64,000 nt of DNA from assembly GCA_024516035.1 (NCBI GenBank), contig CM044961.1, forward strand, positions 7,991,796 through 8,055,795, in the 5' to 3' direction. The DNA comes from Bactericera cockerelli (lineage: Eukaryota > Arthropoda > Insecta > Hemiptera > Triozidae). The first letter of the stretch is position 1; each line of letters begins with the position of its first letter. The notes beneath the pieces were generated by a model. The model was not told the origin of the DNA. It saw nothing but the letters and a program-made list of their open reading frames with translations, and did no database searches. Of this stretch, positions 1-64,000 are shown in pieces. Made by a program: the position numbers and the translations under genes.

Positions 1-798
1 AAAAAAACTAATTAAACATTTTGTTTGTTTTGCGTTATCAATGCATATCATTCTAACCAAACTCGATATAAAATTTATTATGATTTAAATTATCAATGCT
101 CAGGTGTTTGTGGACGCCTTTAATTATTTATTTCAATTATGTAACTTTATTTCTCAACGAGGAATATGCGAGAATTACGAGCTAACATTTTAAATAACAA
201 CTCTGATTTAATTAAAAATAATTTTAATTAAATTGTTTTAAATAGTCAATCAGGAACTAAATCATTTTCAGTTGTTGCATTTTCGCTAGACGTGTGTGCA
301 TTTTACAGGTGTTTTCTTAGAGTGCTCTTTCACTAGCAATTCCAGAAGTTACTGATACCTCTCTGCCTTAGAAAATTGAAAGTTCCTCTTCCAGGAACTG
401 ACACAGGAATCGACAGGAGAGGCCATTGACCTCTTGTCTGAATAGGCTAGTCAAAGGATAGGTTGTGGAGTGAGTGAGAGGCGACGCACCCAATTCCTTG
501 GACTACTTGTTCACGAGAGGGTGAGAAAGTAAACATATACTAAAAGTCCTGGTGTCTTGGGTGGGAGGGAGGAAACGGAGCTAGGGGGGGGGGGGGGGGG
601 AGGAGGTGAAGGGGGTTGAAAGGAGGCGAAAAGAGGAATGAGACCCTTTGGATTTTCGCTTATATCTCAAAAGAACGATACACTTTTGTTAAAGCGTCAT
701 GTTATTATTATTACTATTTTAGCTTTTTTTGTAAAATAAAAACTAAAAGTTAGCAGCGTCAATGACACGTTGGATAGACTATAGTTCTTGTTCTAAAA
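1..798. other. Intergenic, no gene seen
   Basis: AT-rich sequence without a supportable coding region. It contains a G homopolymer at 584-600 followed by purine-rich sequence. No RNA gene or clear mobile element was recognised before the SINE that begins near 799. Confidence 0.6.
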
Positions 799-1025
799 TT
801 GAAGTTCAACAACGTCCAGTGATGTTAGGACTTGGATGGGTGACCATTCAATTTCGAACCCTCGTGATGCTGGCTGTTCCCAAAAGACAACTCAGGCTGG
901 GTGAGGTTAATTTGAGTTGATGGTTTGTGAGTTTCCAGCGAATGGAGAGTAAAAGTCCCGTCGTGATATGACCATGTACAATGTACATAGTTGAAAGCAT
1001 CTTTAAACCAAAAAAAAAAAAAAAA
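799..1025 (+). mobile_element. 5S-rRNA-derived SINE, 5' truncated
   Basis: The stretch AACGTCCAG...GTTAGGACTTGGATGGGTGACC resembles the 3' half of 5S rRNA, including the internal-promoter region. It is followed by the family body (GGCTGGGTGAGGTTAAT, GTGATATGACCATG) and an A-run at about 1011-1025. The first part of the 5S-like head is missing. Fuller copies of the same family occur at 3889-4118 and 23793-24059. Confidence 0.75.
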
Positions 1026-1177
1026 TGTAACGTTTAATGTGCTGTTTATTGAGTTTGCACATTCGGCACATTATTTGTTGAAGCAATTATTTGAACTCCC
1101 AATATATTAAACTTTCCAACTCATTCAGAAGCAATTTTTGAAGACGACCCTCTGTAGCTTGTGTGGCTTGTAGGATT

Positions 1178-1290
1178 CAAAACCTTGATAAACAGAAATT
1201 GTGTAAGCAGAAAACCTGGATAAACAGGATTTGTGTGAGCAGGAAACCTGTATAAACAGGAATTGTGTAAGCAGGAATCTTGTGTATTAA
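1178..1290. repeat. Short tandem repeat, about 31-bp unit
   Basis: Three to four imperfect copies of a unit containing CCTGTATAAACAGGAATTG and GTGTAAGCAGGAA. Each unit includes the small inverted repeat CCTG-TATAAA-CAGG. No coding potential. Confidence 0.7.
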
Positions 1291-1411
1291 ATGGGGAAAA
1301 AAACTTTTGGTCCGTACCTTACAGATGTTTCCCGCGAACAAGAACTTTTTTTTAGCAGGAAACTACGGTAAGAAAAAAATACTGCCGGTTTCTTGAAGGC
1401 CATACATTATT

Positions 1412-1627
1412 GGTAGTCAAGTGCTTAAGGCACTGGTCTGATAATCCAGGTAGCGTAGGGATCCGTTGGCTCAAATCCCACCCAGTGCATGGATTTTTCC
1501 TCATTAATTTGAGTTGTTACCACATAATAAGAAGACTCTGACGGTTAGATGGTAGAAAATACTTTGAGCATTAACCTCGCCTGGTGGTTACCTTCCACTA
1601 AAGAGTAGGTTTTATTATTTTATTATT
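1412..1627 (+). mobile_element. tRNA-derived SINE (family 1)
   Basis: The head reads GGTAGTCAAGTG...GATCCGTTGGCTCAAATCC, like a tRNA with A box and B box. A conserved body follows (CTCATTAATTTGAG, ACCACATAATAA, GACTCTGA, TGGTGGTTACCTTCCACTAAAGAG in parts), then an (ATT)n tail. It is the first of at least ten copies in the window. Confidence 0.85.
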
Positions 1628-1773
1628 ATTTTCAACTTCACAATTTATTGTTACATTTTCATTGTACATATTATAAATTCAAACATTCAGAGTTAAACAA
1701 TGACTCTAAGAATGCTGAATACAATATATTATTACATATCTAGCGGGCTACACCCGCTTCGCCAAGCCATCAC

Positions 1774-1890
1774 ACGCACAAAAAAAACACACACCACACA
1801 TCGTACACCACACACACGCACACACACATACACAAAGACACACGACACATCGCATACCACACACACACACACGCACACGCGCACACACAA
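1774..1890. repeat. (CA)n compound microsatellite
   Basis: An irregular (AC/CA)-rich run with CACACACG and ACATACAC variants. A 103-codon open frame through it (1700-2011) is a product of the low-complexity composition, not a gene. Confidence 0.8.
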
Positions 1891-2310
1891 ATCCGCCCAT
1901 ATTTCTCATTTACATATTACGATTAAAAATTCAACCAGATTGGACTTTATAACTTTTTTTTTTATACACATAACTTTTTCTCTTCCGGGACTTAGAGAAT
2001 TTTATAAATAAATACCTATCAATGCACCTCTATTTCTCGGGTTTCACCTCACCTGCCAGAGTCATGTTCAAGGTAAATGACTATAATGTAGAGTATTAGG
2101 CAGTTATTCTTGGGTATCTGATAGCTGCTATCAGCCGGTTGTGTGACGTCACACGAGTGTAATCAGCTGATTCTTATCAAGCAGAAAGTTCTTAGCAGTG
2201 TCGAAGGGCGCAATGTCGGTTTCTTGGATAATCAGTATAAACAGGAAAGGTATTTTTTGGGGGAGGGGGGTGTTTCATGTATTTTTCAACTGCATGGGTT
2301 ATATCAAAGG

Positions 2311-2480
2311 TTGGGTGGAAGAGATTGCCACAGGCAATAACCCCGCCCTTTAGGTAGGACATTAGCTTTATTCTCTTTTTTGTTCTTGTTTCTTTGTTGA
2401 ATCTATTTATTTTTTCTTAATAATTTCATTGTATTGTATAAATATTATTTTGTCTTACCTAACAAAGCATAATATAATAA
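2311..2480 (+). mobile_element. Retroelement 3' end with ATTGCC/GGCAAT hairpin
   Basis: The motif GGAAGAGATTGCCACAGGCAATAACCCC is followed by GTAGGACATTA, a T-rich stretch and CCTAACAAAG. The same block recurs at 14738-14785, 16282-16450 and 27225-27390, so it is the 3' terminus of an interspersed family. Bases at about 2327-2340 form an ATTGCC-aca-GGCAAT-like stem-loop. The parent element is not identified; a CR1/L2-like LINE is possible. Confidence 0.6.
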
Positions 2481-2481
2481 T

Positions 2482-2735
2482 CACGACGGGGGTGTTACCC
2501 TGCCATCGCAGGAAACTCACAAACTTGCTACCCACATTTATTTCACCCAGCCTGGATTGGGCCGGAATGCCAGTGTCACGAAGTCTTCACCACGCTAGAC
2601 GGTGCTTAGCTTCGGTGATCCTACGAGAACCGAACAACTCAAACTCGCTTGACCAAATTTTTTTTTTTTTTTTTTTTTTTTTTAGTGGGGTTTAACGTCG
2701 CTTTCAACTGCCATGGTCATATCACGACGGGACCA
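2482..2735 (-). mobile_element. 5S-derived SINE, reverse, plus tail of a second copy
   Basis: Reverse complement of the 5S-SINE body at 2482-2640 (the plus strand reads GGAAACTCACAAACTTGCTACCC, CCTGGATTGGGCCGGAATG and CTTCGGTGATCCTACGAGAACC in parts). A T-run and a second partial SINE tail follow at 2658-2735. A tRNA-like fragment with CCACCGACCTCCAGG continues to about 2820. Confidence 0.65.
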
Positions 2736-2820
2736 AATCTTTGCTGAACTTGGGACTTGAACCACCGACCTCCAGGATTAAAGCACACCGTCTTTCGGTC
2801 AGTTCTTACTGCATCTATCT

Positions 2821-3888
2821 GACAGTTACGGCTTGATGGTCACAATAAAATTTCCTGTAAAATAAAAACAAAATTAATCCTATCTCCTAGATTTTGTAAT
2901 AAGAAACAAAGTATAATCTTGATCATAAACTTTGGGAGGTACACACGCAGGGTTTTAGGGTTTACCGGTGCCATAAAATCTTGGTGTCATAAAACCATAA
3001 ACTCACGCACCTATATGTAACCCTATTTTTATCCTTATTATTATTATTGTAAGACTTACTTCTAAAATGTGCGAGTAATAGAAATTTAACAAGAATGGGA
3101 TTTATCTAGATTCGCTTGGTTAGATATTAAGAAAAGAAGCTGTAAAAAAGAGATCAAAGGACCACAGAGTACTGTAAAACACACCCCTCAAGAATTTTCA
3201 TTAACCCTCCAAGGTCTAGCGTGACCTTGGAGCAACGGTCATTTTTTTAATCGAGTGTGTGAGAAAACATGTTCTGACAATTTGAATTTGAATCAGAATT
3301 ATAGTGTACTTCTCTATCTTACATAGTAACTCAATGTTAGTTAAATCAGATTTATTTTCCAGCCCCAGTCGTGTTCTGAACTTTGGATGAAAAGTACGAG
3401 TCAAAAATAATTCAGGCCTTCGAGGGTTAATATATTATATCCTGGAAATGACTTGAAATAAGATCCTTGAAAGCCAAAAATCTTCTTTCTTCAGAGCATA
3501 ATATAAAGAGGGACAGTAGAATTGCATAGGATCAATGGACCAGGAGGTGTTGTAAATCTTACCCCTCAGAGGATTTAGATAACTAATGGAAGCAGGAACA
3601 GGACATTATTATGACCCCATGACGCAGAGTTACAAAGAGACAGTTTCCATGGTAACTATGGCTTTTCATCGGCCATTATTATTTTTATTCGTATAACTTG
3701 CTGTTGCGGGGTTCTGGGGAAAATGGGTGATGTTACAGAAATGGAGGTTAGAAAGAACTTGTGGTCTGATCAAACAGTGGTTGAATGCCACGTATAAATA
3801 CACCCAACAAATTAATACATTCCAGAATAGTCGTCAGTTGTGAGTATTACCCACAAACCGGCTTCAGTAGCTACATCGATAAGGTGGC
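2821..3888. other. Intergenic, no gene seen
   Basis: AT-rich sequence. An imperfect inverted pair brackets 3205-3430: AACCCTCCAAGG and CTTCGAGGGTTAA. No open frame has coding character. Confidence 0.5.
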
Positions 3889-4118
3889 GCCAGCGTCTAT
3901 GGCGCGTTGAATGCACCGGTTCTCGTAGGATCGCTGAAGTTAAGCAACGTCCAGCGAGATGATGATTTCGTGATGCTGGCATTCAGGCCAATCCCAGGCT
4001 GTGTGAGGTTAATGTGGATAGCAGGTTTGTGATTTTCCAGCGAATGGAGGGTAAAACCCCCATCGTGATATGACCATACAGTAGAAAGCGACGTTAAACC
4101 CCCCCCCCCCAAAAAAAA
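3889..4118 (+). mobile_element. 5S-rRNA-derived SINE
   Basis: Begins GCCAGCGTCTATGGCGCG and continues with the 5S-like CACCGGTTCTCGTAGGATCG...GAAGTTAAGCAACGTCCAGCG. The family body with GTGATATGACCATACAG and GAAAGCGACGTTAAACC follows, then a C/A run. Immediately downstream (4119-4240) is a tRNA-like module with GGAGGTCGGTGGTTCAAGTC, so two SINE types are fused or abutting here. Confidence 0.8.
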
Positions 4119-4409
4119 GATAAGGTGGCGGACTTGTAATGTGGAGGTCGGTGGTTCAAGTCCCAGTTCAGCAAAGTTTTAATGAAGCGAGTTTGAGTAG
4201 TTGTGACATCACTAAAGTGATTAACACAAATATGATAACTAGTCAGTATTTTAGTCATTCACCTAAATTTCATTTAAAAAATCCACTTTTGTTTCTGTAA
4301 GTTGCATTTTCAGAGCTCTATGAATATCCCTGGCAAAAAAACTTAGAAGATAAAAATTTAGTACCAACGCTAAGATAGAACAATGCCGCGGTTACATACA
4401 TTTTAGTCT

Positions 4410-4615
4410 GTCCCGGTTGCTCAGTGGTAAAGGCGGCACTCTGTGAATCCAGAGATTCCAGAGGTCGTGGGTTCGAAACCGAGCCGGGACAGTTATCCTC
4501 CTATTTGAGTTTTTTACCACATAATAATATGTCTTGGGCTTACTGGTGGAATTATGGGGCTTAATATAGTCCTCATCGGGCAGTATGAATAAGGTGATAT
4601 TATTATTATTTTATT
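4410..4615 (+). mobile_element. tRNA-derived SINE (family 3)
   Basis: The head GTCCCGGTTGCTCAGTGGT...GGTCGTGGGTTCGAAACC has A- and B-box-like motifs. It is followed by ACCACATAATAATA, a stretch TGTCTTGGGCTTACTG, CGGGCAGTATGAATAAGG and an (ATT)n tail. Related copies lie at about 43320-43525 (+), 30365-30520 (-) and 47245-47440 (-). Confidence 0.75.
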
Positions 4616-4791
4616 GTGCACGTCACAAGTTATGGTATCTCCCGTCACTGTACTTACTTAGGTGCTTTCCTTAACATGAGTATCACACATAAATTATCAT
4701 TAACATGATACAAAGTATAGCTAATAAAACTAGGTAGGTACTAAGTCAAAGATAAGATAACAGTTTGAGGGTAATTCAGCATTGTGATCAG

Positions 4792-4968
4792 GCTCTCATT
4801 CCAGAAATCACTCTCACTCTCATAATCCCCAAATATCCCTTTCAACCGTCACACAACGCACTCTGATTGTTTATTTCGTGCAAATTAACCAATCAGAGTG
4901 CGTTTTGTGACAGATGAAAGGGAGATTTGGGGATCATGAGAGTGAGAGTGGTTTCTGGAATGAGAGCC
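4792..4968. mobile_element. Foldback MITE, near-palindromic
   Basis: A 177-bp element whose two halves are almost complementary. The left arm begins GGCTCTCATTCCAGAAATCA and the right arm ends with the complement. The arms carry CCCTTTCAACCGTCACACAA and GCACTCTGATTGG in both orientations. Relatives lie at about 15825-16003 and 21490-21643, with a fragment at about 9930-9972. No coding capacity. Confidence 0.85.
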
Positions 4969-5869
4969 AGATTACCATATTGATTTTTTTTCTTCCCCTA
5001 ACAGTGTAACCTAGTTAATGGAATTCCGATAATACTAACTTATTAAAGTCTCAAATAATCGAGGCAGATTCCTGCACTAGTTCAGAATCCAAACTCACAA
5101 CTTCTCGCACAACACACACACACACACACACCAGATTGCTATGTATTTGGTCCTTGTTTGCCTATACAGTTTCATCAGTTAATAAAGTAATAACATTAAT
5201 AACCTCACATGGCTAGGATTTTTTTCTGTAGATAGGAAAATGTTATCAAAGTATCATTTTACTTGACACAAAATTGGGAATGTCAACTAGCAAATATTGT
5301 AGATGGTACATACGTGTATATTATAATAACACTAACACTTGATGTTGATACAATACTTGAACTGTAGATAGCAAGCACGAAAGATAAGACTGATTCACCT
5401 GAACAAAAATAATAAAATGGGTTAGAAGGTAATCCACTTACCTATACCCACTCATCGTGTTGGTCGGATTTCTCATCGTGACTTCCTTGTAAATTTGTGA
5501 ATCAGGTAACTAATCACTCGAATGTTAAATGTTTACAAATATAATACGTGTGAATGATAACTATATACTCAGAATAACTTAAAAAAATAGTAAAAAAAAA
5601 AAAAAAAAAAACAACGAGTCTACAACCATAGAAAGAATATTAAATAAAATATCAAATTTAATACCAGTAAAATGTGGTAATCCTTGTTTCATGGTCAAGA
5701 TTTCAACAGTGCCACCTCGTCTTTTTGACTTGTGTTACAAAACTATAAACCTAATACTAGGATAGTATAATGATTATAATAATACGTACTACATAATATA
5801 TAACCTGATAAATGAAAAAAACAATGATAAATACTAGTATCAGTATAAACAGAAAAGTGAGAAGTTGTA
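4969..5869. other. Intergenic with (AC)n microsatellite
   Basis: An (AC)n run lies at about 5109-5131 and an A-run at about 5592-5610. Otherwise AT-rich sequence with no supportable gene. Confidence 0.5.
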
Positions 5870-6020
5870 CTAGATGTACATACATGAATATCAGAACATA
5901 TCTGGAAACCTGTTTCGAGCTTATTTGCTCTCATCAGCAGGTAATAGATCTGAATATCCATGCCATCAACTAACCTCTCTATTTTAATCAGTATAAACAG
6001 AAAAGTGAGAAGTTGTATGA
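5870..6020. repeat. Interspersed repeat shared with 51028-51180
   Basis: A block with CATGAATATCAGAACATA, CTTATTTGCTCTCATCAGCA, CATGCCATCAACTAACCTCT and GTATAAACAGAAAAGTGAGA is repeated in the same orientation at about 51040-51180. A fragment of its end lies reversed at 53522-53552. Element type unknown. Confidence 0.7.
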
Positions 6021-7440
6021 GATGTACTTTTCTGTTGAAGATTTTTTAATTCTGTTGAAGATTTTGTCAGTTGGTAATAAAATAAATACCAAGTGTAGGA
6101 CAAGGTAAACCTATGAATACCTGTAAAACTCGTTTAATAACAATAAAAAAAAACCATTGAGATTTGGAATTTGGTAATCAAATTTATTTAATTCTTCGAA
6201 GTATCATGTTTTGAAAATATATATTTTAAAAAAATTGTCAGGAAGAGACCAAGATCGCCGGAAGGCGATCTCTCGTCAAGAGTAACCCGGCCGGTCTATC
6301 CTATAAACACGGAATAGAGTTTGTTTGTATTTTGATTCATTGTTTTTCTCCACTTCCCATTAACTTTTAGCAAATTTTATTTCATATTCGTAATTAGACC
6401 GGAAAATAGATTATGATTTGTAAAAGCGCGAAGTTCCTACGTATATTTAAACTTGTTTTCTGGACTATTAAGAATGAAGTTATTTTTTTGAAATGATGAA
6501 ATAATTTAAATCCTTATATTTGCTGACAATATTTTTACAAATATCAAAATAAATTAAAATATTATGATAAAATAACAATTTTGATAGAATCGAATCAAAT
6601 CCTCGGATAATTAGCACGTGACACCCATCCGTGAGCTACTCAATTTATAATATTAATTGATCAATCAATATCAATATCTCAATGAGTTCAAAACCTTAGT
6701 TTCTCACAATAGTAATTACGTATTACACATTTGCATACTTAGAAGCACAGGGTTGCGATGAATCTAGCAACCAATCTATTACAAAATATTTACAAGATTT
6801 TACATGCAATTAAGTGTTATTGAAATTTGTTATAAAGTGTAAATTGTAAAGAATACCAACTTCTCACATTATTATTTATTGACAGTGAAAACAATTGGTA
6901 GATTAGAACTATAGTACCTAGAATATGAATAAAATAAGTCACAATAACTTTTAAAATAAATGATATATTTACAATCTACAGAAACCTATATTATCTTGTG
7001 TTGATGAGGTATTCCAGTTTAGTGTTAATTGTGTCAGATTCATTTTACTAGAACTTAATTCGTTCTTCAAGGAACTAGTTAATCTAGTGATACTAAAATT
7101 CATGAAGCTAAACATTCTGTAAGTCTCATGGCACAAGTTATTTTAATTGTATTTTAAACCCCAATGTTTGTCCTAAAAGTCGTTTTCTGTTAACCCAATT
7201 TTTGATACGAGAAGGACTCAAACTCGAGAAGGACTCAAACTCATACTGTGTGTTTCAATCGAAATGGTAGATTAAAATAAAGGACATCAGCTATTCCAGC
7301 CACGGAACAATTAATCTTGATCATGCTGGCTGCAATGCTCATCCAGAGATCAACCATCATCAAAGGGAAACTCACACAATCGAGTTCGTTCCACATTACC
7401 TGGAGTAGAAACTATTACATGAAATAAAAGATCAAGAAAT
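6021..7440. other. Intergenic, no gene seen
   Basis: AT-rich sequence without coding character. A short GC-richer segment at 6240-6300 contains the inverted pair GATCGCC-ggaag-GGCGATC (6251-6270). Confidence 0.5.
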
Positions 7441-7615
7441 TTTGTATGAATATTGACCATTAGGTATTGATCATTTCTTGGTTATACTTTGCAAATGATT
7501 CGAATTGAATTCTTTGCCATAATTTGAACCACTATTGATTATTTCTCAGATATACTTTGCAAATGACTCAAAATGAATTTTTTGCCATAATTTGAACCAC
7601 GAAATCCTGACTCAA
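7441..7615. repeat. Two-copy tandem duplication
   Basis: Two copies of a roughly 70-bp unit ending in TTTGCCATAATTTGAACCAC (ends near 7534 and 7604). The shared parts are ATACTTTGCAAATGA and the TTTGCCATAATTTGAACC stretch. It lies just upstream of the SLC46-A minisatellite. Confidence 0.65.
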
Positions 7616-7663
7616 AGTCAACTGTGACTGGGCTATTGTGCCAACCACAACGACTGGGCTATT

Positions 7664-8653
7664 GTGGTTAGTTTGCTTGAGTCAGAAAAGAAAAGAGTTC
7701 AAAAAAATATTCACTTGGAATATTTGAAGTTGCAACAATTCAATTTTACAAAAGGAGAGAGTCCAAAGAATATAAATCAGTATAGAAATCATTTGGAATA
7801 TTTGAAGTTGCAACAATTCAATTTACAAGAGAAAAGAGTCCGAAAGAATCAAATAAGTCCATATCACTTGGAATATTTGAAGTTGCAACAATACATTTTT
7901 ACAAGAACAAAAAAGCCAGAATATTTGAAGTTGCAAATTCAATTTCACAAGAATATAGCTTGAAATATTGGAAGTGGTAACAATTAAATTTTACAAGAGG
8001 AGAGAGTCAAAAAGAATATAAATCACTTGGAATATTTGAAGTCGAAAAAAAAACCATTTTTAAAGTGAAAACAGTCCAAAAGAATCAAGAAAGTACAATC
8101 TAATTTAACAAGAGCAAATAGTCCAAAATAATAGAAATCACTTGGAGTATTGAAATCTGCAACAATTCAATTTTACAAGAAAAAAGAGCCGAAATATTTG
8201 AAGTTGCAAATTCAATTTCAGAAGATTCAATTTCACAAGAATATCGCTTGAAATATTGGATGTTGCAACAATTCAATTTTACAAAAGGAGATAGTCCAAA
8301 GAATATAAATCACTTGGGATATTTCAAGTTGCAAAAAATTCAATTTTACAAGAGAAAATAGTCAAAAAGTATAGAAATCATTTGGAATATTTGAAGTTGC
8401 AACAATTCAATTTACAAGAGAAAAGAGTCCGAAAGAATCAAATAAGTCCATATTACTTGGAATATTTGAAGTTGCAACAATACATTTTTACAAGAACAAA
8501 AGAGCCAGAATATTTGAAGCTGCAAATTCAATTTCACAAGAATATCGCTTGAAATATTGGAAGTTGCAACAGTTCAATTTTGCAAGAGAAAAGAGTCCAA
8601 AATAATTGAAATCACTTGGAATATTGGAAGTTGCTGGAATCAAATTTCCCAAG
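7664..8653 (+). repeat. Minisatellite abutting SLC46-A first coding exon
   Basis: About fifteen imperfect units of 55-75 bp, each with CACTTGGAATATTTGAAGTT, GCAACAATTCAATTTTACAAG and AGAGTCCAAAAGAAT in variable order. The last unit reads TTGGAATATTGGAAGTTGCT then GGAATCAAATTTCCCAAG directly before the ATG at 8654. The terminal unit is therefore part of the gene's 5' UTR or 5' splice-acceptor region. A 99-codon open frame at 7664-7963 is only the repeat read in frame. Confidence 0.8.
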
Positions 8654-11600
8654 ATGTACTACTACATTGCGGAGCAACTTTTCTTCGTCATCTTCTTCGC
8701 CAGAGCCATTGCTCAGTTCACCACCACCAACTTGATCTTCCACAAGCTGTGCACCGGGGATGATCCCAACCATTATCTGGGGAAGATCTGCCCCAATGAT
8801 CGAGAGGCACAGGAGCAGACAACTATCCTCAACACTTGGCTCTTTGTCACTGGAAATCTGTGCTTCATGATCGCCTGCACGGTTGGTAAGTATACTTTTT
8901 TTTTGAGAGGCTTAGGAGAAAAATCTTTAAAAGACACCCGGAAACCATGGGGAGTGGGATTTCCACCCACTAAAAAAACCTAGACCTCTTTGGAGAAGAT
9001 GTAAACATAATGGGACTACCTGTCTTGCGCTGACAGTCTAAATAAAGCACTACTTATACTTATCACTTATCACAATAATAATAATAAAACTCTATAGTGG
9101 AAGGTAACCACCGGACGAGGTTAATGCTCAAAACATTTTCTACCACCTGACCCTCAGAGTGTTATTATTAATATTATTATGTGGTCACAAACCCAAATTA
9201 ATGAGGAAAAATTCATGCACTGGGTGAGATCCGAACCAACGGATCCCTATGCTACCTGGATTACCTGACTATTGCGTAAACCAGTTGACTACCAGTGTAT
9301 CTAGTATAGACATTTCAAACTTAGGACCGAATTATAAAACAGTATTAGATTTAATCTAATTGGACACTATGCCTGAACTCGGGCTATAGTGGGCTGTGAT
9401 TGGTTGAAAACTCCGACTTGAGGGCGTGTCTGGCTTAGCTGATGTGGCACTTACTCATCAACTCATCATCATCAATTACATCAACATTTCACTCACCATG
9501 ACCATTATCACATCATCGTCGTCATAATACGACCAAAATGATGAATAAACCTAAGAAACTATGAATACGAATCTAAGAAATTATCTATGATTTGTTCATT
9601 CAAATAACAATTGATATAAATTCCCTGTGATTGGTTGAAATTCCCACTATAGACAAAACAATATTAAAGGCAAAACAGAATAGAATAGAATAAAAATATA
9701 ATTGTATTTCTCAATAAGAGTTTACAATAGAGGTTGAAATGCAAGTTAGTTAAACAATAATTCTAAAATTACATAATAAGTTTTTAGAAAAACAATTACT
9801 ACATGCTATTATTTTGCAGTGCCACATAATTTTTCCCCCCATTTTTCTTCTGCTTTTTCCTTTATTAAAGGCGAAACAGCATTAGATTAATCTAATCCTG
9901 TTTCATTATTGAGACCTTAATATACCTAGAAAACACTCTCATTCTCAAAATATCCCTTTCAACTGTCAATTTTTTTTTAAATTGTACACCGTGTGTTGTT
10001 TACCATACACAATTACACCATGATGTCCTCCCTTTCAGGCGGCTACTACAGTGACCTCTACAAGCGTCGGAAGCCTCTTATGTACGTCCCCTTGGTGGGG
10101 CTTCTCCTCTGCAGTCTGGTCAACATCGGCTTCGTTCACTTCTGGGAGGAGGTGTCCGGCAAAGTTGTCGCTGTGTTCAATGGTGTCATGTGCCTGTTTG
10201 GGGAATCGAACCTCCTGTACACAGGTGAGTATTACTATACGTTCACTACTGGGCGAGGAGGCGTCACTGGGTCAATGGTGTCATGTGTCTGTTTGGGGAA
10301 TCGAACTTGCTGTACACAGGTCAGTATTACTTCCGAAAAATTCTAAAAATAACTATGAAGTATTGTGTTGTTTTTTTTTAATATCATATTTTTCCTTCGA
10401 TTTCAGTTTTTTTCATATTTCCGGACGTATTTTTCTTTTTCCTTTAACAAGAACAGTGATTAGAGTATTGGGTCTGAGATGTGTAATAATTGTGTATCAT
10501 TCAACTATGTTTTCAAATAAGCTTTTTGTCAAATTTATACTTAGCTGGAGAACGAAATTGTTGCAGTTATACCTAAAAATGTGTGTAAAATTGTTGATGT
10601 ATAAATACATCATCACCATTAAAACCAACCATAATATTACTATACATTACATGATTTACATGCATTATTTATATTTTAGAATCAAAACAACAGAACTTCA
10701 ATATTAATGTCCTAGAGTTCATGTCATATCAAGACTTCTACAATAATAAATACTCTTTGTTAAAGTTCAGTTATGTAGCTTAGGACGATTAAAAAGAGCC
10801 TGAAAGCTGCGATTTTACAATATTTTCAGACGTCATAGAAATAACCAAAAATAAAATAAAAGATATCCTTTTTTAAATGAACATTTATTTAAAGAGAGGT
10901 CTATAACAATCGAAGTCCTTGCCCCAAAGAAAGATATCCTTAATGTCAAAATTAACAGCTTTTGAAAAAGTCTTCCCGAATTATCCCCTTTCAGGAGGTC
11001 TCTGCTTCGTGACAGACCAATCCCCGGTGTCGGCTCGATCCTTTCGTATCGGCATTTTCATCGCGGCCTACTACGTCTCCACGCCCATCGGCCGAGGCTT
11101 GGCCGGCCAACTGAACGTCCAGTATGGCTTCATCAACTGCTACATCCTCTGCATCTTTCTCTACATCATCTCCCTTCTCATCGTCACCTTCTGTCTGAGC
11201 GAGCTGGGGCAGCCTTTCTACTCAGACGATGTTGAGAAGACAAACAGCATCAAGAGGGCGCTGACGCTCTACGACAAAGTCAGCATTTCGTCGGCTGCCA
11301 AATCGGAAGATGACAGAAACGCAGGCTCGCACAGAAATGTAGAAAATGTGAAACATGCAGAAGAATATGGTAGCATGGATAACACTGAAATGGATTTTAC
11401 AGACAAAGTTGAAAAAAGCATTCACGTTGAGGATTTGAACAGGATAGATATTGCCTGTATTGAAAAAGATAAAATCATAACCCGTGAGACGTGGGATGAT
11501 TGTGAAGATGCAGATTTAAAAGATAAACAAATGAAAGACGTTGGGGAAATACGAAATAATACTGATAAAAGCAGATTAGAAAATGTCATTGAAAATAACT

Positions 11601-12281
11601 CCTCACACATTCTGGAACCAGACGCGTCAAGAGATCAAGTAGTTGTCTCAACAATATCTCAAAACATTGTTTTTGAAAGTAAATCTCTTAACGACAGCGA
11701 ATGGAAACAAGTTCCTAAATCGTCGAAGCTGAAAGCCAAGAAAAAGTGGCAGTTTTACAATGCCTATGCGGAGGGCAAGAGGCCACCTCTGCCGGATGAA
11801 AAGGAGAAAAAGCCCCGCAAGGAAGGATCCCTGCTGATGGCATTCTACTCCTTGTACGAGAGCTGGAAAGTTTTGTTTAGATCTCGATCTGGAAATAGGA
11901 CAGCCATTCTGGTGGTCATGATTTTCACTTCACCCCTTCTGGTGGCTCCAATGGTAGGTAAGTGATATACAACTAGTGAATGATATCCAACCAATAATTG
12001 GTATTCAAAGTGTTAAGCTAGCAGTACACTCTCGCCGAGGCACTCAGCAACGAGACCACCCGAGGCGAGGGTTGCCTAGCCGAGCTTAGGCGAGACACCG
12101 TGAAGTTCACTCTCGCGCTCGGCTGCCCTCGCCTTGCCTCGGCGAGAGTGTACTGCGAGCATTAGACTATACATCTATACAAACTAGCGCGTGGATCCAT
12201 GGATCGGATCCAAACTGGATATTTGGATATAATGGTTGGGTATTTGCTTAGGTAATCAGTGTAAACAGGAAAGGGAGAAGT

Positions 12282-12313
<32 letters not shown>

Positions 12314-15300
12314 TCACCTCGTTTTCAACTGCATGGTCATATCACGACGGGGCTGTTACGCTCCATTCGCAGGAAACTCACGATCCTGCTACCCACACTA
12401 AACTCAACCAGCCTGGGTGTGGCCGAAATGCCATCACGATGTCTTTACCTCGCTGGACGTTGTTTAACTTCGGTGATCCTATGAGAGCCGGTGTATTCAA
12501 AGTGTCATTGACGATCGACGCTGGCCAACACTCTTTTCTTTCTGCATTTCAGTGGAGAATTCCGTGTTTCCAATGTTTGTCCGGGAGAAGTTCCAGTGGA
12601 CAGAACCAATGTATGGTGCTTTCGCAGCTTTCAAACTGGGAGTCATAGTTGTAGGTAAATTTTCAATTATAGGTATCCAAAATTCTTATATTTTTGTCAT
12701 TTATGTGTGCCAATATTGTATAATTTCAATAATAATGAAGCAGTTCTAAACTATAGCATCTCAATCCCAATACAGATGGATAAATTCCTGATTTTTTTTG
12801 AGGAAATGAGGAATTTATCCATGTGTTTGTTTTCCGTTTTGGTTTAAACGTCGCTTTCAACTGCATGGTCATATCACAACGGGGGTTTACACTTCTATTC
12901 ATTGGAAATTTAAGAACCATCACTTACTCAAATTAACCTTACCCAGCCTAAGTATGGCTGGGAAAAGTCAGCATCACCTGGGTTCGAATTTGAATGGTCA
13001 CCCATCAAAGTCCTAGCCTCGCTGGACGTTGCTTAACTCCAGTGACTGAATACGTGCCATCGACGGCAACGTTGGCTACTAAGGGGGTTTAATACAATTA
13101 TCAATCCTTCGACCACGATGGAAACATACGGAAAGTTAAGTAAAGTTGTGCTCTGGTATTCAAGTGGTTATCAAACTAGTCTGGTAATCCAAGTAGCGTA
13201 GGGGTCCGTTGGTTCGAATCCCACCCAGTGTATGATTTTTTTTATATTAATTTGAGTTTGTGACCACATAATAATAAGACTCTGAGGGTTAGGTGGTAGA
13301 ATGTTGGGCATGAACTTCGCCTGGTGGTTAACTTCCACTAAAGAGTGTTGTTATTATTATTGCGGTATGTACTAAAGATTGTATCATGAAGGGAACAAGC
13401 TTCTGAACATAGGGTGTTCAGTATTGGACAAACCCTCCCAACTAAGCCCAGACGGGCCGTCAAAGGCACAGGACTGGGAAATAGGATGAGAGATTTTCTT
13501 TCTGGTCACAATAGATCTTATACTAGGTCGCAGTGTTAATTGTTTGGTGTTTCATCAGTAACCCTGCAACCAGGTCACATAATAATAATAGAGGTATGTA
13601 TTTATCCTATATAATATATAAGACCTCTTTGACTGCTGGAGTAAAGGGACTTTTCAGTCTTACCTCGGCAGTATAAACAAGGTATATTCTATTCTATTCT
13701 ATATTCCCTGCGGGTGGACTCTCCACAACTGATGGCACTGTTTCATCCATTTCAGGCATCGCCTTCTCCATCGGTTTCCTGGGCCGCGTCCTAAAGGTGC
13801 CAGACGCTACCATCGGTAGCATAGCCAGCTGTTTCGACACTGTCGCATGCTTCGGCTACATCCTGGTGACGCAGTCCTGGCAGATGTTTGTCGGTGGGTA
13901 ATATTTTTTTTAAATTCCGTCCGGCCCTACCCAAGCTGGGTGAGGTTTATGTGGGTAGCTGGTACGATTCCCAGCGAATGGAAGGTAATTACGGCCCTAC
14001 CCAAGATGGGTGAGGTTAATGTGGGTAGCTCGTACGATTCCCAGTGAATGGAGGGTAATACCCCGCCCTAATTAGGACGTTAAATTCAGCTCCATCGATC
14101 TAATCGTATAGAGCCAGGAGGTCTCTTTACTCTGGGGTCTTTTATTAATTATTATTGACGTGTTTTTTTTTTGGCAGTGATAGTGTCTGGCTGGGGGACT
14201 ATAAACAGGGACTAGACCAGCAGTCTAGCTGGGGGACTATAAACAGGGAGTAGACCAGCATTGCTTTGGTTCTGGAGGGCTTGTCAATTATTAGCCTTCT
14301 TCTAAAGACAGTGGTAGAAGTGCTGAATCATTCCTCCAATGTCTGGCTACCATCGTTCACGATGACGCCACCCTATGATGATGATGAGTGATAGAAATTA
14401 TACTAGATTATTCCATTCTTTGGCTGTACTGGGTACCCACCCTATGATGAGGATGATGATTTTACCCTATTATTGGTAGATATTAGCTTTCATCAATATG
14501 GTTTATTGAAGAGTATTTTCTAAAATAAACCAAAAAATATTCCTCTCTTCTGAATATTAATAATTTTCTTTTGTTTAAAACAAGTTTTTTGAAAATATAC
14601 ACTGTATTTACCACCAATTAATGAGACTTTGTTTTGACTGTGAGAGAAAAGGGACTAAAGACTGTGTCTTTATTCTCATTCTTGCAGGATAAAAAGAGTA
14701 TTGCATTGTATTTATTTGTGGATCCAACTGTAAGTGTTGGGTGGAAGAGATTGCTATAGACAATAACCCTACCCTTCGTTAGGACCTCATGATGGTTGAT
14801 TGCACATAGAAATATGTGGTTCAGGACGAGCTAACTTTGAAATAAAGTTGGCTGGAGACCATCACTCACCCCTCCAGCTGTAGCCAAGCTGGCTACAACA
14901 ACAACAACAACAACATCTGTGTAGGTATAGTCTATGTAGTTTCTCTTTTCCTGGTTTATATTGTTCCCAATTTTGTATTTTAAATTGTACTTATATCATG
15001 TTATTTTAAATATACTTTATAAGTACAACTCTCCTTATCATGGGAATTTGCCATACAGCCAACAAATTGTACTTCTTAAGAATTTGAAATTATGTCTCTC
15101 CTCCCCAGTTCCATTGTGTGACATATTCCACGGGTCAGCTCAGATAGCGGTGACAGCGGTTCTCAGTAAGCAGATGGATGAGCATGAGAGAGGTGAGAAA
15201 ACCTGAGTTTGGTGACCTCCGTGGACCAGTGGATAAGAGCATTGGTGTCTCAACCGGAGGTTGCGGGTTCGAATCCCGGCCGGAGCGGAAAATTCAAGTT

Positions 15301-17248
15301 TTTCCGTTTCCAGAATGGCATGGATGTAAAGATAAAGTGCCCTGAAGTAATACGAAAGTGGTTCCGGGGCACAACTGTACCTTTTTTTTTAATTATTATT
15401 ATTATTATATAATTCTTTATTAGATACAAAAGGACATTATGTACATATAAATAATAATTTTAACAGTGAAAAATCAAAAAAACAATATATACAATAAAAA
15501 TGAAAAAGAATAGAAAATATTTAATGTATTTTTCATTTTTTTTTCTCTCTATAGTACCTATTTATCTCTTAGATCTCTTCCTAATACTTTGCCTTTCCAT
15601 CTGCTCTTTGGTTTCCCTCTCTTTGTTTGACTGTTTAGTTCTACCTAATTGGGTGCTTAATTATTGAACAATATTGTCCTATTTGTGCGGCCTGACTGAA
15701 ATAATGAGTCCCAATATGCCAGCAGTAAGCCCAAAACGTATTTTCTTGTGGTAAAAATTCCAAATGCGGGCTTGTTATGTCTCGTCTGGGTTTCGAACCT
15801 CGGATCTATAGATCGATCCAAAAACGATTACGACTCTCATAATATCCAAATCTCCCTTTCAACCGTCACACTCTGATTGGTTAATTTGAACACAATAACC
15901 AATCAGAGTGCGTTGTGTGACGGTTGCAACGGAGGTTCGGGAATCTGGAGAATTGTTTGAGGGAATTTTTGACAGTGGAGAGTGTTTCTGGAATGGACTA
16001 CTAGTTTACCACTTTACCAGGCTTTATTATTTTTTTTTTATTTTTTAATATTCATTTATTTATTAAAATTTGTATTTTTTTTTTTTATTTTTTTATTACA
16101 GATAATATATTTCTGCCATTTGCAATCCAGAGGGCAAAGTACTCAGAATACTTGAGCAATTTCCTCTCTGGGTTACAAGTGACATTTTTTTGTAATTTAT
16201 TTATTTATTTACAAGACAATAATAAGACAATGTACATTTTATCTGGTACCTATCCCTTGAGATTCAACCTAGCAGTTGAATTAAGAGATTGGGTGGAAGA
16301 GATTGCCAAAGGCAATAACCCCACCCTTCAGGTAGGACATTAACTTCATTCTTTTTTTTCCTGTATCTTTGCTTAATCTTTTTGTTTTTCTTTATAATTT
16401 CATTCTCTTTTACTATATGTATATATTTTTGTTCTCATACCTAATAAAGTTTACTATCAAACACCTCGGCCGAGTTGTGAGAACGCCAATACAAAGAAAG
16501 AGGCAGCCCGGCAGAGTGTAAGGTAATAATAATAATTAAGGCTTTCTTATCCCCAGGCAAGCTGTTCGCTCTCAAGTACACCGTGGACTGTCTGGTCCCT
16601 GTGGTTCTCTACCCACTCTACAATACAGTCTACAGGGAGACCCTCACCTACTTCCCAGGGGCTTTCTTCCTCATCAGTGCCGCCTGCTCGTTCCCCGGCA
16701 TATTCTCTTTCTCGTGAGTTTACTACACGTCACTAGCATAGATTTAGTAGGTAACGAACACTTTCTGCTTAGGAATTTTCTTCATAAGCCATTAAACCCT
16801 TGCGAAAGTGCAAGCCAGGCCTTGTAGAGGTTGGCTACTCAGTTCTCTGTTTATAGTCCTCTAGCAAGACACTGGTCTTCTTTCTGGTTAGCTGCAAGCT
16901 AGCCTGGCTTGTAAGGGTTGGCTTATAGTCAGTTCTCTGTTTATAGTTCTCCAGCGAGACACTGGTCTTCTCCCTGTTTAACTGCAAGCTAGCCTGGCTT
17001 GTAAGGGTTGGCTTAATATAGTCAGTTCTCTGTTTAACGTCCCCCAGCCAGGCATCCAAATTGCAGAGTCAAATTGCAGAGTGTTGTGATTTCGGGATTA
17101 ACCTTTGTGCCAATGATTCATTCGTTTTTTTTATGAACATTTATCTAAAAGAGGTCTACTGGTGAGTTTTAGTTGATACTCTTCTGTTTCCAGGTATGTG
17201 AATTATCTACAAAGGGACAGGACGTACCCAGTAACAACCCATCTGTAA
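8654..17248 (+). CDS. SLC46 / proton-coupled folate transporter-like (SLC46-A)
   Basis: Membrane transporter of the major facilitator superfamily, SLC46 branch, predicted in the plasma or endolysosomal membrane; substrate not predictable. Coding exons: 8654-8885, 10039-10224, 10995-11957, 12553-12654, 13756-13893, 15109-15192, 16557-16713, 17194-17248. All introns are GT-AG and frames join cleanly to 638 residues and a TAA. About twelve membrane segments are visible: TM1 at residues 5-25, TM2 at 58-78, TM5 and TM6 in exon 3, TM7-TM12 in exons 3-8. The MFS TM2-TM3 motif appears as GYYSDLYKRRKP. A charged loop of about 225 residues (212-437) separates TM6 and TM7, far longer than in vertebrate SLC46. 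The first ATG directly follows AAATTTCCCAAG, which could be a splice acceptor, so an upstream exon is possible. Paralogue: SLC46-B. Confidence 0.9.
8996..9060 (+). mobile_element. Retroelement 3' end with CTGTC/GACAG hairpin (intron 1)
   Basis: GGGACTACCTGTCTTGCGCTGACAG is followed by TCTAAATAAAGCACTACTTA. The same block occurs at 32348-32405 and 42458-42505. The CTGTC-ttgcgct-GACAG stem-loop and following TACTTA-rich tail suggest a LINE 3' terminus. Confidence 0.55.
9073..9297 (-). mobile_element. tRNA-derived SINE (family 1), reverse, in SLC46-A intron 1
   Basis: Plus strand begins (AAT)n then TAGTGGAAGGTAACCACC and ends ACCAGTTGACTACCAG, the reverse of the family-1 head. Confidence 0.8.
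10177..10330 (+). repeat. Tandem duplication of SLC46-A exon 2 3' end and donor
   Basis: The sequence TCAATGGTGTCATGTGCCTG...GTACACAGGTGAGTATTAC (10177-10234) recurs at 10272-10330 with few changes, a period of about 96 bp. The first copy holds the coding end of exon 2 and its GTGAGT donor at 10225. The second copy keeps the exon-like sequence and a GTCAGT donor at 10321. Using the second donor would put the second copy in a different frame, and the paralogue supports use of the first. Confidence 0.9.
12017..12160. mobile_element. GC-rich MITE with about 25-bp terminal inverted repeats (SLC46-A intron 3)
   Basis: Left end GCTAGCAGTACACTCTCGCC (to 12041) matches the complement of the right end, which finishes GAGAGTGTACTGCGAGC. 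The interior is rich in GGCGAG/CTCGCC and much more GC-rich than its surroundings. TTA lies just outside on the left, and ATTA on the right, compatible with a 3-bp TTA target duplication of the PIF/Harbinger kind. Confidence 0.75.
12280..12525 (-). mobile_element. 5S-rRNA-derived SINE, reverse, just upstream of SLC46-A exon 4
   Basis: Plus strand starts with a T-run and a G-run, then the reverse family body (TGCATGGTCATATCACGACG, CTGGACGTTGTTTAACTTCG) and ends CGACGCTGGCC. The exon 4 acceptor lies 27 bp further on. A second reverse copy lies at 12839-13077 in intron 4. Confidence 0.8.
12839..13077 (-). mobile_element. 5S-rRNA-derived SINE, reverse (SLC46-A intron 4)
   Basis: Reverse complement of the family: TTTAAACGTCGCTTTCAACT, GAATGGTCACCCATC, CTAGCCTCGCTGGACGTTGC and a GCCATCGACGGCAACGTTGGC end. 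It retains the 5S-like GGGTGACCATTC block. Confidence 0.8.
13155..13361 (+). mobile_element. tRNA-derived SINE (family 1) in SLC46-A intron 4
   Basis: The head GGTATTCAAGTGGTTATC...GTTGGTTCGAATCCCACC and the standard body end in a (TTA)n tail. The head differs from other copies at the A-box side. Confidence 0.85.
14738..14915 (+). mobile_element. Retroelement 3' ends: ATTGC block and GTAGCCA hairpin with (CAA)n tail
   Basis: At 14738-14785 lies a GGAAGAGATTGCTATAGACAA version of the hairpin block. At 14788-14915 a second family has GGTTGATTGCACATAGAAAT, AAAGTTGGCTGGAGACCATC and the stem-loop GTAGCCA-agc-TGGCTAC, then (CAA)n. The second family recurs at about 23630-23750 (+) and, reversed, at about 63598-63660. 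Confidence 0.65.
15218..15390 (+). mobile_element. tRNA-derived SINE (family 4) after SLC46-A exon 6
   Basis: CTCCGTGGACCAGTGGATAA...GGTTGCGGGTTCGAATCCC is a tRNA-like head, followed by CGGAGCGGAAAATTC and a T-rich end. It begins about 25 bp after the exon 6 donor. Reverse relatives lie at about 17945-18045 and 43215-43325. Confidence 0.7.
15825..16003. mobile_element. Foldback MITE, second copy (SLC46-A intron 6)
   Basis: The left arm has CTCCCTTTCAACCGTCACAC and CTGATTGGTTAATTTGAAC. The right arm has AACCAATCAGAGTGCGTTGT and ends GAGTGTTTCTGGAATGGACT. The arms are less symmetric than in the copy at 4792-4968. Confidence 0.7.
16282..16455 (+). mobile_element. Retroelement 3' end with ATTGCC hairpin (SLC46-A intron 6)
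   Basis: GGGTGGAAGAGATTGCCAAA...GGCAATAACCCC, GGTAGGACATTAACTTC, a T-rich stretch and CCTAATAAAG. An open frame reading WVEEIAKGNNPTLQVGH crosses the hairpin and may be the C-terminus of the parent element's protein. Confidence 0.6.
16800..17055. repeat. Three-copy tandem repeat, 90-93-bp unit (SLC46-A intron 7)
   Basis: Units start CAGTTCTCTGTTTATAG near 16840, 16930 and 17023 and include CGAGACACTGGTCTTCT and CTGCAAGCTAGCCTGGCTTG. A diverged single unit lies at 63715-63810, so the unit belongs to an interspersed family that was amplified here. Confidence 0.75.
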
Positions 17249-17335
17249 CAGGGGAGGCACTAGTGATGGTCCAGTATAGATCCCGATCCTAGCCACTGGA
17301 GGAGGGAGAAGACCCACAATAACAGAGAAGAATAA

Positions 17336-17767
17336 TTATAATACTCTTTTAGTGGAAGGTGAACCACTAGGCGAGGTTGATGCTCAAAGCATTTTCTACT
17401 ACCTAACCCTCAGAGACCTCAGAGTTTTAATATTTTTATTATTATTTTTACAAAATAATTCATGTTTTATTTTTTTAAATATAAAATACTTCTCCCAGGG
17501 ACCGTCCTTCTGGAAGGGAACTGAGGATGCAAGAAGAATTTCCTCTTTGAATAGCTCGACCAATTTTTTGGTAAAGAAAATGATTGGAACGGGGATCACC
17601 CGTAATTCCAATCAATTTCTTTCCCAAATGGTCTAACCATTTTTTAGATTATGTGGTCATATACTCAAAAAAATGAGGAATAATCCATGCATTGGGTAGA
17701 ATTCGAACCAACGGATCTCTACGCTACCTGCATTACCAGTCTAGTGCCTTAACCGTTTGACTACCGG
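17336..17767 (-). mobile_element. tRNA-derived SINE (family 1), reverse, interrupted
   Basis: The left part (17336-17420) and right part (17652-17767) are the two ends of a reverse family-1 SINE. About 230 bp between them are not SINE. The insert has a readable stretch FSQGPSFWKGTEDARRISSL that I could not place. Confidence 0.7.
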
Positions 17768-17769
17768 GA

Positions 17770-18880
17770 ATGTCGCTACAACAACAACAACATAGTCCAT
17801 TAGGTATCCTTGTGTCTCCTGGGGAAGACCTCACCCAATGTGACTTTTAAAGGACGATCCCTGGAATTTTGTTCACGGTCCAGAATTACGATTTGAAGAC
17901 TTTTTAGTCGAAAAGTGACACAACACTTCCCATTTATTATTATTTAAGGAAAATCTCGGTCAGAATTTTCCGCTCCGGCAGGGATTCGAACCCGCAAATT
18001 CCGGGTCAGCAACCAACGCGCTTAACCACCGCGCTACGGAGGTTGGCAAAAAAAAAACGGAGAGGACTATAGACACAAAACTGTGCGGGATCTATTTTTT
18101 ATTTATTTTTCTTGCCATCAGGGAACACTAGATAACAATGAATTAATCTATGTTTTTGAAAATACCATCGGTATTGCAACAACTAACAAAATTTAGTATT
18201 GCAATAGCTTAAAAAAAAGTTATTTTGAACGTGAAATAAGTTCACGATATAAAATTAAGGTATAAATTTATATCTACTATCTTTTGCATTTTGAATTTTA
18301 TCTTCTCTTCCTCCTAAGAATCATTGCTATCCACTTCTGATATCCCGCTAATTGTCATAATAATAGATTTGTATAAAAAAAACTGTTGTAAATACATAGA
18401 TATAAGTATAAGGATATACATAGATATAAGTAGGTAGGTACATATATTTTCATATATGTTTTATTATTTTTAAAAATAGTTGTTTGGCTGTGTTAAACAC
18501 AAGGATGGTGTCACAATGACTCACATTCACTATACTAAAAAAAATTGCAACACCGCAGGGACTCGAACCACCGACCTCCAGTTTACAAGTCCGCTCATCG
18601 TGCTGCAGAGGTCGGTTTTTACATTAAATATTATTCAACTTTATTTTTACCTACGTTTACGTGTATTGTGATAATCCTATAGAAATAAGTTACCAATGTT
18701 ATTCATTCTGTACAAATTACCTTTATTTATTCCACATTTTTGTTAAATTATATAATCAAATGTCTTCGTTGAATAGAACTAAACCTACGGGTATTAATAA
18801 AATAAAGTAAATAGGTACCTACTAAACAACCTTTCTTTGTTTTATTTTGTACAATATTTGTTTGAGAACGGACACAAGTA
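17770..18880. other. Intergenic SINE remnants between the SLC46 genes
   Basis: Reverse tRNA-derived SINE at about 17945-18045 (CCGGCAGGGATTCGAACCCG in reverse orientation) preceded by a block also seen near 38760-38830. A tRNA-like reverse fragment lies at about 18555-18620 (CGAACCACCGACCTCCAG). The rest is AT-rich with no gene. Confidence 0.5.
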
Positions 18881-20110
18881 AGAGACCCACTTTCTGGTGT
18901 TATACAGGGTACATCTAAAGTCCGTGACCAAAATTCTAGGATTGATAGACTCGTCAATAGCAATCAAAAATAGTCTGCATTGATTTTACCGGAAATACTT
19001 CATGTTTTTCGTTAAAAATAAAATTCACGAAGAAATTCTGTCAAAAAGTTCTGCCTCCTTTTCGATTTTTGAAAATCGCTCTGGAAACACGCACAGATCA
19101 ATTTTTTTATATATCTTGAAATGTTGAAATCTTAAGGAAAATTTCATGATCTTTGGAACCGTGCAAATTTTGTTTAACTTTGATAATAAGCAGAAAAAAG
19201 ATGTATTGAATTTTATACCGAAGGGTCATTAAAACACAAAATATTGACATTTTAGAAATGAAATATTTCCGACAAAATCACTATAAGTCACGTAATTTAG
19301 ATTCACTTTCTATAGATAATACAGGATTAAAAAAGAAGAAGAAAAAACATACTTCTTATATGAATAAAAACATCTATTATATATGTACTTATATTATTAT
19401 ATTACTTCCAATATCTATAAATATCCCTGAGGTAATGGCACACGGCAGTCCCAGGGTAACACGAAATAAAAAACACGATCTAAAAGAGGATCAAGTTAGA
19501 CGATAAAAACCTTTTCGGCGGCTCACGCAAATTTTCTTCTTTTATTTAAAATAAGGAATTAAGATAATCAAGGTAGACGCTAAAAAACATTTTCGCCGGC
19601 TTACGCATTTTCTCAAATTCCTCTTCTATTTAAAAAAAAAGGAAAGTAAAAAATATCTATGAATATAGGTACTCAGAAGTAGGGTAGAGTGGGGCAAGAC
19701 GGGACAGCACCTGGTTCCACTCTCCCCAGTCTCCCCTAACATAAAACTATTAGGGTCAAATGTTAAATAAGGATTACATCAAAGATAAGGAAAGACCCTG
19801 ACCCTTAAGTCGGACTTTCCACCAATCTCATAGAAAGAACACGCGGGACGGAATCTGGTTTCGTTTATATCTTGGATAAGAAACAGTTTCCCATCTTTCA
19901 CTTTGCCTTTTCCCAACTTCATATATACTAAACTTGGGGTTGGCATTGCTTAACCTCTTCCTGATGGTTGAGGTCGGTTGATATTTTCTTAATATCTTCG
20001 TTAAAATCGATGTTATAGTATGGTCCTTAATGTTGTAAAAAATGTTTCAGCTCAATTTTGAAAAAACCGACCGAAAACAATACTTTCTATACCTTATAGG
20101 TAATAGAAAG
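18881..20110. other. Intergenic, no gene seen
   Basis: A short motif ACAGGGTACATCTAAAGTCC...GTGACCAAAATTCTAG at 18903-18940 recurs inside the 83-bp repeats at 27488-27733 and is probably a transposon end. A two-copy duplication lies at 19490-19640. A near-palindrome around TACCTTATAGGTAATAGAAAG at 20080-20115 recurs at 25745 and 41845. Confidence 0.5.
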
Positions 20111-20119
20111 TAAAATAAG

Positions 20120-20262
20120 TTATCATATTTGTGCTAATCACTTTCGTGATATCACAACTACTCAAACTCGCTTTACTAAATCTACGCTGAAACTGGGACT
20201 TGAACCACCGACCTCCAGGTTACAAGTCCGCCGCCTTGTCGATCAAGCCACTGAGGTCGGTT
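20120..20262 (-). mobile_element. tRNA-derived SINE (family 5), reverse
   Basis: The reverse strand reads GACCTCAGTGGCTTGATCGA...CGGACTTGTAACCTGGAGGT...GGTGGTTCAAGTCCCAG, a threonine-tRNA-like (TGT) head, then CGAGTTTGAGTAGTTGTGAT. Forward copies lie at 34323-34470, 36600-36745 and 53975-54100. Confidence 0.75.
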
Positions 20263-20355
20263 AGATATGTATGTATTAGTAAAGAAAGCCAGGGAGGTGT
20301 TAACTGGATTTGACCCGAGTGTCCCGAACTGTGTCAGTCCTTGTCCAGTTAGTCT

Positions 20356-20577
20356 CACCACTTGACAATATGTACTTGACCACTTGACAATATGTACTTG
20401 ACCACTTGACAATATGAACTTGACCACTTGACAATATGTACTTGACCACTTGACAATATGTACTTGACCACTTGACAATATGTACCTACTTGACCACTTG
20501 ACAATATGTACCTACTTGACCACTTGACAATATGTACTTGAACACTTGACAATATGTACCTAATTGACCACTTGAAA
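20356..20577. repeat. Minisatellite, 22-26-bp unit
   Basis: About ten units of ACCACTTGACAATATGTACT TG with 4-bp insertions (CTAC) in some. A stray unit lies at 20872-20890, after the SINE at 20578-20871, so the SINE inserted into the array. Open frames through it on the minus strand are repeat artefacts. Confidence 0.9.
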
Positions 20578-20871
20578 GTAGTCACTGTGGCAGAGCGAGT
20601 TAGCGCGCTAGGCATTGCACACATGGTGACCTGGGTTCGATTCCCAGCGGGGGAGGATTTTTTCTGCTCTGTACTTGGATGTTCGGGGTCCACTCATACC
20701 TCGTGAGGAAAAATGAGTAGCTGCTTTAATGTGAAGCAGCGACCAGTGGCAGAATCTTAGGCAAAAAATTAAACAAGATATTGTAAATTAAAGTGGTAAA
20801 GTCCTATGATTCTGCGCTACCCACTAAAATTGTGACATAATAACACAAAGAAAAAGCATTATTATTATTAT
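20578..20871 (+). mobile_element. tRNA-derived SINE (family 2)
   Basis: The head CACTGTGGCAGAGCGAGTTAGCGCGC...GACCTGGGTTCGATTCCC has A and B boxes. The body includes TTTTTTCTGCTCTGTACTTG, CATACCTCGTGAGGAAAAAT, GAAGCAGCGACCAGTGGCAG and an (ATT)n tail. Other copies: 29649-29930 (-) and 54291-54560 (+). Confidence 0.85.
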
Positions 20872-20910
20872 TGACCACTTGACAGTATATAAACAAAGAT
20901 AAGGTCCTTC

Positions 20911-23900
20911 TTAGGTGACTTCCTCAGTAGGGAAACTCGATCTCCTTTTCTGCAAACATTTCACGATGCTGAAACAAAGAACAGGAAAGATGATTTTGTT
21001 TTCTATTTAATTTTATTTGTTTATTTGATAACATTTTTTTAATCAATGATTAGAAATATTAAAATAAAATACATAATTATACAATTGCCATGTTCTTGTA
21101 TTTGTTACACATAGACGTACAAACAAATACACTTGATGTATGTGTAACCAATGTAACCATCCTTTAAATTTTTTTTGAATATTAAATTAAATGAAAGCCG
21201 CATTGCATATATGTATAAGAAATGCCAGGCGTATTATTTCAGTTTCAAACATTCTATTGAATATATCGGTTTCTCTAAGATTGAACATGAGATTTTTTGT
21301 TGTTGCAAAGATAGGAACTCATTGTCCGAGAAGTAGGTACTATCTGAAATAAATTGAAATTCAAATCAAATGAAGTTATATTTAGAATTTTGCATACGAT
21401 TACCGAAATGCAATAGAGGCCGGAATAGCTGTACTTATCGAAAGCAATGAGGTCTGGAATGACACTTACATGAAAGAAATGAGGACTAGTAGCCCGTTTC
21501 AGAAACACTTTCTACTCTCCAAATCTCCCTTTCAACCGTCACACAACGCACTCTGATTGGTTATTGCGTTCAAATTAACCAATCAGACTGCTTTGTGTGA
21601 CAGTTGAAAGAGAGATGTGGAAAAGTGTTTCTGGAACGGGCTATAGAATGACACTAACCTGAAAGCATTCTGGACAGGAATGACAATTACCTGAAAGCAA
21701 TGAAGGCCGGGATGACACTTACCGGAAAGCAATGAAGGCCGGAATGACACTTACCTGAAAGCAATGAGGGCCAGAATGACACATGAAAGAAATGAGAGAA
21801 TGGCACTTACCTGAAAGCAATGAAGTCCGGGATGAAACTTACCTGAAAGCAATGAGGGCCAAAATGGCACATGATAGAAATGAGAGAATGACACTTGCCT
21901 GAAAGCAATGAAGGCCGGAATGGCACATGAAAGAAATGAGAGAATGACACTTACCTGAAAGCAATGAAGGTCGGAATGGCACATGAAAGAAATGAGAGAA
22001 TGACACTTACGCACTTACCTGAAAGCAATGAGGGCCAGAATGACACATGAAAGAAATGGGAGAATGACACTTACCTGCAAGCAATGAGGGCCAGAATGAC
22101 ACTTACCTGAAGGTAATAAAGGCCGGAATGGTCAGGGCCACACCCAGGAGGAAGAAAGCTTCGGGCCACACCTCCACAGTGTGCCTGTAGATCATCATGT
22201 AAATGGGCGTGGTCAGTAGGGGCAAACAAGTACTCATGATGCTGTTTACTGAAAGGACATTCGCTGGGGGAGGAGCATATACATAATTTACATGAAAGCA
22301 TTCTTGGTCGTTTAAGGTATGTTTAGTTAGAATAGATTGTTTTTTTTTTTTAATTTGGGTTTAACTTCGCTTTCAACTACATGGTCAAATCACGATGGGG
22401 ACGTTACACTCTATCTTCTATTCGCAGGAAACTCACAAACCTGCTACCGACAATAACCTCAAATAGCCTGAGTTGGGCCGGATGCCAGCATCACGAAGCC
22501 TTCACCTCGCTGGACCTTGCTTAACTTCGGTGATCCTACCAGAAACGGTGCATTCAACGCACCATCGACGCTGGCATGGATGGTTTAGTTGAGTAGTTAG
22601 AATACTGTAAACCAGCAAGTAATATAATATTTGCGGAGTTGTTAGAAAAGGATGATGCTGCCATTATATTGTTAAGAGACAAGACATTTTCTCTGGCGAT
22701 TTCAATGGCTTTCCTACAAATCCCCAAAACATTCAGTTAAAGAAAATCAATTGCTGAATTACACTATTCTACTATCTTGGTTATTTAATGAACGGTTCTA
22801 ACTAACCTCTACCACGATGATGCAACTAATCATTCAATGATAATACAGCCGTCGTCGATGGCGCGTTGAATGCACCGGTTCTTGAAGGATCACCGAAGTT
22901 AAGCAACGACCAGCGGGCGAAGACTTCTTGATGCTGGCATTCCGGCCTAACCCAGGCGGGATGAGGTCAATGTGGGTAGCGAATTTGTGATTTTCCTGCG
23001 AATGAAGGGTAACACCCCGTCGTGACATGACCATGAAGTTGGAAGCAACGTTAAACCAAAATAAAAAAAATCTCAGAAGTAAAATGATAATACAACCTTT
23101 ACGACTGCATGGTTCATATGGCTGTATTGAGTGCCTATTTAAAGAGAATACCTTAAAACACCTACAATTATCATTCTGGGTATGAGAACTTACGGAGTTC
23201 CAGGACATCTATTTCCTGGGAGAGAATGGACACTGTGATCACGAAGGCCGCAACGTGGAACATGTCAACAATTGGAACTGAAACAGATGACAAGAAATTA
23301 TCGTAGACCAGAGATTCCGAGTTCGATCCACGCTTTTATCAGACTTTTCATAGAAAATTCTGTTCCCTCCAAACACACGTGAGGTTGGTATTTCCGGCCC
23401 TACCCAGGCTGAGTGAGATAAATGTGGGTTCCTGGAACGATGCATAGCGAATGGACGGTGAATACCTCGTCCTGACTATCATCTATCCCAATCAGGACGT
23501 GAAACAGGTAGCAGACCAGTGTCTCCCTAGTTCACTATCAACAGAGAAATGTGTAATGTGTAGCCAACCCTAATAAGCCTGGCTAGCTTGCAGTTTCTCA
23601 AGGGTATAATTGCTTATTAAAAAAGCCCAAGTTCAAACGATGGTTGATCACACATAATAGAAATGTGTGGTTCAGAACGAGACAATTTAATTTTAAGTTG
23701 GCTGGAGACCATCACTCTCCCCAGCTGTAGCTAATTTGGTTACAACAACAGGAAATGACCCATGAAAGAAGTAATATAGAAGACCTGAGCTAGCCAGCGG
23801 TCGCGTCGATGGCATGTTGAATACACCGGTTCCCTTCAGAACACCGAAGTTAAGCGACATCCAGCGAGGTTAAGACTTGGATGGGTGACCATTCAAATTC

Positions 23901-26900
23901 TAATTCTCGTGACGCTGGCTTTTCCCGGCCCCACTCAGGCTGGGTGAGGTCAATGTGAGTAGCAGGTTTGTGAGTTTCCTGCGAATGGAGGGTAAAACCC
24001 CCGTCGTGATATGACCATGGCAGTTGAAAGCGACGTTAAACCCCAAAAAAAAAAAAAAAGACCTGAGCTAGTGACGAAGGCACATTAAATACCCCAGGTC
24101 TCAATTTATTGGAAGTGTAAGTATTTAAGCAACATCTAGCAAGGTTAGGACTTAAAAAAGACAGTTCAAATTCACACCCTCGTGATGCTGGCTGTTCCTA
24201 ATTTACCCCAGGTCCTAACTAAAAGCGTTATTGCCTTTGGCAATCTCTAATTCTCTACTCCAGGTTCAAGGTAAATGCTGCGTTGTGTTCAAATTATGTT
24301 TCCAGTGAATGGAGTATATTGCTCTCGTCTCAATATGACGGTAGCAGTTGAATGGGTGAGAATGCTTACCCAGGTACATCTGGAAGGTGTTGGTTACAAA
24401 CATATAGGAGACACACTCCAGACAGCTGGACACACAGGCCAGGAGGCCAATACTGGTGTCCTTCAGCTTAAACACTCTACCCAGGAGACCGATAGCCAAT
24501 AATACGCCTGAAAAAAGAAGAAGAAAAAAAAACAGATAGTGTTGTTCCACAAGTAAAATTGCTTACAATTATGGAATTCAACCAGACGCGGCCGGTGCTA
24601 AGAAAGAAGAGAAGATTCTCTCAAGTTCTAGCTCGAATACAATGAAAATCATCACACATTTCTACAGTAATTGATGCATAATTATTATGATTGGCATGGT
24701 AAACAAACTCAATCTCTTTAGATACTGTAGGAGCGCCTCTATAAATCACAGTCCGGTTTATGTGGCAGCACCCCAAAAATATTTTCCGGCTGACCGGTCC
24801 TGATTCCAAAAAAGATAAGACCAGAAACAGCCTCCTCAAAACGGACCCATCATAGCGCAGCATAGTCTTGAGGAAGGCGTGCTATAAGCTTTGTTGTATG
24901 CGATCTTAGTTTTTAATTTGACCCTGATAGAACTATAGGAGGCATAATTACAAAATATGGACACTTAATTTTACTGCTAGAGTAGGACTACATAGATTCC
25001 AACAGTAGATTTGGTGTCATTCTCATGGGGGTAAATTTTAGAATAAACGATAAAAAAGTCATACATAGATTTTACTGCTAGAGTAGGACTATCTAGATTC
25101 CAGCAGTTGATTTAGTGTCATTCTCATGAGGCCAAATTTACGAAGAAAGGAGGAAAAAATCATGCTTCGGGTGGGATTCGATCCAACGGCCACCCGACCA
25201 AGAAGAAAAGAACTCAATGTTGAGGAAGAACTTGCATTCTAGCAACAATTTAGAGGTTTAACTACGTAACGCAAAGACTTACATACAACATTCCTGAAAA
25301 GAATATTTGGACTCATTTATTACAAAGAGAATAAGTGATATTATTCATTGAGTTGTTATTCCAAAGAGACAAAGAAGTTATGCATACCAAAGGTGGCGCT
25401 CCATGCTTTGTATGCACTATACTTTCCGTAGTCAGATTCATTCCATCCAAACTTGGCCCGAACATAGTAATATAGCAAACTGTACTCCCCTGAAAACAAA
25501 ATAAAACAAAACAGAAATCAACTTTGTTTCAATACTTTGTTTTTTATATCTATGAAGTGTCAAAGATATTTTTACATGTCCCCCTTTCAATATGGACTTC
25601 CACAAAGTTACAAAGGCATCAATCAAGAGCTTGGAGATACATTAAGAAGAGAAATAACAGGTACCTATATCATGAAAAAGATAATGTATGGTTATACCTT
25701 AAGAGGAACGTCAATAATTTTCTTCAAAAACCGACCAAAAACAATACTTTCTATACCTTATAAGTAATAAAAAAAATCACCCATAAGGTATATAATAATA
25801 ATAAAAAAAATCAACCAGTGTATTTTTTTCGTCTCATAGGTCTAGATAAAAGCTATTTTTGGAGTTCTAAAAATACATGAAAGTAAGATAAAATAAAATG
25901 TCTTGTAAGTAAGATAAAATAAATCACATTATTTCTTTGAGAAGTTAGACAAATTGGTGCATTCTTCAAGTAAGTACATTATAATTTATACTTTGAAAGT
26001 ATTAATAAAATTTCTCCTGCTTTCCAACTTACCAACAATGGCCGCATCAAGAACCATGGTGATGAAGACCATGAGAAGAGCAATGGTGGTTCTGTGATTG
26101 CTTCGAGGCTTCAGAAGTATTCTGAAGTTGTTCAGACACATCTTGAAGGGGTTAAGATTTTCTGTTAAAGAGGTATTAACTGTTTCATCATGGTGCTTTT
26201 CAGATAATTTCTGTGAATTTTCTACATCTGTTGGTGCAGAGTCTTTTCTTCTATGTAGTTCATTTGCTGAACCATTCTGTTTTCTTTCACTGTGGTCAAT
26301 CTTCGCTTCATTGTTTGTCACATTATTATCTATATTTGTTGCACTTGCAAGATTGTTCTCCTCGTTTTGCTGGTTGGTATTTTGTACTGTTTCATCTCTA
26401 ATCGTTTCATCAGAAGTCGTTTGGCTCTTAATAATTGTAGCACGCAACCGAATTTCATGGTCATTTTGTAAGTGTTCTTTATTTATTTCGTGATTTTTTA
26501 AGATTTCTTCTTCTCTATCTGCTTGTAAACAGCTGTTTCCTCTAAACTTTATTTTTTCGATCGAATTTTCTTTGGTCTCTTCACTATTCTCAATCTCACG
26601 GATGTGATTTCCTTTGATTTCTTTTTCACCTTCATCATGTGTACGTGTTTCTACAATTTTTTCTTTATTCAGTACATGGTCACCATTTTCAAGAGCCTTA
26701 CCACTGTCTCCACAGATATTGTCGCTTTTTACTTCCACATCAACATTACTTCTGTCATGGGGTTCCTGGATCATAACTATAATGAGAAAACCAGCGATGA
26801 TGTTGCCAATGATGGACATGATGGAAATGACGTAGAACCCAAAGAGAATGGTCAGATAGCCACTCATAATGGACCCTAGAGGGCTGGAACAGGCATAGAT

Positions 26901-27820
26901 GCCTTCGTAGATGCCAATGCGAAGAGTTCTTTGCTCTGGAGTTGTGTTGTCGGAGGCGTATAGACAAGCTCCCATTGTTGTCAATGACCCTATGCCTGTG
27001 ATACCTGAGAAAAAGAGCGAACAGGTGAATTGTTTTAGATGCCTGGAGTTGAGATAACTTTGAATTAACAACAAAAAGTACTGTGAGAGTAAAGGGACTC
27101 TTCTAGTCACGTTATTGGATAAAAAGAGCAAGCATATTATTTTGTTTACTGCAATCTCCTGTCTTCTTCATCTTCTACTCTATTTCTTTAAATACTATTA
27201 TTAACTATCTAGATAGGGAACTTTAAGGGTGGAGTGTAAGAGATTATCATAAGCTATATCCCCGCACTTTAGTTAGGACATCTGGATATATTTATCTATG
27301 ATTTTTTTATATCATTTTCTTGTTCATATTGTTGTCAATTTTGTATTTACTTTTTATCATTATTTGTTTGTACTTGTTTTGTTAATAAAGATTAAATAAT
27401 AATAATAATATGTTTTTCCCAAACCAACTTAATGTAGGCATAGTTCAACCTCACCCTCAAGTTCAAAATAAAAGTTGTTGTTGGTTCTGGCACTCCTATT
27501 ATAGATTGCCATGGACAAGATCTAGAATTTGGGTCACGTAATGTAGATCCACCCTGTATAGTTATACCTGTGGCACTCCTATTATAGATTGCAATGGACA
27601 AGAACCAGGAATTTGGTCACGTAATGTAGATACACCCTGTAGAGTTATACCTGTGGCACTCCTATTATAGATTGCAATGGACAAGATCTAGAATTTTGGT
27701 CACGTAATGTAGATACACCCTGTATATTTTTATTAACAAAATAAAGTTTTATTTTATTTCGAACTGCTCATAAATCAACGAGTTGCCCAAAGACACAGTA
27801 TACAGATCAGACAGGTGTTG

Positions 27821-27863
<43 letters not shown>

Positions 27864-30695
27864 CATTAGTAATTATTTTATTATTATTATTTATTTTTTT
27901 ATTTTTTTATTTTTTTTTGTGTCTTTGGCTAACTCGTTCCTTATGGGTACAAATGTCTATGAACAATATTCAAAGTGTCGCGCAGGACAGTCAAGCATAG
28001 CTCTTTCAAATGTTTCTTATGGATTTGATGTGTTTTGAAGAAGTTGAGTTATACCTGTGAATAGTCCAATACCGGACGCCAGGATCCAGATTGAGGACTG
28101 CCAGAAATAGGTGGCACCGATGGTGAGTAAGTCCAGGCAGATGTGCCCGCATAGTGGCAGCAGAAAGTAGGGCTTTCTGGATCTGGAATAATAATAATAC
28201 TTTTTAGTGGAAGGTAACCACCAGGCGAGGTTAATGTTCAAAGCATTTTCCACCACCTAACCCTCAGAGTCTTATTATTAAGTGGTGGTCACAAACTCAA
28301 ATTAATGAGGAAAAATTCATGCACTGGGTGGGATTCGAACCAACGGATCCCTACGCTACCTGGATTACCAGACTAGCGCGTTAACCACTTGACTACCAGA
28401 CTTGTACTTATGGAATATTATCGAACCGAATCATCATGACATCAAGTTTATTTTTTAATAAATAAATAATATGGTAAGTTTCTAGTAAATAGAGGTACTT
28501 ACTTCCTTTCCGTGTTCATGATTGTGTCATGGTGGTAGAAGGATTGAAGTGGTATTAACCCTGTGGAGCAAAAGCCCAGAAGCAATTTTCTGGCCTCCTT
28601 CCGTGTCCTGTGTGTGGTGTATTGTGTATTGTTGTTTATAAATAAAACAATAAACTCAAGAATAAAAATATTTCTTAAAATTCATAATTAGGAACTTTTC
28701 ATTTCGATATTCTCTGCTTTGAAGCTAGCTGGTAGTTATTTATAATGGAGGTAAAACTCACCTCTCGATATGACCTTTAGCTGTTAAAATTGTTGAAAGG
28801 GCCATTAGGCCATTCCTGTTCTTCGGATTCCAACTTATGTTTGGAATTTTCCTCATATATTTGAGTATATTTTTTTTAAACAGTATAATCAGAATCACAT
28901 ATATAAAAAAAAAAAAAAAAAAACTCTGAGTGTTAAATGGTAGAAAATGCTTTGAGCATTAAACTCGTCTGTTTCTTGCCTTTCACTAAATAGCATGATC
29001 ATTATCATTAATTCATTATGAATATCATAAAAATATTACTTCAAACATTCTGAAGCAATGTTTTTAAAACGGTTCCGAATTTAGGTTTTTAGGGGGAGAT
29101 GAAGGTTTTAATGGTTAAGTGTGCATCGTTGTCAGCAAGTCCAATACTGTGCATCACGCTTCTTCGTGTTTTTTGGAGATTTCCTCCCTCATAAAAACAA
29201 AAAATCTTTTATTGTTATTATGAAACCTCAACCCTATGTTTTGCATAATAATGTATATTTATTTTAGTTTTTTTTTTTATCAATTTTTGTGGCTCTCTCC
29301 CTAAGTATAATACTTCTAACCTCTTCGCGCCCAACACCAATTTTTGTTTTGTAGTACAAAGTGACCGGTGGCCTCGCCCGAGGACAAACATTAATTTTAC
29401 GCTACTTGGTAGTATAAATTTTTAGCTTGGGCACTTAGGACTATAAAATAAATGTCCTCTCACGAGGACATTAGGCGCGAAGAGGTTAAGGACATAATAA
29501 TACCTTTTCCAACTACTGGAGAAGATGATGATGAGAACCTTGCAGGAAATCTCCAGGCTCACTTTGACAGACTGCACCAGGGCCAACTCTTTCTGCACCT
29601 CCAACTCTCTCGGACAAATCACGCCTGAAGACCAACATTAATCATATAATAATAATGCTTTTTCTTTGTGTTATTATGTCACAATTTTAGTGGGTATTAG
29701 AATCATAGGACTTAACCACTTTAATGTACAATATCTTGTATTTTTTTGCCTATGATTCTGCCACTGGTCACTGCTTCATATCTAAGCAGCTACTCATTTT
29801 TCCTCACGAGGCATGAGTGGACCTCGAACATACAAGTACAGAGCAGAAAAAATCCTACACCGCTGGGGATCGAACCCAGGTCACCATGTGTGCAGTGCCT
29901 AGCGTGCTAACTCATTCTACCACAGTGAGTCATATTACTGTCGAACCTTGAGGTAGATAAAAGATTTCCCTCGACTGGACATTTTTTTCGTTTCATCCAG
30001 TTCTCTTATATCCAAATTCGACTGTATTTATGTGTGACACAAATACTTTTCCAAAGCAAATTTGAAATCTTTTCTTTCCCCTCAGTTTTAAGTACATAAT
30101 TTGACACTATAATAAATGCTAATTAAAAAAAAGTTCATGATATAAACACAAATCGTAACACTTACCTACAGTTTACACTTTTAGGTAACCGGTAGTCAAG
30201 TGTTAACGCACTAGTCTGGTTCCGTAGCTCCTTAGCACCGGCCGCGCCAGTTATTATTATTACACGGAAGGAGCTCAGAAAACTAGTTCTGTACTTCCAA
30301 GGGGTTCAATAACTATAGCAATCTTTCCACCACTATGCCATCACACATGGACACGGAAAGTATAATAATAATAATATCGCCTTATTTATACTTCCCGATT
30401 AGGACTATTGAGTCCCATTGTCCCAGAAGTCAAGACGTATTGTTATGTGGTCAAAGTCCCAAATGCAAGGGTAATTCCCAAATGTCGGTACGCCTTGACC
30501 TCTGAGCTACCGGAACAGACTATTAGTTAAGTAAGTCTGGTGTTTCTTACCTAGAACTGGTCCCGTGCCATTCTGGTAGCAGAGCTTTTGCAGCATCAAG
30601 TTGGACCGGGCCAGATTGGTTATGGTGCAAACCACAAAGGAGATGACCAGCGCTGGCTCGATGGTAACATGAGACCAGCATTTTGGAACCAGCAT
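20911..30695 (-). CDS. SLC46 / proton-coupled folate transporter-like (SLC46-B)
   Basis: Paralogue of SLC46-A on the opposite strand, MFS-type transporter, substrate unknown. Coding exons (minus strand, 5' to 3'): 30551-30695, 29504-29624, 28055-28182, 26033-27004, 25388-25489, 24370-24507, 23194-23277, 22107-22248, 20911-20968. Frames join to 629 residues. A stop lies in frame 39 bp upstream of the ATG, supporting this start. TM1 holds IEPALVISFVVCTITNLA; the extracellular loop has an NGT glycosylation sequon. The TM2-TM3 motif reads FSSSWKRSRKP and lacks the aspartate seen in SLC46-A (YSD) and in the family consensus. A roughly 220-residue charged loop lies between TM6 and TM7 (residues 213-433). 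Exons of 102, 138 and 84 bp match SLC46-A exactly in length and phase; the first introns do not. Confidence 0.9.
21490..21643. mobile_element. Foldback MITE, third copy (SLC46-B intron 8)
   Basis: Begins TAGCCCGTTTCAGAAACAC and ends with the near-exact complement GTGTTTCTGGAACGGGCTA. Interior as in the 4792-4968 copy (CTCCCTTTCAACCGTCACAC, CTGATTGGTTATTGCG). It has landed inside the splice-junction-derived array, which continues in degenerate form on its far side (21400-21489). Confidence 0.85.
21644..22106 (-). repeat. Array of ten splice-junction copies in SLC46-B intron 8
   Basis: On the minus strand the exon 8 end CCTTTATTACCTTCAG|GTAAGT is followed by ten more copies of a unit reading CTCATTGCTTTCAG|GTAAGTGTCATTC with small changes. 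The AG|GT junctions fall at 22074, 22018, 21954, 21898, 21842, 21810, 21754, 21722, 21690 and 21658 (base before the cut, plus coordinates), spaced 32, 56 or 64 bp. Five are exact TTTCAG|GTAAGT; the others are TTGCAG|GTAAGT, CAG|GCAAGT, CCG|GTAAGT, CAG|GTAATT and CAG|GTTAGT. The 56-bp spacers add CTCATTTCTTTCATGTG. Confidence 0.9.
22331..22575 (-). mobile_element. 5S-rRNA-derived SINE, reverse (SLC46-B intron 7)
   Basis: A T-run, then reverse body (TTTAACTTCGCTTTCAACTA, CACGATGGGGACGTTACACT) and reverse 5S-like end CTTCGGTGATCCTACCAGAA...CATCGACGCTGGC. Confidence 0.8.
22846..23070 (+). mobile_element. 5S-rRNA-derived SINE (SLC46-B intron 7)
   Basis: GCCGTCGTCGATGGCGCGTT, CACCGGTTCTTGAAGGATCA, CCGAAGTTAAGCAACG and body through GTTAAACCAAAATAAAAAAA. 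The middle of the 5S-like head is shortened compared with 23793-24059. Confidence 0.8.
23793..24059 (+). mobile_element. 5S-rRNA-derived SINE, most complete copy (SLC46-B intron 6)
   Basis: GCCAGCGGTCGCGTCGATGG, TGAATACACCGGTTCCC, CACCGAAGTTAAGCGACATC, GGTTAAGACTTGGATGGGTG, ACCATTCAAATTC and GTGACGCTGGCTTTTCCCGG follow the order of a 5S rRNA gene from near its 5' end to its 3' GGC end. The internal promoter region (GGATGGGTGACC) is preserved. The body (CAGGCTGGGTGAGGTCAATG, CGTGATATGACCATGGCAGT) and an A-run complete the element. Confidence 0.85.
24580..24830. repeat. Interspersed repeat shared with 46975-47230
   Basis: CGCGGCCGGTGCTAAG, ATCACACATTTCTACA, ATTATTATGATTGGCATG and GGTTTATGTGGCAGCACCCC all recur in the same order at 46975-47230. 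A piece with CACCGGCCGCGCC lies at 30230-30250. Element type unknown; it sits in SLC46-B intron 5. Confidence 0.7.
24968..25165. repeat. Two-copy tandem duplication (SLC46-B intron 5)
   Basis: TTTTACTGCTAGAGTAGGAC and GTGTCATTCTCATG recur about 100 bp apart. A tRNA-like GGGTGGGATTCGATCC end follows at about 25167. Confidence 0.65.
27488..27735 (-). repeat. Three-copy 83-bp tandem repeat in SLC46-B intron 3, two copies carrying a donor-like junction
   Basis: Units start near plus positions 27488, 27571 and 27654. On the minus strand two units contain GGAGTGCCACAG|GTATAACT, cut after plus 27568 and 27651. This resembles the real exon 3 donor CTATTCACAG|GTATAACTC at 28055. The rest of the unit has GTGACCAAAATTCTAG, a motif also at 18920-18940. 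Confidence 0.75.
28187..28399 (-). mobile_element. tRNA-derived SINE (family 1) abutting SLC46-B exon 3
   Basis: Read on the minus strand it starts GGTAGTCAAGTGGTTAACGC and ends CCACTAAAAAGTATTATTATTATT, immediately followed by CCAG and the first base of exon 3 at 28182. The SINE tail therefore occupies the polypyrimidine-tract position of this acceptor. Confidence 0.85.
29649..29930 (-). mobile_element. tRNA-derived SINE (family 2), reverse (SLC46-B intron 1)
   Basis: (AAT)n, GCTTTTTCTTTGTGTTATTA, TTAGTGGGTATTAG, CTGCCACTGGTCACTGCTTC and a reverse tRNA-like head GGGGATCGAACCCAGGTCAC. It starts about 25 bp upstream of exon 2 in gene orientation. Confidence 0.8.
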
Positions 30696-32990
30696 TGCTC
30701 GTGAAGTGGTTCGAAGCTTCGGGAATAGGTTAGTTCATTGTTGCAAGGATTTACATATTTTACATTCATGGATTGTAAACATCATCAGGATGTAAAATAC
30801 CTTTATCTATAATATGTATTTAAAATTCATTCCATTGTTTGATCAAAAAGGTCCCTTTTGGGTTGGGTTGAAAGACAATCCTGCTTTTTCATTTGAATAA
30901 CTTCAATGGGAATTCAAGTATTGTGTTCGTTTTTGGAGAAAAAAAATATTTTGTGCTCCAATTTTTTTTTTTTTCTTGTTGCTTTTGTGGTTGCTGCTGT
31001 TTCAGTCCTTGCTGTTGTTCTGCTCAAGCCTTTCTGTTTAAATTATAACAACAGTGTGAACACGCATCCTCTTTTTTCTCAATATTACTTCCGAAAATTT
31101 CTAATGTTAGAAAAATAAGTATTTTTTTTGGTAGGTATTTTTTTTTGGTAGGTATTTTTTTTTTGGTAGGTATTTTTTTTCGGTAGGTATTACAATGGAG
31201 TTTTCAAAAGCCTCGTGCCATAGGTAAGTTAGGTAAGTCTTTACATTGCGCAATCACAATGTCGCGCATCGATCAGCCTGATAGGTGACCATTCTTAGAT
31301 TCAGATGAAGAGATGTGGAATTTTCAGAAGAGTTGCTGAAAAATCTCAATAATCTGAAAAAACAAGAAAAACTTATAAATAATTTCATGTCATACAAATA
31401 TTTATCCCGTCGAGATATGACCGTATTGACCATGCAGTTGAAAGCGACATTAAAAAATCTGAAGTAAATGCACCAACTGATGTAATATATCAGTTCAATA
31501 AAAAATTATCAATAACCATCAATACAAGCACATTAATTATTATCATTAGTATTATAATAGTTACAATAATAACTGTACATTTTTGTCACAGATTTAAAAA
31601 AAAAAAAAAAAAAAACAATCACTTGGTCATTTAGATCTCGTAAATGTTTACACTTTTTAATTTTTGACTCAAATTAAGTAATTTATACCTATACTTAATC
31701 GTGAAGTAGGTAAATATTAATTTAAATAGGTACTTCAAAAACATATTTTGGAAATAGTTTCTTGAAAAGAGCACTTTTTTTATCATATTTTATACCTATA
31801 CTTGTGGTTATTACAATCGTTGATATCTGCAAATTCAATGAAACTCGCTTTACTATATTTTTTTTTTACCAAACTGGGGTACTCGAACCATCGACCTCCG
31901 AGTTACAAGTCCACCCGCCTTATCGAACAAGCTATACGGAAATAATTTATAAAAACATTGTAATTTATATGTTTCCGGTTTTATTTCTAAATTTATCATT
32001 TGTTATTCACAACAAATTCAAAAGTATATAAGTAGAGTTTTATTTAGCCTGTCAGTGGAACACAGGTAGTCCCATTATGCCAACAGTTTAACAAAGCACC
32101 TCTTTGTTAATTATTTGAGTACAAATACAATTTACTTCTCATGACAACGTAAGAAAATTTAGAAGAGTAAAAATGTGAACTTCTTTCAAGTGGACAAATA
32201 AAATAAATCCGAAATCTGAGATTGCAATACAGTCATGTAATTCAACGTATCCTGCTTTGTTATAAATTAGTGTAAATGCTGTTAATAGTTATAGTACCTA
32301 AACTTATACTCAAATATATAAAGAGGTGCTTTGTTAAACTTATGGCATAATGGGAATACCTGTCTTGCGCTGATAGTCTAAATGAAGCACTACTTATACT
32401 TATACCTAAATAAAATTAGTAGAAATGGCAGTATAATAGTTTGATTATTTAATGTGCTATTTGGGGTTGTAATTTGTAATAATTAGTTACTAAGTGATGG
32501 TAATGAGAATTTTATTATAATAGTGGTATGATAAAAATAATAAATATCTGTCCTTATGTAAAAATAAGTAGCCATGATCTCTGATAAGATGAAATGAGTG
32601 AAGTGATAAGGCTGATAAGAGGATTTGGCAAATAAAATTAATTAGCATTCATATTGAGTTAATGAGGTAAGGGCCAGGGCAAGGTAAAGATATCTCACGC
32701 AATGATAAGGGAATATAGGTAATTAGATCATTCAGTTAAACCTACGTATTATTTCTTCTTCTTTTACTCTGTCTTATCCCGCTCAAGCAGGGTCGACGTT
32801 GTTCAACCTCATGGTTGAGGTTGATTGGTTTTGGCAAATTTTTACGGCTGGATGCCCTTCCTAACGCCAACGATTCTATTTGATTTAACGTCCTGGATTA
32901 GGACGGGGGTTTTACTCTCCATTCGCTGGGAATCGTACCAGCTAAACCTACGTATTATTTATTAAATAGAAATTCAAAACCAATATTGTC
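30696..32990. other. Intergenic, no gene seen
   Basis: An 18-bp tandem repeat of TTTTTTTTGGTAGGTATT (four copies) lies at 31118-31190. A reverse tRNA-like fragment (CGAACCATCGACCTCCGAG) lies at 31876-31950. The CTGTC/GATAG-type retroelement end lies at 32348-32405, and a reverse SINE piece (TTTTACGGCTGGATGCCCTT) at 32755-32945. Confidence 0.5.
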
Positions 32991-32994
32991 CTAT

Positions 32995-33212
32995 TAATAA
33001 TAATAATAACACTCTTCAGTGGAAGGTAACCACAAGCGGGGTTAACGTTCAGAACATTTTCTACCACCTAACCCTCAGAGTCTTAATATTATTATGTGGT
33101 CACAAACTCAAATGAACGATGAAAAAATCATGCACTGAGCGGGATTCGAACCAATTAATCCCTTCGCTACCTGGATTACCAGACTAGGACGTTAACCACT
33201 TGACTACTAATG
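32995..33212 (-). mobile_element. tRNA-derived SINE (family 1), reverse
   Basis: Plus strand (AAT)n, CTCTTCAGTGGAAGGTAACC, TCTACCACCTAACCCTCAGA and GCGGGATTCGAACCAATTAA; ends TTAACCACTTGACTACTAAT. A different tRNA-like reverse SINE follows at 33329-33480. Confidence 0.8.
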
Positions 33213-33893
33213 CACTACCAGACTCCTATTAATACCTACTAGAGAACTAGAGGTTTTTTGTTTAAACGACAAGTTTGTTTACCAGGTTTCTCGCTTACAC
33301 AAAAAAGAGGAAAATAAAGAGCCGGTTGTTTGTGTTATTATGTCACAATTTTTAGTGGGTAGCATCGACATTATGAGAACTAATCCTAATGCATCATATC
33401 CGACTCCGACGGGATTCGAACCCGAATCACCTGGAGTGCAATGTGCAAGCACAGCATGCTACCTCTAGACCAATATCACTAATTTTGCTTACAAAAAAGC
33501 CTTGTTTATCAAGGTTTGACTATATATTTATTAAATTTTGTTCGATTTTCTGAGAACATATTTTTGAAAAGTCCCTCCTCTGGAAAAATCATAACATTGG
33601 ACAAGACAGGTCACAACCTACTGAGCAACATGGTTTGATGATTTGTCTCTGTCTGTCGGATTTTTGGGTCTATTATTTTTATCATGTATACAGGATGAAA
33701 TTTTAGTGTAATGTAAATAAAAGAAAATTATCTTAAGCCCCCACAAGCGCACATGCACATCAGGTTTAACTCTGCTATTTACCTAAACAATTGAACACGT
33801 GTTAACTTGCAGCACAATATTTTGACATTGCAAACACTCGAAATTCAGCCACCAGATTACGTTCAAAAATCACTTACCGACCTCAGTAGCGGC

Positions 33894-33930
<37 letters not shown>

Positions 33931-34322
33931 GTTTCCATGTATTTAATTTTACAAATAAACATCTTCAACGAATAATGATGGTATTCAAAAGATAAAAATT
34001 TTGTGCTGAAGGTGGGGAAATTGTTACTGTAACTTTACAATTGTAATTGTAACCTAGAGGTCGGTGGTTCAAGTCCCAGTTTCAGCATTGCTTTAGTTAA
34101 GCGAGTTTGAGTAATATCACAAAAGTGATAACACAAATATGATATCTAAAAAAAATTTAACTTTTAAATTATTTGAAAAATTAAAGCCGGTTTATCCATA
34201 AAGAAATTTATTTCTAGAAACCCCAAAGTTCAATCCTCGCAGAAAAGTTTTTATTTCAAGCTTTTTTTATTCTTAATATGAACCTAAAGTTATTATGCTT
34301 GCGTTGATCACAATCATGACAT

Positions 34323-34470
34323 CCGACCTCAGTAGCTTTATCGATAAGGCGGCGGACTTGTAACCAGGAGGTCGGTGGTTCAAGTCCCGGTTTCAGCGTA
34401 GTTTTAGTAAAGTAAAGTATGCATGAGTAGTTGTGACATCATGAAAGTGATTAACATAAATAAATGATAA
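34323..34470 (+). mobile_element. tRNA-derived SINE (family 5)
   Basis: GACCTCAGTAGCTTTATCGA, GGCGGACTTGTAACCAGGAG, GTCGGTGGTTCAAGTCCCGG and GTGATTAACATAAATAAATG. A partial copy lies at 34055-34150. Confidence 0.75.
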
Positions 34471-34511
34471 CTTAACTTAACTTAATCATGACATCAAAAT
34501 TAATAATAATT

Positions 34512-34836
34512 ATAGTAATACTCTTCAGTGGAAGGTAACCACCAGGCGAGGTTCATGCTCAAAGCATTTTAATAATAATAATTACCCTCAATGGGGTGTG
34601 TATTTACGGACAAAGTCATGTATACAATATGAACAAAGTAGCAAATATTACAGGTATTGAGAAATTAAAGATATCAGAGACTATAGAAAACAAACCATCT
34701 AACCCTCAGAGTCTTATTATTATATGTTTACAAACTCAAATTAATGAGGAAAAATTCATGCACCGGGTGCGATTCGAACCAACGGATCCCTATGCTAACT
34801 GGTTTACCGGACTAGTGCATTGACCATTTGACTACT
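34512..34836 (-). mobile_element. tRNA-derived SINE (family 1), reverse, with 125-bp internal insert
   Basis: SINE sequence is broken at about 34572 (after CTCAAAGCATTTT) and resumes at about 34697 (CCATCTAACCCTCAGAGTC). The insert is unrelated AT-rich sequence. Confidence 0.7.
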
Positions 34837-35151
34837 GAAACTACTCGACATAGTGCCGGGTTTCAGCTAGTTATTCCAACTCTTCATTTTACAGCTGTCG
34901 AGGGCATAAATCTCAAGAAGTCGGCTGACATAAATTATAAAAATAGAAGAAAGCTCAACCTTTGCTTCTTTTACGAGAATGCCTCTTCTTGAAAGCGAAA
35001 GACTTTTAATGTCTTGCAGCAGAGTTTTATAAAAGCTCCATGTTTTATGTGCAAAGCCTACTGAGAGTGGCGGAACGCTGGATTTAAAATCGAATTATAA
35101 AAAAGGGTTAAATTTAAGATAAGTCAGACCCTAGTTGGGAAAAAATGAAAA

Positions 35152-35451
35152 AAATCAACCTCATGGTTGAGGTTGGTTGGTTTTAGCATATTTTTACGGC
35201 TCGATGCCCTTCCTAACGCCAGCGATTCTATTTGTCCTGGATTAGGACGGGGGTTTTACCCTCCGTTCACTGGGAATCGTACCAGTTATTACCCACATTA
35301 ACACCACCCAGACTGGGTAGGGCCGGAAATGCCAGCCTCACATGTACAGAGGGAACAGAATTTTCTGTGAAAAATCTGCTCCGAACGGGGATCGAACTCA
35401 GGATCTCTGGACTACGGGCAGTAGTCACAACCTTTACGCCACGGAAGCTTA
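35152..35451 (-). mobile_element. tRNA-derived SINE (family 7), reverse
   Basis: TTGAGGTTGGTTGGTTTTAG, TTTTTACGGCTCGATGCCCT, TTAGGACGGGGGTTTTACCC, CAGCCTCACATGTACAGAGG and reverse tRNA-like GGGGATCGAACTCAGGATCT...ACGCCACGGA. A second full copy lies at 45826-46170. Confidence 0.75.
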
Positions 35452-36599
35452 AAAAAAAACTATCATCAACTATTATACTAAAATATAATATTTTGCCGTT
35501 TACAGAAGATATTTTTTGATTGTGTTTGATCAATATCATAGTAAGTTCAGAGTGTAGCGAATTCATGACGGTCGAGATCACAATGTAGATAAGATTTATG
35601 ATATAAAGAAAGCCTGTTCTAACACCCAAAGTATAAATAGGGTTGAATTAAAGATAAGCTAGAATGTCCCTAAGGTCAGACTATAGTGCGCTGTGTTGCT
35701 TGTTATAAGCCAGACCCTCCGACTTGAGGGAGGGTCTGGCTAAACTTAAATAATGTAATTCTGTGTTATAATTCAGAACTTTCTTATTATTTCGAAAATA
35801 CATTTTTTCTTAATAATATAAAATCTGCCTCCGACAGGAATAGAACCCACGACTTCCCGACTGGCGTGGAAGAGAATGCCAAAGGCATTATCACCACCCT
35901 TGATCAAACTTTGTTTATCTTTGATTAATTACCTATACCTCTTCACTTCACCTGTATATAAAAAATAGTAAATAAAGATCGATCAAAATTGTTGAATAAT
36001 AATAATAATAATAACTAACCGGCGGGCGGCTACACATTCGTCACTGCATTTCCATGAAAGTCAGAACAGCTTGTGAACTCTTGGGAATTTTTTTTTATAG
36101 TTTCTATATTATATTTTCTTCTTATAACTCGAAATCTGAAGACACTTTTATACAGGATGACCAAAGAACGAATGGAAATATTTTAAGAATAGATTAAGGG
36201 AATAATAAAACAGACATAGATTTGATCTTAGTGGACACTATCTCTTAACAAGTCCTCTAGTGGAAATTTAGTGCGCTGTGATTGATTGAAAATCCCACTA
36301 GAGAGCGTTAGTTAGTTTTCACTTTGATTAAATCTAATCGTGTTTCATAATTTGGCCCTTAGTCACTCATGTAAACTCATATGCGCCCAACTTGTAGTAA
36401 ATAATTTATTTTTTTCAAATATTATGGCTAGATCTTTGTGTTTCCTCAAATCACACTGAATCTGTCGGTAGTAAGTATACATAATATATTCATAAGAATT
36501 ATAAGTATACTGTTACATGTTCTTACACGTTACATGATAGCCAAGATTTTTCTAATGAATATCTAAAAATATGAACAAACTATGTTTCTTTATTATTAT

Positions 36600-36745
36600 A
36601 ACCGACCTCAATAGCTTGATCGATAAGGTGGCGGACTTATAACCTGGTGTTCGGTGGTTCAAGTCCCGGATTCAGCGTAGATTTAGCTAAGCGAGTTTGA
36701 GTAGTTGTGATATCACGAAAGTGATTAACACAAATAGGATAACTT
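36600..36745 (+). mobile_element. tRNA-derived SINE (family 5)
   Basis: ACCGACCTCAATAGCTTGAT, GGCGGACTTATAACCTGGTG, TTCGGTGGTTCAAGTCCCGG, GAGTTTGAGTAGTTGTGATA. Head with A and B boxes is intact. Confidence 0.75.
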
Positions 36746-39544
36746 GATAAGTTTATTATTATTACCTATGTGACTCGAAAGAGTGGCGCGAGCTGGACCC
36801 CTTTGGATGAGACGGGCGCGAGACAGAGAAGAATGGAAAACTATTTAATTGGACCTTATATATTTATTAAATAAACTGTTACACTTTGCAGAGGGTTCGA
36901 ACCCCTAACTGATATGTAGTAATAATAAACAGATAAACACACCAAAATGAAATCATTTTGGACAGGTGGGAGGGTTCGAATACCTCTCACCATGTAACAT
37001 TTAATTTGCTTCCAAACAAGACTATAATTACAGGCATTTATATATGTAGGTATACAATCAACAAATTTATCATGAAATGACCATTATTAAAACTGATGCT
37101 TAACTTTTATTACTTGATTACTCATGAACAATTTAATGATTTAATATTTTAGTGTATTGTTGTATTGTATTACTTAAGTTATTTTTAAAATTATTTTTCC
37201 TTGTAAATTTAATTCACACTCAATAAATACTCTTTTTAAGGAGGCCCTTGCTCATTGATTTGAGTGAAATTGGGGCTTTAAATAAAAAAATAAAAATGTG
37301 ACTCGTAGTAATGACAGGTATTTCACCATAATTTTTGAACAATGCAAAATGCTTCGAGTAAGTCGGGTTCATATGATAGTACTTCAAGAGCAAGACCTAC
37401 TCTTGAAAAAGTGCATTCACTTCACGAAAATCCTGTATAATTAATCGTATACTCTAATAATACATACGTACATTGATGAGCTCTGTAGATCTTCATGCAG
37501 GGGCTTGAAACGAGTTTAGTATCACAAGAAAAGCCATAAAAAAACTGAAAGAATCATAAAAATGAAACTTGAGAAGATTGCTGAAAAAAATGAAGAATTT
37601 TTTTTTTCAAAAGTCACCAGAATCACACAAATTCAGCATACATTTTTCGAGCAAGGAAAGTATTTCAAGCTGTAAACAAGTGGAATACACACTTAATGTC
37701 AACTCAGGATGTTAAAATTTTAAGATAAGAATGACTCAGGCACTTACTTTTTAAAGAAAGACCGAATATTTTGATTCGCAAAATTTCAATATTTAATTAT
37801 AGTGGGTTCACAAAGTTCAAATTTTCCGATGTAAACAATCACACAATGGGAGCAGCTGATTTTTGTTTGTGAGGTGTGAACATGAACACTGTGAAATAAA
37901 GACAACCACAGAAGAAACGAACACAGTAATCATTTGTACTCAACACAGAGTCATGACAAAGGTGACGACATACTTTTTTTTTTATCAGATCAAAGAGGGA
38001 TTTGCTACTGAAATGATAAATAAGTCACAATAAAGGGATTTTCACCAGTCACAAGGCTATAGGAATCTAACGTAATTATGTAAATAAAATAATCTAGGGC
38101 TATCTATATAATTAAATATAAATATACATATTACACAGTTAAAGTACAACAAATGCAATTCCGATGTTTCCCTCTGATTCCATTAGATAATAAGGAACAA
38201 CTATTGGCTGTACTATTTTAAATACATTGCACATTGCATAACCATGTTAATAGTCGGGCGCGCATACAAAATGGTGTGGTTAAGCTCATTTAAAATCTCC
38301 TTACGATGTTATGGAATGTTTAGGTGTAATTTTATAGAAAAACTTAATAATAATAAAACCCAATATCTGTGGACTTGTTAACTGCGGGCTTATGGTTCGA
38401 GTCCCAAGTATAGCAAGTAAATAGTAAGGCGAGTTTTAGTAAATTTTGAAGAAATGGCATAGGTACAAACTCATAGGCATAGGATTAAGTTTTCTTTCAT
38501 TGATCTACTTTGGTATTTATATTTTCAATGTATGAACTTTATTGAATACCCCTTTAAATCCTTCCACCACCATGACATAACACTCATGGACACGGAAAGT
38601 AAGTAATGTATGAACTTTATAAATAAAATTTAGTTGATTTTTTTTAAATAATAATAACAATAATGTTACATAAATAGGTTTTTTTAATATGAGTGTTTCA
38701 CAGCCATTAATTTCGTAGCCATGAAACAGGAACTACTGAACATGTAGACGCTTGTGGTCTGTGTTGTAGCCTGCCCATCCCGTAGTATGCCTCCCCTCTG
38801 ATGGGCGAGAAGTGACACAATACTTCCCAAGTAGGTGCTGGGTCAACACGAGCGCCCGGAAGCTATCCCTTACAAACAATTGTAACCAAATTAAGAATAC
38901 AATTTTTTGTCGAAAGGGTCATCGAACCCGGGACCTTCCGCATTTCAAGCGGTATGATAGGTAACTTCTTTTCTTTGTGGTAGGTAAATAAATTTCAGTC
39001 GCGAACGCAAGTCCTCATCAGGACGGAATTAATCGTTTTTGTAATACCTCTGAGCTAAGTCTAGATTTTCCATGTTTTAAATGGGAAAACTAATGCTTGA
39101 GTTGTAGGAGATGATGAGTTGTTATGGCAATATGAGTTGTTTGTTGATTATGAAATGATAGATAATTATTGATAGAGAAGATTTACCTGTGGTTTTTTAG
39201 GGTACTTTTGATTTGTAATAAATACATTACTTCCGATAAATTTCTAATATAAGAAATCGGAAGTATTGTGTTCGTTTTTGTAATAAAAAAATTTTTTGCT
39301 CCAATTTTTTTTATCTTGCTAAAAGAGTAAAAATGTTCGTTCTTTATGAATTTAGTATACAGTAGCAGATGTTGACTTAAATGATAATCTCGATTTTGTG
39401 TTTTACTTTCGCCCCTAATCTCGATGGACGTTGCTTAACTTCAGTGACATATCAAGAAAGAGCATTTGAGCATGCGTTTTGTGAAGTTTAAATAAAATCG
39501 CAAGAGTCATCCGTTTACACACCTACAATCGTCTCACAGTTTTT
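36746..39544. other. Intergenic, no gene seen
   Basis: AT-rich sequence. A tRNA-derived reverse fragment with GGGTCATCGAACCCGGGACC lies at 38755-38960. No exon of the downstream galactosyltransferase-like gene is recognisable here. Confidence 0.5.
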
Positions 39545-39644
39545 NNNNNNNNNNNNNNNNNNNNNNNNNNNNNNNNNNNNNNNNNNNNNNNNNNNNNNNN
39601 NNNNNNNNNNNNNNNNNNNNNNNNNNNNNNNNNNNNNNNNNNNN
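39545..39644. other. Assembly gap (100 N)
   Basis: Exactly 100 N in a row, the conventional size for a gap of unknown length. Real distance across it is unknown. Confidence 0.99.
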
Positions 39645-39963
39645 CGTTCGAATTTTGGGAAATTCCAGGTTTTTCTGTCAGGTCATCGAATGCCAACAGG
39701 ATTCTTGCTACAGATTTCGTAAACTATGTTTTTCACGTGATCCCAAATGTTCCTATTGGCAACTCCATATGCTAAATGCGTATCTGCCATTTCAGCATCC
39801 GAATTATAATAATGTAACTTGTACTAAAAAAAATTCAAGAAGTTTAAAGATAATATTTCATAGAATGAAGAAAAATATGCTTGAAAACTATCATCGAGAA
39901 ACAAACAATCATTCATTTGACTGGCCTTTAATTAATTCCAAGGGAAATAATTATCAGACATAA
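39645..39963 (+). other. Open reading frame running into the gap, unknown
   Basis: From the gap edge to a TAA at 39961-39963 one frame stays open for about 105 codons. It reads ...CQVIECQQDSCYRFRKLCFS and ends SFDWPLINSKGNNYQT. The residues have ordinary protein-like composition with several cysteines. I recognise no family. It could be the 3' end of a transposon protein or chance. It does not look like the missing part of the galactosyltransferase downstream. Confidence 0.3.
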
Positions 39964-40607
39964 ATTGCTAATTACTCTTTGAGTACAAGACGACCCTACA
40001 CGGTCAACACTTTTAAGATTTTGAACGTCATTTTTTGAGACTTACCTGGTTCGTTTTCCTGGAAGATCACGTGATAAAAAATCGTAAAATTATTTTTTAG
40101 CATCCTTGGGTTGGCCGCCAACTTTTATCAAACTTGCCCATGTCTGTGCCAAAATTTGCTCGGGCAAATCTTGAGTGTTTCAAAGTGTAAAAAATTTACA
40201 TGAGAATTTTTTTTCTATTCAGGTGTCAAAAAAGATGCCAAACCAAACCGTAAAAAACAAAGTAGTGTAGCTAGAAACATCGAAATTTTGTTGGCTTTCT
40301 GCAGAAATGTTCAGAATCAACTCATCTTAAACAGGAAAAAAGTTCTGACCTGAAGAATAAGCCAAAGTCGGACTTTTTCAGAAAGTTGCAAAAAATCACT
40401 TTGTGCAGTTATAAAGGCGAATCCGAAAAAACGGATTGCAGATCCGTCCTAGAAATGTCGTCAGTAATCTACCATTAACGGGTGTAAACGTTTTTTTGGT
40501 CCACCCTGTATATGCTCGTTCGTGCCATTCCTCAAGTTCTATACGAGGTGAAGGAGGTTTACACTTTTCAGAAATGCCATCAATGAGAATGGTTATATAA
40601 AATGGCT

Positions 40608-40697
40608 CACATAATAATAAGACTCTGAGGATTAGGTGGTAGAAAATGCTTTGAGCATTAACCTCGCCTGGTGGTTAACTTCCACTAAAGAGTGTTA
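40608..40697 (+). mobile_element. tRNA-derived SINE (family 1), 3' part only
   Basis: Starts CACATAATAATAAGACTCTG and ends TTCCACTAAAGAGTG with (TTA)n; the tRNA head is absent. Confidence 0.75.
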
Positions 40698-40812
40698 TTA
40701 TTATTTTTATTATTATAATCAGGGGACTTTGCGCAAAACTCTGACAAAAACTCGTTTCTGCACATGCGCACTTTCCCTTTATTGAATTAGCGTTCCGTAA
40801 AAATTCACGTAC

Positions 40813-40848
<36 letters not shown>

Positions 40849-40950
40849 TGAGTGTTTCACAGCCTTTTTTATTTCGTATTCTGTTATATTCCTTTTTTAT
40901 TTTTTCCTTTTTGTATTCTGCGCAAACTCACCACTATTTCTCTTCCCCAG

Positions 40951-41220
40951 AGCTATGCCTATCACGCGATCACCTGTTCCAACTTCACGATCTACCCACC
41001 CCCCTACTTCTACCCTGTCCACTGGACAGACTGGCGGAACTACTTCAACACAACCCACGCACACGAAGTCATGCAGACCCTGCACAGCAGCTACGCCGCC
41101 CACGTGTGGAACTCGTTTGCCAAGCATCTTCCGGTTCACTTGAAATCCGATGAGCCGTACGCACAACTCGCGAGAGAGTTCTGTCCGAAAATGAGTCGAC
41201 TCGCGAACGACTCATTTTGA
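40951..41220 (+). CDS. Alpha-1,4-galactosyltransferase (A4GALT/Gb3 synthase) family, last coding exon
   Basis: Encodes the C-terminal 89 residues of a Golgi glycosyltransferase of the A4GALT/Gb3-synthase family (CAZy GT32); insect members add alpha-1,4-linked GalNAc or Gal to glycolipids. Support is the block PPPYFYPVHWTDWRNYF followed by SSYAAHVWNS and a C-terminal ...LAREFCP. These correspond to the family's conserved end (FYPI-W-W-YF, then YA-HVWN, then CP). The exon starts in phase 0 after a long T-rich tract and TCTTCCCCAG. The stop is TGA at 41218-41220. The catalytic DxD part is not in this exon, and I see no upstream exon on this strand between here and 30.7 kb. Missing exons may be in the N gap, or this is a stranded fragment. 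The end of the CDS is duplicated downstream. Confidence 0.8.
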   Translation, partial: SYAYHAITCSNFTIYPPPYFYPVHWTDWRNYFNTTHAHEVMQTLHSSYAAHVWNSFAKHLPVHLKSDEPYAQLAREFCPKMSRLANDSF

Positions 41221-41424
41221 GAAGACTTGGTTTATGAGTGGTTCATTTCAAGGAGACACGGTTTAATTAGTCGTTGACGAATCATGTTTCGGTTCAGTTG
41301 AATTCCGATGAGCCGTACGCACAACTCGCGAGAGAGTTCTGTCCGAAAATGAGTCGACTCGCGAACGACTCATTTTGAGAAGACTTGGTTTATGAGTGGT
41401 TCATTTTGAGAAGACACGGCTTTT
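41132..41424 (+). repeat. Two-copy repeat spanning the stop codon of the A4GALT-like gene
   Basis: Copy 1 (about 41132-41266) covers the last 29 codons, the TGA and about 45 bp of 3' UTR. Copy 2 (about 41290-41424) repeats it at a 158-bp offset with few differences, including GATGAGCCGTACGCACAACT and CGACTCGCGAACGACTCATT. Smaller imperfect repeats of GTTCATTTTGAGAAGACACG continue to 41450. Confidence 0.9.
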
Positions 41425-41476
41425 CGAGAGGTTCATTTAGAAAAGACATGTCGTCATAGCCAACCTTCTCCATCCA

Positions 41477-41690
41477 TAATAATAACAATATTCTTTAGTG
41501 GAAGGTTACCACCAGGCGAGATTAGTGCTCAAAGCATTTTCTACCACCTAACCCTCAGAGTCTTATTATAATATGGTCACAAACTCAAATTAATGAGGAA
41601 AAATTCATGCACTGGGTGGGATTCGAACCAACGGATCCCTACGCTACCTGGATTACCAGAGTAGCGCCTTAACCACTTGACTACCAGTGC
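41477..41690 (-). mobile_element. tRNA-derived SINE (family 1), reverse
   Basis: Plus strand (AAT)n, TTTAGTGGAAGGTTACCACC to CCACTTGACTACCAGTGC. Close to the family consensus, with an intact reverse B box GGGATTCGAACCAACG. Confidence 0.85.
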
Positions 41691-43214
41691 ACGAGTCGCC
41701 TTGAATTTCATCTGGGAATAGTTGGTAACTCTCATAAAGTACTTAATATCTGTGAAGTTGGATGCTTTGGGGTGTCCTCATGCTTTTACCTAAAATTTTA
41801 CCTTCAACTATACATATTTTTAGGAATTATAAATCTTTTTTTTACTTTCTATTACCTATAAGGTATGGAAAGTATTATTTTCGGTCGGTTTTTTTTCATT
41901 GACATTTATTGAGCCTTATTATTATTACTATGTATTAATTTTTTGGCTTTCTTTAAAGTGGCAGGTTTCTCACAATGTGAGAACCCTACCACTCAACGAC
42001 AATTATTAATCAATTTCGATCAAACTTTACTTACAATAAATTAATAAAAGACAAAATATATACTTTAAATTAATTCTCAGACAGTAATTAATTCTGTGCG
42101 GAAATTGCCTTGCAAACAGTTCTTAAAAAAAAAAAAAACACTGAATTTATCATTGTTTTGGCTCTTTCGGAAACTCATATTTTATGAATTGGTTTGCAGT
42201 GGGTCAAATCTTGTGTTCTTTTTGAATACCTTACATTTCAAGTGTAATTAGCTCTAAATTCAAGGTACTTTTTTTTCAATGACAGTATTTATCTAATGAC
42301 AATTTGAAATAATACTATTGCACGACCCATTACATACGAACATCCGTGCCTCTCTCCCTGCTCCCCCGACACTGACCGACGGTAGCGAAAGCGTCAATTC
42401 TCTGTATCAATACCTGTAAAAAGCTATTAGACTCTACAATATGATTTAACCTATTGGGACTCCCTGTCTCGAGCCGACAGGCTAAATAAAGCACTACTAT
42501 ACTATACTAACCAATCTAGGGAATCGGCGCGAACGATCTGTCTGTCAACAAGGTTAAGCGCTTAAAGGAAAAAAACAACCATGATTTTTTTTTTTTTTAA
42601 TTTTGGTTTAACGTAATTTTTAAGTTATTGAACAATAATTTCTCTACAATAACCACTGTATTAAAATACATCACTGTTAATTACATTTTTAATAGGGTTT
42701 AAACGACAAACTATTTGTAAAGTAACCAGCTTTTGTGTACCTGTCCTTTGCAATAATGATATTTTATGTTTTTAATAATAATTAATTTTATTCTGAAAAT
42801 TCAACATTCCAATTTTTAAATTTTGCACTGTGTTTCCTATCACGCATTTTCTAGCACTAAGTTTTCCATAGATTGGAATTTATCCATCTATATTATTTAT
42901 TTATTAGTTAACTTAAATAATAGTACAGATTTTTTAGGTAATTTGCATATAAGTTCAGGTAGCTATATATTTTCAAGCAAATTTTTGGCACCTTTATTAT
43001 TTTTATATTAGTTATTCCCATAGACTAAGCAATCTTACTTAATTTCTAATATTTAGTTTTCTAAAGATTTAGGAAGTAATTGAGATCTATATTTATTTAT
43101 TAGTTAATTTGTACATATTACTTCCGATAAATTTCCAGTATGAGAAATCGGAAGTAGGTATTGTGTTCCGAAGTAGATATTACTTCAGAGCACTTTACCT
43201 TTACATCCTTGCCA
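41691..43214. other. Intergenic, no gene seen
   Basis: Contains the near-palindrome CTTTCTATTACCTATAAGGT (about 41845-41880) with adjoining CGGTCGGTTTTTT, and the CTGTC/GACAG retroelement end at 42458-42505. Otherwise AT-rich. Confidence 0.5.
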
Positions 43215-43525
43215 TTCCGGAAACGGAAAATTTCGGTCAGAATTTTCTGCTCCGGCCGGGATTTGAACCCGCGACCTCCGTGTTAAAAACCAATGCTCTT
43301 AACCACTCAGCCACGGAAGATCGGCAAGTGGTATAGGCGGTACTCCTTGAATCCAGAGATCCAGAGGTTGTGGGTTTCGAAACCGAGCCAGGACATGGCA
43401 AGTTAGTTTCCTCCATTTGTGATTTTTACCACATAATAATATTAATAATACGTCTTGGGCTTACTGCTGGAATAATGGACTTAATAGTCCTAATCGGGCA
43501 GTATAATAAAGCGATATTATTTTCT
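43215..43525. mobile_element. Adjacent SINE fragments: family 4 reverse, then family 3 forward
   Basis: 43215-43325 has reverse CCGGCCGGGATTTGAACCCG and ACCACTCAGCCACGGA. 43326-43525 has GGTTGTGGGTTTCGAAACCG, TGTCCTTGGGCTTACTG-like body and GGGCAGTATAATAAAGCG. The family-3 head is cut at its 5' side by the junction. Confidence 0.65.
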
Positions 43526-44806
43526 ATTATTATTATTTCTATAGTGACTATTGTATGTTAAGCCTACTGTATAGAAGTTACACAGCTGTGATATAGTCTA
43601 AGCTAGGAAGTGTTGCCTTGTAATTTATTCAGACGGGATTTCGCCAGGTAACAATGAAGCATGCGACGTACAACAAAACATGTTGCCTCGAGCACTGCCT
43701 GATTGTAGCAAGTACAGAAATTTTATTAAGTTGTTGTCAAATCTTGTATTTTGATCATAAGATCAGGGCCCTATATCGCATTTTTTCTATAAGTTGAAAA
43801 GTTAATTTACAATTTAGAAATTCAGACACATGAAACTGAAATTAGAAAAAACTAACCGGAAAAATAGGAAGATGTGAACTTTAAAACGAACCACGAAGAA
43901 AGATTGAAAGTTCACTCATGTTCATTTGTCTGAATTTCTACATAGTAAACTGACTTGTAAATTATCGAATAATTGTCATATATGCCCAGATTATTAGATC
44001 ACATAATAATTAGACCATAGTGTGTAGAATAAGAATGTGGAAACCTACATCGTTTCGTCCTCAGCGCTAGTATCGCAAAGGAGTCTCCTCTCCTCGTCCC
44101 TCACCCGTATCAAAATGTAAACATAAACATAAATATATCAAAATGTAAACATAAACATAAATAGACCGCGAGAAATATTCTACTCCTTTGCGATGGTGTC
44201 GCGCTATGTGGCGTTTCCATGCAACTGGGGTTCGTTTCCTCACTTCTTAAATCTACCCGCTATGATTAGACCCTGAAGGTTAAGTGATAGAAAATGATTT
44301 GAGCATTATCCTCGATTGTTTATCTTTGTTCTTATGGACTGTTGAGTCAACAGATAGCTCTGTTAGAACATTTATATAAAAAAATCTAGTAAAATATTTC
44401 TCCCAAAGACAACGGTGTTGGGAGGGTATCTAAACTACTGGCACTGTTTTCTCTCTAAATCACCAGTGGTGTTCCTTCTATCCGGAACTGTTTTGATCTG
44501 GGGTCCTTAGACACATTTTCACAACTTTCTTTGCCTTGAAATGGATTCTGATTGTTTGGAGTATGCTTCATTGTAGCACCACATGTTGTCTGAGTGGAAT
44601 TTCGCCTTTATAACTTTTACCAATGTTATTTTGACCAGTTGGAACATTATGATACAGCTTATTTAGTGAAATAAGTTAAATAAAAATTTCACGATCTCGT
44701 AAAACAATGTACCTATGTCGTGAAACTCTAATAAAAAATGGGTGTTGCAAAACATCTAAATATATTTAAAAACCTTAGATAATTAGTGTTAAGTAAAAAT
44801 ATACTA
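43526..44806. other. Intergenic, no gene seen
   Basis: An inverted pair brackets 43803-43975 (AATTTACAATTTAGAAATTCAGACA and its approximate complement), possibly an old MITE. A two-copy 29-bp repeat of TATCAAAATGTAAACATAAA lies at 44108-44163. A diverged SINE piece lies at 44270-44320. Confidence 0.5.
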
Positions 44807-45008
44807 GCCAGCGTTGATGGCGCGTTGAATGCACCGGTTCTCGTAGGTTCACCGAAGTTAAGCAACTTCGAAAAACATCACGATGTCTTCACCTCGCTGG
44901 ACCCAGTGAGGTTAATGTGGGTAGCAGCTTTGTGAGTCTCTTGCGAATGAGGGGTAACACCCCCGTCCTGATATGACCATGCAGTTGAAATCGACGTTAA
45001 ATCCAAAC
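44807..45008 (+). mobile_element. 5S-rRNA-derived SINE, rearranged
   Basis: GCCAGCGTTGATGGCGCGTT and CACCGAAGTTAAGCAACTTC give way to reverse-oriented CACGATGTCTTCACCTCGCT, then forward body GTGAGGTTAATGTGGGTAGC. The middle of the 5S-like head is inverted. A two-copy duplication with ATGACTCAGCAGTTCTACCA follows at 45024-45180. Confidence 0.7.
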
Positions 45009-45825
45009 CATCATCATGATCATAGGGTGGAGGAATGACTCAGCAGTTCTACCACTGTCTTTTCCAATTTAATTTAAAAAAAAAAAATATATATTTGTTG
45101 CGAAAACAGTGGAGGAATGACTCAGCAGTTCTACCACTGTCTTTTCCAATTTAAATTTAAAAAAAATATATTTGTTGCGAATTTATTTGATTATTCAGCA
45201 CTGCCCTTTTTGCAGAGTTTCGATTTTTTGTAAAGACTTTGCGACATTTTTGAAACATCCGATTTACCGAGTTACCTAATAGTATCGGTAAGGAACCTGA
45301 ATCAAAGTTTCTATTATTGGATAAAAAAGCGGAATATGGCCATGTATAATTATTACAATTTATTACTTTAATGTACCTATCTAATTCATAATTAAGTTCC
45401 TTAGTTCTAACTGGTCCATTTGGTAAAAAATCTAAGCGAGCCTTTTTTTAAATGTACATATAGGTACATACTGACTTAGGTAATTCATTAATTTATTGTT
45501 TCTGTTTTTTATAAGTATGCTATTGGAGATTTAAATTTCTTATTGGATAACAAAGGTGTATGGGTTTATTGTTTTACTATATGAAATAAATGATTTTTTC
45601 AAAAAAAATAAGAAAAAAATCTTTTCATTTTTTCCTCTGTGATTTCTTTTTCAAAAATGCAGATTCTTTTTACAAATACACTTAAAGTTGTTTTTCAAAG
45701 TTTTAAAAAGTGTTCACATATTCAGAAAACAATAGAACTATAGTGAGACGATGTTATTATTATTAAAAAAAAAAAAAAAAAGGGGGGGGGGGTGAAAAAA
45801 AGAAAGATGTTCGCGTCTAACTAAT

Positions 45826-46170
45826 CTTCTTTTACTCTGTCTTATCCCGCTAAAGCAGGGTCGACGTTGTTCAACCTCATAGTTGAGGTTGGTTGGTTTT
45901 GGCACATTTTTACGACTGGATGCCCTTCCTAACGCCAACGATTCTATTTGACTTAACGACCGGATTAGGACGCGGGTTTTACCCTCCATTCGCTGTGAAT
46001 CGTACCAGCTACCAACATTAACCTGACCAGCCCGGGTACGGCTGGAAATGCCAGCCTCACATGTACGGAGGGAACAGAATTTTCTGTGTGAAAAGTCTGC
46101 TCCGACCGGGGATCGAACTCAGGATCTCTGGACTACGGGCAGTAGTCACAAATATTACGCCACGGAGGTT
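45826..46170 (-). mobile_element. tRNA-derived SINE (family 7), reverse
   Basis: TCTTCTTTTACTCTGTCTTA, AGGTTGGTTGGTTTTGGCAC, GGATGCCCTTCCTAACGCCA, and reverse head GGGGATCGAACTCAGGATCT ending ACGCCACGGAGG. Confidence 0.75.
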
Positions 46171-46574
46171 CGCGTCTAACTATAATATTCACGTTATTAT
46201 AATATTCCCAGGATATTTCGCGTTAATGATGGGGTACGAGTTTTCTAGTAATCCCATAACTTAATTGACGCCCTGTGTAAAAACACTGATGGCTTCCACT
46301 GTTATAAATTCCTATATTGGAATAATTTGAGAGGAAAAGAAAACTATTTTTTATTCTCTCAAAATGTCTTTCATTACGTAGGTAATTTATAACTTTAATA
46401 TGAATCAAAATGTTATAAGACATTTCAAAAAGTCATAAACATTGATAAGAATACTTGGGGATTCCCTGGCTTTCTAGTGTAAGGGGTTAATAGATAACAC
46501 AGACCTTATGCGGGTTATCTCATCTCAATAATTATAAAAAAATCCCCATATTTTTAATCCCTAATGTTCAAAAT

Positions 46575-46965
46575 TATACGTGCTGAAGTTCAAAATTCTC
46601 ATTGCTGAAGTTCGCCATTCTACTTGCTGAAGTTTAACACTTTCCGTCCCGGGGTGTTACCGTTTGGTAACACCTGTTCAGAAAAATGGTGTTACCGTTT
46701 GGTAACACCGAAGATCGTAAAGACATCTACTTCTCGACCCCGGTGTTACCTTTTGGTAATACCTTACATGGAATAGTGTTACCAAATGGTAACACCGGCA
46801 CAGAACAAATAAAACTCAAAAAAATTTAAGCCTGTGCCCGTGTTACCATTTGGTAACACCGGCCAAATATTGCTACGGCACTGGGCAATAATTTCAAAAT
46901 GAGTCTCCGGCACGGAAAGTGTTAAAATTCTACTTGCTGAAGTTCAAAATTCTACTTTGCTATAA
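46575..46965. repeat. Short tandem repeat of a CTTGCTGAAGTTCAAAATTCTA-type unit split by a transposon
   Basis: About five 22-27-bp units with TGCTGAAGTTCAAAATTCT occur at 46575-46637 and again at 46922-46965. The piggyBac-type element at 46638-46921 lies between them, in one unit. Confidence 0.75.
46638..46921. mobile_element. PiggyBac-type MITE (TTAA target) with five internal palindromes
   Basis: The element is flanked by TTAA on both sides (46634-46637 and 46922-46925). Its ends are inverted: CACTTTCCGTCCCGG and CCGGCACGGAAAGTG. Inside are five copies of a 21-22-bp palindrome GGTGTTACC-n4-GGTAACACC at 46653-46674, 46688-46709, 46742-46763, 46776-46796 and 46840-46860. TTAA duplication plus a short non-coding body fits a non-autonomous piggyBac-like element. 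No open frame of note. Confidence 0.85.
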
Positions 46966-46974
46966 AACTTAATA

Positions 46975-48141
46975 GGCGCGGCCGGTGTTAAGGAGCTGCG
47001 GAACTGCAGACCTCCAGACAAAAAAGAAAAACAGAGGATTTTCTCAAAGCCCCAGCTCGTACACAATGAAAATTATCACACATTTCTAGAATAATAAATA
47101 CATAATTATTATGATAGGCATGATAAACAAACTCATACTTTTTAGATACTGAAAGAGCGTCTCATATAATCTCATTCTAGTCTGGTTTATGTGGCAGCAC
47201 CCCCAAAACTTTTTCCAATCGGCCATGCTTGATACCAAATAACATCGCCTCAGTTATAGTTACACTGCCCGATTAGGACTAATGAGTTCATTTAATCCAG
47301 CAGTAAGGTCAATACGTATATTATGTGTCCAAATCCAAAATCCCAAAAGGGAGCATCACTTGTAATGTCCCGATTGCGGTTTTGAGCAAGTGACCTCTGG
47401 ATTACCAATCAGACGCCTTGACCACTAAGCAACCATACAGACCGACCGTAAATGTTTTGAAACACAAAGAAAATCAAAAACTATCGTGCTATACATACAC
47501 TAAACTTAGTTCGTAGTAATTTCATTTGCAATTTTGACATTCTTAGACAAAACTTTTGATTTTTTCTTTCTTCATTTTCGTGTTATTCTCTTTGAAAAGA
47601 AGCTCAAAACTTTTTATTTGACCTTTTTCTGACTGCCCTTAAGCGTTACGCATAGCCCTACAACTAGTAAAAGATTCATAGGTATTTTGATGGCAGAGAG
47701 GTTTGATGGCAGAGATTGCCCAAGGCAATTATCACGCCTCGTTGCGATTATTTGCAGCAAAATATCAAGAGTTTTTATGAATTATTAAACAAATCGAAAA
47801 AAGTTTATTTACAATAATTAATTACAATAAAAATAACTAATGTTGCTTGAGAATGCATGGGCATGTCCAGAAATATGAAAAAAATAAATCTGACCATTTT
47901 TTTTTTATTTTGTACCAAAAATACTTGTGATATGTATCAAAATAAACTCTACAAGTACGAGTAATGTAAAACACTTATAAATACACGTTCAAACTTATCA
48001 TAAGTACCTATAATTTTATCTCTCTCAAATCCTGTTCCACTTTATCCTGAATCTCATTAGCAAAGTATAATATCTATAATACACAACTCTTTGTAAACCA
48101 ATAAAAATCTAAAAAAGAAGAAGATACAACAGTCTGTTGGC
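46975..48141. other. Interspersed repeat, SINE fragment, then plain sequence
   Basis: 46975-47230 repeats the block at 24580-24830. A reverse family-3 SINE with CCCGATTAGGACTAATGAG and ACCTCTGGATTACC lies at 47245-47440. An ATTGCC/GGCAAT hairpin remnant lies at 47710-47730. The rest up to the poly(A) signal of the next gene is AT-rich. Confidence 0.5.
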
Positions 48142-48147
48142 TTTATT
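48142..48147 (-). promoter_or_regulatory. Polyadenylation signal AATAAA of the secreted gene
   Basis: TTTATT on the plus strand gives AATAAA on the coding strand, about 50 bp after the stop codon at 48197-48199, a normal distance. Confidence 0.65.
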
Positions 48148-48196
48148 TATGACCATTTCGCACAATACGGCATCATCTTCAGTAAAAAAAAAACCT

Positions 48197-49108
48197 CTAA
48201 AATAATGGTGGATCGTATCTTTCACATTTGCTCAGAAGTGCCTCCACTTCCTGAAGGGTTGGTGTTGCTGTCTCTTCATGGTCTACCTGAGAGTCCTTGA
48301 ACTCCTTGATCACTGTGTCCATAGTTTGGATCGCTTCCTGCACATGGACAGCCGCCCGGTTCACGTCACCCCACAAGTCTTCCAGTCCTGAAAGGAAAGC
48401 TATCATTTTGGGTGCATCGTTGTCCATAGGTATCGTTCGGTCATATGGAGAGTCAGCGAACAATTTGTTCTTGAGTCCCCCCCACCAGCCTGGCGTCGCC
48501 GTCACTTTGGGTGGAGGACACACGACTTTTGTATATTTGGCTTTGCCTCCGGAACCATCCCACGATGGATCCTCCTCACATTTCTGTCTATTCACATGGG
48601 CTATTTCTTTTCTAGGGTCAATCGTATCGATGAATTCTTCTGCACTTAACAGGTTGTACAGAAATTCAGAGAGATGAGATTTGGATTCCCTGAAGTCATC
48701 CATGCTTTTCAGAAACGCATTTTTCGCTATGGATTCTTTCTTGAATTGATCGTTGTCTTTCTTTGTGCGGTCAGACTTGTTCTCCTTGAAGTTCTTCAAG
48801 AAGTAATTCAGGGTCGTCTGACTGGAAGCACACATGCTGAAAATGCTCTCGAAGGCTTGATGGTGTTTGTTGTTCGCCACTCCCATCTGGTGGAAGAATC
48901 TGTTCAGTTTGAACTCGGTCGCGTTCGACACTCTGGGCTTCAAAATTTCGTTCCACGTTCTCTCGGCACTTTTGAACGTCTTCCATGGGATGGTCGTCAG
49001 GACGCCCCCCGGGAGGTATCCGTCCATCAACTTCACGGGCACTTGGTAAAGGGAACCGCACGCAAAGGCGAGAAAACTGAAGAGCAACAACTCGCGAAAC
49101 ACTTTCAT
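48197..49108 (-). CDS. Secreted protein of unknown function, 303 aa
   Basis: Single open exon from ATG (49106-49108) to TAG. The N-terminus MKVFRELLLFSFLAFACGS is a typical signal peptide with likely cleavage after residue 19, so the product is secreted. The mature chain is rich in Lys, Asp and Glu with predicted helical stretches. It has several cysteines (MCASS, KCEEDP, VVCPPP, SKCERY) and sequons NAT and NKS. A proline/glycine-rich hinge (CPPPKVTATPGWWGG) lies near residue 200. GC content is clearly higher than the flanks, as expected for real coding sequence. The 5' side has CCACAG at about 49165-49170 (minus strand), which may be an acceptor of a 5' UTR intron. I do not recognise the family. 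Salivary or other effector-type secretion is possible but not shown. Confidence 0.85.
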   Translation of the reverse strand: MKVFRELLLFSFLAFACGSLYQVPVKLMDGYLPGGVLTTIPWKTFKSAERTWNEILKPRVSNATEFKLNRFFHQMGVANNKHHQAFESIFSMCASSQTTLNYFLKNFKENKSDRTKKDNDQFKKESIAKNAFLKSMDDFRESKSHLSEFLYNLLSAEEFIDTIDPRKEIAHVNRQKCEEDPSWDGSGGKAKYTKVVCPPPKVTATPGWWGGLKNKLFADSPYDRTIPMDNDAPKMIAFLSGLEDLWGDVNRAAVHVQEAIQTMDTVIKEFKDSQVDHEETATPTLQEVEALLSKCERYDPPLF

Positions 49109-49325
49109 CGTGAGTTCTACGTCGGTCCGGTAGCTATGTCAGAACACAAATGCCAGAGAAGTTACTAACTGTGGCGTCTGCCTTGTTCTTATCGGTAATG
49201 CTAACGAAAAGGTAGAAACTGAGTGTAAATAGTATTATGTAGATATGTAACTGAGTGTATAATATAGATATAATTATGTATGACACTCCGTTCTGATGTT
49301 CCCCAGGGCAGGTTCCAGCGTCCAT

Positions 49326-49852
49326 GAAATTATTTAAAGTTTGTAGAGTAAATCATTTTCAAATAGGTACAAAACTATAAACCACAATGTCTGAGACGTA
49401 GAACTTCAAGCAACCTAACTCAGACATCACCCTTGATCATCAATTAATAATAATGTTTATTAAAGATGAATGTTTTTGTCTTTTGCGTGTTCCTTTATAG
49501 GTACTGCTGTACTTTTAAGGAACGATGTACATAATATATTTGTTAGTTATTTCATTTCTTTGTGCGTGTTCTTTTTTTTCTATCTTGTTTTCACGTAGAT
49601 GGTTCTTAATATTGTTGTCTTTAGTTGTTTCATATTATGATCTAATTCCTATACATAGAGGATCTGGTAGTGTATTTAATTTTTTTTTGTGTGATTCCAT
49701 TACTTTCCTTTCTATAGCATAAGGAAATTAAAAAAATATGGTACTTGAAATTTAATTGTTGATCTGGACAAGAAAATAACGCTGGATAAACGTTTTTATT
49801 CGTTCAAAAGTGGTTTCTATCAGCTCTCTATCGGGATGGACACAAATATACA
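49326..49852. other. Intergenic, no gene seen
   Basis: AT-rich sequence upstream of the secreted gene. A motif GTGATTCCATTACTTTCCTT at 49692 recurs at about 57985. Confidence 0.5.
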
Positions 49853-50052
49853 ACCATCGTCAATGGCACGTTGAATTCATCACCAGTTCTCGTTCTGTCA
49901 CTGAAGTTAAGCAACGTTCAGCGGGGTTAGGATGGGTGACCATTCAAATTCGAACCCTCGTGAAGCTGGCTAATCCCGGCCTCACTCAGGATGGGTACAT
50001 GTGATTGATTTGAGGAGCTCTGATGGTTTGTAATTTTTCTAGCGAATGGATT
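49853..50052 (+). mobile_element. 5S-rRNA-derived SINE, diverged
   Basis: ACCATCGTCAATGGCACGTT, ACCAGTTCTCGTTCTGTCAC, TGAAGTTAAGCAACGTTCAG, GGATGGGTGACCATTC and GTGAAGCTGGCTAATCCCGG; the body end is decayed and no A-tail is clear. Confidence 0.7.
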
Positions 50053-50089
50053 TGATTTTGATTTTATTCCTATTTCAGTATAATCAGTA

Positions 50090-51005
50090 AAGTAAAAAAT
50101 AAACGAGAAAATGAGAAGAAAAAAGAAAGTGACAGACTGATTGCAATGTTACCTGAACGTCAAAAAACGTCCCCTAATTCGAATAGTTGAAGGAAAGGCC
50201 AGTCACTGGTTATCAGTGGTACCAATGCTGCTGATCATTTTGATTTATCACCTGTGCAGTTCCGCGATGCATTGGCCCTCAGATATGGGATGAGTATACC
50301 AAATCTTCCAACACTATGTGATGGATGTGGCACGGACTTCACCATCACCCATGCACTCAACTGTAAGAAAGGTGGTCTGATAAAACACGGACACGATCAA
50401 CACGGGGACTTTTGTGCTGCAACGGTAAATTTAGCCTTCAATAGTGTTGGAATAGAACCTCTGATGCGAGAGCCGACGAATGATATTCCAGCACTATATG
50501 CAGACTTCAAGGCAGTTGGTATTTGGGAAGCAGGGAGGGTAGCGTTTTTCGACAACCGCATTGTAAATGCCGACGCTCCTTCTTATGCTTCTCAAAGCTG
50601 GAATACAACAGCCAGTCGTCATGCAGCAGAAAAACATAGGAAATATGATGCTGCAGCAGAAGAGGCTAGAGGTTCGTTCACACCACTAGTCTGTACCGTA
50701 GAAAGTGTGCTTCACAAAGAATATGACGCATATGTGAGGAGATTGTCATTCAACCTTTCAACAAAATGGAACAAACCGTATTCCCAAATACTATCTTGGT
50801 TGAAAGCCCAAGGGCAAATGTCTATAATAAGAGCAGTTGGATTAAGAATAAGAGGAGCAAGAAGACTAATAAGAAGCTTACCTTATGAAGATGGAGCGGG
50901 GATACCTCATTTTTATGTATAATTATTATTTTTATTTTATGATGACTGAGTATGTTAAATAAATAAGGCGATAATATATAATAAATTGTAAAAAAAAAAA
51001 AAAAA
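50090..51005 (+). pseudogene. LINE 3' remnant with restriction-like endonuclease domain
   Basis: The open frame 50254-50922 reads FRDALALRYGMSIPNLP, then a CCHC knuckle C-x2-C-x7-H-x3-C (CDGCG...THALNC) and a block with YADFKAVGIWEAGRVAFFD. It ends GIPHFYV and a stop, followed by an A-run at 50989-51005. The CCHC motif ahead of an endonuclease-like region is characteristic of the C-terminus of LINEs with a restriction-like endonuclease (R2/R4/NeSL type), which cut target DNA for insertion. Upstream sequence continues the protein in other frames (KASHWLSVVP near 50215, then NAADHFDLSPVQ), so there are at least two frameshifts. No reverse transcriptase core remains: the copy is 5'-truncated and dead. 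The exact clade is uncertain. Confidence 0.7.
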
Positions 51006-51027
51006 ATGTAAAGTGAGGATAGTTGTA

Positions 51028-51180
51028 TTAGATGTATGCATGTACATGAATATCAGAACATACCTGGACAGCTATTTCAAGCTTATTTGCTCTCATCAGC
51101 AGATAATAGTTCTGAATATATCCATGCCATCAACTAACCTCTCTATTTTAATTAGTATAAACAGAAAAGTGAGAAGTTGT
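51028..51180. repeat. Interspersed repeat shared with 5870-6020
   Basis: Same order of blocks as the 5870-6020 copy (GCTTATTTGCTCTCATCAGC, CATGCCATCAACTAACCTCT, GTATAAACAGAAAAGTGAGA). It begins directly after the LINE A-tail. Confidence 0.7.
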
Positions 51181-51605
51181 ATGATTCAAAAAACAAGTCC
51201 TTTACACAATAAGTCACCTCCCAAGATAATTCTACCTTGTTATGGAACAGGCTAAACTCCCCGTCCTGATGATATGACCATACTCGTACATTTGAAAGCG
51301 AGAGTAAACCCAAATAAAGAACATAATAATAAGGCACTGCACAAGTGGCACAAAGAGAAAATATTACATTCAAAGAGGCACAACCTCTGTAAAAAGCCCA
51401 CGGCCCCACCCCCCTTGGCCCGGTACTGGGAAAACAGCTAGTCATTGATCTGGGAAATACCCTCACTCGAATGCATGGGTCTTCCCCGCTCTTATTTTCC
51501 ACGGCAACAAGAAATTTATTTATACTGGAAAGACCTCCTTTATCAGTTCAACTGACCTTTTGAATAGGAACTTGATACCTTTGATGGAAGAGATGTGTAT
51601 GTACG

Positions 51606-51685
51606 AATAACTTTGAGCGCACGAATAGCTCAATGGTTAAGCATTCGCTTGCCATGCGGAAGGTCCCGGGTTCGAACCCCCGCGC
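51606..51685 (+). other. tRNA-Gly(GCC)-like sequence, probably a SINE head or pseudogene
   Basis: GAATAGCTCAATGGTTAAGC, TTCGC-TTGCCAT-GCGGA anticodon arm with GCC, and CCGGGTTCGAACCCCCG T arm. The anticodon stem is intact, but the T stem has a mismatch and the acceptor ends do not pair, so I do not call a functional tRNA. Confidence 0.5.
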
Positions 51686-53112
51686 CGACAAATAATTTGT
51701 ATTCAAAATTTGGTACGTCGCGTCGCTGTCAAGTACATGGGTCATATCTCTGAGGTTTTTTCTTTGATCAAAGGTGATAAGAGGTTTTTTCTTGACTCAT
51801 CACAAGAAGTGTTGCAGAGGTTTTCAGGAGGTGGCGAGTGAACGTAAACATTAGTTGTAGTAGAGGCTAGCCTCTAGTTTTCTATTTATAGTGATTATAG
51901 TAGAGGCTATAGCCAGGGTGCGTGGTCTTGAAATCATTCAACGTGTTGATGAGCGTGACTATTAAAAATTAATTAATTCAACGTGGTTCTTTAAAATTGA
52001 TTATTTTATCAGAAAGTATAAAGTTGTGACAGAGGACGAAGAATGTCTTCCATGACTACATAAGTACAATTCCTGACTCAACAATTCTGGCTTTTACAAC
52101 GAAGAAATTAGGACTTTTAAACTGTTTAGTGTTCTCTTGATTAAAATCGTTCCTTCAAAGGCTCTGTTGATTAAAACCGTTTGTTCAAAGGCTCTGTGAG
52201 TAAAGTTTTGAAGGACAAGTCACAAGTGGAAAGAGAAGATTGTTCCAATTTTCTGGTAATACTTTTGCTGAAGAAAAACAGAGCTGCATTTCGTTTCAAA
52301 ATTCTAAAAAGAAACTTCTTGAGAATATCATCCTGATACAAGACGAGGAAATTGAAACCTATATAGAAGACAACAAGAGACAGGAAACAAAAATAATGGT
52401 GCACTGTTAGGATTTGAAGCAGCTTACAGTTCTCAAGAATTCCATTTCCATTACTATCATTCTGTACAGCTGAACTTATTTCGGGAGTCTAAACCAAGGA
52501 CTTTAACTACTCTACTTGTTTGGCAATCTGAAGTGACCTTTTGACTAATGCAACCTCATTAACAAAGAGAGATCGAAAATTGATCTAAATGACTTATTAG
52601 AAATGTAACAGCCAACGCAAGTTATAGAACTCTTTTAAAAATTCAAATTTACTATCTACAAAAGTGAAATTTTGAACCTTTACGCTAGAATCTCTAATCG
52701 ACTGTTTATCAACAAAAATTGTAAATATCAAGTGAAATTTAACAAAATTTAGTTAACCATAACCACAAACAGCAAATAATAATTTGACCATTAGCATTTT
52801 AAGCATTTGCTCACCTCACATCAACCAATATCGTTTAAAATTACCTGAGTTACACATCAGTTAAAATAACTTGAAAAATTAGTTAGTTACCTTATACTAA
52901 ACATACTGCACATAAGTTAGGCACATAATCTTATAATACATGACATATCAGAAGTAATATTATTATTATTATAAACTACTACTATTGGAATCCTACAAGA
53001 GAAGCCCCAATTTTCACATCGACTTCTATTACATCTATAAAACCTAATAGAAGATCTAGAAGCTAGAAGTAACAAGTGCACATCAAATTGCCACCAAAGA
53101 CATACCCTTGAG
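51686..53112. other. Intergenic, no gene seen
   Basis: AT-rich sequence between the tRNA-like module and the next secreted gene. A short duplication (GATTAAAATCGTTCCTTCAA / GATTAAAACCGTTTGTTCAA) lies at 52139-52195. Confidence 0.5.
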
Positions 53113-54811
53113 ATGAACCATTTCCGGTTGTTGCTGGGCCTCTTCTTCATCTGCATAAACTTAGGATTCTCGTGGGGAGAGTACAACAGGGCCAACTTCT
53201 GCGAGAGACTACGTCTCAGCGTGGTCAACTTTGTGGGGGACGACTTTGATGTGTATAACAAGTGAGTGAATGAACATCTAGGTAGTCAAGTGGTTAACGC
53301 GCTAGTCTGGTAATCCAGGTAGCGTAGGGATCCGTTGCTTCAAATCCCACCCAGTGCATGAATTTTTCCTCATTCATTTGAGTTTGTGACCACATAATAA
53401 TAAGACTCTGAGGGTTAGGTGGTAGAAAATGCTTGGAGCATTGACCTCGCCTGGTGGTTACCTTCCACTAAAGAGTGTTATTATTATTATCTAGTATACA
53501 TGGACATCATGTGCATCTTGTACAACTTCTCACTTCTCTGTTTATACTGACTGAAGTGACAAACAGACAAATTATCCCATCTGGAATTTTACTACTTATG
53601 TGTAGAGCAGCGGTCGGCAATTGAATCCTGTTCGAGTTCGGATTAACATGAGAGAAATCTCCGAGGTCCGGTTTAATTAGAACCATGTCCTAATTTGTAA
53701 GCTATAGTTTTAGCAAGTTAACGTACTTTTTGGAACTTTCTTACACCAAAACTCTTCGGTCGATACTGTCCCTTTACACATTTTTGGACTACTTCTTCCT
53801 GCATTTTTTTTTTTTTTTATTAAGAAAGAGAAAAAAATGATAATTTTTCAGACCTCGAATTTTGTTCGCGGGCCGGACAAAAGAGCTTCGCGGTCTGGAT
53901 TCGGACCGTGGTCCGCTAATTGCCGACCAAGGGTCTAGGGCTTACTGCTGTAATAATGAAATTGGTCCTAATTACCGACCTCAGTAGCTTGATCAATAAG
54001 ACTTGTAACCTGGAGGTCGGTGGTTCAAGTTCCAGTAAAACTAGTTTGAGTAGTTGTGATATCACGAATGAAAGCGTTTAACACAAACATGATGACTTCA
54101 ATAGCCCTAAGAATTGGGCAGTATAAATAAGATGAAATGAAGGTTAAACTATTGAAATTTTCAATTTCCAAGGATCATAGTATGTGTAGTATAGCAATGT
54201 CGAATCAAATCAAATCTATTTTTTTATTACATTTAACCCAATTTTCATCACTACAAAATTACTATATGCGATATTAAAATTATTAAGTATAGTCTCCGTG
54301 GCAGAGTGAGTTAGCGCACTATTAGGCATTCCAGCGGGGCAGGATTTTTTCTGCTCTCTACTTGGATGTTCGGGGTCCACTCATACCTCGTGAGAAAAAA
54401 TGAGTAGCTACTTTGATGTGAAGCAGCGACCAGTGGCAGAATCACAGGCAAAAAAATAATACAAGATATTGTAAACTAAAGTGGTAAAGTCCTATGATTC
54501 TGCGCTACCCACTAGAATTGTGACATAATAACTCAAAGAAAAAGCATTATTATTATTATTAAAATTATCATTGTTTCCACAGACTTCTGTTCGAGCACTC
54601 CGTGTTCATCTACAAGAAGCTCTGCCTCCATCAGAACGTAAGTCCCCAGAGTTTCCTCATGGAGGAAATCCTGCAGGATGAGGAATATGACACCACGCCC
54701 TGGGGCGCTTTGGACCCGGGGGATCCGGCCGCCATTTTGAGCCGCGATAGGAACCTCTGGATGCAACAGCAGGAGAGGGAAGGCAACCATTGGTTCGACA
54801 AGGAGTTGTAG
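53113..54811 (+). CDS. Small secreted protein of unknown function, 125 aa
   Basis: Two coding exons: 53113-53261 and 54583-54811, with GTGAGT donor and TTGTTTCCACAG acceptor, phase 2. The N-terminus MNHFRLLLGLFFICINLGFS is a signal peptide. The mature part has two cysteines (NFCERL, KKLCLHQ), an acidic segment (MEEILQDEEYDTTPWG) and a hydrophilic tail ending GNHWFDKEL. The terminal exon is GC-rich and codon-like up to its TAG at 54809-54811. Its last 21 codons are the founder of the tandem arrays that follow. A good internal donor (AACGTAAGT, 54637-54645) could splice to a candidate exon at 57584, giving a shorter isoform. Family not recognised. Intron 1 carries a family-1 SINE (53281-53490), a family-5 SINE (53975-54100) and a family-2 SINE. 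Confidence 0.75.
53281..53490 (+). mobile_element. tRNA-derived SINE (family 1), near-consensus
   Basis: GGTAGTCAAGTGGTTAACGC, GCTAGTCTGGTAATCCAGGT, GGATCCGTTGCTTCAAATCC and body to CCACTAAAGAGTG(TTA)n. It begins 19 bp after the exon 1 donor of the secreted-protein gene. Confidence 0.9.
54291..54560 (+). mobile_element. tRNA-derived SINE (family 2) before exon 2 of the secreted gene
   Basis: AGTCTCCGTGGCAGAGTGAG, GATTTTTTCTGCTCTCTACT, TACCTCGTGAGAAAAAATGA, GAAGCAGCGACCAGTGGCAG and an (ATT)n tail ending about 22 bp before the acceptor at 54582. The B-box region is deleted compared with the 20578 copy. Confidence 0.85.
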
Positions 54812-54952
54812 GAAAACCTTTGGATGCAACAGCAGGAGAGGGCGGGCAACCATTGGTTTGACAAGGAGTTGTAGCAAAACCTTTGGATGTAACAGCAGGA
54901 GAGGGAAGGCAACCATTGGTTCGACAAGGAGTTGTAGGAGGGAGGGCAACCA

Positions 54953-55189
54953 CACTGAGAAAAAAAATTATCCTGGACATTCATCCTTGAAAAAATGTTA
55001 AAATATAAGGATGATAGATACTAAATTAGTATATTACTCACTTCATTATTACAATGTAACAATGTAACTTGTATCGTTGTCTTAGTGTGCAAGGACAAAT
55101 AATCTTTTTTAAAAAATAATCCCGATTCCATCCTCGTTTAATGATGGAATAAGGATTACTAGCTAACAAAGATGATTTTTTTCTCAGTG
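54953..55189. mobile_element. MITE with CACTGAG terminal inverted repeats, copy 1
   Basis: Starts CACTGAGAAAAAAAATTATC and ends GATGATTTTTTTCTCAGTG, an inverted pair of about 20 bp. CA flanks it on both sides within the repeat unit ACCA|TTGG, so a 2-bp target duplication is possible. CACTG ends are known from CMC-type (Chapaev/Mirage) DNA transposons; assignment is tentative. Confidence 0.75.
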
Positions 55190-55668
55190 CATTGGTTCGA
55201 CAAGGAGTTGTAGGAGGGAGGGCAAACCATTGGTTCGACAAGGAGTTGTAGGAGGGAGGGCAACCATTGGTTCGACAAGGAGTTGTAGGAGGGGGGGCAA
55301 CCATTGGTTCGACAAGGAGTTGTAGGAGGGAGGGCAACCATTGGTTCAACAAGGAATTGTAGGAGGGAGGGCAACCATTGGTTCGACAAGGAATTGTAGG
55401 AGGGAGGGCAACCATTGGTTCCACAAGGAGTTGTAGGAGGGAGGGCAACCATTGGTTCCACAAGGAGTTGTAGGAGGGAGGGCAACCATTGGTTCCACAA
55501 GGAGTTGTAGGAGGGAGGGCAACCATTGGTTCCACAAGGAGTTGTAGGAGGGAGGGCAACCATTGGTTCGGAGTTGTAGGAGGGAGGGCAACCATTGGCA
55601 TGACAAGGAGTTGTAGGAGGGAGGGCAACCATTGGTTCAACAAGGAGTTGTAGGAGGGAGGGCAACCA

Positions 55669-55905
55669 CACTGAGAAAAAAAATTATCCTGGACATTCAT
55701 CCTTGAAAAAATGTTAAAATATAAGGATGATAGATACTAAATTAGTATATTACTCACTTCATTATTACAATGTAACAATGTAACTTGTATCGTTGTCTTA
55801 GTGTGCAAGGACAAATAATCTTTTTTAAAAAATAATCCCGATTCCATCCTCGTTTAATGATGGAATAAGGATTACTAGCTAACAAAGATGATTTTTTTCT
55901 CAGTG
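55669..55905. mobile_element. MITE with CACTGAG terminal inverted repeats, copy 2
   Basis: Same length and, as far as I can read, same sequence as copy 1, at the same position within a repeat unit. It is best explained by duplication of part of the array, not a second insertion. Confidence 0.75.
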
Positions 55906-57134
55906 CATTGGTTCGACAAGGAGTTGTAGGAGGGAGGGCAACCATTGGTTCGACAAGGAGTTGTAGGAGGGAGGGCAACCATTGGTTCGACAAGGAGTTG
56001 TAGGAGGGGGGGGCAACCATTGGTTCGACAAGGAGTTGTAGGAGGGAGGGCAACCATTGGTTCAACAAGGAATTGTAGGAGGGAGGGCAACCATTGGTTC
56101 GACAAGGAATTGTAGGAGGGAGGGCAACCATTGGTTCCACAAGGAGTTGTAGGAGGGAGGGCAACCATTGGTTCCACAAGGAGTTGTAGGAGGGAGGGCA
56201 ACCATTGGTTCCACAAGGAGTTGTAGGAGGGAGGGCAACCATTGGTTCGACAAGGAGTTGTAGGAGGGAGGGCAACCATTGGTTCCACAAGGAGTTGTAG
56301 GAGGGAGGGCAACCATTGGTTCCACAAGGAGTTGTAGGAGGGAGGGCAACCATTGGTTCCACAAGGAGTTGTAGGAGGGAGGGCAACCATTGGTTCCACA
56401 AGGAGTTGTAGGAGGGAGGGCAACCATTGGTTCGGAGTTGTAGGAGGGAGGGCAACCATTGGCATGACAAGGAGTTGTAGGAGGGAGGGCAACCATTGGT
56501 TCAACAAGGAGTTGTAGGAGGGAGGGCAACCATTGGTTCGACAAAGTAGGAGGGAGAGCAACCATTGGTTCCACAAGGAGTTGTAGGAGGGAGGGCAACC
56601 ATTGGTTCGACAAGGAGTTGTAGGAGGGAGGGCAACCATTGGTTCGACAAGGAGTTGTAGGAGGGAGGGCAACCATTGGTTCCACAAGGAGTTGTAGGAG
56701 GGAGGGCAACCATTGGTTCGACAAGGAGTTGTAGGAGGGAGGGCAACCATTGGTTCCACAAGGAGTTGTAGGAGGGAGGGCAACCATTGGTTCCACAAGG
56801 AGTTGTAGGAGGGAGGGCAACCATTGGTTCCACAAGGAGTTGTAGGAGGGAGGGCAACCATTGGTTCAACAAGGAGTTGTAGGAGGAAGGGCAACCATTG
56901 GTTCGACAAGGAGTTGAAGGAAATCCCAGGGCCTCGAGGGTTGAGTTGAGTTTCTGCTAGTTTCTATAGTACAATTTTTAGAGTCTGTATTAGATATCCA
57001 AACTGTTTCAATACTTACTCGTAAGTGTAGGAAAAAATCTTGGAATTTATTTAACTGGGCAGTTTTTGGCAAACTACCTTTTGCTTCGAAAAGTAGGTAA
57101 CTATATCTCAAACCTGCGATATGTTCAGTGATTC

Positions 57135-57510
57135 AGCCCAATTTATGGCAATTAGACAAAGATAAATTTTGGTTAGAAATGAATCTCAATCTCAACTCTG
57201 GTTAGAAATGAATTTCTCCCTTTAGTTCTCCTCAGATTTAGCCCAATTTATGGCCATTAAACAAAGATAAATTTTGGTTAGAAATGAGCTCATTCTCAAT
57301 TCTGGTTAAAAATTAATTTTAACCTTTAGTTCTCCTCAAATTCAGCCCAATTTATGGCCATTAAACAAAGATAAATTTTGGTTAGAAATGAATCTCAATC
57401 TCAATTCTGGTTAGAAATGAATTTCAACCTTTAGTTCTCCTCAAATTTAGCCCAATTTATGGCCATCAAACAAAGATAAATTTTGGTTAGAAAAGAATTT
57501 CAACCTTTGA
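57135..57510. repeat. Four-copy tandem repeat, about 105-bp unit
   Basis: Units start AGCCCAATTTATGGC near 57135, 57240, 57344 and 57449, and contain AAACAAAGATAAATTTTGGT and TTAGAAATGAATTTCAACCT. It lies between the gene-derived minisatellite and a candidate acceptor at 57583. Confidence 0.85.
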
Positions 57511-57583
57511 TTCCGAAAGAAGGGTACTTCTTGAAAGGTACTGTTTGGTAACAAAACTCTTCCTTCTCTGTGATTTCAGAAAG

Positions 57584-57642
57584 CAAAGAAATCTGAAAGG
57601 AAGCGACCAGTACCGCAGCTTATTTGATCCTACCTAGAGAAG
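57584..57642 (+). CDS. Candidate alternative terminal exon of the 53-kb secreted gene
   Basis: CTTCTCTGTGATTTCAG at 57567-57583 is a good acceptor. Joined in phase 0 from the internal donor at 54640 it would read KAKKSERKRPVPQLI and stop at TGA (57629-57631). In another phase it reads KQRNLKGSDQYRSLFDPT and stop at 57642. Either could be the end of a minor isoform or of another gene. No independent support. Confidence 0.25.
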
Positions 57643-57699
57643 AAGTGACCCCAGAATATATCTCAATAATGGCTAGACTGAAAGGCTAGGCTAGGATCA

Positions 57700-58257
57700 A
57701 AGTTAAAATGATTTATCATCACTCAAAATGGGCGTAATCGAAGAACCAAAAGTACATACATAGTTATTTACCGCCAATATACCGTCATGGCTGGTAACTT
57801 GGTACTTACCTACAACGTAGGCAAAACAAAGAACAATTTAAAATAGGAACTACAAAAGAATATGTACTAAAATAGAAGAGAATTCAACATAGGTACTAAA
57901 AGTTTTGATATTAGAAAGCTTTTGTTTCTATTAATTTTTGGGTAAACTTAAAAATGAAAAAGCCACTTGCATATTTTATTTTGGTGATTCCATTACTTTC
58001 ATTTCTATAAGATAAGGAAAGTAAAATGTGAAAATAAGATTTACAAGTGTATTAATTTGAATTGAATAAACATGGACAATTTATTCACGTAAATGGAATA
58101 ACTAACATACTAGTAATTACATTATCACCTTAGCTAAACTCATAAGTACAGTGCAATAGTATATTTACCTATGTATATTGTATAATTTCCAGACAGCTTC
58201 AATACATAAAATAAAGTTTCATAAAAGTTGGTTCTATCTTTATTTATTTATATACAT
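57700..58257. other. Intergenic, no gene seen
   Basis: AT-rich; AATAAA at about 58066-58071 could serve as a poly(A) signal for a long or alternative 3' end of the secreted gene. Contains GTGATTCCATTACTTTCATT, shared with 49692. Confidence 0.4.
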
Positions 58258-58480
58258 AGTAATAATAACACTCCTTAGTGGAAGTAATAATAACACTCCT
58301 TACAGACGAGGTAAATGTTCAAAGCATTTTCTACCACCTAACCCTCAGAGTCTTATTATTATGTGGTCACAAACTCAAATTATTGAGGAAAAATTCATGC
58401 ACTGGGTGGGATTCGAACCAACGGATCCCTGCGCTACCTGGATTACCAGACTAGCGCATTAACCACTTGACTACCAGTGC
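58258..58480 (-). mobile_element. tRNA-derived SINE (family 1), reverse, with small tail duplication
   Basis: The tail segment AATAATAACACTCCTTAGTGGAAG is partly repeated before the body; the B box reverse GGGATTCGAACCAACGG and head end CCACTTGACTACCAGTGC are intact. Confidence 0.85.
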
Positions 58481-58924
58481 ACGGGCTACCACTTTTCTTC
58501 CAAACGTAAGTAGATGTGTCGATTCAATACCAAGGGTACATCAGATGTACAACTCCTTACAACTCCTTTTCATAATGTGGATTTTCAAATCTTATGAACG
58601 CCTGTAATTGATGTATGTGTATGCAATGTGTCATGTATAAAGCATATTCTGTAAAACGATTCTCAAAGCAACAACGGACTGTTCATGTGGGTCTATGTTC
58701 GTCGTTATACTATCCCTTTCACAATTGATTCGTGTGTAAATTCCAGCTTCTGTTTTTTATTTAATAAGAACAATTATTTTTATTTAATAAGAATTCGAGT
58801 AACCATCGTGTATCAAGACTAAATAATTTCCAAACTTCAAATATCTGTCAGTCAGATGCAAATTTTTGAATATAAAAAATATATGTCTAAAAAAAAATGA
58901 AAAAAATCTGTCAGTCTGATAAAT

Positions 58925-59873
58925 TGAAATATGTCTCTCGAACTTAACCTCAAAAAATCAAATTACATGACATTTTCAAATGACTGTAGGGGACAACCTT
59001 CATCTTCAACAATTCAATTGACTGACATTGATAATAATACTGTACAACTACAAAGACAAACAGACATACGTTACCTTGGAATTATACTAGACCAACATTT
59101 AAAATGGACAGGACATGTAAATAACTTGAAAAACAAACTCCGACATCTGACTTACATCTTTTACAATCTCAACCAAGTATGTGACAAATCAGTATTACGT
59201 GAATCATATTTTGCACTAGTACAATCACTTCTCCAGTACTGCATCACAACTTGGGGGGGAGCGTACCAGAACATCATAACAAAACTACAACGAACACAGA
59301 ATATACTTTTACGAACAATACTAAAAAAAGACAGACTTTTTCATACTAAAGAACTATACAGACTCTTTGACGTTCCCACCCTACACGACTTATACATTTA
59401 TAAAATAATATTTTTTTGTATAAAAAAAAGACATACCTGGACCCTAAACCCAAACATTTACAATACACGACAAACTGGACAGACAATACAACCACTTAGA
59501 CATAAATCACTCACCAAAAAACACTTTTCGTATGTAGGTAGCAAAATTTTCAACATAATACCCGAAGATATAAAAAATATTCAAAACAAATATGCACTAA
59601 AAGAAAGAATAAGAGAATGGTTGGTTATTGATGAAAATAGGATGATACTAAATAATATGCTATGATGTAAAAAAAAAAAAAAAAAAAAAAAAAGATAAAC
59701 ATAAATTCATATATTATACATTGAAAGAGGACAGATGCTTGATACAAAAAAAAAAAAAAAAATGTGGTCCGACACATGCATTTTTGCACAAAAGGACCAC
59801 ATCAACTTACCCATTTCTTATAAACAAAAATCTTTGTGAATATGTATTATGAAATAAATAAAGTACCTACTTG

Positions 59874-59905
<32 letters not shown>
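58925..59905 (+). pseudogene. 5'-truncated LINE: reverse transcriptase C-terminal part and poly(A)
   Basis: An open frame of 244 codons (58931-59665) matches the end of a non-LTR retrotransposon reverse transcriptase. The thumb-region motif RYLGIILDQHLKWTGHVNN is followed by a helical block KNKLRHLTYIFYNLNQVCDK and LLQYCITTWGGAY, as in Jockey/RTE-like LINEs. The catalytic core (YxDD) is upstream of the truncation and absent. After TGA there are A-runs at 59670-59693 and 59745-59762, then a short 3' segment with AATAAATAAAGTACC and a final A-run at 59874-59902. The intact frame suggests a fairly recent insertion. Exact clade not assigned. Confidence 0.8.
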
Positions 59906-59906
<1 letters not shown>

Positions 59907-61297
59907 TGCTGTTTTTATAATTCATTTTTACTCCACAGTTTTCCTTTACTAGCTTTCTTCTTAAAAAATATTGATCTAGTGGTCTGAAGATTACCCAACA
60001 CAAATCTCCTTCATTGAAGTACTAGAAGATGTAATGATTACTCCGCAATTTCCTTTACTACCTTCCTTCCAAATTAAAGTGATATTGTGGTGTGTGGTCT
60101 AAGCCGTAGAGTCTGACAAACATGTCTGATAAGTTTTATTGAACATGGTGTTTAATATTATACATCCTATTGTGAATATTTTGAGATTTTCACAATATCA
60201 GTATACCACCAACATTTTTCAGTTCCTTTGATAATATCTATGCAATAGACGAAACTTAAGTCGGGAAAAGTAAGTCATCAAAAAAATATTGAATCCTAGT
60301 CTTATAAAAGTGTTTCAAAATATGTCTGATAAGTGCTGTCGGATTATTGTAAAAATCTCTTTTGAAAATCCCATGACCTTCATTTGTAGAAGTGTTGTAT
60401 CATGTAAATATTCTGCTTTCAAATGAGCTTACAGCATTTTCAAACTCATTTCGTCTTTAAAAAGTCAAGGGTTTCTCTTCAGCATCTTATTAGTTAAGCA
60501 AAGTACTACGAAACTATTAAATCATTCTGAACTGCGATGTGTCGCAAGCACTGGAACAGTTCAGTAATGATTCAATTTTTGTAGTGATAACAAACGCAAA
60601 GTCAGAAGTCACAAATTGCTTTTTTTCTCATTTTGTTACAGTACCTACTACATGAATTTTTTATTAAAACACACAAAAAGTGAAAGAAAACAACCAAGAA
60701 ACTTAGTAGAATAAATTCTCTTTATTTCTAAATCAAAAAGAACGTTCAGAGTTCATATCCAATGTTAAATAACAACAGTGTGTAGTCATAACCAAAATCA
60801 ACCAGAACTTACATTGGTCCCAGAACAACAAATATTGTTAAAAAGAAAGAAGAAAAATACCGTCATTTGTGTTCTCACAAGATAAGTTTTTGAGTAGTCT
60901 AAATTCATATACATATTCGTATACATTAACCTATTACCTCAAATATTCAAGGAATCATGATGAAAGCTAAATAATTCCTAAAATAATTTAAAAACTGACA
61001 AAGATTTGAATACCTAGCTAATTGGGATATTAATCTAATCGATAGATAAAATCTCAATGTACAAACCAACAAAAATGTAAAAGAAATCTCAAAAAACAAC
61101 AACAAAGATACAAAAATTCATATGTACCTGAATATTGACGAACCAGGTAAATAATAAAGGTATCTTGTATTTTAATATCAAACAAAACAACTGCAGCACT
61201 AAAATACTCGGAATCACAAACAAAGCAACGGCATTGTAAATAAACCACAAGCTACCGGACGTACCATAACAGAGATTCCTCATAAATCAAAGACAGT
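59906..61297. other. Intergenic, no gene seen
   Basis: AT-rich sequence upstream of the last secreted gene. Two related segments (TTTACTAGCTTTCTTC... and TTTACTACCTTCCTTCC) at 59940 and 60050 suggest an old local duplication. No promoter motif I would defend. Confidence 0.5.
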
Positions 61298-62471
61298 ATG
61301 AGGATACGAACAGCAGCATCCGGACTTGTGCTCTTCTTTTTCCAATTAGCCACAGTCATAGAAGCCGCTCTGATTCCCGTCTACAATCTCAGAGCCTTGG
61401 AAGACTTTGAAGTAGTCAAGGACGATTACAAGATACTGTACAAGGAGCATTTGTACAAATTGAAGGAGCACATTGACAACTTTATCGACCAGAATGAGAT
61501 TGTCCTGATTGAGACATACCGCCGCTTGTCAAGTATGCTCAACGATACCAGGATAGACACTTCCGGTAAATATTTTTTTTTCAGGTCGTTGAAAAGATTT
61601 TTTTTCAACAAATACTTTCTCATCTTCATAAATAAATTTAAATGTAAAAAAGTAACTTATTGATCAAATGAAAATTAAGAACATGGCAAGTTAAAGTGGC
61701 CCATAATGCAAAGCATGTGTAACTATTAGAAATATGAAGTTTCTAGTAAACTTGAGAGTTTTGTTCCACAATTTGTTATTTTAATTTTCAGATCTATGCA
61801 TATCACGATTAAACTGTTCGGTGGACGAGTCTCATATTACTTCTAAGTTTGACACCATAGTGTGAAGAATGGTAAACATACAGTTCAAAAATTGTTTATA
61901 ATTTTCATAGTGTTTCCTGTTAATTCAAATTGTTTATCTTATATTACTAAATGATTCTCTACACCTAGCTGCCTATGTTAGCTCTGTCCTCCAAAACAGT
62001 TTGTCCGATAGTGCTGTCTGGCATAGTTGCTCATAGTAGTCTTTAGATGGTTTTAGTATAACAAAAATAGAAATTTTCTTAATGTTGAGATTGATGGCAA
62101 TTTTTTTGCCAAAAATTCCATCTGAAACAGCAAATTTTCTGTAACATTCGAGAATGTTTCTTATTTTTCTTACAGGTGAATTCGTGAGTATCAAATACAA
62201 ACTGCTGAATCAGCTACAGGATAACCGAGATGACCTGATGACGGTCTACGTCGCCATTCGACACACAGTGAACGAGATCGCGTACAAGCTCATCTCCTAC
62301 ATCGAACACAACAATGTCGACAGGCACACCCTGTATTTCCTGGAGTACACCCTGGAGCAAGTGCTGCGACAGCTGAAGATAGTAGTCCCCCACTGCAAGC
62401 ATTACAATGTACTTGAAGGACTCAAAAGTCTGCCCTACCTATTTTTGCATCAAAATGAGATCAGCAGCTGA
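61298..62471 (+). CDS. Small secreted helical protein of unknown function, 187 aa
   Basis: Two coding exons, 61298-61565 and 62176-62471, joined in phase 1 (GTAAAT donor, TTTTTCTTACAG acceptor); TGA at 62469-62471. MRIRTAASGLVLFFFQLATV...IEA is a signal peptide, probably cut before ALIPVYN. The mature chain is almost entirely amphipathic helix by appearance (DDYKILYKEHLYKLKEHIDN; LLNQLQDNRDDLMTVYVAI; LEYTLEQVLRQLKIVV), with one cysteine (PHCKHY) and one sequon (NDT). GC content is higher than the flanks in exon 2. Family not recognised. Its last codons are tandemly repeated in the 3' UTR. Confidence 0.85.
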
Positions 62472-62637
62472 TGAAGATTTCTAATTTGAAAATCAGCTGT
62501 TAGAAGAATCAGCATCAAAGTGAGATCAGCAGCTGATTAAGATTTCTAATTTGAAAATCAGCTGTTAGAAGAATCAGCATCAAAGTGAGATCAGCAGTTG
62601 ATGAAGATTTCTAATTTGAAAATCAGCTGTTAGAACA
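62447..62637 (+). repeat. Three-copy 65-bp repeat spanning the stop codon
   Basis: Copies at 62447-62511, 62512-62576 and 62577-62637. Copy 1 contains the final codons LHQNEISS and the TGA; copies 2 and 3 are 3' UTR. Within copies 1 and 3, CAGCTGAT or CAGTTGAT can pair with downstream ATCAGCTG, giving a potential stem with a loop of about 20 nt. Confidence 0.95.
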
Positions 62638-62646
62638 ACTGTCCCA

Positions 62647-62652
62647 AATAAA
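62647..62652 (+). promoter_or_regulatory. Polyadenylation signal AATAAA
   Basis: AATAAA lies 176 bp after the stop codon, just past the three repeats, so the repeats are expected to be transcribed in the 3' UTR. Confidence 0.7.
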
Positions 62653-62699
62653 AAGCCCAAAATAAGAGCTAGATTTTATTAAAAAAAAATAGTATTCCA

Positions 62700-63594
62700 T
62701 GTTTTAGAATCAAAAGCTTATGAGAGATTATGTGGTCAGGTCTGTAGTGAGTAGTGAGATCGACCTATGGTCGGGTCGATTCTTGCAATTATTTGTTGTT
62801 GTTATTCTGTACCATTTGACCATGGCGACTTGTACAGTCGAAAACCTTGCACTTTGGCACACATATACTTGTATATAGGTAATATGTGCTTCATGGATGA
62901 TGGATGTTTCAAACACTTGCTATAGTCCTAAATGTAAAGTTTTAGACCATCATTGCAGGAGAGCTATTTACCTCAACAATTAAAAGTATAATTAGCTGCA
63001 ATACATAACATATCTGTGAAAATTAATTATGTTGATTGTACCATTGAAAATTCATGTGTATTTATTCATTAAAATTGATTACTCTTCTTTTGACACATTT
63101 TTTTTAAAACTGCACTAAAAGTTCTTTAGTAAGAGATTACTATCTAGACGAGAAAAAATTCTGACCATTTTAGAGAACAGGCTCAGAAATCGATGATATT
63201 ATTAATCTGAAACAAACACCCATGAATCCATTGACATTCGAAATTTGTTACAAGATCTTTCGATGGGGTTCAACGAAAAGTCTGGTTCATGGAGTGAGCT
63301 TGAGCTAGGGACCGTTCGTTTTAAAATAACAATAACGCCATTGGTTAACCCGCCGTTCGATTACAGTTTGTTCTACAGTTAAATTGTTAGTAAACATATC
63401 AGCAAAACTGTAGAACTTAAATTACAATTATTTTTTTAAAATTTTATTTGACAAAGGGTGACATATAATTATGAATGACCCGTCAAAAAATAAAAATAAA
63501 TAAAATAAAATGAATTGAGAGAAACGAATAAAAATTAGATATCAAGGGGAAAAAGTGAGTTTATGATTTGTCGAATTTACTATGTTAGTTTTAG
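62700..63594. other. Intergenic, no gene seen
   Basis: AT-rich, no coding or recognised repeat signal. Confidence 0.5.
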
Positions 63595-63815
63595 GTCTCC
63601 AGCCAAACTCAAGAGAAAAGTTGGCTCGTTCTGAACCACATATTTCAATGTGCGATCAATCGTAGTGAAAACTTGGGCTTTTTCTTTATAAGAGCCATTA
63701 ACCCTTGGGAAACTGCTAACTAGCATGGCCTGTTAGGGTTGGCTGAAATGGCTAGTCCATTCTCAGTTTATAGTCCTCTAGCGAGACACTGGTCTTCTTC
63801 CTGTATAACGTACCC
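63595..63815 (-). mobile_element. Retroelement fragment, reverse
   Basis: Plus strand GTCTCCAGCCAAACTCAAGA, TGGCTCGTTCTGAACCACAT and TGTGCGATCAATC are the reverse of the family at 14793-14900. AGCGAGACACTGGTCTTCTT at 63780 matches the tandem unit at 16800-17055, showing that the two blocks belong to one longer element. The window ends with GAAGAA-rich low-complexity sequence (63945-64000). Confidence 0.6.
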
Positions 63816-64000
63816 CATCCAGACAGTATTTTTTTGTAATTGACTGCATGACATCTTGGAAGCATGATTTTTAAGGTCTTCCTCTAGGTCTTTCTACTTG
63901 AATTTTTCTTGAACTGTGAAAAACTCGTCTTGAAAAATAAAACGATGAAGAAAAAGAAGAAGAAAAATAAGAAGGAGGAGAAGAAGAAGTAGAGGAAAAA

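Follow-up and report, generated by a model that had tools for sequence, protein, structure and literature searches.

The last intron of a nine-exon MFS transporter gene contains a tandem array of copies of the gene's own exon 8/intron 8 boundary, and we consider this array to be, probably, a neutral minisatellite that spans the junction and whose intact units have the form of splice sites of dual specificity. The gene lies on the minus strand of a 64,000-nucleotide stretch of DNA from Bactericera cockerelli (hereafter the window), and its exons joined at the splice sites form a single open frame of 634 codons. On that strand its last two coding exons lie between 22263 and 20911, and the features on which the argument depends are listed below (a slash in a motif marks the splice junction).

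22107..22263, minus strand: exon 8 (157 nt) of the MFS transporter gene, taken from the open 634-codon model; its end is conserved in psyllid homologues
22099..22130, minus strand: copy E, the end of exon 8 plus the first 8 intron bases, with the real donor CAG/GTAAGT and its junction after 22107
21651..22098, minus strand: copies U1-U10 (32 nt each, U2 being 8 nt longer) and five 24-nt copies s1-s5, with ten AG/GT-like junctions
21462..21650, minus strand: copy U11, split by a MITE-like insert; AG gone, GTAAGT intact
21490..21643, minus strand: MITE-like hairpin insert of 154 bp within U11
21396..21461, minus strand: decayed copies U12 and U13, AG/GT tetramer gone
20969..22106, minus strand: intron 8, the last intron of the 634-codon gene model, 1,138 nt, phase 2
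20911..20968, minus strand: coding part of exon 9 in the gene model, which completes a split serine codon and gives IVKCLQKRRSSFPTEEVT-stop

The repeat unit and its origin at the end of exon 8

The 32-nt unit is composed of the end of exon 8, CATTCCGGCCTTTATTACCTTCAG (24 nt, the last of the exon), followed by the start of the intron, GTAAGTGT (8 nt). Copy E stands in register with the array and shares 28 of 32 bases with each of U3, U4 and U8. On the minus strand the junctions of U1-U5 fall after 22075, 22019, 21955, 21899 and 21843, and those of U6-U10 after 21811, 21755, 21723, 21691 and 21659. A sequence-only reading had reported that the exon 8 donor TTCAG/GTAAGT is followed by ten relatives of TTTCAG/GTAAGT, five of them exact, and both its coordinates and its sequences hold: TTTCAG/GTAAGT was found without mismatch at five of the ten junctions of U1-U10, and the AG/GT core is intact in eight, the exceptions being 21899 (AG/GC) and 21723 (CG/GT). 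Each intact copy does join an acceptor-like and a donor-like site, as that reading had described. Adjacent copies are spaced by 32, 56 or (once) 64 nt, TRF periods in the array are 32, 56 and 88, and U2 carries one further 8-nt duplication of the donor. The five 24-nt copies are interspersed in the array and have no AG/GT-like site because they lack GGCC and GTAA.

The array extends past U10, where three more copies (U11-U13), all decayed, reach 21396. AG/GT is intact in none of these three and in none of the five 24-nt copies; among the numbered copies, AG, GT or both are gone in U4, U8 and U11-U13. Measured against the nearer of two subtype consensuses, U1-U9 carry 0-3 differences and U10-U13 carry 4-7, so that the far end of the array is either the oldest or the least homogenised. 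Copy U11 amounts to 32 nt once the insert and one CTA are removed, and the CTA triplets that flank the insert are an apparent 3-bp target duplication. The insert has 22-nt ends that are 95% complementary and inner 46-nt arms that are 89% complementary, and it belongs to a MITE-like family with related pieces elsewhere in the window (4815-4933 and 15845-15940, and a 39-nt match at 9931-9968). A structured-RNA search of 20800-22700 (E <= 1) gave 12 microRNA-family matches, all 12 of which overlap the MITE hairpin and score well below gathering. In addition, 5S rRNA-like stretches lie at 23799-23920 (plus strand, 54.9 bits), 3889-3981 (plus strand, 47.1 bits) and 22483-22575 (minus strand, 37 bits, just under the gathering score of 38); two of the three are inside transporter introns, and they are probably 5S-derived SINEs.

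Three observations rule out a chance origin of the array. Sites within two mismatches of TTTCAGGTAAGT number 24 in the window against 10.1 expected, with a maximum of 19 in 100 shuffles; the perfect 9-mer CAGGTAAGT occurs eight times in the 64 kb (both strands), seven of them at the exon 8 end and in the array; and the last 24 bases of exon 8 share up to 21 of 24 positions with array copies, against at most 15 of 24 elsewhere in the window.

The direction of copying is given by the relatives of the gene. At E <= 0.001, five database relatives of the transporter protein were found among 7,997 scored candidates (42-46% identical), the species being Cacopsylla melanoneura, Diaphorina citri and Cyamophila willieti, all of them psyllids; by themselves these matches would make a psyllid, or an insect close to the psyllids, the probable source of the window. 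Four of these five homologues reach the exon 8 end (P0004 falls short), where the motif encoded here as IPAFITF reads VPAFISF in P0001, IPAFISF in P0002, IPAFIAF in P0003 and IPAFISF in P0005, P0002 and P0005 being forms of one D. citri protein. In addition, a paralogous gene occupies about 8.6-17.3 kb of the window on the plus strand.

16557..17193, plus strand: paralogous transporter (label SLC46-A), exon 8 (157 nt) and a 480-nt intron, without array

The paralogue's intron interrupts the same aligned residue in the same phase 2 as intron 8 and contains zero repeat units. Together, the conserved exon end in the homologues and the array-free intron of the paralogue indicate that exon and intron are older and that the copying of the junction took place within an intron already present. 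The earlier proposal that tandem duplication of the exon-intron junction produced the array is thereby borne out, the exon end itself being an in-register copy. At one position the array copies encode A where exon 8 encodes T. The reverse course of events, an intron born from the array (the Rogers model), was rejected because the paralogue's 480-nt intron, identical in aligned position and phase, contains no units.

As to the identity of the host gene, Pfam MFS_1 was the sole Pfam match of the protein, and neither sequence nor profile search returned a solved structure at E 0.001. NCBIfam scans of three homologues, the window protein being left out, produced weak MFS-transporter matches far under the cut-off in two and zero in the third. 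For these reasons the name SLC46 (SLC46-A for the paralogue, SLC46-B for the gene with the array) is kept only as a label. Phage records searched with exon 8 and viral contigs searched with an exact 27-base piece of the unit each gave zero matches.

Site strength, conservation and predicted products

The highest-scoring donor 9-mer of the gene occurs seven times, once at the real donor and six times in array copies. Sites were scored with acceptor and donor weight matrices that were set by hand. When the 490 AGGT tetramers of the window were ranked by combined acceptor and donor score, the top six were the exon 8 end, U1, U2, U3, U5 and U7, and U6 ranked eighth. With the same hand-set matrix the acceptors of U1-U7 and U9 scored 7.6-8.9, against 6.1-14.2 for the gene's real acceptors, and the real acceptor of intron 8 scored 11.9, above the array acceptors. 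Seven identical best donors combined with mid-range acceptors mean that the silence of the array sites comes without guarantee. Recursive-like features were also seen outside the array. The paralogue's real last acceptor has the form TTCCAG/GTATGT (17193/17194, plus strand) and ranked ninth of the 490 AGGT sites. The exon 8 end likewise resembles a 3' splice site (22107-22135, minus strand), with CTGAC 25 nt upstream, pyrimidines and CAG, and is a possible distal exonic recursive site of the kind described in an excerpt of PMC10156609.

Conservation of the splice core was assessed by a column shuffle on a hand-gapped alignment of the copies, with four column groups and no correction; the shuffle takes no account of how the copies are related, and 13 copies give it little power. 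Mismatches per site in AG/GT were 0.115 compared with 0.107 for the rest of the unit across U1-U13 (P 0.65), and 0.050 compared with 0.089 across U1-U10 (P 0.42). For the donor 9-mer the corresponding P values were 0.30 and 0.16. The 13 acceptor-side columns were marginally better kept (P 0.052 for U1-U13 and 0.035 for U1-U10), this being one of four groups, uncorrected. AG/GT is not clearly retained in preference to the rest of the unit, in a test that is weak with few and related copies. The 24-nt copies, which lack the site, indicate tolerance of its loss.

Because exon 8 ends in phase 2, each copy of GTAA reads AG/G TAA, and use of array sites would converge on one product. The same predicted product, ...AFITFR-stop, results from each of the 11 later donors (those of U1-U10, whether decayed or not, plus the extra one in U2) and from full retention of the intron; it ends one residue past the junction and loses the 18 residues after the split serine codon. 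Among the acceptor-donor pairs of U1-U10, again with decayed sites included, 39 of 45 end in ...AFITFR-stop; the other six all start at U4, which escapes the immediate stop because its GT-to-GC change removes the TAA. An array acceptor opening a longer last exon leads to this ending in eight of ten cases (U4 and U10 end otherwise). Microexons of 32 or 56 nt had been suggested as a possible outcome that would change the C-terminus; rather than varied endings they share the single ...AFITFR-stop ending, except for one microexon from U4. From the stop to the last junction the distance would be 28 nt after use of U1 and 84-444 nt after use of the other donors, and by the vertebrate rule nonsense-mediated decay would be expected for stops 84-444 nt before the last junction. 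Full retention of intron 8, the last intron, leaves zero downstream junctions. Hidden coding on the opposite strand was dismissed, open stretches there running to only 25-56 codons (cut-off 25). Inside the array the longest open stretch on the gene's own strand is 87 codons, in the frame of a conceivable cassette exon from U4 to U7.

Proposed neutral growth and rival readings

According to the model we favour, a 32-nt stretch over the exon 8/intron 8 boundary (24 exon and 8 intron bases) would have been duplicated in tandem, and slippage or unequal exchange would then have enlarged it into a minisatellite of 32-nt units with 56-nt (24+32) and 88-nt blocks, one far copy of which received the MITE-like element by insertion. 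An intact unit inherits the pyrimidine-rich exon end together with the donor CAG/GTAAGT, and the dual-specificity site would be a by-product of this inheritance. Tolerance of the array would follow from two things: exon definition would give preference to the donor closest to the acceptor of exon 8, and an intact exon end with a donor would survive any gain or loss of whole units. Low-level use of array sites may nevertheless occur, in which case splicing from a later donor, like retention of the intron, would run into the TAA at once, and the outcome would be either a protein without its tail or an mRNA that is unstable.

It is rather unlikely, in our judgement, that the array is instead a working decoy, in which perfect U1 sites (donors, as distinct from copy U1) paired with acceptors would form unproductive complexes, slow the removal of intron 8 and set the ratio of full-length to tail-less (...ITFR-stop) protein. 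The seven perfect CAG/GTAAGT sites, real donor included, speak for such a decoy, the acceptor scores of U1-U7 and U9 fall inside the gene's real range (hand-set matrix), and retention and the 11 later donors lead to one defined predicted product. A precedent exists in OGT, where, according to an excerpt of PMC12017769, a decoy with two predicted 5' and two predicted 3' sites promotes retention. However, AG/GT lacks excess conservation and five copies have lost the site, the real intron 8 acceptor outscores the array, and the paralogue manages without an array.

A further idea is a copy-number-dependent splicing rheostat, in which identical U1 sites and acceptors would either retain the last intron or release it by non-adjacent recursive jumps. 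We regard this as unlikely. If it were true, repeat number would tune the share of transporter with the 18-residue C-terminal extension relative to that with the ...ITFR end, and new in-frame exons would arise from single-base changes like the one in U4. As a separate observation on the same intron, AATAAA/ATTAAA hexamers are clustered upstream of the last acceptor (21006-21043, minus strand), with AATAAA at 21025 and 21017, and U1 sites might guard against early polyadenylation there.

Recursive (ratchet) splicing, by which intron 8 would be removed stepwise through some of the array sites to leave a normal mRNA, appears quite unlikely. The array does offer strong AG/GTAAGT sites (hand-set matrices) and a branch-like YTNAY motif 22-42 nt upstream of each of U1-U10, and human recursive lariats span a range of intron lengths, with conventional lariats preferred below 1,000 nt, in the portion of PMC10156609 consulted. 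YTNAY is a weak criterion, however, since it is absent 15-50 nt from the real exon 9 acceptor; moreover, an intron of 1,138 nt would gain little from the process, and AG/GT shows no preferential conservation. Spacings of 32 or 56 nt come close to the size of the smallest animal introns or fall under it, so that only jumps longer than those between neighbouring sites would be feasible.

Exon birth is very unlikely. In that account the GT-to-GC change of U4, which abolishes the TAA, would open an in-frame cassette exon of 144 nt extending to U7, adding 48 codons (hydrophobic in the second half) before the normal tail. Only the six pairs starting at U4, of 45, escape the immediate stop, and the U4-U7 pair stays in frame into the tail. 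Yet an open in-frame cassette of this kind appears in seven of nine copies, counting U4, when their first stop is disregarded, so the U4-U7 cassette is ordinary, a property of the spacing, and its standing as a remarkable feature was ruled out; the architecture alone explains it. Finally, that an unrelated minisatellite resembles the exon end by coincidence is hardly conceivable, for the general commonness of tandem repeats in the window (68 TRF rows) is all that speaks for it and the exon-end match, above the best elsewhere in the window, is in exact register with the donor. Those 68 rows include a large 37-bp (111-bp) minisatellite at 55190-56921.

The array is a natural experiment in how the spliceosome picks among several identical 5' splice sites. 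It also poses a second question, namely whether the growth of a repeat that crosses the exon boundary is harmless because splicing hides it. Both questions are testable, given seven identical donor 9-mers at known spacing and one readable product for nearly every error, and the 24-nt and decayed copies serve as built-in negative controls.

Comparison with known systems

The minisatellite of the interferon-induced gene 6-16/IFI6 is said, from work by Turri et al. in 1995, to provide multiple splice donors, and its array reportedly includes the exon-intron junction. The same arrangement was found here, copy E being in register with the other copies. In IFI6 two downstream repeat units are used as donors, according to an excerpt of a citing paper, whereas the units described here are candidate donors.

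Tandem dual-specific splice sites have been described in UBC, where AG/GT at the boundaries of head-to-tail repeats is usable in principle as a 5' or a 3' site and where expansions were proposed to be less harmful since they can be removed by splicing; introns with dual-specific sites are in 8.4-fold excess in tandem repeats (both from the consulted part of PMC10809524). The present array resembles UBC in having AG/GT at successive repeat boundaries (eight of ten in U1-U10) and, potentially, in the hiding of repeat expansion by splicing. The UBC repeats, however, are coding units of 228 nt that are divisible by three and preserve the frame, and RNA evidence shows them in use (PMC10809524, same part), whereas the copies here are 32 or 24 nt long, intronic and known from their sequence, and the 32-nt units and 56-nt blocks lead to an immediate stop, at the first codon, in the exon's frame.

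Competing splice sites within an intron are also a feature of the decoy exons in the detained intron 4 of OGT; these are exon-like units with demonstrated action, as far as the excerpt of PMC12017769 goes, whereas the array is a repeat with at most a putative function. The ratchet points of Drosophila likewise place an acceptor and a donor side by side around AG/GT with no exon between them (PMC6110457 and PMC8605326, in extract), and by the hand-set matrices the array has the same juxtaposition of 3' and 5' motifs. Recursive splicing in Drosophila appears restricted to very long introns, in the extract of PMC6110457; intron 8, by contrast, is short at 1,138 nt, and the array has many sites, very short spacing and an origin in local duplication. 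A junction minisatellite in this intron is real; a ratchet or decoy function for it is possible but unsupported.

Intron gain by tandem duplication of AGGT, for which a part of PMC4974935 cites 24-bp AGGT repeats in fission yeast genes, similarly starts from a short tandem duplication carrying AGGT, but in that process the intron is absent before the duplication, whereas here the paralogue has the same phase-2 intron. Set against its published relatives, the array is thus distinguished by being short, non-coding and frame-breaking, by lying inside a pre-existing intron, and by counting the exon end among its members.
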